Shown here in pieces: positions 1-34,057 of a DNA stretch of 34,057 nt. The notes under the pieces are model-generated. The model was given only the letters and a program-made list of their open reading frames with translations. It ran no database searches and was not told the origin of the DNA. The position numbers were made by a program, and so were the translations under genes. The DNA comes from a virus. Position 1 is the stretch's first letter. Every line of letters begins with the position of its first letter. The stretch is from positions 1 through 34,057 of the IMG/VR virus record IMGVR_UViG_3300034283_000231; one strand, written 5' to 3'.

Positions 1-545
1 AACTGCTTGTATGAACTATTGCTGAACCAATTACCATAGTCATCGTAATGACCTAGGTGTCCGTTTAGAATACGAACTTCACCGCGCCAATCAAGTAGTG
101 CGACTTTGTTTGTCTTACCTAGCAGGGCTAAGGCCATAGCCTCGATGCCCACGTGGTCAATGAAGTCCACGTTGTCGGGGTAGAACTTACCGAGAATCTC
201 AGCGAACTCACGGGTGTCGCTCACGATGTCGTTACCTAGACCGCTAATAACTCCGTTGTGAATAAGTGATACACGACCTTCGGTTACGCTATGCGGGTGC
301 AGCATATCAATGCCTTTGCCGTGCGTAGCGATGCGGAAGTGAATCAGCATAGGCGAGTCGGTTAACTCACGTATGAACTCGTACTCCTCGAAGAAGTCCT
401 CGAAGTTGTACGGCTCGTGGTAGGCCATAACCTTGCCGTTGTCGACATAGGCAATGCCTGCGCCGTGGTTATTGTTCTCCCAAGCATTCTTTAGTTGTTG
501 CTTAGGTATGAAATAGTTTGGTTGATTTACGATTGCGATACACAT
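1..545 (-). CDS. Class II glutamine amidotransferase, C-terminus cut by window edge
   Basis: The visible 181 residues start MCIAI, so Cys2 becomes the N-terminal nucleophile of an Ntn-hydrolase once Met1 is removed, as in class II glutamine amidotransferases. Other family marks are NNHGAGIAYVDNGK (about residues 24-37), HFRIATHGKG with a following HPHS, and LIHNGVISG. The family releases ammonia from glutamine and passes it to a partner synthetase or ligase. A candidate partner is the amidoligase-like protein at 2319-3842 in the same leftward array. The frame stays open to base 1, so the end of the gene and any fused domain lie outside the window. The start is fixed by the Cys2 requirement and sits 7 bases after the stop of the membrane-protein gene. 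Fold assignment is firm; the substrate is unknown. Confidence 0.88.
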   Translation of the reverse strand, partial: MCIAIVNQPNYFIPKQQLKNAWENNNHGAGIAYVDNGKVMAYHEPYNFEDFFEEYEFIRELTDSPMLIHFRIATHGKGIDMLHPHSVTEGRVSLIHNGVISGLGNDIVSDTREFAEILGKFYPDNVDFIDHVGIEAMALALLGKTNKVALLDWRGEVRILNGHLGHYDDYGNWFSNSSYKQ

Positions 546-552
546 ATTGAAT

Positions 553-738
553 TTAGTTTTTATTGTTGTAGTTAACGATATACCCTAATGAGGATATAGA
601 AAAAAGAATGAAGCCCCCCACTATAAGTAGTCCCGAGGACTCAGTAGCGTAGCCGTGAGATAGTCGTGCGGTAGTCCCTATCAATAACATAAAGATTGAT
701 ACGTAGATGCCGTTGCGGAAGAAAATTTTGTCGCTCAT
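553..738 (-). CDS. Small two-helix membrane protein
   Basis: This 61-residue protein has two hydrophobic stretches, about residues 11-24 (YVSIFMLLIGTTA) and 36-56 (GLLIVGGFILFSISSLGYIV), joined by a short polar loop. It ends in Asn/Lys-rich residues. That is a hairpin topology in the inner membrane. The ATG overlaps the stop of the upstream gene (ATGA), so the two are translationally coupled, and the amidotransferase begins 7 bases downstream. I do not recognise the family. Similar small phage membrane proteins include holins and superinfection-exclusion proteins, but nothing here decides between them. Confidence 0.7.
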   Translation of the reverse strand: MSDKIFFRNGIYVSIFMLLIGTTARLSHGYATESSGLLIVGGFILFSISSLGYIVNYNNKN

Positions 739-935
739 AATTCAAATACTTCAAGTGATACATTACCTTTCTTGTCAATCCATCCTGCCTCAATCAGTCG
801 TTGGGCGGTTCGGCCGTAGTGGCCTTGTAGCAACCAAGCCTGTCCTGTTTGGACAAGTTCAGCAAATAAGAACACGACCTGTTGGTCATCAAGTTCTCCG
901 TTCTCGTATTGTATAATTAGGTCTATCTGACTCAT
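735..935 (-). CDS. DUF7417-like small phage protein
   Basis: The 66-residue protein contains IIQYENGELDDQQVVFLFAELVQTG followed by LLQGHYGRTAQRLIEAG, a pattern I recall from a widespread phage early-protein family (DUF7417-type, function unknown). The sequence is helical, and the LQGHYGRTA block is the signature. The start lies 24 bases downstream of the predicted cleavage site of the hammerhead element at 954-1004. The leader is A-rich with no Shine-Dalgarno. The stop overlaps the start of the membrane-protein gene. Family recognition is from memory; the gene call itself is strong. Confidence 0.8.
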   Translation of the reverse strand: MSQIDLIIQYENGELDDQQVVFLFAELVQTGQAWLLQGHYGRTAQRLIEAGWIDKKGNVSLEVFEL

Positions 936-953
936 AATTTCTATTATTTAATT

Positions 954-1004
954 GGTTAAGACCTACCTAAGTAGGTTTCGGGCATTATCCCTCATCAGTT
1001 AACC
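954..1004 (-). ncRNA. Hammerhead ribozyme, copy 1
   Basis: Read leftward, the element has stem I GGUUAA/UUAACC (1004-999 with 959-954) and core CUGAUGA (998-992). Stem II is GGG/CCC with a 6-base loop, then GAAA (979-976). Stem III is CCUAC/GUAGG with loop UUAG. An A-U closing pair and C at 960 complete it. These are all conserved nucleotides of a type I hammerhead. Cleavage would fall between 960 and 959, leaving a 24-base A-rich leader on the DUF7417-like mRNA. Stems II and III differ from the other copies yet stay paired, which is covariation. The stop codon of the 84-residue gene lies 4 bases upstream of stem I. Confidence 0.9.
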
Positions 1005-1008
1005 TTCA

Positions 1009-1263
1009 CTACCAACTCCCGCCACTCCAATCTTCGTTTAAGTCATACGTACCATCTTCTCTTTGAGGAGCAAGCACATAACTGAATGGCCCATCAGCCG
1101 AATCTGCTGCACTCTTTTCAGCATCATAAAGTTCTTCTAGTGATGTCATCTTATACGCTCGTCGAGCATAGCCCCCATCACAATCCTTAGCCGAATAGTT
1201 CATCCAAAAGTATCCGTCTTTTAGCAGTCTCTTCAAGATTTCATTTTCTCTTTCTAAATTCAT
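1009..1263 (-). CDS. Hypothetical acidic protein, 84 aa
   Basis: I do not recognise this protein. It has a charged helical N-terminus (MNLERENEILKRLLKDG), an aromatic middle with two cysteine-free tyrosine clusters, and an acidic Gly/Trp-rich tail ending DWSGGSW. It is flanked on both sides by hammerhead elements: copy 2 lies upstream and copy 1 begins 4 bases after its stop. If both cut, it would be carried on its own mRNA of about 330 bases. The start follows the leader pattern AAUAGAAAAU-AUG seen in neighbouring genes. Confidence 0.75.
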   Translation of the reverse strand: MNLERENEILKRLLKDGYFWMNYSAKDCDGGYARRAYKMTSLEELYDAEKSAADSADGPFSYVLAPQREDGTYDLNEDWSGGSW

Positions 1264-1281
1264 ATTTTCTATTGTTTAATT

Positions 1282-1328
1282 GGTTAAGACGCCTCGCGGC
1301 GTTTCGGCTATTGCCTCATCAGTTAACC
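1282..1328 (-). ncRNA. Hammerhead ribozyme, copy 2
   Basis: This is the most compact copy, 47 bases. Stem I is GGUUAA/UUAACC (1328-1323 with 1287-1282), then CUGAUGA (1322-1316). Stem II is GGC-AAUA-GCC, then GAAA (1305-1302). Stem III is CGCC-GCGA-GGCG, closed by a GNRA tetraloop, followed by U and the cleavage-site C at 1288. Cutting between 1288 and 1287 would leave a 24-base leader on the 84-residue protein mRNA. The UAA stop of the upstream gene lies inside stem I, so coding sequence and ribozyme overlap by 6 bases. Confidence 0.92.
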
Positions 1329-1523
1329 TTGGTCTTCTAAGTATTGAGTAAGCACCTCCTCGGCTCCGTTTAATTGGCGCTCAAGTTCGATACTCTGACT
1401 CTCTATGATATCAAACGCAACTAGTTTGTAGCGTTCGCTTTCATCAGTTGCCTCAATGAACCTCGATACCTTGTCTAGGTACGTGTCATAGGCTCTCATC
1501 ATTTCTTTCAGTTCGTGTTTCAT
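1323..1523 (-). CDS. Hypothetical helical protein, 66 aa
   Basis: The protein starts MKHELKEMMRAYDTYLDK and is predicted almost wholly helical and acidic, with ELERQLNGAEEVLTQYLEDQ at the C-terminus suggesting a coiled coil. A longer reading from 1580 would overlap most of the neighbour's end; the start at 1523 leaves one base after the neighbour's TAA and is preferred. Its own stop codon sits in stem I of hammerhead copy 2. I do not recognise the family. Confidence 0.7.
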   Translation of the reverse strand: MKHELKEMMRAYDTYLDKVSRFIEATDESERYKLVAFDIIESQSIELERQLNGAEEVLTQYLEDQG

Positions 1524-1524
1524 A

Positions 1525-1731
1525 TTATAGATTATTAAAGTATTCATCAATGCATTCAAGTTCGCTCTTGCTGTCAACATTGTACTTGCTTTTTAGGAAC
1601 TTGGCGTACTCAATGATTGCGTCAGACCAAAATATATCGAGGCCGTCAATCTTATATCCCATTGCCAACATTCGGTCGGTCATACAAAACACTCCGTATG
1701 ATTCTTCGTGGTTAATTACTGATTTGTTCAT
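1525..1731 (-). CDS. Hypothetical protein, 68 aa
   Basis: I chose the ATG at 1731 (MNKSVINHEESYG) over the upstream in-frame one at 1770. It avoids overlapping the upstream gene, and it follows the leader CAAAUAGAAACU-AUG, which matches the AAUAGAAA leaders of other genes in this arm. The product is acidic with aromatic residues (IDGLDIFWSDAIIEYAKFLKSKY) and no membrane segment. No family was recognised. It sits between two other small unknown genes with 1- and 20-base gaps and no ribozyme between them, so these three would share one processed mRNA. Confidence 0.68.
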   Translation of the reverse strand: MNKSVINHEESYGVFCMTDRMLAMGYKIDGLDIFWSDAIIEYAKFLKSKYNVDSKSELECIDEYFNNL

Positions 1732-1751
1732 AGTTTCTATTTGTTTATTTG

Positions 1752-2174
1752 TTATTGAATCGTGAACCAATCCTCGTCCATATTGAACTCGTCGATTTGC
1801 GCTTGACTAACGAATGCCTCGCAGTACCACGAATCTCCGCCATCGCTATTGGTGGTTAAGTCAGCCATTACAATGGTTCCAAGTAGGGTCTCCCACTCAC
1901 GGGTGAAGTCGTTTACATCTTCTTCGGTTCCGTCAAAGTATGTCCAAACTCGAAGTTCATTTGCTTCTTCGTGGCCTCCCTCCATTACTACTACATAACC
2001 TAATCCTAGAACCTCCTTGAGTCGTTCCTCACTAGTAATTAGTGCCTCATTTAGTTCATCATTAAGTTCAAATAGTGGTACACTATTGGTTGCCCATAGA
2101 GCCAAGGCTAGGTCGGTTACGTTTACGAATGTGAATCCGTCTTCAGTCTTAATTATTCGATTTTCCATATCCAT
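1752..2174 (-). CDS. Hypothetical acidic protein, 140 aa
   Basis: The protein starts MDMENRIIKTEDGFTFVNVTD, with another possible start two codons later. The longer open frame beginning with GTG at 2204 runs inside hammerhead copy 3 and is rejected. The sequence is strongly acidic with alternating strand-like and helical segments (ELRVWTYFDGTEEDVNDFTREWE) and one Cys near the C-terminus. I do not recognise it. Its leader after ribozyme cleavage would be 20 bases. Confidence 0.72.
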   Translation of the reverse strand: MDMENRIIKTEDGFTFVNVTDLALALWATNSVPLFELNDELNEALITSEERLKEVLGLGYVVVMEGGHEEANELRVWTYFDGTEEDVNDFTREWETLLGTIVMADLTTNSDGGDSWYCEAFVSQAQIDEFNMDEDWFTIQ

Positions 2175-2188
2175 ATTAATTGTTTTTT

Positions 2189-2238
2189 GGTTAAGATGCC
2201 TCACGGCATTTCGGCTACTGAAGCCTCATCGGTTAACC
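2189..2238 (-). ncRNA. Hammerhead ribozyme, copy 3, with U4-to-C core change
   Basis: The fold matches the other copies: stem I GGUUAA/UUAACC, stem II GGCU/AGCC with a 5-base loop, GAAA, stem III UGCC-GUGA-GGCA, then UC. The core, however, reads CCGAUGA instead of CUGAUGA, because the + strand has G rather than A at 2231. U4 is normally invariant, so this copy may be slow or inactive. Stem III has changed on both sides relative to copies 2 and 4 while staying paired, so structure was maintained at least until recently. It follows a terminator-like hairpin after the amidoligase gene. Confidence 0.8.
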
Positions 2239-2246
2239 TTTGTTTT

Positions 2247-2284
2247 GTGATAGTGAAAAAGAATGAGGGGCGCCGTGCCGCCCT
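2247..2284 (-). terminator. Leftward terminator after the amidoligase gene
   Basis: Read leftward, a GC-rich hairpin of the form GAGGG...CCCUC (with inner GGC/GCC pairs) spans about 2264-2284. It is followed by UUCUUUUUC at about 2255-2263. It lies between the amidoligase stop and hammerhead copy 3. It could stop or attenuate the transcript, or protect the 3' end of the amidoligase mRNA. Because the small genes further left show no clear promoter of their own, read-through is likely. Confidence 0.6.
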
Positions 2285-2318
2285 CACTCAACCTTAACCT
2301 TCCTGCACGGGGAACATA

Positions 2319-3842
2319 TTACAACTCGCCCTTGGCCTTGTTGACCACGAACGAACCGAACTTACTCTCTACCTCACGGCGAACGTATAAGTTCACGCTA
2401 TTGTAGGCTCGTTTCATACGCTCTATTGTACGCTCGTAGTTGTCGGCGCTTCCTAGGAAGTCAGACGCTGACTGACCCTCGAGGCATCCTCCGAATACGT
2501 ATGCTAGTGCCTGCTTACGCGCCAACTTATCGGCGCTATACTGCTGACGTAGCAACTTGTTCAACTTCTTATCGCTGAACATTGCATCGGCAACCTTAGT
2601 GAACGTAGTAAGTTCACCCTTATCAATCTGAGCGCATATCCATTGAACCAACTTCGTGCGGAACTTGATTGAATCGAGCGTTGATACGGCGCTGAAGATG
2701 CGAATCTCTACCGCGTTCTTCGGGCGGTAGCCGCGCTTGCAGTTGTGAATTGCTTTGCGTGAGCCGCCCTTCATTTCACTCTTGGTTTGAACTCCGCCGT
2801 ATTGTGTTGATAGGCGGCCTTCGTACAGGGAGAAAAGTAGCGGCGCGAACGGAGCCAACTTATCGATTAAGTCATCGGCATCCATACCTCTGCGGCTTAT
2901 TGTGATATGACCGCCACAGGCACGTGAGTAGCCTGCGTCCATAACCCAAGAGAACTCATCGAACTGCTCGAATAAATGCTTCGTGTTGAATAGGTCGAAC
3001 ACGGGAGACACGAACTCAACGCCCGTGGTTCCGTCAAGTGAACTATCTGACTCAGCGAACCAACCTCCGCCGAGGTTGCTATTAAGACGGCGTGCTCGGT
3101 TGCGTACTCCCAAGTCCTCCTTCTCGACCTCATAACCCACAAACCAATTAACCGACTCTTGGTTGAAGATGTCGTTGGTACGTGTCGTTTGGTGGTAACC
3201 TCCGAGCCTTGGTAGCGCCCCGTGAAGTTCACGTGCGGTTTGGTTCTCAAAGATTGAATTGCGACCCTCAGAATTTTCACCCCAAACGTATTGATTGGTA
3301 TCGCGATTCCGAATCTTTTGAATGATATTGTTTTGCTCGTGGTCGCTTAGATGAATAGTCTCCTCAACTCCCGACTCCGTGATGTATCGGTAGGCCGTGG
3401 TATGGTAAGCGCGATTTACAAGGTCGGTGAGTGTTAGCACTCCGTCAATCAATCGTGTAATGAATACGTATTGGTATGATTCGTCGAACTCATCGAACTT
3501 CTGAAGCATATCATCCGCTAGGTGAGCCTGTGAGATACCCGATATTGAGATATCATTTTGGCGCATCAAGTTCGGCAAGCGGAAGAATTGACCACGGCGA
3601 TAGTTCTCTCCGTCCACGTTGATTAGAACCGACGTGTGAGCCTGTAGGTCGCGGTCGATTCCGTATGCGGTGCAGTCGATTGCCGAGGGGAATCGTGATT
3701 GGGTGATGCGTTGTTCCTCCTCATCGTAGTATTGATAGACAAAATAATTGTCCTTGAACCCGAAGTAGAAGTTAAATTGAGAATTTTGGTAGGCGCGGTG
3801 CAGTTCAATCTGCCGACCCGATACGATATTGGTAACTTTCAT
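2319..3842 (-). CDS. Amidoligase-like enzyme
   Basis: This 507-residue protein carries the pattern of the Amidoligase_2 family: GYEVEKED (about residue 234; the acidic GxExE block), SSLDGTTGVEFVSPVF (about 265-280; the D...G.E.VSP block), and CGGHITIS (about 309-316; the CGxH block). The family forms amide bonds between a carboxylate and an amine with ATP and has a glutamine-synthetase-like fold. The N-terminal 220 residues and C-terminal 130 residues are not recognised and may bind substrate. The class II amidotransferase at the left edge could supply ammonia or trim a product; phage and bacterial amidoligases have been found next to such genes. The start is 18 bases after the cleavage site of hammerhead copy 4. 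The target, whether cell wall, protein or nucleotide, is unknown. Confidence 0.75.
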   Translation of the reverse strand: MKVTNIVSGRQIELHRAYQNSQFNFYFGFKDNYFVYQYYDEEEQRITQSRFPSAIDCTAYGIDRDLQAHTSVLINVDGENYRRGQFFRLPNLMRQNDISISGISQAHLADDMLQKFDEFDESYQYVFITRLIDGVLTLTDLVNRAYHTTAYRYITESGVEETIHLSDHEQNNIIQKIRNRDTNQYVWGENSEGRNSIFENQTARELHGALPRLGGYHQTTRTNDIFNQESVNWFVGYEVEKEDLGVRNRARRLNSNLGGGWFAESDSSLDGTTGVEFVSPVFDLFNTKHLFEQFDEFSWVMDAGYSRACGGHITISRRGMDADDLIDKLAPFAPLLFSLYEGRLSTQYGGVQTKSEMKGGSRKAIHNCKRGYRPKNAVEIRIFSAVSTLDSIKFRTKLVQWICAQIDKGELTTFTKVADAMFSDKKLNKLLRQQYSADKLARKQALAYVFGGCLEGQSASDFLGSADNYERTIERMKRAYNSVNLYVRREVESKFGSFVVNKAKGEL

Positions 3843-3854
3843 AAAATTGTTTTT

Positions 3855-3907
3855 GGTTAAGACGTCTCTCGACGTTTCGGCTACTATTTAAGCCTCATCA
3901 GTTAACC
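3855..3907 (-). ncRNA. Hammerhead ribozyme, copy 4
   Basis: Read leftward: stem I GGUUAA/UUAACC (3907-3902 with 3860-3855), CUGAUGA (3901-3895), stem II GGCU/AGCC with an 8-base loop, GAAA (3878-3875), stem III CGUC-GAGA-GACG, then U and C at 3861. All conserved core bases are intact. Cleavage between 3861 and 3860 would give the amidoligase mRNA an 18-base leader. The upstream 65-residue gene ends inside the catalytic core: its UGA stop is the first UGA of C-UGA-UGA. Confidence 0.92.
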
Positions 3908-4095
3908 TCGTATGGTATTGTCTCAGTCCATCCGAACGATACCACGATACCTGCATCTAGGTACTCAGATAGCATCTTGTATGTGTACGTTTCTTTGGCA
4001 TCTAGATTGCTTTGTTCGGGGAAGAAGTGGTCGACTGCCACGCCTGTGTTTCCGTTTCTAATATAGTTGCGGTAGAAGAAATTGTAGGTTTTCAT
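3898..4095 (-). CDS. Hypothetical protein, 65 aa
   Basis: The protein reads MKTYNFFYRNYIRNGNTG at its start and is rich in aromatic residues, with a helical middle (AKETYTYKMLSEYLDAG). It is the first protein gene after the long structured-RNA region, 34 bases downstream of the tRNA-like element. Its last codons and stop lie in stem I and the core of hammerhead copy 4. I do not recognise the family. Confidence 0.72.
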   Translation of the reverse strand: MKTYNFFYRNYIRNGNTGVAVDHFFPEQSNLDAKETYTYKMLSEYLDAGIVVSFGWTETIPYEVN

Positions 4096-4129
4096 AGTAA
4101 TTGTTTTTAGATTGATTGATTAAAGTTTG

Positions 4130-4180
4130 ACTGCCGTAGGGACTCGAACCCTATGCACATTGTGCACTCCGAGCGGCAGT
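4130..4180 (-). ncRNA. Mini tRNA-like element lacking D and anticodon arms
   Basis: Read leftward, a perfect 7-bp acceptor-type helix (ACUGCCG at 4180-4174 with CGGCAGU at 4136-4130) encloses three parts. They are a 7-base linker CUCGGAG, a 5-bp hairpin (UGCAC-AAU-GUGCA, 4166-4154) and a canonical T-arm. The T-arm has stem UAGGG/CCCUA (4153-4149 with 4141-4137) around the loop UUCGAGU. The next base would be discriminator C; no CCA is encoded. Total 51 nt, against about 75-90 for a tRNA. It could be a processing signal for RNase P or RNase Z, a tRNA mimic, or the 3' end of the longer RNA upstream. Confidence 0.65.
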
Positions 4181-4813
4181 TATTTGCCTTGAACGGAAGA
4201 ACATTTTTAGCGGCCTGTGGGGAAACCCTGCTGACCGCATACGTTGTTAGTTCTACCACATCCTCGCATTCTTTGGCGATGCTTTTTACGCACCGCATAT
4301 CCTGTCTATTGAGGTTGTTGTTCTTGGCTTTGTTTTGACTTGATTCACTTGAGTGTTCCTGTGGCGTTCATTGGCTCCCCCTCAACCGCTTGAAACGTCC
4401 GCGCCACGGCGCTTTGTTTTCTTTTGATTGAGGCTCGGTTTCTTACGGCTACCATACTTGGTCTCGCTCGTCTTGTCTTACCTGCCCTTGCTACTTTCGT
4501 TCGGAGTGTGCTAACCTACTGATGCTACTCATTTAGATTACTTCGCCTACTCTACCTGACCTGACCTGCTACTCCGCTCTTAAACGCCCGACAAACTTTG
4601 AGCCGTGGCTCGCTGAATGAATCGTACTAAGTTCACAAGGTGGGTTTCAGATATTTGGGAGGCACTTTCGTTAGCCTCACTCCGCCTATCGTCACTTGGG
4701 ACTTTCCTGCCTACTCTACTCTTATCTCGGCTCCGCCTCTGATTTCGTGTTTCGGTTGATATTTCAAAAAACATTGTCGGCTTGCTAGTGCTGTCGGCCC
4801 GTTGGCCTTTCGA
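4181..4813 (-). ncRNA. Candidate large structured leader RNA
   Basis: A consensus promoter (4819-4849) reads leftward into about 630 bases with no convincing protein gene. Hairpins visible in the RNA sense include GUGCC-free examples such as GGCC-AACG-GGCC within UGUC/GACA (4792-4815), GAGC-CACG-GCUC (4600-4611), and GCGGUC...GGCCGC with an inner GGG-UUU-CCC (4210-4238). The 11-base sequence GUAGAGUAGGC occurs twice (4709-4719 and 4545-4555), and CAGGU is repeated in tandem next to the second copy. The base composition is purine-rich on the transcribed strand. It ends at the tRNA-like element. I cannot assign it to a known RNA class; large phage RNAs found near tRNAs (GOLLD, ROOL) are the closest idea, unproven. 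Confidence 0.55.
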
Positions 4814-4818
4814 CACCA

Positions 4819-4849
4819 CAAACATACAACGACTTTACAATTCTGCAAA
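4819..4849 (-). promoter_or_regulatory. Leftward Bacteroidota-type promoter
   Basis: On the minus strand TTTG (4849-4846) is followed after 19 bases by TATGTTTG (4826-4819), matching the Bacteroidota consensus TTTG and TAnnTTTG with normal spacing. The start site should be near 4813. It is the only full-consensus promoter I see for the leftward arm, so the structured RNA and the genes to its left probably share it. Confidence 0.8.
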
Positions 4850-4905
4850 CTTTTGCCAAAAGAAATTTCGATGACCCTCGCCGCGTAATAGGAATATATA
4901 GGGCT

Positions 4906-5123
4906 AACTACTTGATAATCAGCACCCAAAAAAAACTTTACCCCGACCCTTAATTTGTAATCAGTCTAAATAAAAGTAACTGAGAATCAATGAGTTAGTA
5001 ACAGCCTCAGAATCAACAAGTTAGTAACTCACTGAAACCTAGTAAGATACAACTAATTGAAATACAATAAGTTAACGCAACTAATTGATACTCAAGGACT
5101 CCCAATAACTACTTGATAGTCAA
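4906..5123. repeat. Iteron-like repeat cluster
   Basis: Copies of a motif close to AACTAnTTGATAnTCAA occur at 4906-4921, 5051-5067 (degenerate), 5079-5095 and 5107-5123. In opposite orientation, two 22-base copies matching at 19 positions lie at 4981-5002 and 5007-5028 (GAATCAA..AGTTAGTAAC). Several contain the short inverted repeat TTGA-N3-TCAA. The surrounding A+T-rich block separates the leftward and rightward arms. Binding sites for an initiator or repressor, or a replication origin, are the natural readings; no initiator gene is visible in the window. Confidence 0.6.
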
Positions 5124-5429
5124 TGGGATACAAAAACCCTCGGGCTACCTATTCAGCCGACTAAACGCACAAAACAACCAATTAAACGTCTAGGCAAATA
5201 ATCAAGGTTTCTCCCTAGTACGTATAGGTTTACGCCGTATACTATAGTAAACAAAAAAGCAACCTAAATAGTAGGGGTTAAACGTACCTATTCTAGTGAA
5301 GTTTAACGATAGTTTGTCTAGGGGTTAAATGGCAGGGGGATTGATGCAGGTTTACGACCAACACAACCCGTAAAAAGAACACGTTTTCTCCACCATCCCA
5401 ACCCGTATACCCCCCGAAAAGCATACCTA
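5124..5429. other. A+T-rich non-coding stretch
   Basis: I see no gene here. The stretch holds one 6-bp inverted repeat GTTTAC/GTAAAC (5228-5233 and 5247-5252) around a GTATAC palindrome, and short runs of G or C. It lies downstream of the second structured RNA and upstream of the iteron-like cluster. It may hold the terminator of that RNA, but none is clear. Confidence 0.4.
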
Positions 5430-5853
5430 ATGCGGTGCAAAGTATACTCTCTACTTTAATGCCTACCCGTCAAGGAAACGCTAAAAAGTTAGAACGTAAA
5501 TGGTTGACAACGAGGGGCTTGGGTTCGGCATTCCGTTTCGGGTTCGGGTCGCACGCGTCTAGTATATATAATTATCCCCACCATACCTACGACTCCATAG
5601 GGGATACGATACCCCGACAATCGGTTGATAAGTCCTGTGGGAGCGGAAAAGACATAGGGTGGAGGCAAAAGAACCGTTCAATCACGATTGGGCACACGGC
5701 CTCCTTGATACATCGTTCGTTTTAGCTTCGCTCTTTGTTCATTGCAGTTACAGACACTCGCCTTGGGGGCTGTCTTCCACTGCAATCTTACCGTGGTTAC
5801 GGCTAGGATACGTTCACGTTTACTCGTCTCACGTATGCTTAACTAGTCTCTAC
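5430..5853 (-). ncRNA. Second candidate structured RNA
   Basis: A consensus leftward promoter at 5859-5889 reads into this stretch. Consecutive hairpins follow from the predicted 5' end. The first is ATACGT/ACGTAT (5808-5813 with 5831-5836). The second is CCGT-ACGG (5791-5802). The third is long: ATTGCAGT/ACTGCAAT (5741-5748 with 5779-5786), continued by GACA/TGTC and GCC/GGC. A later one is TATCCCC/GGGGATA (5573-5579 with 5600-5606). Open frames on either strand look random. The 3' end is a guess. No known RNA class was recognised. Confidence 0.55.
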
Positions 5854-5858
5854 TGAGG

Positions 5859-5889
5859 CAAAGGTACACAAGAAAATCGATAAAGTCAA
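5859..5889 (-). promoter_or_regulatory. Leftward Bacteroidota-type promoter for the second RNA
   Basis: On the minus strand TTG (5889-5887) and TACCTTTG (5866-5859) are separated by 20 bases, a close match to the Bacteroidota consensus. The expected start is near 5853, just before the first hairpin of the candidate RNA. Confidence 0.75.
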
Positions 5890-5939
5890 TACCCTGTAAT
5901 GCATAGTACCTCACTTATCTACGATAATGTAATAACACT

Positions 5940-5947
5940 TAACTTTG
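5940..5947 (+). promoter_or_regulatory. Possible -7 box of the rightward lysis/early operon
   Basis: TAACTTTG fits TAnnTTTG and ends 4 bases before the ATG of the amidase gene. No TTG stands at the expected distance upstream. If used, the transcript would be nearly leaderless. Confidence 0.45.
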
Positions 5948-5951
5948 CTCT

Positions 5952-6620
5952 ATGGATTTTTTGAAGCACATCTTAAAGGTTGAGTTCTCCAACGGCGAGT
6001 ACGTCCAAGAGGAGGCTACTAAGAAACAGATTTACCTACACCACACCGCCGGTAACTCAAGTGGGGTATCTACATTTAAGCAGTGGGATGCCGACTCAAG
6101 GGGTCGCATCGCAACGTGTGTATGCATCAGCGGCAAGGGTGCCAAGGAAGGTGACGGACGTATCGTGCAGGGCTTCCCATCTAAGTACTGGGCGTACCAC
6201 CTAGGAGCTAAGGCTGACATCTTCAATGGATACGGTGTCCCATATAAGGCACTTGATAAGATTTCTATCGGTATTGAGATTTGTGCTTGGGGACAGCTCG
6301 AGGAGCGTGGTGGTAAGTACTACAACTACGTCAATCGTGAGGTAGCCAAGGAGGATGTATGTACCCTTGATACCCCATACAAGAAGCACATCCATTTCCA
6401 CAGATACACCGATGAGCAGATTCGCAGTGTAGAGAACCTACTCAAATACTGGAATCAACAGTATGACATTCCAATCAACTACCGCGAGGAGGATATGTGG
6501 GATGTATCTATGAATGCGCTGAATGGTGTCGCGGGAGTATATACGCACAACTCAGTACGTAAGGATAAGATTGACATCTTCCCGCAGCCTGAGATGATTC
6601 AAATGCTTAAGGGACTGTAA
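5952..6620 (+). CDS. N-acetylmuramoyl-L-alanine amidase (Amidase_2 endolysin)
   Basis: The 222-residue protein has the zinc amidase pattern of T7-lysozyme/PGRP-type enzymes. It shows YLHHTAG (first zinc His pair region, about residues 28-34), WAYHLGAK (about 77-84), KISIGIEICAWG (about 97-108) and THNSVRKDKIDIFPQP near the C-terminus, carrying the second zinc-side His and the final acidic/Lys residues. It cleaves the amide bond between N-acetylmuramic acid and L-alanine in peptidoglycan. There is no signal peptide, so it needs a holin or similar to reach the wall. It opens the rightward operon and is followed after one base by tiny coupled genes. Assignment is firm. Confidence 0.92.
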   Translation: MDFLKHILKVEFSNGEYVQEEATKKQIYLHHTAGNSSGVSTFKQWDADSRGRIATCVCISGKGAKEGDGRIVQGFPSKYWAYHLGAKADIFNGYGVPYKALDKISIGIEICAWGQLEERGGKYYNYVNREVAKEDVCTLDTPYKKHIHFHRYTDEQIRSVENLLKYWNQQYDIPINYREEDMWDVSMNALNGVAGVYTHNSVRKDKIDIFPQPEMIQMLKGL

Positions 6621-6621
6621 A

Positions 6622-6747
6622 ATGATAGCTGTTAAGAGGCCCGTTGACCCGGTGGGTAGCCAGCCTGAGCCTAGACCCGATAACAGACCTAAACTTGTCA
6701 AGTTTGACCTAACAAGAATCTTTAAAAAGAAAAAAAAGAAGATATGA
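6622..6747 (+). CDS. Tiny basic protein, 41 aa
   Basis: The reading frame starts MIAVKRPVDPVGSQPEPRPDN and ends in a lysine run (RIFKKKKKKI). It begins one base after the amidase stop, and its TGA overlaps the next ATG (ATGA). This tight packing supports a real gene. The middle is Pro-rich and probably disordered; the tail may bind nucleic acid. Function unknown. Confidence 0.6.
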   Translation: MIAVKRPVDPVGSQPEPRPDNRPKLVKFDLTRIFKKKKKKI

Positions 6748-7022
6748 AACCTAGAAAATACAACGAGGGGGGTAGCCTAAAGGCCGTACCCGAGAAGAGT
6801 AAGGGCCTATCCAAGCTACCCGAGGGGGTCCGCAACAAGATGGGGTATATGAAGGACGGCGGTAAGATGTCAGAAGATGGTGAAGGCTACGGTCAGGAGA
6901 TTGAGGTCAAGCACCCCGACCTTATGTCAGCAGTAAGTCAGATGCAGGCGGCCGTTAAGGCCTCCGGTATACCACCGATGCACTATAAGATTAAGGCCTG
7001 CTATGAAAGCGAGGAAGAGTAA
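6744..7022 (+). CDS. Small protein with MKxRKYxxGG start, 92 aa
   Basis: The N-terminus MKPRKYNEGG resembles the start of the 96-residue protein at 28226 (MKARKYEMGG), a motif I recall from small Bacteroidota-phage proteins. The Gly/Lys-rich first 50 residues look disordered. The C-terminal part (KHPDLMSAVSQMQAAVKASG) is probably helical. It is coupled to the preceding gene by an ATGA overlap and overlaps the next by 20 bases. Function unknown; a minor virion or internal head protein is possible. Confidence 0.68.
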   Translation: MKPRKYNEGGSLKAVPEKSKGLSKLPEGVRNKMGYMKDGGKMSEDGEGYGQEIEVKHPDLMSAVSQMQAAVKASGIPPMHYKIKACYESEEE

Positions 7023-7236
7023 GAGCGCGGAATACTACGCCGCCAACCCCGAGGCTAACTCAAAGAAGAAGGCATACGATACTAAGTATCACTCCACAGA
7101 GGAGCGTAGGAAGTATCGTGCATTCCTCAACAAAAAGAACCGTGAAGCCGGGACATACGGGAACGGTGATGGTAAGGACTATGACCACGACGAGGCTCGT
7201 ATGATTATCGCCCGTCGCAATAGAAGCAAAAAATGA
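7003..7236 (+). CDS. Small basic phage protein, 77 aa
   Basis: The sequence SKSAEYYAANPEANSKKKAYDTKYH followed by KYRAFLNKKNREAGTYGNGDGKDYDH matches a pattern found in small basic proteins of many phages and large DNA viruses (Lys/Arg helix, then GTYGNGDGKD). It is highly basic and likely binds nucleic acid or sits in the virion. No function is established that I know of. It overlaps both neighbours by a few bases, as is usual in this run. Confidence 0.7.
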   Translation: MKARKSKSAEYYAANPEANSKKKAYDTKYHSTEERRKYRAFLNKKNREAGTYGNGDGKDYDHDEARMIIARRNRSKK

Positions 7237-7442
7237 GAAACGAAGCATTCAACGATTGGTTGTTCCACTATAACCCATACCTCGAGACCTGGAACGCATT
7301 CACACGCGAATACTCCAACGATTACTTTAACGGTGTTGAAATCCCACAGGGAAAGTACCTACAGTCCGCAGATATGAAGATAATCTTGCATTACATCAAC
7401 TGGAGCCTATCGGGCGGCATAACCGAGGAGTCAAATGGCTAA
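7233..7442 (+). CDS. Hypothetical protein, 69 aa
   Basis: The protein is rich in Trp, Tyr and Asn (NDWLFHYNPYLETWNAFTREYSNDYFNG) with a C-terminal helix. It is acidic, unlike its basic neighbours. Its ATG overlaps the previous stop, and the next small gene starts within its last codons. I do not recognise it. Confidence 0.68.
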   Translation: MRNEAFNDWLFHYNPYLETWNAFTREYSNDYFNGVEIPQGKYLQSADMKIILHYINWSLSGGITEESNG

Positions 7443-7557
7443 GTCATCGAAGAAACGCCTGAATAACGGGCGCGGAGTAAAGAAAGTGAGCGCAGACAGA
7501 GCAACTGTTGGTGTTCGTAACTTTGAGATTATCAATCGTTTAAGTAGTGGAAGCTAA
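7435..7557 (+). CDS. Tiny basic protein, 40 aa
   Basis: The frame from ATG 7435 (MAKSSKKRLNNGRGVKK) overlaps the preceding gene by 8 bases and the following one by 11. Without it, about 100 bases of this otherwise gap-free operon would be empty, which argues that it is real. It is basic at the N-terminus and likely disordered. Function unknown. Confidence 0.5.
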   Translation: MAKSSKKRLNNGRGVKKVSADRATVGVRNFEIINRLSSGS

Positions 7558-7933
7558 GAAGAAGGACCCAGCTAAGTGGAAGCGCATCGTCGCCAGCGTG
7601 AAGGCAGGCTCTAAGGGCGGTAACCCGGGACAGTGGTCTGCCCGGAAGGCTCAGCTTGCGGTACTTCGCTATAAGAAGTCGGGAGGCAGCTACTCAGGAC
7701 CTAAAACAGAGACCGGTCTATCTAAATGGACCAAGCAAGACTGGACCACATCGGACGGTAAGCCCAGCGGAGGCAAGAAGAGGTACCTACCAAAGGCCGC
7801 GTGGGCGGCGCTAAGCAAGGCGGAGAAGGCATCCACCAATAGAGCCAAGGCTGAAGGCAACAAGGCGGGCAAACAGTTTGTCTCTCAACCCAAAAACATC
7901 GCCGCTAAGGTGGCTAAATTCCGAAAGCTATGA
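7547..7933 (+). CDS. DUF5872-like basic protein, 128 aa, GTG start
   Basis: Family marks are PGQWSARKAQLAVLRYKKSGG (residues about 27-47), LSKWTKQDWTTSDGKPSGG, RYLPKAAWAALSKAEK, and GKQFVSQPKNIAAKVAKFR at the end. I recall this arrangement as DUF5872, a basic protein shared by phages and nucleocytoplasmic large DNA viruses, of unknown function but suspected to be virion-associated. The only start that keeps the conserved N-terminus is GTG at 7547, inside the tail of the preceding frame. The stop overlaps the next ATG. Confidence 0.78.
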   Translation: MEAKKKDPAKWKRIVASVKAGSKGGNPGQWSARKAQLAVLRYKKSGGSYSGPKTETGLSKWTKQDWTTSDGKPSGGKKRYLPKAAWAALSKAEKASTNRAKAEGNKAGKQFVSQPKNIAAKVAKFRKL

Positions 7934-8106
7934 GAGCTAAGCGCACAGACCTAAAGAGACCCAACGAAGTTATGGTTAAGGCCCCCAAGGGCTACCACTG
8001 GATGGATAAGGGTGGAAGGTACTTCCTGATGGAGCACACCGGGGAGTTCGTCCCGCACACCAACGCGGCTATGGAGATGCCGTTTAAAGTTATTCGGGGC
8101 CATTAA
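7930..8106 (+). CDS. Small protein, 58 aa
   Basis: The frame starts MRAKRTDLKRPNEVMVKAPK and continues GYHWMDKGGRYFLMEHTGEF, a compact Gly/aromatic segment seen in small phage proteins next to DUF5872-type genes. The ATG overlaps the upstream stop (ATGA). Its 3' end overlaps the convergent regulator gene by 17 bases. Function unknown. Confidence 0.62.
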   Translation: MRAKRTDLKRPNEVMVKAPKGYHWMDKGGRYFLMEHTGEFVPHTNAAMEMPFKVIRGH

Positions 8107-8530
8107 TAGCCTCACGGCCCTCCAGCTTCCTGTATATCTTCTGCACCAACAGCCTGCCCTTCTGTGATAGGCAGTATCTGACGGCGTATCCCTCATTCTT
8201 GGCGATACCGAATAGCTGACGTACTCCCGAGTCGATGCTTCCCCTGCTGGCATATATCTCCACCAAACCGCTATTCTGGAGCGGCTTATTATAGAGAAGA
8301 CGTATCTTATTGTCGGATATGGGGGCGAAGTGAGCCCTGCAATACATCAGAGTGAAGAACTCCAGGTCGTAGATAAACATCAGAAAGTCAAACTGCCCGG
8401 GTGTCAGCCCGTAGGCCCCGCATACGTCCACCTTCACGTGCCGCAGGTACTTCAGATAGTTGCGTGATATCATCCTGGCCGGCAGTATTGCATACTCGCG
8501 CATCCTCCTTGAGTTGGCACCTTTTCTCAT
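8090..8530 (-). CDS. MarR-like winged-helix protein
   Basis: The 146-residue reading from ATG 8530 contains YGLTPGQFDFLMFIYDLEFFT (about residues 40-60) and, near the C-terminus, RYCLSQKGRLLVQKIYRKLEG. That is a MarR-type layout: LTxxQFxxL helix, recognition region, then a beta wing before a long helix. It is the only leftward gene in this part of the right arm, read against the operons on both sides. A longer start at 8581 would run through the inverted repeat at 8542-8571 and is less likely. It probably regulates the divergent operon starting at 8593 or itself. The winged-helix call is from pattern only. Confidence 0.65.
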   Translation of the reverse strand: MRKGANSRRMREYAILPARMISRNYLKYLRHVKVDVCGAYGLTPGQFDFLMFIYDLEFFTLMYCRAHFAPISDNKIRLLYNKPLQNSGLVEIYASRGSIDSGVRQLFGIAKNEGYAVRYCLSQKGRLLVQKIYRKLEGREAINGPE

Positions 8531-8541
8531 ATTGTATTTGT

Positions 8542-8571
8542 TTTGTATTTTCGTATAAGATTTAATACAAA
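8542..8571. promoter_or_regulatory. Inverted-repeat operator candidate
   Basis: TTTGTATT (8542-8549) and AATACAAA (8564-8571) form a perfect 8-bp inverted repeat with a 14-base spacer, centres 22 bases apart or about two helical turns. It lies between the divergent starts at 8530 (leftward) and 8593 (rightward), where a dimeric winged-helix repressor would bind. Confidence 0.55.
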
Positions 8572-8592
8572 TTTCATACATTATTCATTACG

Positions 8593-8904
8593 ATGAGCAT
8601 CCCCCAAGATATTAAGGAAGAGCTGTACGAAGAATTCACTGAACTCGTGGCTAAGATGAATGGACTCATCGTTAAGTACGACCTCAGTGACTGCGGTTTT
8701 GTAATCGCTGCACTCGGTACTGTGACCTTCAATGATGACGATGATGAGCCTGAAATGGACATCGCGTTCTCAGTAAATGTTGAGAATGAGGAAGAACTTG
8801 ACGAGGTCCTAGGATTTATCGTAGAGGGATACCAGCATCAGCAGCGTAACGATACCAGCAGTATAGATTACTGGCTCCGTAAGGGTAGTGGTGGTATAAA
8901 CTAA
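8593..8904 (+). CDS. Hypothetical acidic protein, 103 aa
   Basis: The protein starts MSIPQDIKEELYEEFTELVAK and is strongly acidic, with DDDDEPEMD in the middle and EEELDEVLGFIVEGYQ later. It reads like an alternating alpha/beta fold. It is the first gene after the divergent control region and precedes the chaperonin and terminase genes. I do not recognise it; a DNA-mimic role is conceivable from charge alone but is speculation. Confidence 0.7.
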   Translation: MSIPQDIKEELYEEFTELVAKMNGLIVKYDLSDCGFVIAALGTVTFNDDDDEPEMDIAFSVNVENEEELDEVLGFIVEGYQHQQRNDTSSIDYWLRKGSGGIN

Positions 8905-8911
8905 AGACATT

Positions 8912-9142
8912 ATGATTAGAAAAATTATCGTAGGGGTGAACCCCAAGGATGCCTTGGCGTATGTCGTGGGCAACCACGCCGGAAACGACGGCACCATCGT
9001 AGCCATCGAAGTCGATGAGCGCACCTTCTCCAAATACGGGAGGAAGGATTATGTTATATACATCCAGAACGGAGACGGTACTATGCCGTGGAAGGAGATT
9101 ATCGGTATGCCGGTGGTCGTGGAGAATGACTGCAAGTTCTGA
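8912..9142 (+). CDS. Hypothetical protein, 76 aa
   Basis: This short alpha/beta protein starts MIRKIIVGVNPKDALAYVVG and ends PWKEIIGMPVVVENDCKF. No motif beyond alternating strands is seen. It starts 7 bases after the previous stop and its TGA overlaps the ATG of the GroES-like gene, so it belongs to the same operon. Confidence 0.7.
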   Translation: MIRKIIVGVNPKDALAYVVGNHAGNDGTIVAIEVDERTFSKYGRKDYVIYIQNGDGTMPWKEIIGMPVVVENDCKF

Positions 9143-9717
9143 TGAAGGTCCTGCACGAGTTCATCGTAAGGATGCCCAAGAAGTTTAAGGACACCATCAA
9201 GTTCGGTGAGGTGGAGCTATTCCTTGACGCGAGATTCAACGAGTTCGCCAACAGAATCAGTGAGGCGGAGATTGTCGCCACCCCCGTTAAGTTCCCCACG
9301 GGAGCCAAGGAGGGTGATATGCTATACTTCCACCATCACGTGGTGCTGGACAAGCGTGCCGAGATTGACAAGGACTTATACCGCGTGAAGTACGACCCCG
9401 AGGGTGGATACGGCTCGCAGGCATACGCATACAAGGACAGCGAAGACAACATATCGGTGCTTCCGGGATGGGTGTTCCTGATAGCGGACGAGGGTAAGGA
9501 ACCCACGTCAGAGACTGGAATCATCATATCCACACAGAAGGAGATAAAGAGGGAGGGCGTAGTACGCTTCGACACACCCGAACTGCTTGAGATGGGGGTA
9601 AAGGCCGGCGATATGGTGGGCTTCAGCAAAGAATCCGACTATACGATGGAGGTAAACGGTGAAAAGCTCTGGAGAATGACACCTAACGACCTGCTGTATG
9701 TCAAGGAAGCAGTCTGA
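9142..9717 (+). CDS. GroES-like co-chaperonin, probably two tandem domains
   Basis: Residues about 104-191 read like GroES: PGWVFLIADEGKE, a mobile-loop candidate TSETGIIIS (123-130, with the hydrophobic GIII that docks on GroEL), REGVVRFD, GVKAGDMVGFSKES and a C-terminal strand LYVKEA. Residues about 20-108 repeat the plan weakly (GEVELFLDAR, EAEIVATPVKFPTGAKEGDMLYFHH, NISVLPG). Tandem GroES domains are known in plant chloroplast Cpn20. T4 gp31 is the classic phage co-chaperonin, needed to fold the capsid protein in host GroEL. Here the gene sits directly before the terminase and portal genes, which fits a head-assembly role. The C-terminal domain is well supported; the N-terminal one is inference. 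Confidence 0.75.
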   Translation: MKVLHEFIVRMPKKFKDTIKFGEVELFLDARFNEFANRISEAEIVATPVKFPTGAKEGDMLYFHHHVVLDKRAEIDKDLYRVKYDPEGGYGSQAYAYKDSEDNISVLPGWVFLIADEGKEPTSETGIIISTQKEIKREGVVRFDTPELLEMGVKAGDMVGFSKESDYTMEVNGEKLWRMTPNDLLYVKEAV

Positions 9718-9994
9718 TTTTACGACCATAGACGCAGCCACACGGCTGATGCACTCTATGGAGGTGGCAATCAATAATATGATTGAAGAAATCAAGAAGC
9801 CCGTGGACCCAGAGATAAACGGTTCCGCTCGTAAGGCGGAGCTTCAGTCCATAAAGCAGACGGCCGTGGATGCGCGTGAGCTATTGCAAGAAAGGCAACG
9901 ACTGGAGGATATGATACGAACTCTATCCGATAGCGGGAGCATCGAGGAACACGTGGACTTCGCCGGGGGCTTCGCTGAGAAATACAGGAAGTAA
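9698..9994 (+). CDS. Helical protein before the terminase, possible small terminase
   Basis: The 98-residue protein is mostly helical with a coiled-coil look (ELQSIKQTAVDARELLQERQRLEDMIRTL). It overlaps the GroES-like gene by 20 bases, and its TAA overlaps the terminase ATG (TAATG). Position directly before the large terminase and size suit a small terminase subunit, but no helix-turn-helix is evident, so the role is a guess from context. Confidence 0.65.
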   Translation: MSRKQSDFTTIDAATRLMHSMEVAINNMIEEIKKPVDPEINGSARKAELQSIKQTAVDARELLQERQRLEDMIRTLSDSGSIEEHVDFAGGFAEKYRK

Positions 9995-12120
9995 TGACCG
10001 CGCTAAAGAATATAGAGGGATATAAGGACCCTGTGGTCAATATATGTCCCGACTATAGCGAGGGCGAGATAATAGAGATATCTGATATATTCATACAGCT
10101 CCCCAAGGCTCCCCCGGTAAAAGATATCCTATTCCACGGACTCCCTCGTGAGGAGCAGTTCTGGCGTAGGCTCCCCATACCGCAGGACCTGGCGCGTATA
10201 CGCTCTATGGACGAATGGCAGGAGCAGCCCAAGGAGTTCAGGGTGAAGCACGCCGAATACATCGACCAGGAGTTCAACAGACGCCGCGATGGGGTGTGGT
10301 TCTATAACAACGGGGTTCCTACCTATATAACCGGACATCACTATATGCTCCTACAGTGGAGCCAGATGGATATCGGCTATGCGAGCTTCCTTGACTTTCA
10401 GCGTAAGATATACATCCACTTCGAGGCCTGTAAGCAGGACCCACGATGCGTGGGGCAGATATACACGAAATGCCGACGCTCCGGATACACTAACATCTGC
10501 GGGGCGGCACTGGCGGACGAGGGCACTCAGGTGTCAAACAAGGTACTGGGCATTATGTCAAAGACCGGTAAGGACGCGCAGGAGAATATCTTTATGAAGA
10601 AGCTGCTCCCTATGTTCCGCTCATACCCGTTCTTCTTTAAGCCGATACAGGATGGTACCACCAACCCGCGTATGGAGCTTGCGTTCCGAGAGCCAGCGAA
10701 GAGGATTACCAAGACCAATAAGGTCAGCTCACAGACCGAGGCGCTAGATACTATTATTAACTGGAAGAACTCCGTCGCCAACGCCTATGACGGTGAGAAG
10801 CTACACTACCTATACCTCGATGAGGCCGGTAAGTGGGAGAACCCGTTGGATATAAACGAGGTATGGAGGGTACACCGCACGTGTCTTCTGGTAGGTAAGA
10901 AAATCGTAGGCAAGGCTATGGTGGGCTCCACGGTAAACCCACTAGATAAGGGGGGCGCCAACTACAGGAAGCTATACTATGACTCCGACCCCACGCGCCG
11001 CAATGAGAACGGAAGGACAAAGAGCGGGCTATATAAACTGTTCATCCCATCATACGAGGCGCTTGAGGGTTTCTTCGATATCTACGGTATGCCCATCATA
11101 GAGGACCCCAAGGAGCCAGAACTTACTATGGACGGCGACGTCACATCAATCGGGGCTAAGACGTTCCTATCGAACGAGCGCAAGGCTCTGATGCACGACC
11201 CCTATGAGCTCAATGAGGTGATACGTCAGTTCCCGTGGAGCGAGGAGGAAGCGTTCCGCGACTCCACCAAGTCATCACACTTCAACGTGGGGAGGATATA
11301 CGAGCAGTTGCAGCATAACAGGGAGATGTACCCATCCCCAGTCATCAAGGGTAACTTCGTGTGGGAGGACGGCAAGCCAGATACTAAGGTGCTATGGAAC
11401 CCCGACGAGAACGGAAGGTGGACCGTGGCTTGGATTCCGCCCGATGAGGTGAGAAACAACCAGCGTAAGGAGCAGGGGAAGATATACCCCGGTAACGACC
11501 ACATAGGCACCGGAGGAGTTGACTCCTATGACATCGATAATACGATGGACGGCAGAGGGTCCAAGGGCGCCTGCCATATATACAACAAGTTCAATATGAG
11601 CTTCCCATCGAATATGTTCGTGGCCGAATATGCTAACCGACCACCGCTCGCGCGTATATTCTACGAGGATATACTTATGGCGGCGGTATTCTACGGTTAT
11701 TCGCTACTTATTGAGAATAACAAATACGGGATAGTAAGATACTTCGAGTCTAGGGGTTACGATGGATATATTATGGATAGACCCGAACACCTGAAGGCTC
11801 CGGGCTCACACTCCAACGTAAAGACCAAGGGTATACCATCCAACTCACAGGACGTGATACAGTCCCACGCACAAGCTATTGAGGCGTATATTCACGAACA
11901 CGTGGGTATGGACTCAGAGAGCGGTGATTATGGGAGGATGTACCTCGACAGAACACTCGAGGACTGGATAGGATACCGCATCGACGATAGGACTAAGTTT
12001 GACTTAACCATCAGTTCAGGTCTCGCATTGCTTGCCGCACAGAAGGTAAAACAGGAGCGGAAGACGTCCGATATGTCGAGCAAAGTATTCCTCAGAAGAT
12101 TCAAGGATGTAAGTCGTTAG
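9994..12120 (+). CDS. terL: Terminase large subunit
   Basis: The 708-residue protein has an N-terminal packaging ATPase and a C-terminal RNase H-like nuclease. The Walker A position reads KCRRSGYTNICG (about residues 158-169); the usual GKS/T lysine is replaced by Tyr, with Arg-Arg just before it. Walker B is LYLDEAGKW (about 271-279). Nuclease acidic residues are suggested by GVDSYDID (about 505), LIENNKYG (about 570) and DDRTKFDL (about 663). TerL cuts and pumps DNA into the prohead through the portal. It is encoded just before the portal gene. Assignment is firm; the Walker A change is unusual but such deviant P-loops occur in terminases. Confidence 0.9.
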   Translation: MTALKNIEGYKDPVVNICPDYSEGEIIEISDIFIQLPKAPPVKDILFHGLPREEQFWRRLPIPQDLARIRSMDEWQEQPKEFRVKHAEYIDQEFNRRRDGVWFYNNGVPTYITGHHYMLLQWSQMDIGYASFLDFQRKIYIHFEACKQDPRCVGQIYTKCRRSGYTNICGAALADEGTQVSNKVLGIMSKTGKDAQENIFMKKLLPMFRSYPFFFKPIQDGTTNPRMELAFREPAKRITKTNKVSSQTEALDTIINWKNSVANAYDGEKLHYLYLDEAGKWENPLDINEVWRVHRTCLLVGKKIVGKAMVGSTVNPLDKGGANYRKLYYDSDPTRRNENGRTKSGLYKLFIPSYEALEGFFDIYGMPIIEDPKEPELTMDGDVTSIGAKTFLSNERKALMHDPYELNEVIRQFPWSEEEAFRDSTKSSHFNVGRIYEQLQHNREMYPSPVIKGNFVWEDGKPDTKVLWNPDENGRWTVAWIPPDEVRNNQRKEQGKIYPGNDHIGTGGVDSYDIDNTMDGRGSKGACHIYNKFNMSFPSNMFVAEYANRPPLARIFYEDILMAAVFYGYSLLIENNKYGIVRYFESRGYDGYIMDRPEHLKAPGSHSNVKTKGIPSNSQDVIQSHAQAIEAYIHEHVGMDSESGDYGRMYLDRTLEDWIGYRIDDRTKFDLTISSGLALLAAQKVKQERKTSDMSSKVFLRRFKDVSR

Positions 12121-12139
12121 GCGACAACATATTATTGGG

Positions 12140-12156
12140 TATATTTGCATATAAAC
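12140..12156 (+). promoter_or_regulatory. Promoter box before the portal gene
   Basis: TATATTTGCATATAAAC contains the TAnnTTTG box and is identical over 17 bases to the sequence at 32496-32512. The portal ATG follows at 12175, giving a leader of roughly 20 bases. No clear TTG stands at -33. Confidence 0.7.
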
Positions 12157-12174
12157 TGGGGACAAACAATAGGT

Positions 12175-14607
12175 ATGGAAAAAAATAATAAGCAGGGTAA
12201 CTTCCCTGACCCGTTAGCATCTACCGAGGCAAAGTCGGCTAAGTCCTATGGGCTTAAGTACGCTAGGGCCATCGAGTCGCAGTGGGGTCATACGGATGAC
12301 CACGGAAGTATTTTTAGGCGTCGCCTCGATGAGTTCGAGCGATACCGCGACTACGCTAACGGCACCCAGGACACTAAGATATACAAGCAGATTCTAAACT
12401 CGCTTGACCCCAACAACGGGGACGGAACACTACTGAACATTGACTGGTCACCGGTACCCATCATCCCTAAGTTCGTTAAGATTGTCGTCAATAAGATTCT
12501 ATCTAAGAATCCATACCCCAACGTCGAAGCAATCGACCCACTTAGTATCACAGAGAAGGAGCGCAAGAAGGCGGAGGTTAAGTTTAACGTCGACAATAAG
12601 GATATGCTCCAGCAGGCCCAGATGGCTGGACTCGATATCGGTACTAACCTAGAGCAGATTCCCGACACCCCCGAGGAGGCTGAAATCTTCCTTGCCTCCA
12701 ACGTCAAGACCAACGCTGAGATTGCCGCGCAGATTGCCGCCAACCTAACGCTGGAGTGGAACGAATACAACCACACCATCCACCGCCGTGCCGTCACCGA
12801 CCTAGTATCGGTAGGTATGGGAGTCACTAAGACCGATTACGACCCTAACTATGGTCTAGTCGCTAAATACGTTGACCCGGCATACTTCATCCACTCGTAC
12901 ACCGAGGACCCCCTGATGAATGACCTGACCTACGCGGGTCACGTTAAGCGACTGACTATCTCTGAGCTACGACGCCTCGCCGGCGATGAGTTCACCGAGG
13001 AAGAATACACGCAGATGGCACGTAACGTACAGAATAAGTACGCCAACGACCCCAACAAGCTATCTCACTCATACTACGATAGAAACCTCCAGCGCACCAT
13101 CTTCGGATACGACGAGTACATCGTGGAGGTTATGGACTTCGAGTTCCTATCCGTTGACGATGTGTTCTATGAGTCCAAGGAATCACGCTTCGGCAACGTA
13201 GGCTTCTACTATAAGGGTATGGTATATCAGCCACCCAAGGAGAGCGTATTTGACCGCAAGCCCACGCGTATGTCGTTCGTCACCCTATACGGGGGCAGCT
13301 TCATCGTGGGAACCGACAAGCTATACGGGTATGGGATGAAGCACAACCAGCCCCGTAACATCCACGATATCACAAGGACACGCCTGTCGTACAGCGCAGT
13401 GGCCGTGAATATGCGCCGGATGATTCCTAAGTCTATGGTTAGCGGCATCGTAGGATTCGCCGACCAGTTGCAGATTACACACCTGAAGATTCAGCAGTCC
13501 GTAGCCAAGGCTAAGCCGGACGGTCTCATCATCGATATCGAGGGACTCGAGAACGTACAGCTAGGACAGGGTGGAGACCTCCAACCGCTTGAGATACAGG
13601 ATATCTACGAACAGACGGGTATATTCTACTACCGCTCCAAGAACCCCGAGGGAGGCTTTCAGAACCCACCGATTCGCGAGATTGGCAACGCCATCCGTAA
13701 CATCGAGGCATACGTAGGTATATATAACCACTATCTGCGTATGATTCGCGACGCCACCGGTATCAACGAGGTCGTCGACGCATCCACCCCCAAGGGTGAC
13801 GCATTGGTTGGGGTACGCCAGCAGGCCATCGAGGCATCCAACAACGCAACGTATGACATCACCCACGCATCTATGATGCTGTACAAGAAGGTGGTGGAGT
13901 ACATAGTAAAGTGTATGCAGATTATGCCACCTCAGTCCGTGATATACCGCGTGTACGAGAACGCCATCGGTAAATCCAATATGGATGTACTGGCATCGTT
14001 CCGCGACCTACCGATGTATAACTTCGGAGTGCGTGTGGTACCTGAGATGTCGGATTCCGATAAGATGTACCTGGAGGCTAACATCCAGCAGTCGCTGGGG
14101 CAGGGAGAGATTGACCTGGAGGACGCTATGTCCATCCGTAGGCTCAAGGACGTCGACCAGGCCGAGCAGCTACTTGTGGTACGTCGTAAGAAGCGCATCA
14201 AGCAAAAGCAAGACATCGCCGCACAGAACAGCCAGATGCAGTCGCAGATGAACCAGCAATCGGTTCAGGCGTCCGCGCAGGCAGCGGTGCAGACCGAGGA
14301 AGTGAAGTCGCAGCTTGAGATGCAGAGGTTAAACCTAGAGTCTCAGATTAAGATGCAGTTGCTCGAGCGGGAATACCAACTTAAGATAGAACTCGCCAAG
14401 GCTGAGGGTGAATCCCGTATGGCGGTAAACCAAGAGGAGCGTGATTTCCGTATGAACGTAGAAGGTCAGCGTGAGCAGGCCAAGGACTCCCGCGTTAAGA
14501 AGCAGGCCGTCGAGCAATCCAAGCTGATATCACAGCGTAAGGGCGAGCGAGGCGAGCTAACCGACGAGCAGCAGGACCTGATGTCTCAAATTCTTGGCAA
14601 TCAATAA
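12175..14607 (+). CDS. Portal protein
   Basis: The 810-residue protein follows TerL and has the portal plan seen in flavobacterial and crAss-like phages. It has an N-terminal alpha/beta region (FVKIVVNKILSKNPYPNVEA), a central wing and stem (RRAVTDLVSVGMGVTKTDYDP; MRMIRDATGINEVVDASTP) and a long Gln/Lys-rich coiled coil over the last 150 residues (MQSQMNQQSVQASAQAAVQ). The portal forms a dodecamer at one capsid vertex and docks the terminase and tail. I chose ATG 12175 (MEKNNKQGNFPDPL) over an in-frame TTG at 12145, because the TTG lies inside the promoter box. Assignment is firm. Confidence 0.88.
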   Translation: MEKNNKQGNFPDPLASTEAKSAKSYGLKYARAIESQWGHTDDHGSIFRRRLDEFERYRDYANGTQDTKIYKQILNSLDPNNGDGTLLNIDWSPVPIIPKFVKIVVNKILSKNPYPNVEAIDPLSITEKERKKAEVKFNVDNKDMLQQAQMAGLDIGTNLEQIPDTPEEAEIFLASNVKTNAEIAAQIAANLTLEWNEYNHTIHRRAVTDLVSVGMGVTKTDYDPNYGLVAKYVDPAYFIHSYTEDPLMNDLTYAGHVKRLTISELRRLAGDEFTEEEYTQMARNVQNKYANDPNKLSHSYYDRNLQRTIFGYDEYIVEVMDFEFLSVDDVFYESKESRFGNVGFYYKGMVYQPPKESVFDRKPTRMSFVTLYGGSFIVGTDKLYGYGMKHNQPRNIHDITRTRLSYSAVAVNMRRMIPKSMVSGIVGFADQLQITHLKIQQSVAKAKPDGLIIDIEGLENVQLGQGGDLQPLEIQDIYEQTGIFYYRSKNPEGGFQNPPIREIGNAIRNIEAYVGIYNHYLRMIRDATGINEVVDASTPKGDALVGVRQQAIEASNNATYDITHASMMLYKKVVEYIVKCMQIMPPQSVIYRVYENAIGKSNMDVLASFRDLPMYNFGVRVVPEMSDSDKMYLEANIQQSLGQGEIDLEDAMSIRRLKDVDQAEQLLVVRRKKRIKQKQDIAAQNSQMQSQMNQQSVQASAQAAVQTEEVKSQLEMQRLNLESQIKMQLLEREYQLKIELAKAEGESRMAVNQEERDFRMNVEGQREQAKDSRVKKQAVEQSKLISQRKGERGELTDEQQDLMSQILGNQ

Positions 14608-14612
14608 GTTGG

Positions 14613-14620
14613 TATATTTG
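14613..14620 (+). promoter_or_regulatory. Promoter box before the tail-protein genes
   Basis: TATATTTG stands only 4 bases before the ATG at 14625 and shares GGTATATTTGCA with the box at 32496. A normal start distance would put the transcript start at the ATG, so the message would be leaderless. Confidence 0.6.
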
Positions 14621-14624
14621 CACT

Positions 14625-14984
14625 ATGGCAGCCCTGATTAATCTAGATACAGCACAAAGAGTCGATATTACCTGTCGTAAGGGGGACTCATTCCGTCTTG
14701 AGCTTACGTTCAAGGACGATGCCGGCGTGGTGATAAACCTGACCGGATACACCTGGAAGCTTGACGTTAGGGAGACCGACACTTCAGCATCAGCAATCGT
14801 CGAGGATAGCTTATTCACCTACAACGGCACCAACTTAGGTGTACTAACCATCACTGCGGCCCCTGCAACTATGGCGGGTATCGAAGGGGGTTTATATGTA
14901 TATGACCTACAGAGCACCAACGCCGGCGCCGTGAAGACGTGGCTCTATGGTATATTCAAAGTAAATGAGGACGTTACGATATGA
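14625..14984 (+). CDS. BppU-like tail/baseplate accessory protein
   Basis: The 119-residue protein has the pattern of the N-terminal domain of phage baseplate upper proteins. It shows DITCRKGDSFRLELTFKDDAG (about residues 13-33), INLTGYTWKLDVRETD, a strand-rich middle and a final GIFKVNEDVTI. That domain is an immunoglobulin-like beta sandwich used to attach receptor-binding parts to the tail. The next gene starts inside its stop (ATGA). The fold is inferred from pattern. Confidence 0.65.
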   Translation: MAALINLDTAQRVDITCRKGDSFRLELTFKDDAGVVINLTGYTWKLDVRETDTSASAIVEDSLFTYNGTNLGVLTITAAPATMAGIEGGLYVYDLQSTNAGAVKTWLYGIFKVNEDVTI

Positions 14985-15307
14985 GCGATATATCCATAAA
15001 TAGCGGTGAACAAATCAATGTAAGCGTCAAACAACCGACGCTACAGAATACTATTGTCATACCAAGGCCCACTACCTCTATGTCCGTCAAGGGCGTCACC
15101 GGAGGCGGCGGAGATGCTCACTTTGTCTATGAGCAAAATATGCCATCGGCGGTATGGGTCATAACGCACAATCTAGGCAAGAAGCCAGTGGCTGTCGTTG
15201 TTGATTCCACAGAAAATGTTGTTATTGGAGACCTCCAATATAACTCCTTAAACACCCTAACCATAACCTTCGTCGACCCATTCAGCGGGAAGGCGTACCT
15301 AAACTAA
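14981..15307 (+). CDS. Small tail protein with beta domain
   Basis: The C-terminal 60 residues (NMPSAVWVITHNLGKKPVAVV through FSGKAYLN) form a strand-rich module of the type W-x-I-x-HNLGKxP, found repeatedly in phage tail and fibre proteins. A related block (YTVTHNFGTKAVMAEV) ends the next protein. The N-terminus is polar and Gly-rich (TGGGGDAH). It is coupled to the preceding gene. Probable structural role in the tail tip or fibre. Confidence 0.68.
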   Translation: MSDISINSGEQINVSVKQPTLQNTIVIPRPTTSMSVKGVTGGGGDAHFVYEQNMPSAVWVITHNLGKKPVAVVVDSTENVVIGDLQYNSLNTLTITFVDPFSGKAYLN

Positions 15308-15314
15308 AAATGAT

Positions 15315-16472
15315 ATGGCACTAAGTCATTTAGTCTCCCTCCAGCTCAACGGATTCCCACTCTTCGGTCTCCGTCCTGAGCACCTATCCACCTCGCAGAT
15401 TACTGGATTAGCAGGAGGTGCGCTTTACACCGGTAGAGTTGTATACGATTCTACGGTTAACAAAATAAAATACTACGACGGTACCGGATGGCACGACATA
15501 ACCGGCGACATCCGCAGCGTAACGGCTGGGGTTGGTCTTACCGGGGGCGGTAGTGACGGCGAGGTAACCATCAGCGTTGCTTCAACCATTGCGGGTAATG
15601 GTCTTACTTGGGACGGCACCACCACTGGAATCCTGAATGTAGGTGTAAGCGATGGCCTTGAAATCACTGGGGACAACGTAAGGTTCAAGAACGCCACCGG
15701 TCTCTCACAGGGAAGGCTGATGATGTGGAATGACGCTAGTACTCAACTTGAGGATGCTAAGGTTCTACAGGAGGCCGTAGCTCTTCAGGGAGGTGGAACG
15801 TCATACACTGTAACCATCGACGCAGAAAATACGGTAATCAGTGGTAACCTTACAGTAAACGGTACCACAACAAGTGTTAACTCAAACGAGGTAAACATCG
15901 GGGACAGCATCATCTTGCTGAACTCTGACATCGCGGCGGGCACCGCCCCGACTGAAAATGGTGGATTCTCCGTAAAGCGAGGTAGCTCAGCCGCCGTATC
16001 GTTCCTATGGGAAGAGGCAAACGACCGATTTACTACGGTTGACCAGCCATTGCACGTCGGTAGCCTACCTTCACTAACCCCGAGTGGAACAACGACCGAC
16101 CACTTCATTATGCAGAGCAATGCAAGTGGTCAAGCTGGAGTTCTTCGCTTGGCTACGTTTACTGCGGTTGCTAACTATCTCGGTCTTCCTATACACTTCT
16201 CACTTGACGACGCTCAGGGTAATGTATCAAAGGCCGCTAACGCATACACGGTGACCCACAACTTTGGGACTAAGGCTGTTATGGCCGAGGTTATTGCATA
16301 CGCAACCCAAGAGACTGTTATTGTTGATATCACAAGGCCCACAAATAATACCATTGTAGTTACATTCGGTGGTGTGGTAACGGACAATACACACTACGTT
16401 GTATTACAAGCGTCAAAGCGCACTGGTGATACGGTAGCGGGCTCAGTAGAGGGTGACGCTCCTGCATCATAA
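15315..16472 (+). CDS. Tail fibre / tail appendage protein, 385 aa
   Basis: This is a beta-rich, Gly/Thr-rich protein. It starts MALSHLVSLQLNGFPLFGLRP and shows fibre-type repeats: VTAGVGLTGGGSDGEVTISV, then GNLTVNGTTTSVNSNEVNIG, a motif common in trimeric fibres. It ends with a HNFGTKA beta module shared with the preceding protein. A rho-independent terminator follows. It probably sits in the same tail complex as the two giant fibres. Confidence 0.78.
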   Translation: MALSHLVSLQLNGFPLFGLRPEHLSTSQITGLAGGALYTGRVVYDSTVNKIKYYDGTGWHDITGDIRSVTAGVGLTGGGSDGEVTISVASTIAGNGLTWDGTTTGILNVGVSDGLEITGDNVRFKNATGLSQGRLMMWNDASTQLEDAKVLQEAVALQGGGTSYTVTIDAENTVISGNLTVNGTTTSVNSNEVNIGDSIILLNSDIAAGTAPTENGGFSVKRGSSAAVSFLWEEANDRFTTVDQPLHVGSLPSLTPSGTTTDHFIMQSNASGQAGVLRLATFTAVANYLGLPIHFSLDDAQGNVSKAANAYTVTHNFGTKAVMAEVIAYATQETVIVDITRPTNNTIVVTFGGVVTDNTHYVVLQASKRTGDTVAGSVEGDAPAS

Positions 16473-16501
16473 CAATTAATTGCCAATAGCTAAGCAAATA
16501 T

Positions 16502-16532
16502 AGGGGGGGGCAATGGCCCCCCTTTTATTTTG
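16502..16532 (+). terminator. Rho-independent terminator
   Basis: A G7/C6 hairpin (GGGGGGG, short AATGG-type loop, CCCCCC) is followed by TTTTATTTT. It closes the 14625-16472 unit, and the next -7 box (16533-16540) begins at its end. Confidence 0.85.
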
Positions 16533-16540
16533 TACTTTTG
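16533..16540 (+). promoter_or_regulatory. Promoter box before the giant fibres
   Basis: TACTTTTG fits TAnnTTTG and lies 26 bases before the ATG of the first giant fibre, directly after a terminator. No -33 TTG is visible because the terminator stem occupies that place. Confidence 0.55.
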
Positions 16541-16566
16541 CTTATGCTGTATAAGTTTGGTAAACT

Positions 16567-19500
16567 ATGAAGTTTTTATCTCAAATTAATGTCAACACGA
16601 GGTACACCCTTCCGATGGTTGATGGAACGAACGGACAGGTGCTATCCACCGACGGTAATGGTGTCGCTTATTGGGGCACTATTAGTGTCGGTTCACTACC
16701 CCTCGATGGGCTTTCGGATGTAATCATCACCTCTCCGTCTAGCGACCAAATGCTACGCTACGGCCTCCGGCAGGGGGATACCGTACCCGTATGGCACAAC
16801 TTCACCCCGAACTTCCTAACCCCGTCATCATCCATCGATGCGCTTAATGATGTAACCATTACTAGTGCGGCCAGTGGGCAGGTATTACAGTGGAGTGGTA
16901 GCGCCTGGGTTAACGCCGCAGTTACAAGTGCTGGTTATGTATCTAAGGTACAGCACGAGGCAAAGGCCGGTGTGGCGATTACTAAGGGAAAGGCGGTCTA
17001 TGTTACCGGTGCTGACGGTACGAATATGGTTGTAGGTCTGGCGGATAACACATCCGAAGGAACGTCGTCTAAGACTATGGGACTTGCCTTGGCTAACGCA
17101 TCGGTAAATAATAAGTTCTTTGTAGTCACAGAGGGTTTAATTGACGGGTTGAACACGTCAACGGCTACGGCTGGTGACCCAGTATGGCTAGGTACCAGTG
17201 GTAACCTCATCTTTGGTTTACTCAACAAGCCAGTGGCTCCCGCTCACTTAGTTTACCTTGGTGTCGTCACCCGAGTAAATTCAAACAACGGAGAGATTTT
17301 TGTCCACGTACAGAACGGCTTCGAGCTCAACGAGATTCACGACGTGCTTATCTCATCTCCTGCTACCGGACAGCTTATTCGCAGGGAGTCAGACGGCCTA
17401 TGGAAGAACTGGACCCCGAACTTTCTAACCGCTGAGGCTGATACACTTCAATCCGTAACAAGTAGAGGTTCTTCTACCAGTACCGATGTGTCTATTGGTG
17501 GAGTGGGTGGAGATAGAGGTCTATCAATCTATCACGGTTCTGGGGTATCAGACTATGGAAGAATTAGATTTTATCAGACCAGCACTAACATCAACACCAT
17601 ACATTCTTTTTCAACTGCTTGGCAAAGTGGGAATGTACTTGTTTCAGGAGGTGCATTAAATCTTACCGGTAACACAGGAGTAACTATTGGAGGTTGGAAC
17701 GACCCGGATGCTGTATTTAGAGCAGGTGGAGGCACTTACTTTAGAAATAGTGTGGGTATTGGAATTAACAATCCACAAGCGCCACTAGACGTAAATGGAA
17801 ACATATACATAAGAGAAACTGGAGCACTATACACAAACACAATAGCAGGTTATTCCACTAATGTTGTTTCTATAGGAGCAAGTACAAATTTTATAGTGCC
17901 ATCCGGCAACGTAGGAATAAATACAACCACTCCTAAAAAGTTATTAGACGTAAATGGAAGTGGAATAGTAGCGTCTTTTGGCGGGGGCTTTAGCCCGGGT
18001 AGTTTTGCTGGATTACACTTTGGTTATTCAGAATCATACGTTAATAGTGATAACTATAAGAAATCAGCATTAGTATTTGAAAGGACAGACAATCACGGTC
18101 AAGGCGGGAACGCTTCCGGAAAGATACACTTCCTACTTAATAATATAGGCTCAGGGTCAGCTACATCTCTGGCCCACTCCGTGATGGTAATTGATACAAA
18201 CTCTACTGCCACCCAAGGGTCTGCTAGAGTCGGTATAGGAACAACTTCTCCGAACGCAACTCTTGATGTAAACGGAGCAGCCAACGCCACATCATTCTCG
18301 TCAACGGCGTTATTGATTACAAACGCAGACACAAGCGGAAGTCTTCAGCCAGACCAAGGAGACCCAGCCAATAAGATTTACTCTTTTAGATGGCAGGGTA
18401 ATGAGGTCGGATACATTGACACCGACAACAAGATAACATTCTCTGGATTCAAGACTCCCGCTGGGACATCATCTCAGTTTTTAAAAGCAAACGGAACGGT
18501 TGATTCTAACACATACATCACCTCAACCGCCCTTAATGGATACGCCACTGAATCTTGGGTAAACACAAACTATTACAATCGGGACCAGATTGATGACTTC
18601 TTCGGTGGGGCTGAGGCCATTAGCGGATACAATAAGTCTAACTGGGATGCGGCGTACAACGACAAGATTAACAGCGCATCGTTTAGTACTACCACTGGCG
18701 TCCTTACTCTTACTCAGCAAGATACAGGCACTGTAACGGTAGACCTCGACGGTCGATACCTTGAGTCTCTACCTGCTCACAACCACGATGACAGGTATTA
18801 CACTGAAACAGAATCTGATTCTAGGTATATAAACGCATCTGGAGACACAATGAGCGGCAGTTTATCGTTTGATGCGGCTGCTGTAATTAAAAAGAAAATT
18901 ACTGGCGTTGGTGATAATCCCGTAAAGACCGCATCTGGAGTTTTAGCGTCTCGTTCTGACAATGGTGGTGGATACACTTACTATGTAATCGAGACTAATG
19001 TTCCGCAAGATGATTATCAAATGGGTGGTTTCACCATTGAATTATTTGGAAGATATGGCGAAACAAATAACAAAACAAAGATTGACCTAGGTGGGTATTG
19101 GAATTCGGAGTCGAATGGTGGCTTTATTGGATTTGAGGCCCACGGAACAAATCCCCAATACAAACCCACTATTGAAGTATCTAGAAATAGTGAAGGAAAA
19201 ACAGCATTTATTATTTATGGTGTTAGTTTGTCTTATCCCGTTATTGTTGCAAGAGACCTTTGGTTAGGCTATAGTCAAACAGATGGTAGTACATATGGTG
19301 AGGGATGGACTATTAGAGGAACAAATGATGTTTCTTCTTACACAAACAAAGACACGGTAGTTTGGAGAAATGCTTACTCTGATTCTAATCCCGCTGGTTA
19401 TATAACTGGATATACTGAAACTGATACGTTAGCTAGTGTAACTGCTCGTGGAGCAAGCACATCAACTAATTCAGTTTTTACTGGCGGTTTACAAGCTAGA

Positions 19501-20898
19501 AAAAATCAAACTAATAATAATTATACTACTGCTGCTCTTTGGACTGAATCGTATGGTAATACTACTACAGGTATTGCATTCCACATTAGCGGCAACGTAG
19601 GTAAGTTCTTAGAAATGAGAACCGATGGTATTCTCTATTGGGAAGACCGTCAAGTATGGACATCTGGCAACTTAACTAACTTAAACCAGCTTAGTAACGG
19701 TCCTGGGTATATTACTAGTTATTCTGAGACTGATACTTTAGCAAGTGTAACAGGTAGGGGAGCAACAACAGCTACAGTTGTAAACTTTACAGCAGCAGGT
19801 TCTGCTGTTAATCTTACTGGACTGGGAAGCAATATAACATTTAAAGACCAAGATAATGTTTGGACAGGGTATGTTGGATTTAGTGGTAATACTGGAAACT
19901 TAAGTTTTCCTGGGAGAAACGTAGAAATAATTGCGGGTTACAATGGAACAATAACTTTAAATACTGGGGCTTCTGGTTATGATAGCGGTAGAATTCTTGT
20001 TCCATATGGCAGCGTAGGTATAGGTATTAGTCCATCTACTAAACTACACGTTGATGGAGTTATTACCGCTACTGGAGGAACGTCTTCTAACTGGAACACG
20101 GCCTACAACGACAGGATTTCCTCTGCTGCCGTAACGGGAACTACCACCAAGACACTTACCCTAACTCAGGGTGACGGAGGTACCATTACCGCCTCGTGGA
20201 CTGATTACGATACTGATAATGACGCCCAGCAATTAACTTGGGATAAACCATCTATCACTTTAAGCATTTCAAACGGTAATAGTATTGCACTCGAAGGTCT
20301 TGCCACAGAAGAGTTTGTCACAGGTCAGGGTTATATTACTGGTTCTTATTTACCTCTATCAGGGGGTACTCTGACCGGAACTCTTACTATGGGTACTACG
20401 GGAACTCAGTACATTAGGATGGGTAGATTCCCAAATTCTACAACTAACACTGGGGAGGCTTGGATAGGTAGAGCAGCAGACCGCAGCGCCGGAACAATGA
20501 CTGTTCAACTGGGGGGCAATAGTGCCTCTAGCAGGTCCTTCGAAGTAGTAGATTACGCTTGGAGTGTTGTATTATTCAGTGTTGGTTCAGATGGGAATCT
20601 TTCTGTTTCTGGTACAATTACAGAAAACTCTTCTATTCGATATAAGAAAGATATAGTAGATATTGAGTCTACGTCTTCAAAAGTTCAACTACTTCGCCCA
20701 GTAAAATACAAGAAAATAAGAGATGAATCGGAAGAGATTGGTCTAATCGCTGAGGACGTAGCCGAGCTATTCCCAGAGGTTGTTAAGTACGACAATGAGG
20801 GTAGGCCGGATGGTGTCAACTACTCTCGCCTAAGCGTAATTTTGCTGAAGGCTGTACAGGAATTAACAGAACGAGTAAACAAGTTAGAAAACAAGTAA
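16567..20898 (+). CDS. Giant tail fibre with S74 chaperone domain, 1443 aa
   Basis: The N-terminus (MKFLSQINVNTRYTLPMVDG) looks like a tail-attachment segment. The middle is built from fibre repeats, including NLTNLNQLSNGPGYITSYSE followed by TDTLASVTGRGA and LDVNG blocks. The C-terminal 100 residues are a Peptidase_S74 intramolecular chaperone: NSSIRYKKDIVDI carries the Ser/Lys autocleavage dyad (about residues 1354-1360), then IGLIAEDVAELFPEVV and a final coiled coil. That domain trimerises the fibre and then cuts itself off. Base composition switches between G+C-rich and A+T-rich blocks. Certain as a fibre; the receptor is unknown. Confidence 0.92.
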   Translation: MKFLSQINVNTRYTLPMVDGTNGQVLSTDGNGVAYWGTISVGSLPLDGLSDVIITSPSSDQMLRYGLRQGDTVPVWHNFTPNFLTPSSSIDALNDVTITSAASGQVLQWSGSAWVNAAVTSAGYVSKVQHEAKAGVAITKGKAVYVTGADGTNMVVGLADNTSEGTSSKTMGLALANASVNNKFFVVTEGLIDGLNTSTATAGDPVWLGTSGNLIFGLLNKPVAPAHLVYLGVVTRVNSNNGEIFVHVQNGFELNEIHDVLISSPATGQLIRRESDGLWKNWTPNFLTAEADTLQSVTSRGSSTSTDVSIGGVGGDRGLSIYHGSGVSDYGRIRFYQTSTNINTIHSFSTAWQSGNVLVSGGALNLTGNTGVTIGGWNDPDAVFRAGGGTYFRNSVGIGINNPQAPLDVNGNIYIRETGALYTNTIAGYSTNVVSIGASTNFIVPSGNVGINTTTPKKLLDVNGSGIVASFGGGFSPGSFAGLHFGYSESYVNSDNYKKSALVFERTDNHGQGGNASGKIHFLLNNIGSGSATSLAHSVMVIDTNSTATQGSARVGIGTTSPNATLDVNGAANATSFSSTALLITNADTSGSLQPDQGDPANKIYSFRWQGNEVGYIDTDNKITFSGFKTPAGTSSQFLKANGTVDSNTYITSTALNGYATESWVNTNYYNRDQIDDFFGGAEAISGYNKSNWDAAYNDKINSASFSTTTGVLTLTQQDTGTVTVDLDGRYLESLPAHNHDDRYYTETESDSRYINASGDTMSGSLSFDAAAVIKKKITGVGDNPVKTASGVLASRSDNGGGYTYYVIETNVPQDDYQMGGFTIELFGRYGETNNKTKIDLGGYWNSESNGGFIGFEAHGTNPQYKPTIEVSRNSEGKTAFIIYGVSLSYPVIVARDLWLGYSQTDGSTYGEGWTIRGTNDVSSYTNKDTVVWRNAYSDSNPAGYITGYTETDTLASVTARGASTSTNSVFTGGLQARKNQTNNNYTTAALWTESYGNTTTGIAFHISGNVGKFLEMRTDGILYWEDRQVWTSGNLTNLNQLSNGPGYITSYSETDTLASVTGRGATTATVVNFTAAGSAVNLTGLGSNITFKDQDNVWTGYVGFSGNTGNLSFPGRNVEIIAGYNGTITLNTGASGYDSGRILVPYGSVGIGISPSTKLHVDGVITATGGTSSNWNTAYNDRISSAAVTGTTTKTLTLTQGDGGTITASWTDYDTDNDAQQLTWDKPSITLSISNGNSIALEGLATEEFVTGQGYITGSYLPLSGGTLTGTLTMGTTGTQYIRMGRFPNSTTNTGEAWIGRAADRSAGTMTVQLGGNSASSRSFEVVDYAWSVVLFSVGSDGNLSVSGTITENSSIRYKKDIVDIESTSSKVQLLRPVKYKKIRDESEEIGLIAEDVAELFPEVVKYDNEGRPDGVNYSRLSVILLKAVQELTERVNKLENK

Positions 20899-20899
20899 T

Positions 20900-23800
20900 A
20901 TGGCAAATCTTTTAAGTACCAACGTAAGCGGTAGACTATATGTATCTGGATATGTTGACACTAATGTCAATGGTGCAGCTTTTCGTTTTTATGATGGAAC
21001 AACATTCCGTGGAGGTCTTGGCCTTGATGACTGGGCTCATAGCGGAAGTGCTGCTGATATTACAATGTATGTTGCAGGAGCTGGTACATTTTATATTACT
21101 ACTAATTCCGTAAAAAGACACTGGTTTAATGGTGCTGAGGTTGCGTTTAGAACTTACGCACCAGACTTAAACTATAAGACTTCATTTGTTGGTGGAGACC
21201 AATTAAATGCATATTATGGTTCTGGTTCAGCAACGCTATATGTACAATATCACAACGGCTCTGGTGGAAACTTTAATGTTGGAGCTGGTAAACTAACTGT
21301 AGATACGGCAGGAACCGTTATTGCATCTGGTTCATTGCGAGCCCCCATATTCTACGACTCTAACGATACCACATATTACCTAGACCCAAACTCAAGTACA
21401 TCTGGTTACTTCGCTGGCACACTAAGGCAAAACGTAGGTAAGTATGTTAGAGACAGCTACTACAGAACTATTAGCGGATATGGAGACTACTACAGCAGTG
21501 GCAATGCTGGTTGGACTCGTGTGGCTGAAATACGACTCACGAGTAACTGTGGTGGAGCTGTTCTTTACGGAACACTATATGACCATAGATATGATGGTGC
21601 TGATGCGTATCAAATCTCTATTGTAGCTAGAGCCGAGTGTGACTTTACATCAAACAATGAGTCTCACTACATAAATGTTGGATGTACCATTACTGGCTCT
21701 ACTGCATATTCAAACTATAGAGATAAGATTAGAGTACTACTTATTGAGTCATCCGCTGGTAGTAGAAAGTATGAGGTTCAGTTCTATGAGACAAACTGGA
21801 ACCACAATACCTGGCAACTAGAAAGTAACGGCTGGACTGTTCTATCATCAGCGGAAGCCCCTGGTGCGTCTGTCGGTGGAGAGAGAGTGAACTATATCTC
21901 TAATCAAAACGCTGACAATGTTAGGGCAAACTCAGCGGTTTATTCTCCAATCTTCTACGACTCTGCCGACACTGCATACTACGTAGACCCAAACAGTACA
22001 TCAAACCTTGCAGCATCATATATAGGTCGTGTTCTTATTAACTATGATGGTACAGACACTTGGTTTAGAATGCAGTCTGGAAACAGAATGCGAATTACAA
22101 CTACTGGAGGTACTGATTTTATTATACCGAACACTGGAGAGATGACGTATAACGGTAATACTGTTATACATTCTGGAAACATCGGCTCTCAGTCGGTAAG
22201 CTATGCAACTACTGCAGGTTCTATAACCAGCCAGGCAAACTCTGCTACTATAACGGCAGCTACGGCAGCTACGATAAATACGATAGCATTAAGAGATGCT
22301 AGTGGTGATTTAACGGTAAGAGAACTTGTAATGAACGTGGCTGTTCAGAACTTTACTCCATCTTCAATGGTGGCCATTTACCCAACTACAAATCAAGCTG
22401 TAAAGGTTGATGCTTCGGGAGCTAGAGCTTTTCTAAATGTCCCTACAAAAACAGGAGGAGACGCAAGTGGTACTTGGGGTATAAGTATTACAGGTAACGC
22501 TAACACTGCTACTAGCGCAGGGTCTGCAACTTCTGCATCAACAGCCGGATTTTCTGACGAAGCAAAATGGATTTCTTATCCAGACGGACCGCGTGATTTA
22601 AGTGATAGGTCTCCAAGCTGGAATAACAGGTCAGTTGCTTGGGATTTTGTTGGGGCTGGTACTGCTAATGGTTCTGGTAATTATGGTGGTGTAATGACAT
22701 TTGTTCCCTGGGATGGGACAAGTGCAAGCACAGGAGACTCATCTTATCAGTTGGCGTTCGCTAATACTACAGGTGTAAATGCTAGTGGACAACCCAAACT
22801 TAGCATTAGAAATGGAATTAATTCTACTTGGAATGCTTGGTATACACTCATCCACTCAGGTAACATCGGCTCTCAGTCTGTAACCTATGCGACAAGCGCA
22901 GGTAGCGCAGGTACCGCAGGCTCTGCTGGTTCTGTTGATGGTTTGACTTTAACTTCCTCTGCAAACAACCTTAACCCAAACGATGTAACCCAAAACCAGA
23001 TAGGTTACAATACAAGCGTTTCGTTATTCGGACAGACAGATGGGGGACTATACTCATCAGCGTACAGTAGTTCTTGGATTCACCAAATTTACGGGGACTT
23101 CAGGTCGGGACAGATTGCAATCAGAGGTAAGAATTCCGGCACTTGGGGAGACTGGAGATTAGTAGTGGACGATAAGAACATCAGTTCTTATGCCGTACCA
23201 TACGGTAATATGACCAGCAGCACTGGTCTTAACGACAATAAGCTGTATCTTAGGACTAACGGAGATAATAACCACTACATATGGAATGCTGCCGACGACT
23301 GGGAGGAAATTGTAGCATATAGTGGAACAGGATTAAGAATCGCTTCAAGCACTGGAGTAACACTTGCTACTTTTAGTACTAGTGGTAACTCAATGAATAT
23401 CACTGGGAACGCTGCGACAGCTACTTATGCTACTAGTGCTGGAAGTGCAGGGGCAGTAGCCTGGGGGAATGTATCTAGCAAGCCAGGTAACATTATGTTT
23501 TACGAAGGGTTTACTCTCGACGCGAACACAATGACCACAAACTCCACTGGATTTACATATGCTAATAACGCTCCATTTTATGGTCCTATTGCACGATTTA
23601 GCACTGGAGGTGGATATGATTTATGGCTCGGTGGTTCGTACAATGGGGGTGGAAATGCGTTTTTTCTTAGAACAAGAGATGGTGATGCTGGTGCATTAAA
23701 TGCTTGGAGAGAAATTATTACTTCCGGTAACATCGGTTCTCAGTCGGTAAGCTATGCAACTACTGCAGGTTCATTAACCTCTATGAACATATCACAGTTC

Positions 23801-26323
23801 ACTAATAACAGTGGATATATAACATCATTTACTGAAACAAATACTTTTTTAGGAGATGGTGGTAATGCAGATACTCATCCTGGAACGGATAGAATAATAT
23901 TTACAGGACAACTTAGTTTAGGAGCACCTGTTTTAGGTATGCCTTCTACCGATAACTCTAATGCAATTATAAATATTAATAGGCATCCTGGAGAATATAA
24001 TAGTCAGTTAGGATTCAGCTCTAATGGTAGTATGTACTATAGAAGCTTTAGTGCTGCAGCTATAAATAATTCTCAAGCTTGGAGACAAGTTTGGGACTCT
24101 GGTAACCTTACTAACTTAAACCAACTTACTAACGGCCCAGGGTACATAACTGGATATACTGAGACAGATACATTATCTAGTGTAACTGGAAGGGGCGCAA
24201 CCACAGCTTCTCAAGTAAGTTTTACTAAGACTGATGACCACGCCATATCTGTAGGAACCATCAGAGGTAGAGCGGTAGGTTCTCAAACTGGGGAATTTAT
24301 TCAGTTGTACGAAAGAGTTAACATTGGTGGTCCAAGTGGTTGGGGTGCTGCAAATACAGCGGCTCCTACTTATGGACTATCTGTTTATGGGGGGGCAACT
24401 ATTGGATACGGTAATAGTGGAGGATTGGTTGTAACCGGAACACTATCCGCAACAAACTTCAGTGGGTCATCTAGTGGCACGAACACAGGGGACCAAACTA
24501 ACATAAGCGGTAATTCAGCAACGACATCACAAATAGTTTTTTCTGACCTAAAAATTAATTTCCCTTCCGGCGCAGGTGGTGGACATAGTTTTGGTGCAAA
24601 TCACTACTCTATGGGTCTTGATGTTGGTAATGGCGGATGGGACCATCCACACTATAGAGACGTAATCATAGGATATCATACTGGTATTCGATTAGGCGCA
24701 AACTATAGCGGTATTCGTTTCTATAACAACTCTCCAACCACAGACGCAAATAACGATGGCAATGGAGATGGTGGTGAAGCACTATTGATGACCATTGGTG
24801 GGTATGTTGGTACAGCAAACCATACTGATGTCGTTGTAAACAACAATTTGTTTGCCAATGTGTCAATGCGCGCACCAATCTTCTACGACTCTAACGACAC
24901 ATACTACTACGTCGACCCAAACTCTACTTCAAGACTAGTTAGTACTAGAATTATTGGTGGCGAGCTTAGGTTTCAAAATGGCCAGTACTACAATAACCTT
25001 GAATACTGGGGTGCACGTATGTTCTCTCAGGACGATGGAAATGGTGTTCCGTTGTATGTACAGGTTCAGTGGGTTGGTGGATGGTATAACGCATTGAAGA
25101 TTGCGTCTGGACTTGACGACAATAACCCATCTCTTAGAACATACAGAACCACACAGTTAGCCACTGATGCTGGTAATGTTAGTATAGGAGGAACAGCTTC
25201 TTCACATAAGTTACACGTTTATGGAACCGCCTTCGCTACTTCTGATTTTCGTGCCCCAATCTTCTACGACTCTGCTGATACCGGGTATTACTTAGACCCC
25301 AACGGAACATCTAACCTTGTTAACCTAACGACATCTACTAGGGCAAGGTGGAATATGCCAAGAACTTGGAATGACCGCAGTGCAAGGACTTCAGACCAAA
25401 ACTATTGGACTGGAACAAATGGATGGGGAACAGGGGATGGAACTTGGGCAACCGCTTGGAATGGAGGTTTTTCTGGATGGGATATTTGGGGCACTGGAAC
25501 AGACCACCCGCAAGGTGCTGGGTATGTTCACGCACAAGGTATTGTGTCAGGTCAACACTTAGCAACAACTGATGGAAGTTCCGGATATGGATGGATGATG
25601 GTAGGTGCTGCTGATGCAGTCACAAACAGATATTGGCTACGTGGCAAATGGGGAACAACCACATCTGGCTGGACGGAAATAATGACATCCAACCAAAATA
25701 CGTATGCTTGGAATATGGACCAGTGGGTTAGAACTACTGATTCAGTATCGTTTGCCGCTACAACCTCTCCTACATTCTTAGTAAACAGTCACTCTGACAA
25801 CACTAAGGGCTATCGTATTCACAACACTAGCAGTTCTTCTGTGAGTGCAATGTTTGTAAACTCATCCAACCAGCTAGTAATAGCCGCAGGTGCAGTTGAC
25901 CAGATAAACCTCAATAAGAAGGTATATGTAAACGGAGTGGCACTCGGTGTCAACATAGCGCCATCAGCAACCGCTGGACGTATAGATGCCTCTAACGACA
26001 TCGTTGCATACTCATCTTCTGACGAACGTCTTAAGGATAACATCACACCCATTGAGAACGCACTTGACAAAGTGAAGTCACTCACTGGTGTGGAGTTCGA
26101 CTGGAAGCCCGAGTACAAGCACGCACACGGATACGAAGGACACGACACTGGTATCATCGCACAGCAAGTACAAGAGGTTATACCTAGCGCAGTAAGAACC
26201 AACGACACTGGATTCTTGGCTGTACGCTACGAGAAACTGATTGGTCTTCTGGTCGAAGGTATGAAGGAACAGCAGTCACAGATTGAAGAACTTAAAGCGA
26301 AGATAGATGGCCTTACAAAGTAG
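20900..26323 (+). CDS. Giant tail fibre with S74 chaperone domain, 1807 aa
   Basis: It starts one base after the previous stop. Four copies of a block close to APIFYDSNDTTYYLDPNS lie near residues 149, 350, 1324 and 1451, and IHSGNIGSQSV recurs near 422, 650 and 947. A NLTNLNQLTNGPGYITGYTE block matches the first fibre. The C-terminal S74 chaperone has SSDERLKDNI (Ser/Lys dyad, about residue 1704), TGIIAQQVQEVIPSAV and a terminal coiled coil. As in endosialidase-type fibres, the domain should be removed after trimerisation. Two S74 fibres in tandem suggest separate short and long appendages. Confidence 0.92.
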   Translation: MANLLSTNVSGRLYVSGYVDTNVNGAAFRFYDGTTFRGGLGLDDWAHSGSAADITMYVAGAGTFYITTNSVKRHWFNGAEVAFRTYAPDLNYKTSFVGGDQLNAYYGSGSATLYVQYHNGSGGNFNVGAGKLTVDTAGTVIASGSLRAPIFYDSNDTTYYLDPNSSTSGYFAGTLRQNVGKYVRDSYYRTISGYGDYYSSGNAGWTRVAEIRLTSNCGGAVLYGTLYDHRYDGADAYQISIVARAECDFTSNNESHYINVGCTITGSTAYSNYRDKIRVLLIESSAGSRKYEVQFYETNWNHNTWQLESNGWTVLSSAEAPGASVGGERVNYISNQNADNVRANSAVYSPIFYDSADTAYYVDPNSTSNLAASYIGRVLINYDGTDTWFRMQSGNRMRITTTGGTDFIIPNTGEMTYNGNTVIHSGNIGSQSVSYATTAGSITSQANSATITAATAATINTIALRDASGDLTVRELVMNVAVQNFTPSSMVAIYPTTNQAVKVDASGARAFLNVPTKTGGDASGTWGISITGNANTATSAGSATSASTAGFSDEAKWISYPDGPRDLSDRSPSWNNRSVAWDFVGAGTANGSGNYGGVMTFVPWDGTSASTGDSSYQLAFANTTGVNASGQPKLSIRNGINSTWNAWYTLIHSGNIGSQSVTYATSAGSAGTAGSAGSVDGLTLTSSANNLNPNDVTQNQIGYNTSVSLFGQTDGGLYSSAYSSSWIHQIYGDFRSGQIAIRGKNSGTWGDWRLVVDDKNISSYAVPYGNMTSSTGLNDNKLYLRTNGDNNHYIWNAADDWEEIVAYSGTGLRIASSTGVTLATFSTSGNSMNITGNAATATYATSAGSAGAVAWGNVSSKPGNIMFYEGFTLDANTMTTNSTGFTYANNAPFYGPIARFSTGGGYDLWLGGSYNGGGNAFFLRTRDGDAGALNAWREIITSGNIGSQSVSYATTAGSLTSMNISQFTNNSGYITSFTETNTFLGDGGNADTHPGTDRIIFTGQLSLGAPVLGMPSTDNSNAIININRHPGEYNSQLGFSSNGSMYYRSFSAAAINNSQAWRQVWDSGNLTNLNQLTNGPGYITGYTETDTLSSVTGRGATTASQVSFTKTDDHAISVGTIRGRAVGSQTGEFIQLYERVNIGGPSGWGAANTAAPTYGLSVYGGATIGYGNSGGLVVTGTLSATNFSGSSSGTNTGDQTNISGNSATTSQIVFSDLKINFPSGAGGGHSFGANHYSMGLDVGNGGWDHPHYRDVIIGYHTGIRLGANYSGIRFYNNSPTTDANNDGNGDGGEALLMTIGGYVGTANHTDVVVNNNLFANVSMRAPIFYDSNDTYYYVDPNSTSRLVSTRIIGGELRFQNGQYYNNLEYWGARMFSQDDGNGVPLYVQVQWVGGWYNALKIASGLDDNNPSLRTYRTTQLATDAGNVSIGGTASSHKLHVYGTAFATSDFRAPIFYDSADTGYYLDPNGTSNLVNLTTSTRARWNMPRTWNDRSARTSDQNYWTGTNGWGTGDGTWATAWNGGFSGWDIWGTGTDHPQGAGYVHAQGIVSGQHLATTDGSSGYGWMMVGAADAVTNRYWLRGKWGTTTSGWTEIMTSNQNTYAWNMDQWVRTTDSVSFAATTSPTFLVNSHSDNTKGYRIHNTSSSSVSAMFVNSSNQLVIAAGAVDQINLNKKVYVNGVALGVNIAPSATAGRIDASNDIVAYSSSDERLKDNITPIENALDKVKSLTGVEFDWKPEYKHAHGYEGHDTGIIAQQVQEVIPSAVRTNDTGFLAVRYEKLIGLLVEGMKEQQSQIEELKAKIDGLTK

Positions 26324-26702
26324 TGGTGCAATAAGCATAGATAACATCAGGACAGAATTAGGTCAAGCACAGGCAAACAGCTCGTTGCGTGCGCTATCGG
26401 CATTGGCTAATTTTTCTTCTCCTGATGCTATGAGTGAGTTCTATGGCTTCTCCGCCGCAACTGAATACCAGTTCTATCAAGGAGACGGAGGGGGTTTTGG
26501 AAATTTCGCTGAGGCCTGCTCTGATGCATCGAATCCTTTAACTCTATATTCGTCATCTACGTCATTAGCGGTAAATGTGTATCTATACAATGATGCTGCA
26601 TTAACTAGTCCTTTTGACGGAGGTGGCCTATGGTATAAATATGGAGCATCAGTATATGAAATAAGAAACGGTGGTAAGATAGATGCTGTTCGCGGTTGCT
26701 AA
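26307..26702 (+). CDS. Small tail-associated protein, 131 aa
   Basis: The start MALQSSGAISIDNIRTELGQ, followed by LRALSALANFSSPDAMSEFYGF, is a recurrent pattern in small phage proteins encoded next to tail fibres. The last half is beta-rich and ends in Cys. The ATG lies 17 bases inside the fibre gene, so it is coupled to it. Probably part of the tail tip; function not established. Confidence 0.68.
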   Translation: MALQSSGAISIDNIRTELGQAQANSSLRALSALANFSSPDAMSEFYGFSAATEYQFYQGDGGGFGNFAEACSDASNPLTLYSSSTSLAVNVYLYNDAALTSPFDGGGLWYKYGASVYEIRNGGKIDAVRGC

Positions 26703-26710
26703 TCTTTTTG

Positions 26711-26718
26711 TATATTTG
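26711..26718 (+). promoter_or_regulatory. Promoter box before the 126-aa gene
   Basis: TATATTTG stands 21 bases before the ATG at 26740, leaving a short A+T-rich leader. A TTG at 26696 is closer than the normal spacing. Confidence 0.6.
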
Positions 26719-26739
26719 TATAACTAATTAGTAATCAAA

Positions 26740-27120
26740 ATGGCTGTAATCGCAACTGTAGATAAATTCGGGATGACTTTCTCCGAAGCATATCATAAAA
26801 TCACTCGTCTAACATACGAGTCAACCGACCAGAAAACATTCATCTACGCGGCACCTGTTGCCGCTACCGTAGATGCCGACGGTGCACCCGTACCAACTAT
26901 GCCTGCGCCTCCCACGGAGACTTGGGTAAAGAAGAACTTCTGCCACATCGAGGTGGCTACCTACGCGACTGAAGAGACTCGTGAGAATCACTCTGAGCCT
27001 ATCTATCGCACGCACCTTAACTTCGAAGCTATCCTTAGCGCCGAAGCCGCCGACATCATCGTCCAGGCATACGAGTACCTAAAGGCTCAGCCAGGATACG
27101 AAGATTCGGTAGACTGTTAA
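26740..27120 (+). CDS. Hypothetical protein, 126 aa
   Basis: The protein starts MAVIATVDKFGMTFSEAYHK and carries a Pro-rich linker (DGAPVPTMPAPPTETW) between two beta-rich parts, with a C-terminal helix (EAADIIVQAYEYLKAQPGYE). It has its own promoter box and high G+C codon use unlike the fibres before it. No family recognised; a virion component expressed late is likely from context. Confidence 0.7.
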   Translation: MAVIATVDKFGMTFSEAYHKITRLTYESTDQKTFIYAAPVAATVDADGAPVPTMPAPPTETWVKKNFCHIEVATYATEETRENHSEPIYRTHLNFEAILSAEAADIIVQAYEYLKAQPGYEDSVDC

Positions 27121-27154
27121 TCCTTTCTTTTCTTAATTTTAATTCTATTTTATT

Positions 27155-27424
27155 ATGGCTCAGATTTCTGAAGACCAACTAACTAAGGCACGTGAAGTAC
27201 GCGCCAAACAACAGCAAATCCAAATGGAGCTTGGGGCTCTGTACGTAAGCGAGAAAGACCTCGCCGCACGTCAGGAAGCCTTAGTCACTGAACTGCGTGC
27301 AAGCGGTGAGGAGATTCAAGTTATTATGAAGGAGCTCGCTGAGGAGCACGGCCACGGAAGCCTAAATCTTGAGACCGGTGAGTTCACCGTACAGGAGCAG
27401 GAAGCCCCCGTAATCGCCTCATAG
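27155..27424 (+). CDS. Coiled-coil protein, 89 aa
   Basis: The protein is a nearly continuous helix (LTKAREVRAKQQQIQMELGAL; EALVTELRASGEEIQVIMKEL), then a short acidic tail. A dimeric or trimeric coiled coil is expected. It lies 34 bases after the previous stop, in an A+T-rich gap, and is followed by a strong terminator. Function unknown. Confidence 0.7.
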   Translation: MAQISEDQLTKAREVRAKQQQIQMELGALYVSEKDLAARQEALVTELRASGEEIQVIMKELAEEHGHGSLNLETGEFTVQEQEAPVIAS

Positions 27425-27454
27425 AGAGTAAAATAACACCTTTAAGTGTAGTAT

Positions 27455-27480
27455 GGCCCCCTCGTGGGGCCTTCTTTTTT
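27455..27480 (+). terminator. Rho-independent terminator
   Basis: GGCCCC (27455-27460) pairs with GGGGCC (27466-27471) around a CTCGT loop and is followed by TTCTTTTTT. It ends the 26740-27424 unit. A -7 box follows within 5 bases. Confidence 0.88.
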
Positions 27481-27484
27481 GTCA

Positions 27485-27492
27485 TACTTTTG
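27485..27492 (+). promoter_or_regulatory. Promoter box before the holin-like gene
   Basis: TACTTTTG fits TAnnTTTG and ends 5 bases before the ATG at 27498, directly after a terminator. The message would be nearly leaderless. Confidence 0.55.
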
Positions 27493-27497
27493 TATTT

Positions 27498-27716
27498 ATG
27501 AAAGAGTGGGTTAAAAAGCTATTAGGTAACGGTGATGAGGTATCATCTAAGAGGGTTGTAGGACTCCTGGGCGCGTTAGTGCTGTTCGGTACTCTGATAG
27601 CTAATAGCTTCTCCCCGAAAGATATAGCCCCAAGTAAAGAGCTTGTGGAGGCCGTTGAATACTTAACTATAGCTATGTTCTTCGGTACAGCAATAGAGAA
27701 GTTCGCAAAGAAGTGA
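27498..27716 (+). CDS. Holin-like two-helix membrane protein
   Basis: The 72-residue protein starts MKEWVKKLLGNGDEVSSKR and has two membrane segments, about residues 20-37 (VVGLLGALVLFGTLIANS) and 50-64 (YLTIAMFFGTAIEKF), with charged ends. Size and topology fit a class II holin, which would let the amidase reach peptidoglycan. An in-frame ATG at 27453 lies inside the terminator hairpin and is rejected as start. The holin role is inferred; no family was matched. Confidence 0.65.
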   Translation: MKEWVKKLLGNGDEVSSKRVVGLLGALVLFGTLIANSFSPKDIAPSKELVEAVEYLTIAMFFGTAIEKFAKK

Positions 27717-27728
27717 GATACATAAAAA

Positions 27729-27920
27729 ATGACTATCAAGATGAGTACCGAGGATGTTAAAATTACCGCGATAAATGGCGGTACTATGCTAGTGTCTTTT
27801 ACAAACATTGAAGCAATCTTGAAGATTATTCTTCTAGTAGGCTCTATCGTATACACATTCTATAAGATATACGAAATACATCAGAACCGCAAGGCCAAGG
27901 GTGATGGACACGAGAGTTAA
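27729..27920 (+). CDS. Small single-helix membrane protein, 63 aa
   Basis: One hydrophobic segment (residues about 30-47, ILKIILLVGSIVYTFYKI) separates a polar N-terminus from a basic C-terminus (HQNRKAKGDG). It sits right after the holin-like gene, so an accessory lysis role such as antiholin or spanin-like protein is possible. There is no lipobox. The next gene begins inside its last codons. Confidence 0.65.
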   Translation: MTIKMSTEDVKITAINGGTMLVSFTNIEAILKIILLVGSIVYTFYKIYEIHQNRKAKGDGHES

Positions 27921-28188
27921 GAACCTTATTAAGAAGCACGGCCTAGCCGGAGTTAATAAGCCCAAGAGCACACCATCGAATCCTAAGAAGTCGCATATCG
28001 TCCTAGCTAAGGATGGTAACAAGACAAAGCTTATACGCTTCGGCGAGCAGGGTGCCGATACGGTCACCGAGAGCAACCCAACAGAGGCACGTGCTAAGAA
28101 GCGTGCCAGCTTTAAGGCACGTCACGCTAAGAATATCGCTAAGGGTAAGATGAGCGCGGCGTACTGGGCTAACCGCGAAAAATGGTGA
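27904..28188 (+). CDS. Small basic phage protein with IRFG...AYWANREKW pattern
   Basis: The C-terminal half reads TKLIRFGEQGADT, then RASFKARHAKNIAKGKMSAAYWANREKW. The combination IRFG, FKARH and a terminal AYWxxxxW is shared by small basic proteins of phages and large DNA viruses (a DUF family of unknown function). The N-terminus is Lys-rich. The ATG at 27904 lies inside the preceding gene (17-base overlap), just after an in-frame GTG. Possible DNA-binding or internal virion protein. Confidence 0.75.
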   Translation: MDTRVKNLIKKHGLAGVNKPKSTPSNPKKSHIVLAKDGNKTKLIRFGEQGADTVTESNPTEARAKKRASFKARHAKNIAKGKMSAAYWANREKW

Positions 28189-28200
28189 GCCATTGATTCA

Positions 28201-28208
28201 TATATTTG
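28201..28208 (+). promoter_or_regulatory. Promoter box before the 96-aa gene
   Basis: TATATTTG stands 17 bases before the ATG at 28226 in an otherwise empty 37-base gap. Confidence 0.6.
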
Positions 28209-28225
28209 TGTAAAGTTTTAAAAAG

Positions 28226-28516
28226 ATGAAAGCTAGAAAATACGAAATGGGCGGTCCCATTGGTCCCAAGAAAAAAGATAAAGACCTCGCTAAGAAGCAG
28301 GTTTCTGCTTACGAATTAAACAAGCAGAAGAAGCGTGAGGAGCAGCAAGAAAAGGCCAACTCTACTCGTCGTCAAAATGAAATTGACCAGAGAAAGCGTA
28401 TGGAGGCTAATCCTGAGCAGTACACTAAGGCTATGGCAGTACCTGCGTTCTACAAGAAAGTAGAAGGAGGAACTCAAGGTATCTCCACGGCTGAATACAG
28501 GAAGCCTAAGAAGTAA
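28226..28516 (+). CDS. Basic coiled-coil protein with MKxRKYxxGG start
   Basis: The start MKARKYEMGG matches the 92-residue protein at 6744. Residues 25-60 form a highly charged helix (NKQKKREEQQEKANSTRRQN). The C-terminus is Gly/Lys-rich and probably disordered. It is a single-gene unit with its own promoter box and a bidirectional terminator. Function unknown. Confidence 0.7.
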   Translation: MKARKYEMGGPIGPKKKDKDLAKKQVSAYELNKQKKREEQQEKANSTRRQNEIDQRKRMEANPEQYTKAMAVPAFYKKVEGGTQGISTAEYRKPKK

Positions 28517-28539
28517 TACAGATAGGCTGTAAAACAAAG

Positions 28540-28562
28540 AAGGGGGCTATTGCCCCCTTTCT
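28540..28562. terminator. Bidirectional terminator between convergent genes
   Basis: AAGGGGGC (28540-28547) and GCCCCCTT (28552-28559) pair around TATT. On the + strand T-rich sequence follows; on the minus strand CTTTGTTTT follows. It serves both the 28226 gene and the leftward secreted-protein gene. Confidence 0.85.
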
Positions 28563-28876
28563 TATTCTTGGAATACGCTGATTCGTTTGAACCCAAACCC
28601 ACTGAAGGTCATAACGGTCCATTGGTCCACGTAACGCTTAGTGATAAGCATCCCAGACTTATCCACCCGAACAAAGCGACGACGGTTTAGTTTGTTGATT
28701 ACGTTCTTGAGTTCTTTGTACTGCTCGTCTTTCACCTCGAAGTATTCAAACTCAATACCTTCAGAGCTTAAGCAAGTCTCTACGGTGTAGTTGAATTCTT
28801 TTAGGAATGACGGGGCTTCTTGAGCAAAAACAGAAGTGGACAGGGCTACTAAGGCGATAAAAAGAGTGTTTTTCAT
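28562..28876 (-). CDS. Secreted protein, moron-like, 104 aa
   Basis: The N-terminus MKNTLFIALVALSTSVFAQE is a textbook Sec signal peptide with cleavage expected after SVFA. The mature part of about 86 residues is mixed alpha/beta (KDEQYKELKNVINKLNRRR; WTVMTFSGFGFKRISVFQ) with one Cys. I do not recognise the family. A longer frame to 28912 runs through the promoter and is rejected. It is the only leftward gene in the late region, with its own promoter and terminator, so it looks like an accessory gene inserted between lysis and head modules. It acts outside the cytoplasm, perhaps altering the host surface. Confidence 0.78.
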   Translation of the reverse strand: MKNTLFIALVALSTSVFAQEAPSFLKEFNYTVETCLSSEGIEFEYFEVKDEQYKELKNVINKLNRRRFVRVDKSGMLITKRYVDQWTVMTFSGFGFKRISVFQE

Positions 28877-28900
28877 ATTCATTAGATTTAATTGTTTACC

Positions 28901-28932
28901 CAAAAGTATCAATTAGTTTTCGATTGTGCAAA
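28901..28932 (-). promoter_or_regulatory. Consensus promoter of the secreted-protein gene
   Basis: On the minus strand TTTG (28932-28929) and TACTTTTG (28908-28901) are exactly 20 bases apart, the best host-type promoter in the window. The leader would be about 20 bases. Confidence 0.85.
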
Positions 28933-28954
28933 CTTTTACGCTAAATAGTAGAGA

Positions 28955-28962
28955 TAATTTTG
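28955..28962 (+). promoter_or_regulatory. Promoter box before the scaffold gene
   Basis: TAATTTTG fits TAnnTTTG and lies 24 bases before the ATG at 28987. It is divergent from the secreted-protein promoter, with which it shares the 110-base gap. Confidence 0.55.
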
Positions 28963-28986
28963 TAATGAACTTTAATTCAACTTATT

Positions 28987-30159
28987 ATGGCAGATGGAAT
29001 TTCATCCCTAGAGGACTTAGTGAAGGATATGGGGCTCAACATTGTTGACCAACCCGCAGAGCCTTCACAGGACCAACCACAGTTCGAACCGACTATTGTC
29101 GAGTTTGATAATGAAAACGGTGACGTTGCCACCGAAACTAGCAACGAAAGTTCTTTCGCTGAGCCCAGCGTACCTGAAGTAACGGAGACCCAGGAGACAT
29201 CCTCAGACGATGTAACCGAGCAGGTCGACGATAACAGGTACGTATACCGCCAGCAGGACACGGAGGACGTACAGTCATCCAACGACGAACTCACGGACGA
29301 GGAGGTTAACCAGTTCGTCAATTCTTATCTGCAAGAGCAGGTAGGTCTTGACTTGGATAGCATCCTCGCACGTTTAGAACAACCGGCGACGATTGATGAA
29401 AGGCTTGAGCCTATTCTGAGGTTTGTTCAAGAAACTGGTCGCGACCCACAGGATTGGTTCCTATATCAATCCATCAACCCGTCTGAAATGGACGATTTGT
29501 CGGTGGTGAAGCTCCAGATGCAGAACGACTTTCCCGACTTGTCAAGAGATGACATTGAAATGCTTGTATCGGCGAAATACAAGACTGACAGTGAATTCTT
29601 AGACGAGAGAGAGCAGAAGATGGCTACCCTTCAGCTAAAAATCGACGCAGGTAGCGCAAGAAAGCAAATTGATGGGCTACGAAGCAACTATCTCAAGCCG
29701 GTCGAAAGGGCCATTGAGAAGGAGCAGAAGGCTGAATCGTTTGTTGACGAGCAGTGGGTGAATACTATGAGACAGGAAGCCGATGCGCTTGACGGTATTG
29801 ATTTTGAACTCTCCGGAGACAAGACCTTTACTTTCGGACTAGGTGACCGGTATCGTGAATCACTCAAAACCAAAAACGCTAATCTAGAGAGCTATTTTGA
29901 CCAGTACGTAGACCGCGATGGCAACTGGAACCACGAGACGTTCAATATGCACAGAACCGTAGTTGATAACATTGACGAAATTGTCAAGGCCGTTTATCAG
30001 CAAGGTATGAGTGATGGACAACGACGGGTTGTGGAAACCGCAGCAAACGTGAAGGTGAATACACCTAACGTAGGTAACGTACAGCCAGGGGGCAACATAG
30101 AGGAGCAGCTTCGCCAAATCATCGGAGAGTCTGACTCAATGATGAGATTTAGATTCTAA
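28987..30159 (+). CDS. Probable head scaffolding protein, 390 aa
   Basis: The protein is strongly acidic at the N-terminus (residues 1-115, many Asp/Glu and Gln, probably disordered), then helical and coiled-coil in the middle (QLKIDAGSARKQIDGLRSNY; VERAIEKEQKAESF). It ends with a short helix and SDSMMRFRF. It lies directly before the major capsid gene. Composition, length and place are typical of scaffolding proteins, which guide capsid assembly and are then removed, often by contacts at the C-terminal tip. No sequence motif proves it. Confidence 0.75.
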   Translation: MADGISSLEDLVKDMGLNIVDQPAEPSQDQPQFEPTIVEFDNENGDVATETSNESSFAEPSVPEVTETQETSSDDVTEQVDDNRYVYRQQDTEDVQSSNDELTDEEVNQFVNSYLQEQVGLDLDSILARLEQPATIDERLEPILRFVQETGRDPQDWFLYQSINPSEMDDLSVVKLQMQNDFPDLSRDDIEMLVSAKYKTDSEFLDEREQKMATLQLKIDAGSARKQIDGLRSNYLKPVERAIEKEQKAESFVDEQWVNTMRQEADALDGIDFELSGDKTFTFGLGDRYRESLKTKNANLESYFDQYVDRDGNWNHETFNMHRTVVDNIDEIVKAVYQQGMSDGQRRVVETAANVKVNTPNVGNVQPGGNIEEQLRQIIGESDSMMRFRF

Positions 30160-30186
30160 AAACATAACGCCTAAAACACTTTTAAA

Positions 30187-31527
30187 ATGGCAAATATGAC
30201 ATCAGCTACCGCTGGAACTTTTTTCACTGGAGCTAACGCTGTAAAGCGTCTTGACCCCGCTAAATACGTTGCCCTCGGTGACTACTTTAACGAAATCAAC
30301 AAACCCGACAACCGCGACGCCCTTGTAAAGGCTTTCGGAGCTCAGGGTATCACAGGATTCCTACAAATGGTAGGAGCCGTTAAGAGCGCAGGTACTGCTG
30401 ACCAAGTTCAGTGGTGGGAAGAGGTTCGCCTCCACCAAAACCAAAAGGTTGTTCTTGCTGCTGACACAACTGCTGGAAAGACGATGGTTATCGCCCTCGG
30501 AGGACAAGCTGTTGTTGTTCGCTTGAATGACGTCGTTCTATTGGGCGGCAAGGAGCGTGCTATCGTTACTGCCATCACCGGCACTACTAGCTTCACCGTT
30601 GCTAACCTATTGGACGCTAACCTTACCGCAATCGTTGCTGGTACTTACGAGCTTCCGATTATCGGTAACTTGTTCGGACAGGGAACTGACCAACCGACCG
30701 AGTACCTCGAGTCTAACGTGGTTAAGCGTACCAACCCATATATGATTGTTAAGGAAATCTTCAAAGTGACTGGCTCTCAAGCTACGAACCTTGGATGGAT
30801 TGACCTAGGCAATGGCGACTACCGCTGGTTTATGAAAGGTGAGGCCGACACTCGTCAGCGTTTCCTCGACAAGCGTGAGATGATGATGTTGTTGGGCCAG
30901 AAGGTTACCAACACCGGCAACGTATCAATCGACGGTTCTGAAGGTTACTTCGCCGCCATTGAGAATCGTGGTTTGGTTACCAACGGTTACATCACTGAGC
31001 TATCTGACCTTGACCTTATCATCAAGGAGCTTGACAAGCAAGGCGCTTCTTCTGAATACGCCCTTTACGTTGACCGCACTCAGGACCTATTGCTTGACGA
31101 CTTAGTCGCTAAGGGAGTAGGTAACTCATTGACTGCTGGAGTTGCTACGCAATTCGGTGCATTCAGTAACAGTGCTGATATGGCTATCAAGCTTGGCTTT
31201 AAATCATTCGGACGTGGTGGGTACACCTTCCACAAGCACGATTGGAAGCTTCTGAACGACCCCACATTGTTGGCTAACGCTAACTTCGCTGGAGTTGCTA
31301 TCCCAATGTCTACTGTAGTTGACCCCAAGTCGGGCGACCGCAATCCTTCATTGGAAATCAACTACAAGGCAACTAACGGTGTAAGCCGCGAGATGCACCA
31401 CTGGTTGACTGGTTCATTTATGGGAGCATCGAACGACACCAAAGACTTGGTTCAGTTCAACTACCTATCTGAAATCGCTCTTTGTGTTCGTGGTGCTAAC
31501 CGCCACGTACTTCTTAAGAAGGCCTAA
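30187..31527 (+). CDS. Major capsid protein
   Basis: The 446-residue protein follows the scaffold gene and has even, G+C-rich optimal-looking codon use, as expected for the most abundant virion protein. It has features of HK97-fold capsids from Bacteroidota phages: an N-terminal segment (VKRLDPAKYVALGDYFNEIN), a beta insertion (KTMVIALGGQAVVVRLNDVV), spine-helix candidate (DTRQRFLDKREMMMLLGQK) and a C-terminal P/A-domain region (GRGGYTFHKHDWKLLNDPTL). It forms the icosahedral shell. A strong terminator follows. The call rests on pattern and synteny. Confidence 0.85.
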   Translation: MANMTSATAGTFFTGANAVKRLDPAKYVALGDYFNEINKPDNRDALVKAFGAQGITGFLQMVGAVKSAGTADQVQWWEEVRLHQNQKVVLAADTTAGKTMVIALGGQAVVVRLNDVVLLGGKERAIVTAITGTTSFTVANLLDANLTAIVAGTYELPIIGNLFGQGTDQPTEYLESNVVKRTNPYMIVKEIFKVTGSQATNLGWIDLGNGDYRWFMKGEADTRQRFLDKREMMMLLGQKVTNTGNVSIDGSEGYFAAIENRGLVTNGYITELSDLDLIIKELDKQGASSEYALYVDRTQDLLLDDLVAKGVGNSLTAGVATQFGAFSNSADMAIKLGFKSFGRGGYTFHKHDWKLLNDPTLLANANFAGVAIPMSTVVDPKSGDRNPSLEINYKATNGVSREMHHWLTGSFMGASNDTKDLVQFNYLSEIALCVRGANRHVLLKKA

Positions 31528-31538
31528 TCATTAGGTTT

Positions 31539-31579
31539 AAGGGACGGGGGGGTCTTCGGGCCCCCTTCACCCCTTTTTT
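31539..31579 (+). terminator. Strong terminator after the capsid gene
   Basis: An inner hairpin GGGGGTC-TTCG-GGCCCCC (31548-31565, UUCG tetraloop) sits within outer AAGGG/CCCTT pairs and runs into TTTTTT. This is the longest terminator in the window, fitting a very active upstream gene. Confidence 0.88.
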
Positions 31580-31600
31580 AATTTTTCAATTATATTCAAT

Positions 31601-32440
31601 ATGGCACGTCCAACAATCAGCCGAGAGGAAGCTATCCTCGGAGCCCCAGAAAACCCTACCGCAGTACCCGCACCCGCTGCATCATCATACCGACCTAAGC
31701 GTCAGATGGAGAAACAAAAAGATGGTCGCAAACAAAAAGTCTACTCCATAACTTCAGGGGGAGGCATCTGGTTCAAGATGAATCAGAACAATATCACCAT
31801 CTACGACCCAACAAAGGATACCGTCAGGGCTATTCGTTATTGCCCCAACGAGCCATCGGTTTATGTTGATGAGCAATCAGTTAACGCTATGCGCGACCAT
31901 ATCGTCTTCCGCGATGGTTTACTATCGGTTCCACCAAGCAAGCCAAACCTTCAGGATTACCTCGACGTACATCCCGACAACATTGCTAACGGTGGTAGTG
32001 TGTTCTTTGTAATAGACACCCACAAGACTGCCGAGGATGACCTCGATAAGGAGTTCCTAATGCACGACGCCATATCTATGGTACGCGACAAGAGCATCGA
32101 CGAGCTTCTACCTGTGGCTATGTACCTAGGCGTTAATATCGAGCAGCGCAATCAGGAGATTCGCCGTGAGCTTCTAAGTGAGGCTAAGGCCAATCCAAAG
32201 GCGTTCATCGAGATGTTTGACAACCCTATGGTTAAGATTCGCTCCGCAATCCGTCAATCGGTTGACTTTCAGATTATTCGCGAGCGTCCCGACGGTATGT
32301 ACTGGTTTGACACGAATCGTCTTATCATCACAGCACCGGCAGGACAGGACCCAACGGACGTACTTACTCGTTATTGTATGACCGAAAAGGGAGTGTCTAT
32401 TTACGATGAAGTGATTAACAGGCTTGAGCGTCTGGCATAA
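31601..32440 (+). CDS. Putative virion structural protein, 279 aa
   Basis: The N-terminus is Pro/Ala-rich and basic (NPTAVPAPAASSYRPKRQME), followed by a beta domain (YSITSGGGIWFKMNQNNITI) and a helical C-terminal half (KSIDELLPVAMYLGVNIEQR). The layout resembles genes just after the capsid gene in crAss-like phages, which encode capsid decoration or vertex proteins. There is no motif that decides the role. It has its own terminator. Confidence 0.7.
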   Translation: MARPTISREEAILGAPENPTAVPAPAASSYRPKRQMEKQKDGRKQKVYSITSGGGIWFKMNQNNITIYDPTKDTVRAIRYCPNEPSVYVDEQSVNAMRDHIVFRDGLLSVPPSKPNLQDYLDVHPDNIANGGSVFFVIDTHKTAEDDLDKEFLMHDAISMVRDKSIDELLPVAMYLGVNIEQRNQEIRRELLSEAKANPKAFIEMFDNPMVKIRSAIRQSVDFQIIRERPDGMYWFDTNRLIITAPAGQDPTDVLTRYCMTEKGVSIYDEVINRLERLA

Positions 32441-32464
32441 AAAGCATAACTGCTTGACAATATG

Positions 32465-32490
32465 GGGGCTACGAGAGTGGCCCCTTTTTT
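32465..32490 (+). terminator. Rho-independent terminator with GNRA loop
   Basis: GGGGC and GCCCC enclose TAC-GAGA-GTG, giving an 8-bp stem capped by a GAGA tetraloop, followed by T6. The next promoter box starts 6 bases later. Confidence 0.9.
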
Positions 32491-32495
32491 ATTGG

Positions 32496-32512
32496 TATAT
32501 TTGCATATAAAC
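32496..32512 (+). promoter_or_regulatory. Promoter box before the connector genes
   Basis: TATATTTGCATATAAAC is a perfect 17-base repeat of 12140-12156 and ends 8 bases before the ATG at 32521. Confidence 0.7.
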
Positions 32513-32520
32513 ACAGCATA

Positions 32521-33252
32521 ATGGCGAGCGTCTATACCGTATATTCTACATTGAAGGATTTGGCCAACAAAGACGAGCGAGGGTTCGTCACTCCTTCAAC
32601 CTTTAATGCCTTTGCCGCGTTGGCCCAACAGAACGTGTTCAATGCCCTATTCTCTAAGAATTCGCTATCGGCGACCGCTAAGAGCCGTGGCCTCGACGGC
32701 CATCGGGACCTATCGCTTAGCAAGCAGCTTCGCGAGGACCTCGCGGTATTCTCTAAGGAGTTATCAATCAGTCAGACTGATGGGGTATTCAAGAAGCCAG
32801 AGGATTTAGCCCGTATAATGTCATTAAAGACCTTCGGGACGTTTATTATGGGTCAGACGACCTCTACCCCCATCGACCTCATTTACGACGAGCTAAAGGC
32901 AGAATACATCCTTCGTAGCACCCTATCGCGTCCTACTGAGAATAACCCAATCGCGGTTGTATCAAACGACATCACAGTTTATCCAACGAGCGTGAAGAGG
33001 GTGAAGCTTAAATACTACAAGCAGCCCGAGGGCCTCAACCCCATCAGCGGCGTGAAGATGGCGCTTACCCCACGATTCGGATACACGGTGGTGTCAAACA
33101 AGGAGGTATTCGATGCTACCACTAGCGTTGACTTCGAGCTTCCGGAGCATTTCACTCCTAATCTCGTTATGGAGATAGCTAAGATGATTGGAATCAACAT
33201 CAAGGACAGCGATATGTTTACTTACGCATCATCAGAACAAACTAAGCAGTAA
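32521..33252 (+). CDS. Putative head-tail connector protein, 243 aa
   Basis: The protein starts MASVYTVYSTLKDLANKDER with a helical first 120 residues, then a strand-rich part (ISGVKMALTPRFGYTVVSNK) and a helical end. Its stop overlaps the ATG of the next gene (TAATG). Position after the capsid genes and pairing with the next protein suit a connector, adaptor or ring protein of the portal-tail junction as in crAss-like phages. This is from synteny only. Confidence 0.65.
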   Translation: MASVYTVYSTLKDLANKDERGFVTPSTFNAFAALAQQNVFNALFSKNSLSATAKSRGLDGHRDLSLSKQLREDLAVFSKELSISQTDGVFKKPEDLARIMSLKTFGTFIMGQTTSTPIDLIYDELKAEYILRSTLSRPTENNPIAVVSNDITVYPTSVKRVKLKYYKQPEGLNPISGVKMALTPRFGYTVVSNKEVFDATTSVDFELPEHFTPNLVMEIAKMIGINIKDSDMFTYASSEQTKQ

Positions 33253-34057
33253 TGGCTAGGAATCTAATCACCATCGACGAGGTAGTAAATGACTTCATTC
33301 TATCCGTAGGCCAAGATGACTTCGCCTCAGACGCCACCGATACGCTAGTTCGTAACCTGGCGCTACGTGGACTTCGTGAGTTTGGATTCGATATGCTTAA
33401 GATAGTGAAGAGCATCAAGCTACCCGTCAATCAAGACCTTAAGACCGTTGACCTTCCGGATGATTACGTAGATATCATAAAGATTGGATATGTGGGCACC
33501 GATGGTCTCGTATACATCTTCGGGCACAACAAGAACATAAACTACTCTCAGGCGTACGTTAAGGACGCCAGCGGCATTCCTATCGACACTGACGGAGACG
33601 GAGTATACGATAGGGAGGACGATAAGGGCGAAGTGGAGCTGTTTCAATCCGCTAAGGGCTACGACCAGTTCATCTTCAGGAACTTCCTGTACGATAACTC
33701 ATACGGTGCCGTATACGGACTCGGAGGAGGACACTACAACGGTGAGTACCGTATGAACCACGAGCAGAACAGAATCGAGCTTTCAATAGGTGGTAATCTT
33801 GATACCATTGTTATAGAGTACGTAGCCGACGAGGCGCGGAGCTCTAACCCATCGGTTAACATATATGCAGAGCCAGCATTACGCTCTTACATCTATTACA
33901 AACTGATTGAGCGCAAGAACGCAGTCCCCCAGGGAGAGAAGGCTCGTGCACGTCAGGAATACTACAACGAGAAGAGATTGGCTAACGCTAGAATCAAGAG
34001 CTTCAACAAGGATGAGGCACTTAAGACTATTCGGAAGAATTTCAAACAATCGCCTAA
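33252..34057 (+). CDS. Putative ring/adaptor protein, cut by window end
   Basis: The visible 268 residues start MARNLITIDEVVNDFILSVG and show a helical N-terminus typical of head-tail adaptors (DTLVRNLALRGLREFGFDML). A beta-rich middle (LPDDYVDIIKIGYVGTDGLV) and a charged helical end (EKARARQEYYNEKRLANARI) follow. A canonical calcium-binding loop DTDGDGVYDRED lies at residues 112-123 (Asp at loop positions 1, 3, 5, 9 and 12). The frame is still open at the window end. The protein belongs to a group often called structural protein in Bacteroidota phages. Adaptor role is inferred from place and N-terminal helices. Confidence 0.7.
   Translation, partial: MARNLITIDEVVNDFILSVGQDDFASDATDTLVRNLALRGLREFGFDMLKIVKSIKLPVNQDLKTVDLPDDYVDIIKIGYVGTDGLVYIFGHNKNINYSQAYVKDASGIPIDTDGDGVYDREDDKGEVELFQSAKGYDQFIFRNFLYDNSYGAVYGLGGGHYNGEYRMNHEQNRIELSIGGNLDTIVIEYVADEARSSNPSVNIYAEPALRSYIYYKLIERKNAVPQGEKARARQEYYNEKRLANARIKSFNKDEALKTIRKNFKQSP

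Follow-up and report, generated by a model that had tools for sequence, protein, structure and literature searches.

The window analysed here is a 34,057-nucleotide stretch of viral DNA (IMG/VR record IMGVR_UViG_3300034283_000231) whose phage genes include those for an Amidase_2 endolysin-like protein and a Peptidase_S74 chaperone domain, together with an ORF matching annotated terminase large subunits. Between positions 735 and 4095, a series of leftward genes is interspersed with four short elements, each 47–53 nt long and all on the minus strand:

3898–4095, minus strand: 65-aa ORF preceding the first ribozyme; stem I and the core hold its final codons, GTT AAC TGA
3855–3907, minus strand: type I hammerhead, predicted cut 3861/3860 (model score 66.1 bits, E 8.2e-16)
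2319–3842, minus strand: 507-aa protein with homologues in the relatives L326 (56%) and L327 (50%)
2256–2286, minus strand: hairpin and T run resembling an intrinsic terminator, after the 507-aa gene and before the next ribozyme
2189–2238, minus strand: type I hammerhead with U4C core CCGAUGA, predicted cut 2195/2194 (67.2 bits, E 3.9e-16)
1752–2174, minus strand: 140-aa ORF directly after ribozyme 2189–2238
1282–1328, minus strand: type I hammerhead, predicted cut 1288/1287 (63.3 bits, E 4.8e-15)
1009–1263, minus strand: 84-aa ORF with ribozymes on both sides (1282–1328 and 954–1004)
954–1004, minus strand: type I hammerhead, predicted cut 960/959 (48.0 bits, E 7.4e-11)
735–935, minus strand: 66-aa DUF7417 protein, whose gene is the first to follow ribozyme 954–1004

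The 507-aa protein has no Pfam match, and none of the annotated phages yielded a relative of it, so the function of the gene gives no clue to that of the elements; its L326 homologue also has a ribozyme before it. The homologues of the 140-aa ORF in L326 and L327 likewise directly follow a ribozyme, which in L327 also carries the U4C change. Compared with the window, L326 and L327 have the homologues of 1323–1580 and 1752–2174 in swapped order, and despite this the 1323–1580 homologue keeps its 3′ ribozyme and the 1752–2174 homologue its 5′ ribozyme. The terminator-like hairpin just upstream of copy 2189–2238 is a counterpoint to regarding the region as a single operon. L326 and L327 have a hairpin of different sequence at the equivalent place, and matches to terminator-like hairpins are no commoner than expected from shuffled sequence.

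A sequence-only reading had described elements at these four positions with all the parts of a type I hammerhead, and they were found again by sequence, by an independent covariance model and by minimum-free-energy folding. The model was built from 40 sequences from other phages, with the window and its relatives excluded; across the 34-kb window it matched the four elements and nothing else (48.0–67.2 bits; E 3.9e-16 to 7.4e-11). In each copy the minimum-free-energy fold is exactly the hammerhead, with three helices of which II and III are capped and I is open. Stem I is 6 bp long and identical in all four copies (GGUUAA/UUAACC), and GAAA, the A15.1–U16.1 pair and C17 are likewise present in all. 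The core reads CUGAUGA in three copies and CCGAUGA in 2189–2238 alone; the catalytic core (C3 U4 G5 A6 N7 G8 A9, G12 A13 A14) is thus exact in three of the four and departs at position 4 in the other. Taken together, sequence and structure identify the four elements as type I hammerhead ribozymes.

Loop II is more variable. Copy 2189–2238 is the only one in the window with the consensus loop, the canonical UNARU; that of 3855–3907 is 3 nt above the family consensus length, that of 1282–1328 is short and that of 954–1004 is non-canonical. The U4C change lowers activity in vitro, yet supports viroid infectivity, according to work cited in Perreault et al. 2011 (PMC3088659), and copy 2189–2238 is probably slow because of it. 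With U4C in one copy and loop II indels in the other three, cleavage at low magnesium may be weak and slower cleavage is possible in the window phage as a whole.

One of the tests proposed alongside the sequence-only reading, a search with the Rfam hammerhead models, was negative: no hammerhead match was found in the whole window at E ≤ 10, nor at the gathering threshold over 14 loci of the family, and a dedicated covariance model was needed. The only Rfam model with any signal was RAGATH-1-hammerhead (RF03152), which gave 16 bits for one copy in a short-stretch scan against a gathering score of 56.3. RAGATH-1 shares the order of parts with the window copies but has an extra upstream hairpin that they lack. 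The misses reflect a gap in the models and not a missing motif, and the elements are filed under no Rfam accession. Other Rfam matches in the window (SNORD15, SNORD113, CRISPR-DR9 and Six3os1) were sub-threshold and were taken as chance.

On a wider scale, 1.17 Mb of loci searched for the structure gave 158 matches and the reversed or complement controls none; together with the model scores this puts the motif far beyond chance. At least about 120 stretches came from each of three scans, making the group common in tailed phages. One 39.8-kb contig carries 14 elements. Single copies occur in phages that have been cultured: elemo on Flavobacterium, phi18:3 on Cellulophaga, and HTVC019P and Jormungand on Pelagibacter. 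In the elemo genome NC_055854 the element spans 16302–16363 on the minus strand and in phi18:3 it spans 21902–21960, also minus; Flavobacterium sp. BAL314 and Cellulophaga baltica #18 are the respective hosts. An exact-pattern scan of bacterial genomes yielded 16 stretches, of which two (L234 and L236) passed the structure test; the 14 that failed were set aside, their number being consistent with what a rough calculation expects by chance, between a handful and a dozen. A candidate in Variovorax phage VPv64 was also rejected (12.5 bits, core broken).

Stems II and III vary among the four window copies with pairing kept, as the sequence-only reading had pointed out. Covariation evidence from four copies of one genome is thin, however, and its main support comes from larger multi-phage sets, across which all three stems covary. 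When the search fixed only the core and stem-loop II, stem I was paired at all six positions in 128 of 130 elements, compared with 9% when partners were shuffled, and the 128 comprised 58 distinct stem I sequences. Similarly, with only stem I and the core fixed, stem III was paired at four of four positions in 127 of 133 elements (8% when shuffled); position 17, for which these 133 had not been selected, was C in 98, A in 34 and G in one. These fixed-part searches provide the unbiased test, since the 40-sequence alignment, in which 11 of 15 pairs show two-sided change, was chosen by pairing and its counts are inflated. Among isolates of elemo, stem II alone differs, by two compensatory pairs.

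The family also shows a consistent association between loop II and the bases outside stem I. UNAR loops co-occur with A/A flanks (217/218 and 216/218) and with a stem I of exactly 6 bp (216/218), whilst GNRA loops co-occur with pyrimidine and UA flanks in eight of eight cases. For the majority of the family, fast cleavage would very probably come from loop II docking onto the A/A pair immediately beyond stem I.

Family elements sit between co-directional genes in sense orientation. As a rule the stop codon of the preceding gene is inside the ribozyme or no more than 10 nt from stem I, and the following start codon comes at a median distance of 24 nt past the cut. A stop codon lies at −30 to +26 of stem I in 73% of elements (19% of random positions), an ATG ORF begins no more than 40 nt past the cut in 81% (20%) and both are found in 60% (4%). 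A sense frame runs through 6 of 326 elements, against 30% of random positions, and in all 33 multi-copy records every copy is on the same strand. The intercistronic placement noted in the sequence-only reading holds up. Within the window, the CUGAUGA core of 3855–3907 supplies the TGA stop (3900–3898) of the upstream 65-aa gene, and the next ATG (3842) is 18 nt past the cut. The next ATG after 2189–2238 is at 2174, 20 nt past the cut. For 1282–1328, the TAA stop of the upstream gene (1325–1323) falls within stem I and the next ATG (1263) is 24 nt past the cut; the same distance separates the 954–1004 cut from the ATG at 935, the upstream TAG stop there being at 1011–1009.

On this basis, we consider it likely that the four type I hammerheads separate the genes of a putative phage operon by cutting, after C17, the leftward polycistronic transcript that carries them. 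The proposal that one transcript is split in this way was already part of the sequence-only reading, and it holds up in the light of placement, sense orientation and published precedent (PMC3088659). A single polycistronic message would in this way cut itself into gene-length mRNAs. Since each element follows or overlaps one stop codon and precedes the next leader, the stop would remain on the upstream product and the start or Shine–Dalgarno sequence on the downstream product. Hammerhead chemistry predicts that the upstream mRNA would end in the stem III hairpin with a 2′,3′-cyclic phosphate, and that the downstream mRNA would begin with a 5′-OH and, in the window phage, a leader of 18–24 nt. 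Each ribozyme would thus act as 3′-end maker for one gene and 5′-end maker for the next, and the resulting mRNAs could be stabilised or decayed separately, with no need for a processing nuclease.

The proximity of stop codon and ribozyme raises the question of whether active ribozymes might serve mainly in regulation, with cleavage reporting the level of translation of the upstream gene. With the stop inside or adjoining stem I and the core, a terminating ribosome would cover the ribozyme and block its folding. Stop offsets from stem I peak at −3, −2, +3 and +7, the TGA at +7 being the core and the TAA at +3 lying in stem I, and the stop is inside the ribozyme in two of the four window copies. 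However, the CUGAUGA core and the A-G conserved where stem I begins supply stop codons for free, so that abutting genes would gain such stops without coupling, and 74 of 316 cases have their best stop at least 30 nt upstream. We think it rather unlikely that regulation is the main job. Equally doubtful is a stricter version in which conserved bases of the ribozyme themselves form the stop codon (TAG at −2, TAA at +3, TGA at +7), fusing stop and cut into one module with cleavage gated by the ribosome; were this true, translation of each gene would decide whether and when its mRNA leaves the operon.

There are two further readings. The stem I shared by all four window copies would let any fragment pair through its 3′ end (GGUUAA-core) with a 5′ end (UUAACC), its own or that of another fragment; ligation would then yield circular or shuffled mRNAs. 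The invariance reported for stem I does hold in the window and mostly in other GGUUAA phages, where 37 of 45 further copies keep GGUUAA and the first four stem III bases match the reference copy in 4 of 45, but it is not general. L303 carries eight copies with five stem I sequences in one array, and in unbiased records within-record identity is no higher for stem I (14%) than for stem III (17%). Stem I as a genome-wide address for trans-ligation is thus unsupported in general and was kept only for the GGUUAA phages; moreover, Perreault et al. sought spliced or circular products and found none (PMC3088659), and we regard re-ligation as very unlikely. Alternatively, the repeats could be recombination joints at the DNA level that shuffle small genes, with catalysis incidental or lost in the window phage. 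The gene-order swap between the window and L326/L327, with ribozyme sides retained, would fit this, and the departures from consensus in loop II and the core of the window copies are a hint that constraint has relaxed. Nevertheless, the stems covary without sequence identity, something for which DNA recombination has no need, and the core and flanks are conserved as the stems change, making this explanation highly improbable.

Transcript splitting by hammerheads has a clear precedent. Perreault et al. 2011 reported clustered hammerheads flanking genes in prophages, inferred the processing of long phage transcripts to operon- or gene-length mRNAs and demonstrated cleavage, in vitro with polycistronic RNAs of ~2 kb and in E. 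coli with one triple array (PMC3088659). The remark in the sequence-only reading that it knew of no phage operon partitioned by several hammerheads is superseded by that paper, and the claim to novelty fails, both the idea and cleavage data having been published for prophages. Our search of the open-access literature found no later reports of phage hammerhead arrays. The present group resembles the prophage set in catalytic motif, intercistronic clustering, single-strand arrays and proposed transcript-cutting role. It differs from the description in that paper in the uniform open 6-bp stem I, the A/A flank, the UNARU loop II, the very tight stop-codon coupling, the presence of up to 14 copies per contig and the mostly metagenomic origin of the phages. 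Cleavage has been measured for the prophage ribozymes and is predicted for the present group. The extended hammerhead of Schistosoma mansoni shares the type I topology of the window copies, and its speed of cleavage depends on contacts between loop II and a helix I bulge (PMC6155905); in the phage group, unlike S. mansoni, stem I is a bare 6 bp and the would-be bulge consists of the single-stranded bases that flank it.

According to one published account (PMC6155905), the role of hammerheads in bacteria and phages is still an open question. The present group allows that question to be tested directly: near-uniform copies stand between phage genes in their hundreds, the geometry from stop codon through cut site to next start is narrow and fixed, and some of the phages concerned are in culture. 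It is also a common and widespread phage RNA family that Rfam-based annotation overlooks, and one that suggests that phages may punctuate an operon by RNA alone, up to 14 times per contig.

Four candidate type I hammerhead ribozymes lie between leftward genes of the window:

3855-3907, minus strand: candidate type I hammerhead; the TGA in its core is the stop of a 65-aa gene
2189-2238, minus strand: candidate type I hammerhead with the core variant U4C (CCGAUGA for CUGAUGA), 80 nt after a 507-aa gene, a terminator-like hairpin lying between
1282-1328, minus strand: candidate type I hammerhead; the preceding gene's stop TAA is inside stem I
954-1004, minus strand: candidate type I hammerhead, 4 nt after the upstream stop

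All four share one order of parts (GGUUAA - C(U/C)GAUGA - stem II - GAAA - stem III - U C - UUAACC) with A/A flanks, and for each copy with its surrounding sequence the three-way hammerhead is the exact minimum-energy fold (ViennaRNA). The predicted cuts would leave leaders of 18, 20, 24 and 24 nt. The consensus loop II is found only in 2189-2238 among the window copies, the same copy that carries U4C.

The check proposed in the sequence-only reading, a search with the Rfam hammerhead models, failed: Rfam 15 returned no hammerhead at E<=10 on the whole window, RAGATH-1-hammerhead reached 16 bits when the search was limited to 471 bases of it, and 14 loci rich in such elements gave nothing at gathering threshold. 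Since Rfam is blind to them, we trained a dedicated covariance model, R1, on 40 gapless 54-nt sequences taken from other phages; neither the window nor any of its relatives contributed. In the window R1 matches the four copies and nothing else, at 48 to 67 bits (E 7e-11 to 4e-16). Together with the folds, this upholds the sequence-only description of four minus-strand elements with all hammerhead parts. A structure scan of all first-round loci (1.17 Mb) identified 158 elements, and none in reversed or complemented control sequence.

Covariation of the stems, also claimed from the sequence, was borne out where the search left pairing free. With only the core and stem-loop II fixed, stem I was paired at 6/6 positions in 128 of 130 elements among the matches listed (shuffled partners, 9%), with 58 distinct stem I sequences. 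With only stem I and the core fixed, and stems II, III and position 17 (the cleavage-site base) free, 127 of 133 listed matches paired stem III at 4/4 (8% shuffled) and 98 paired stem II at 3/3 (18% shuffled), the losses in stem II being partly additional unpaired or shifted bases; U16.1 was present in 131/133 and position 17 was G once. Isolates of the cultured Flavobacterium phage elemo (NC_055854), whose ribozymes are otherwise identical, differ by two compensatory stem II pairs (GACU/AGUC vs GGUU/AACC). Two-sided change was seen in 11/15 pairs of the R1 alignment, a count that leans towards structure because its sequences were chosen by pairing. A probably spurious ORF in elemo, annotated as gene gp65 (NC_055854.1, 16289-16396, plus strand), runs antisense over the hammerhead.

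The invariance of stem I noted in the window largely holds for the GGUUAA phages (loci L001-L118) and not across phages, as the 58 sequences attest. Stem I is identical in 14% of pairs within a phage vs 1.6% between phages; stem III is also shared within phages (17% vs 4.9%), so common descent is enough to account for this. The GGUUAA phages are the exception: 37 of 45 further copies keep GGUUAA, and only 4/45 have the start of stem III in common with the reference copy. There, stems II and III are reshuffled between copies while stem I stays nearly constant.

The type of loop II varies together with the outer part of stem I, which suggests a docking contact. Where stem-loop II is 13 nt long and fits NNNN-UNAR-N-NNNN, 216/218 elements have a stem I of exactly 6 bp, 217/218 an A as 5' flank, 216/218 an A as 3' flank and 208/218 G-C as the outermost stem I pair. 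Elements with a GNRA tetraloop II have pyrimidine and UA flanks (8/8) and an outer A-U pair (7/8). Loop II may thus dock on the outer stem I region as in natural type I hammerheads, which such a contact speeds (PMC6155905). A second type I group, which is G+C-rich and combines a long stem II with a stem I of 4-5 bp, occurs in six other phage loci (L142, L157, L178, L184, L220, L224), with a repeated gcggaagcc tail in some contigs (L178).

Placement was measured for 332 elements with sufficient flank against random positions. An upstream stop codon falls at -30 to +26 of stem I in 73% (random 19%), peaking at -3, -2, +3 and +7; an ATG-started ORF begins <=40 nt after the cut in 81% (20%); both hold in 60% (4%), and the median leader is 24 nt. 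An open sense frame crosses 6/326 elements vs 30% of random positions. Every multi-copy record keeps to one strand (33/33; 36 records in another count), including a 39.8-kb contig (L303, G003) with 14 R1 matches at 10942-35331, minus strand, of both loop II classes. A Shine-Dalgarno-like motif follows the cut in 101/155 leaders of phages lacking a GGTTAA or GATTAA stem I and in only 14/133 leaders of phages with one. Few such motifs are expected for Bacteroidota-like hosts; most of the terminase relatives belong to phages of Flavobacterium and Cellulophaga.

In the related phages L326 and L327, whose homologues of the 507-aa protein are 56% and 50% identical, the counterpart of window 735-2174 has its homologues of 1323-1580 and 1752-2174 in swapped order, the former keeping a ribozyme at its 3' end and the latter at its 5' end, as if ribozymes marked cassette borders. 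In each of the three phages the element ahead of the 140-aa gene (1752-2174 and its homologues) seems impaired, by U4C in the window (2189-2238) and L327 (7772-7822) and by a stem II G.A mismatch in L326 (about 7790); it may be tuned to cut slowly. A candidate large phage RNA lies immediately upstream of the ribozyme operon, at window 4120-5094 (minus strand; L326 4854-5817, L327 5020-5961): these ~975 nt lack a conserved ORF and share 75% identity with the relatives, vs 50-56% in neighbouring proteins. At its end, 4133-4185 has a tRNA-like fold of acceptor stem and T-arm, one short hairpin replacing the D and anticodon arms; ARAGORN calls no tRNA there.

The anatomy, covariation, placement and strand of the elements are established by sequence. 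From these we infer that the ribozyme cuts co-transcriptionally: the upstream mRNA would have the stem III hairpin and a cyclic phosphate at its 3' end, the downstream mRNA would begin 5'-OH-UUAACC with a short open leader, and the halves would then decay independently. The sequence-only reading knew of no phage operon partitioned by several hammerheads; the kind of system is already known, since Perreault et al. (2011) described hammerheads clustered around genes in prophages and proposed the same mRNA-splitting role (PMC3088659). Their polycistronic RNAs were cleaved in vitro and one array in E. coli, and no circular or spliced products were found (PMC3088659). A 2017 review noted that small ORFs often have several hammerheads beside them and that these hammerheads are linked to phages, with function open (PMC6155905). 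What is added here is a widespread, uniform hammerhead subgroup invisible to Rfam, its stop-codon geometry and the coupling of loop II to the flanks, together with arrays that reach 14 copies and hosts in culture in which they can be tested.
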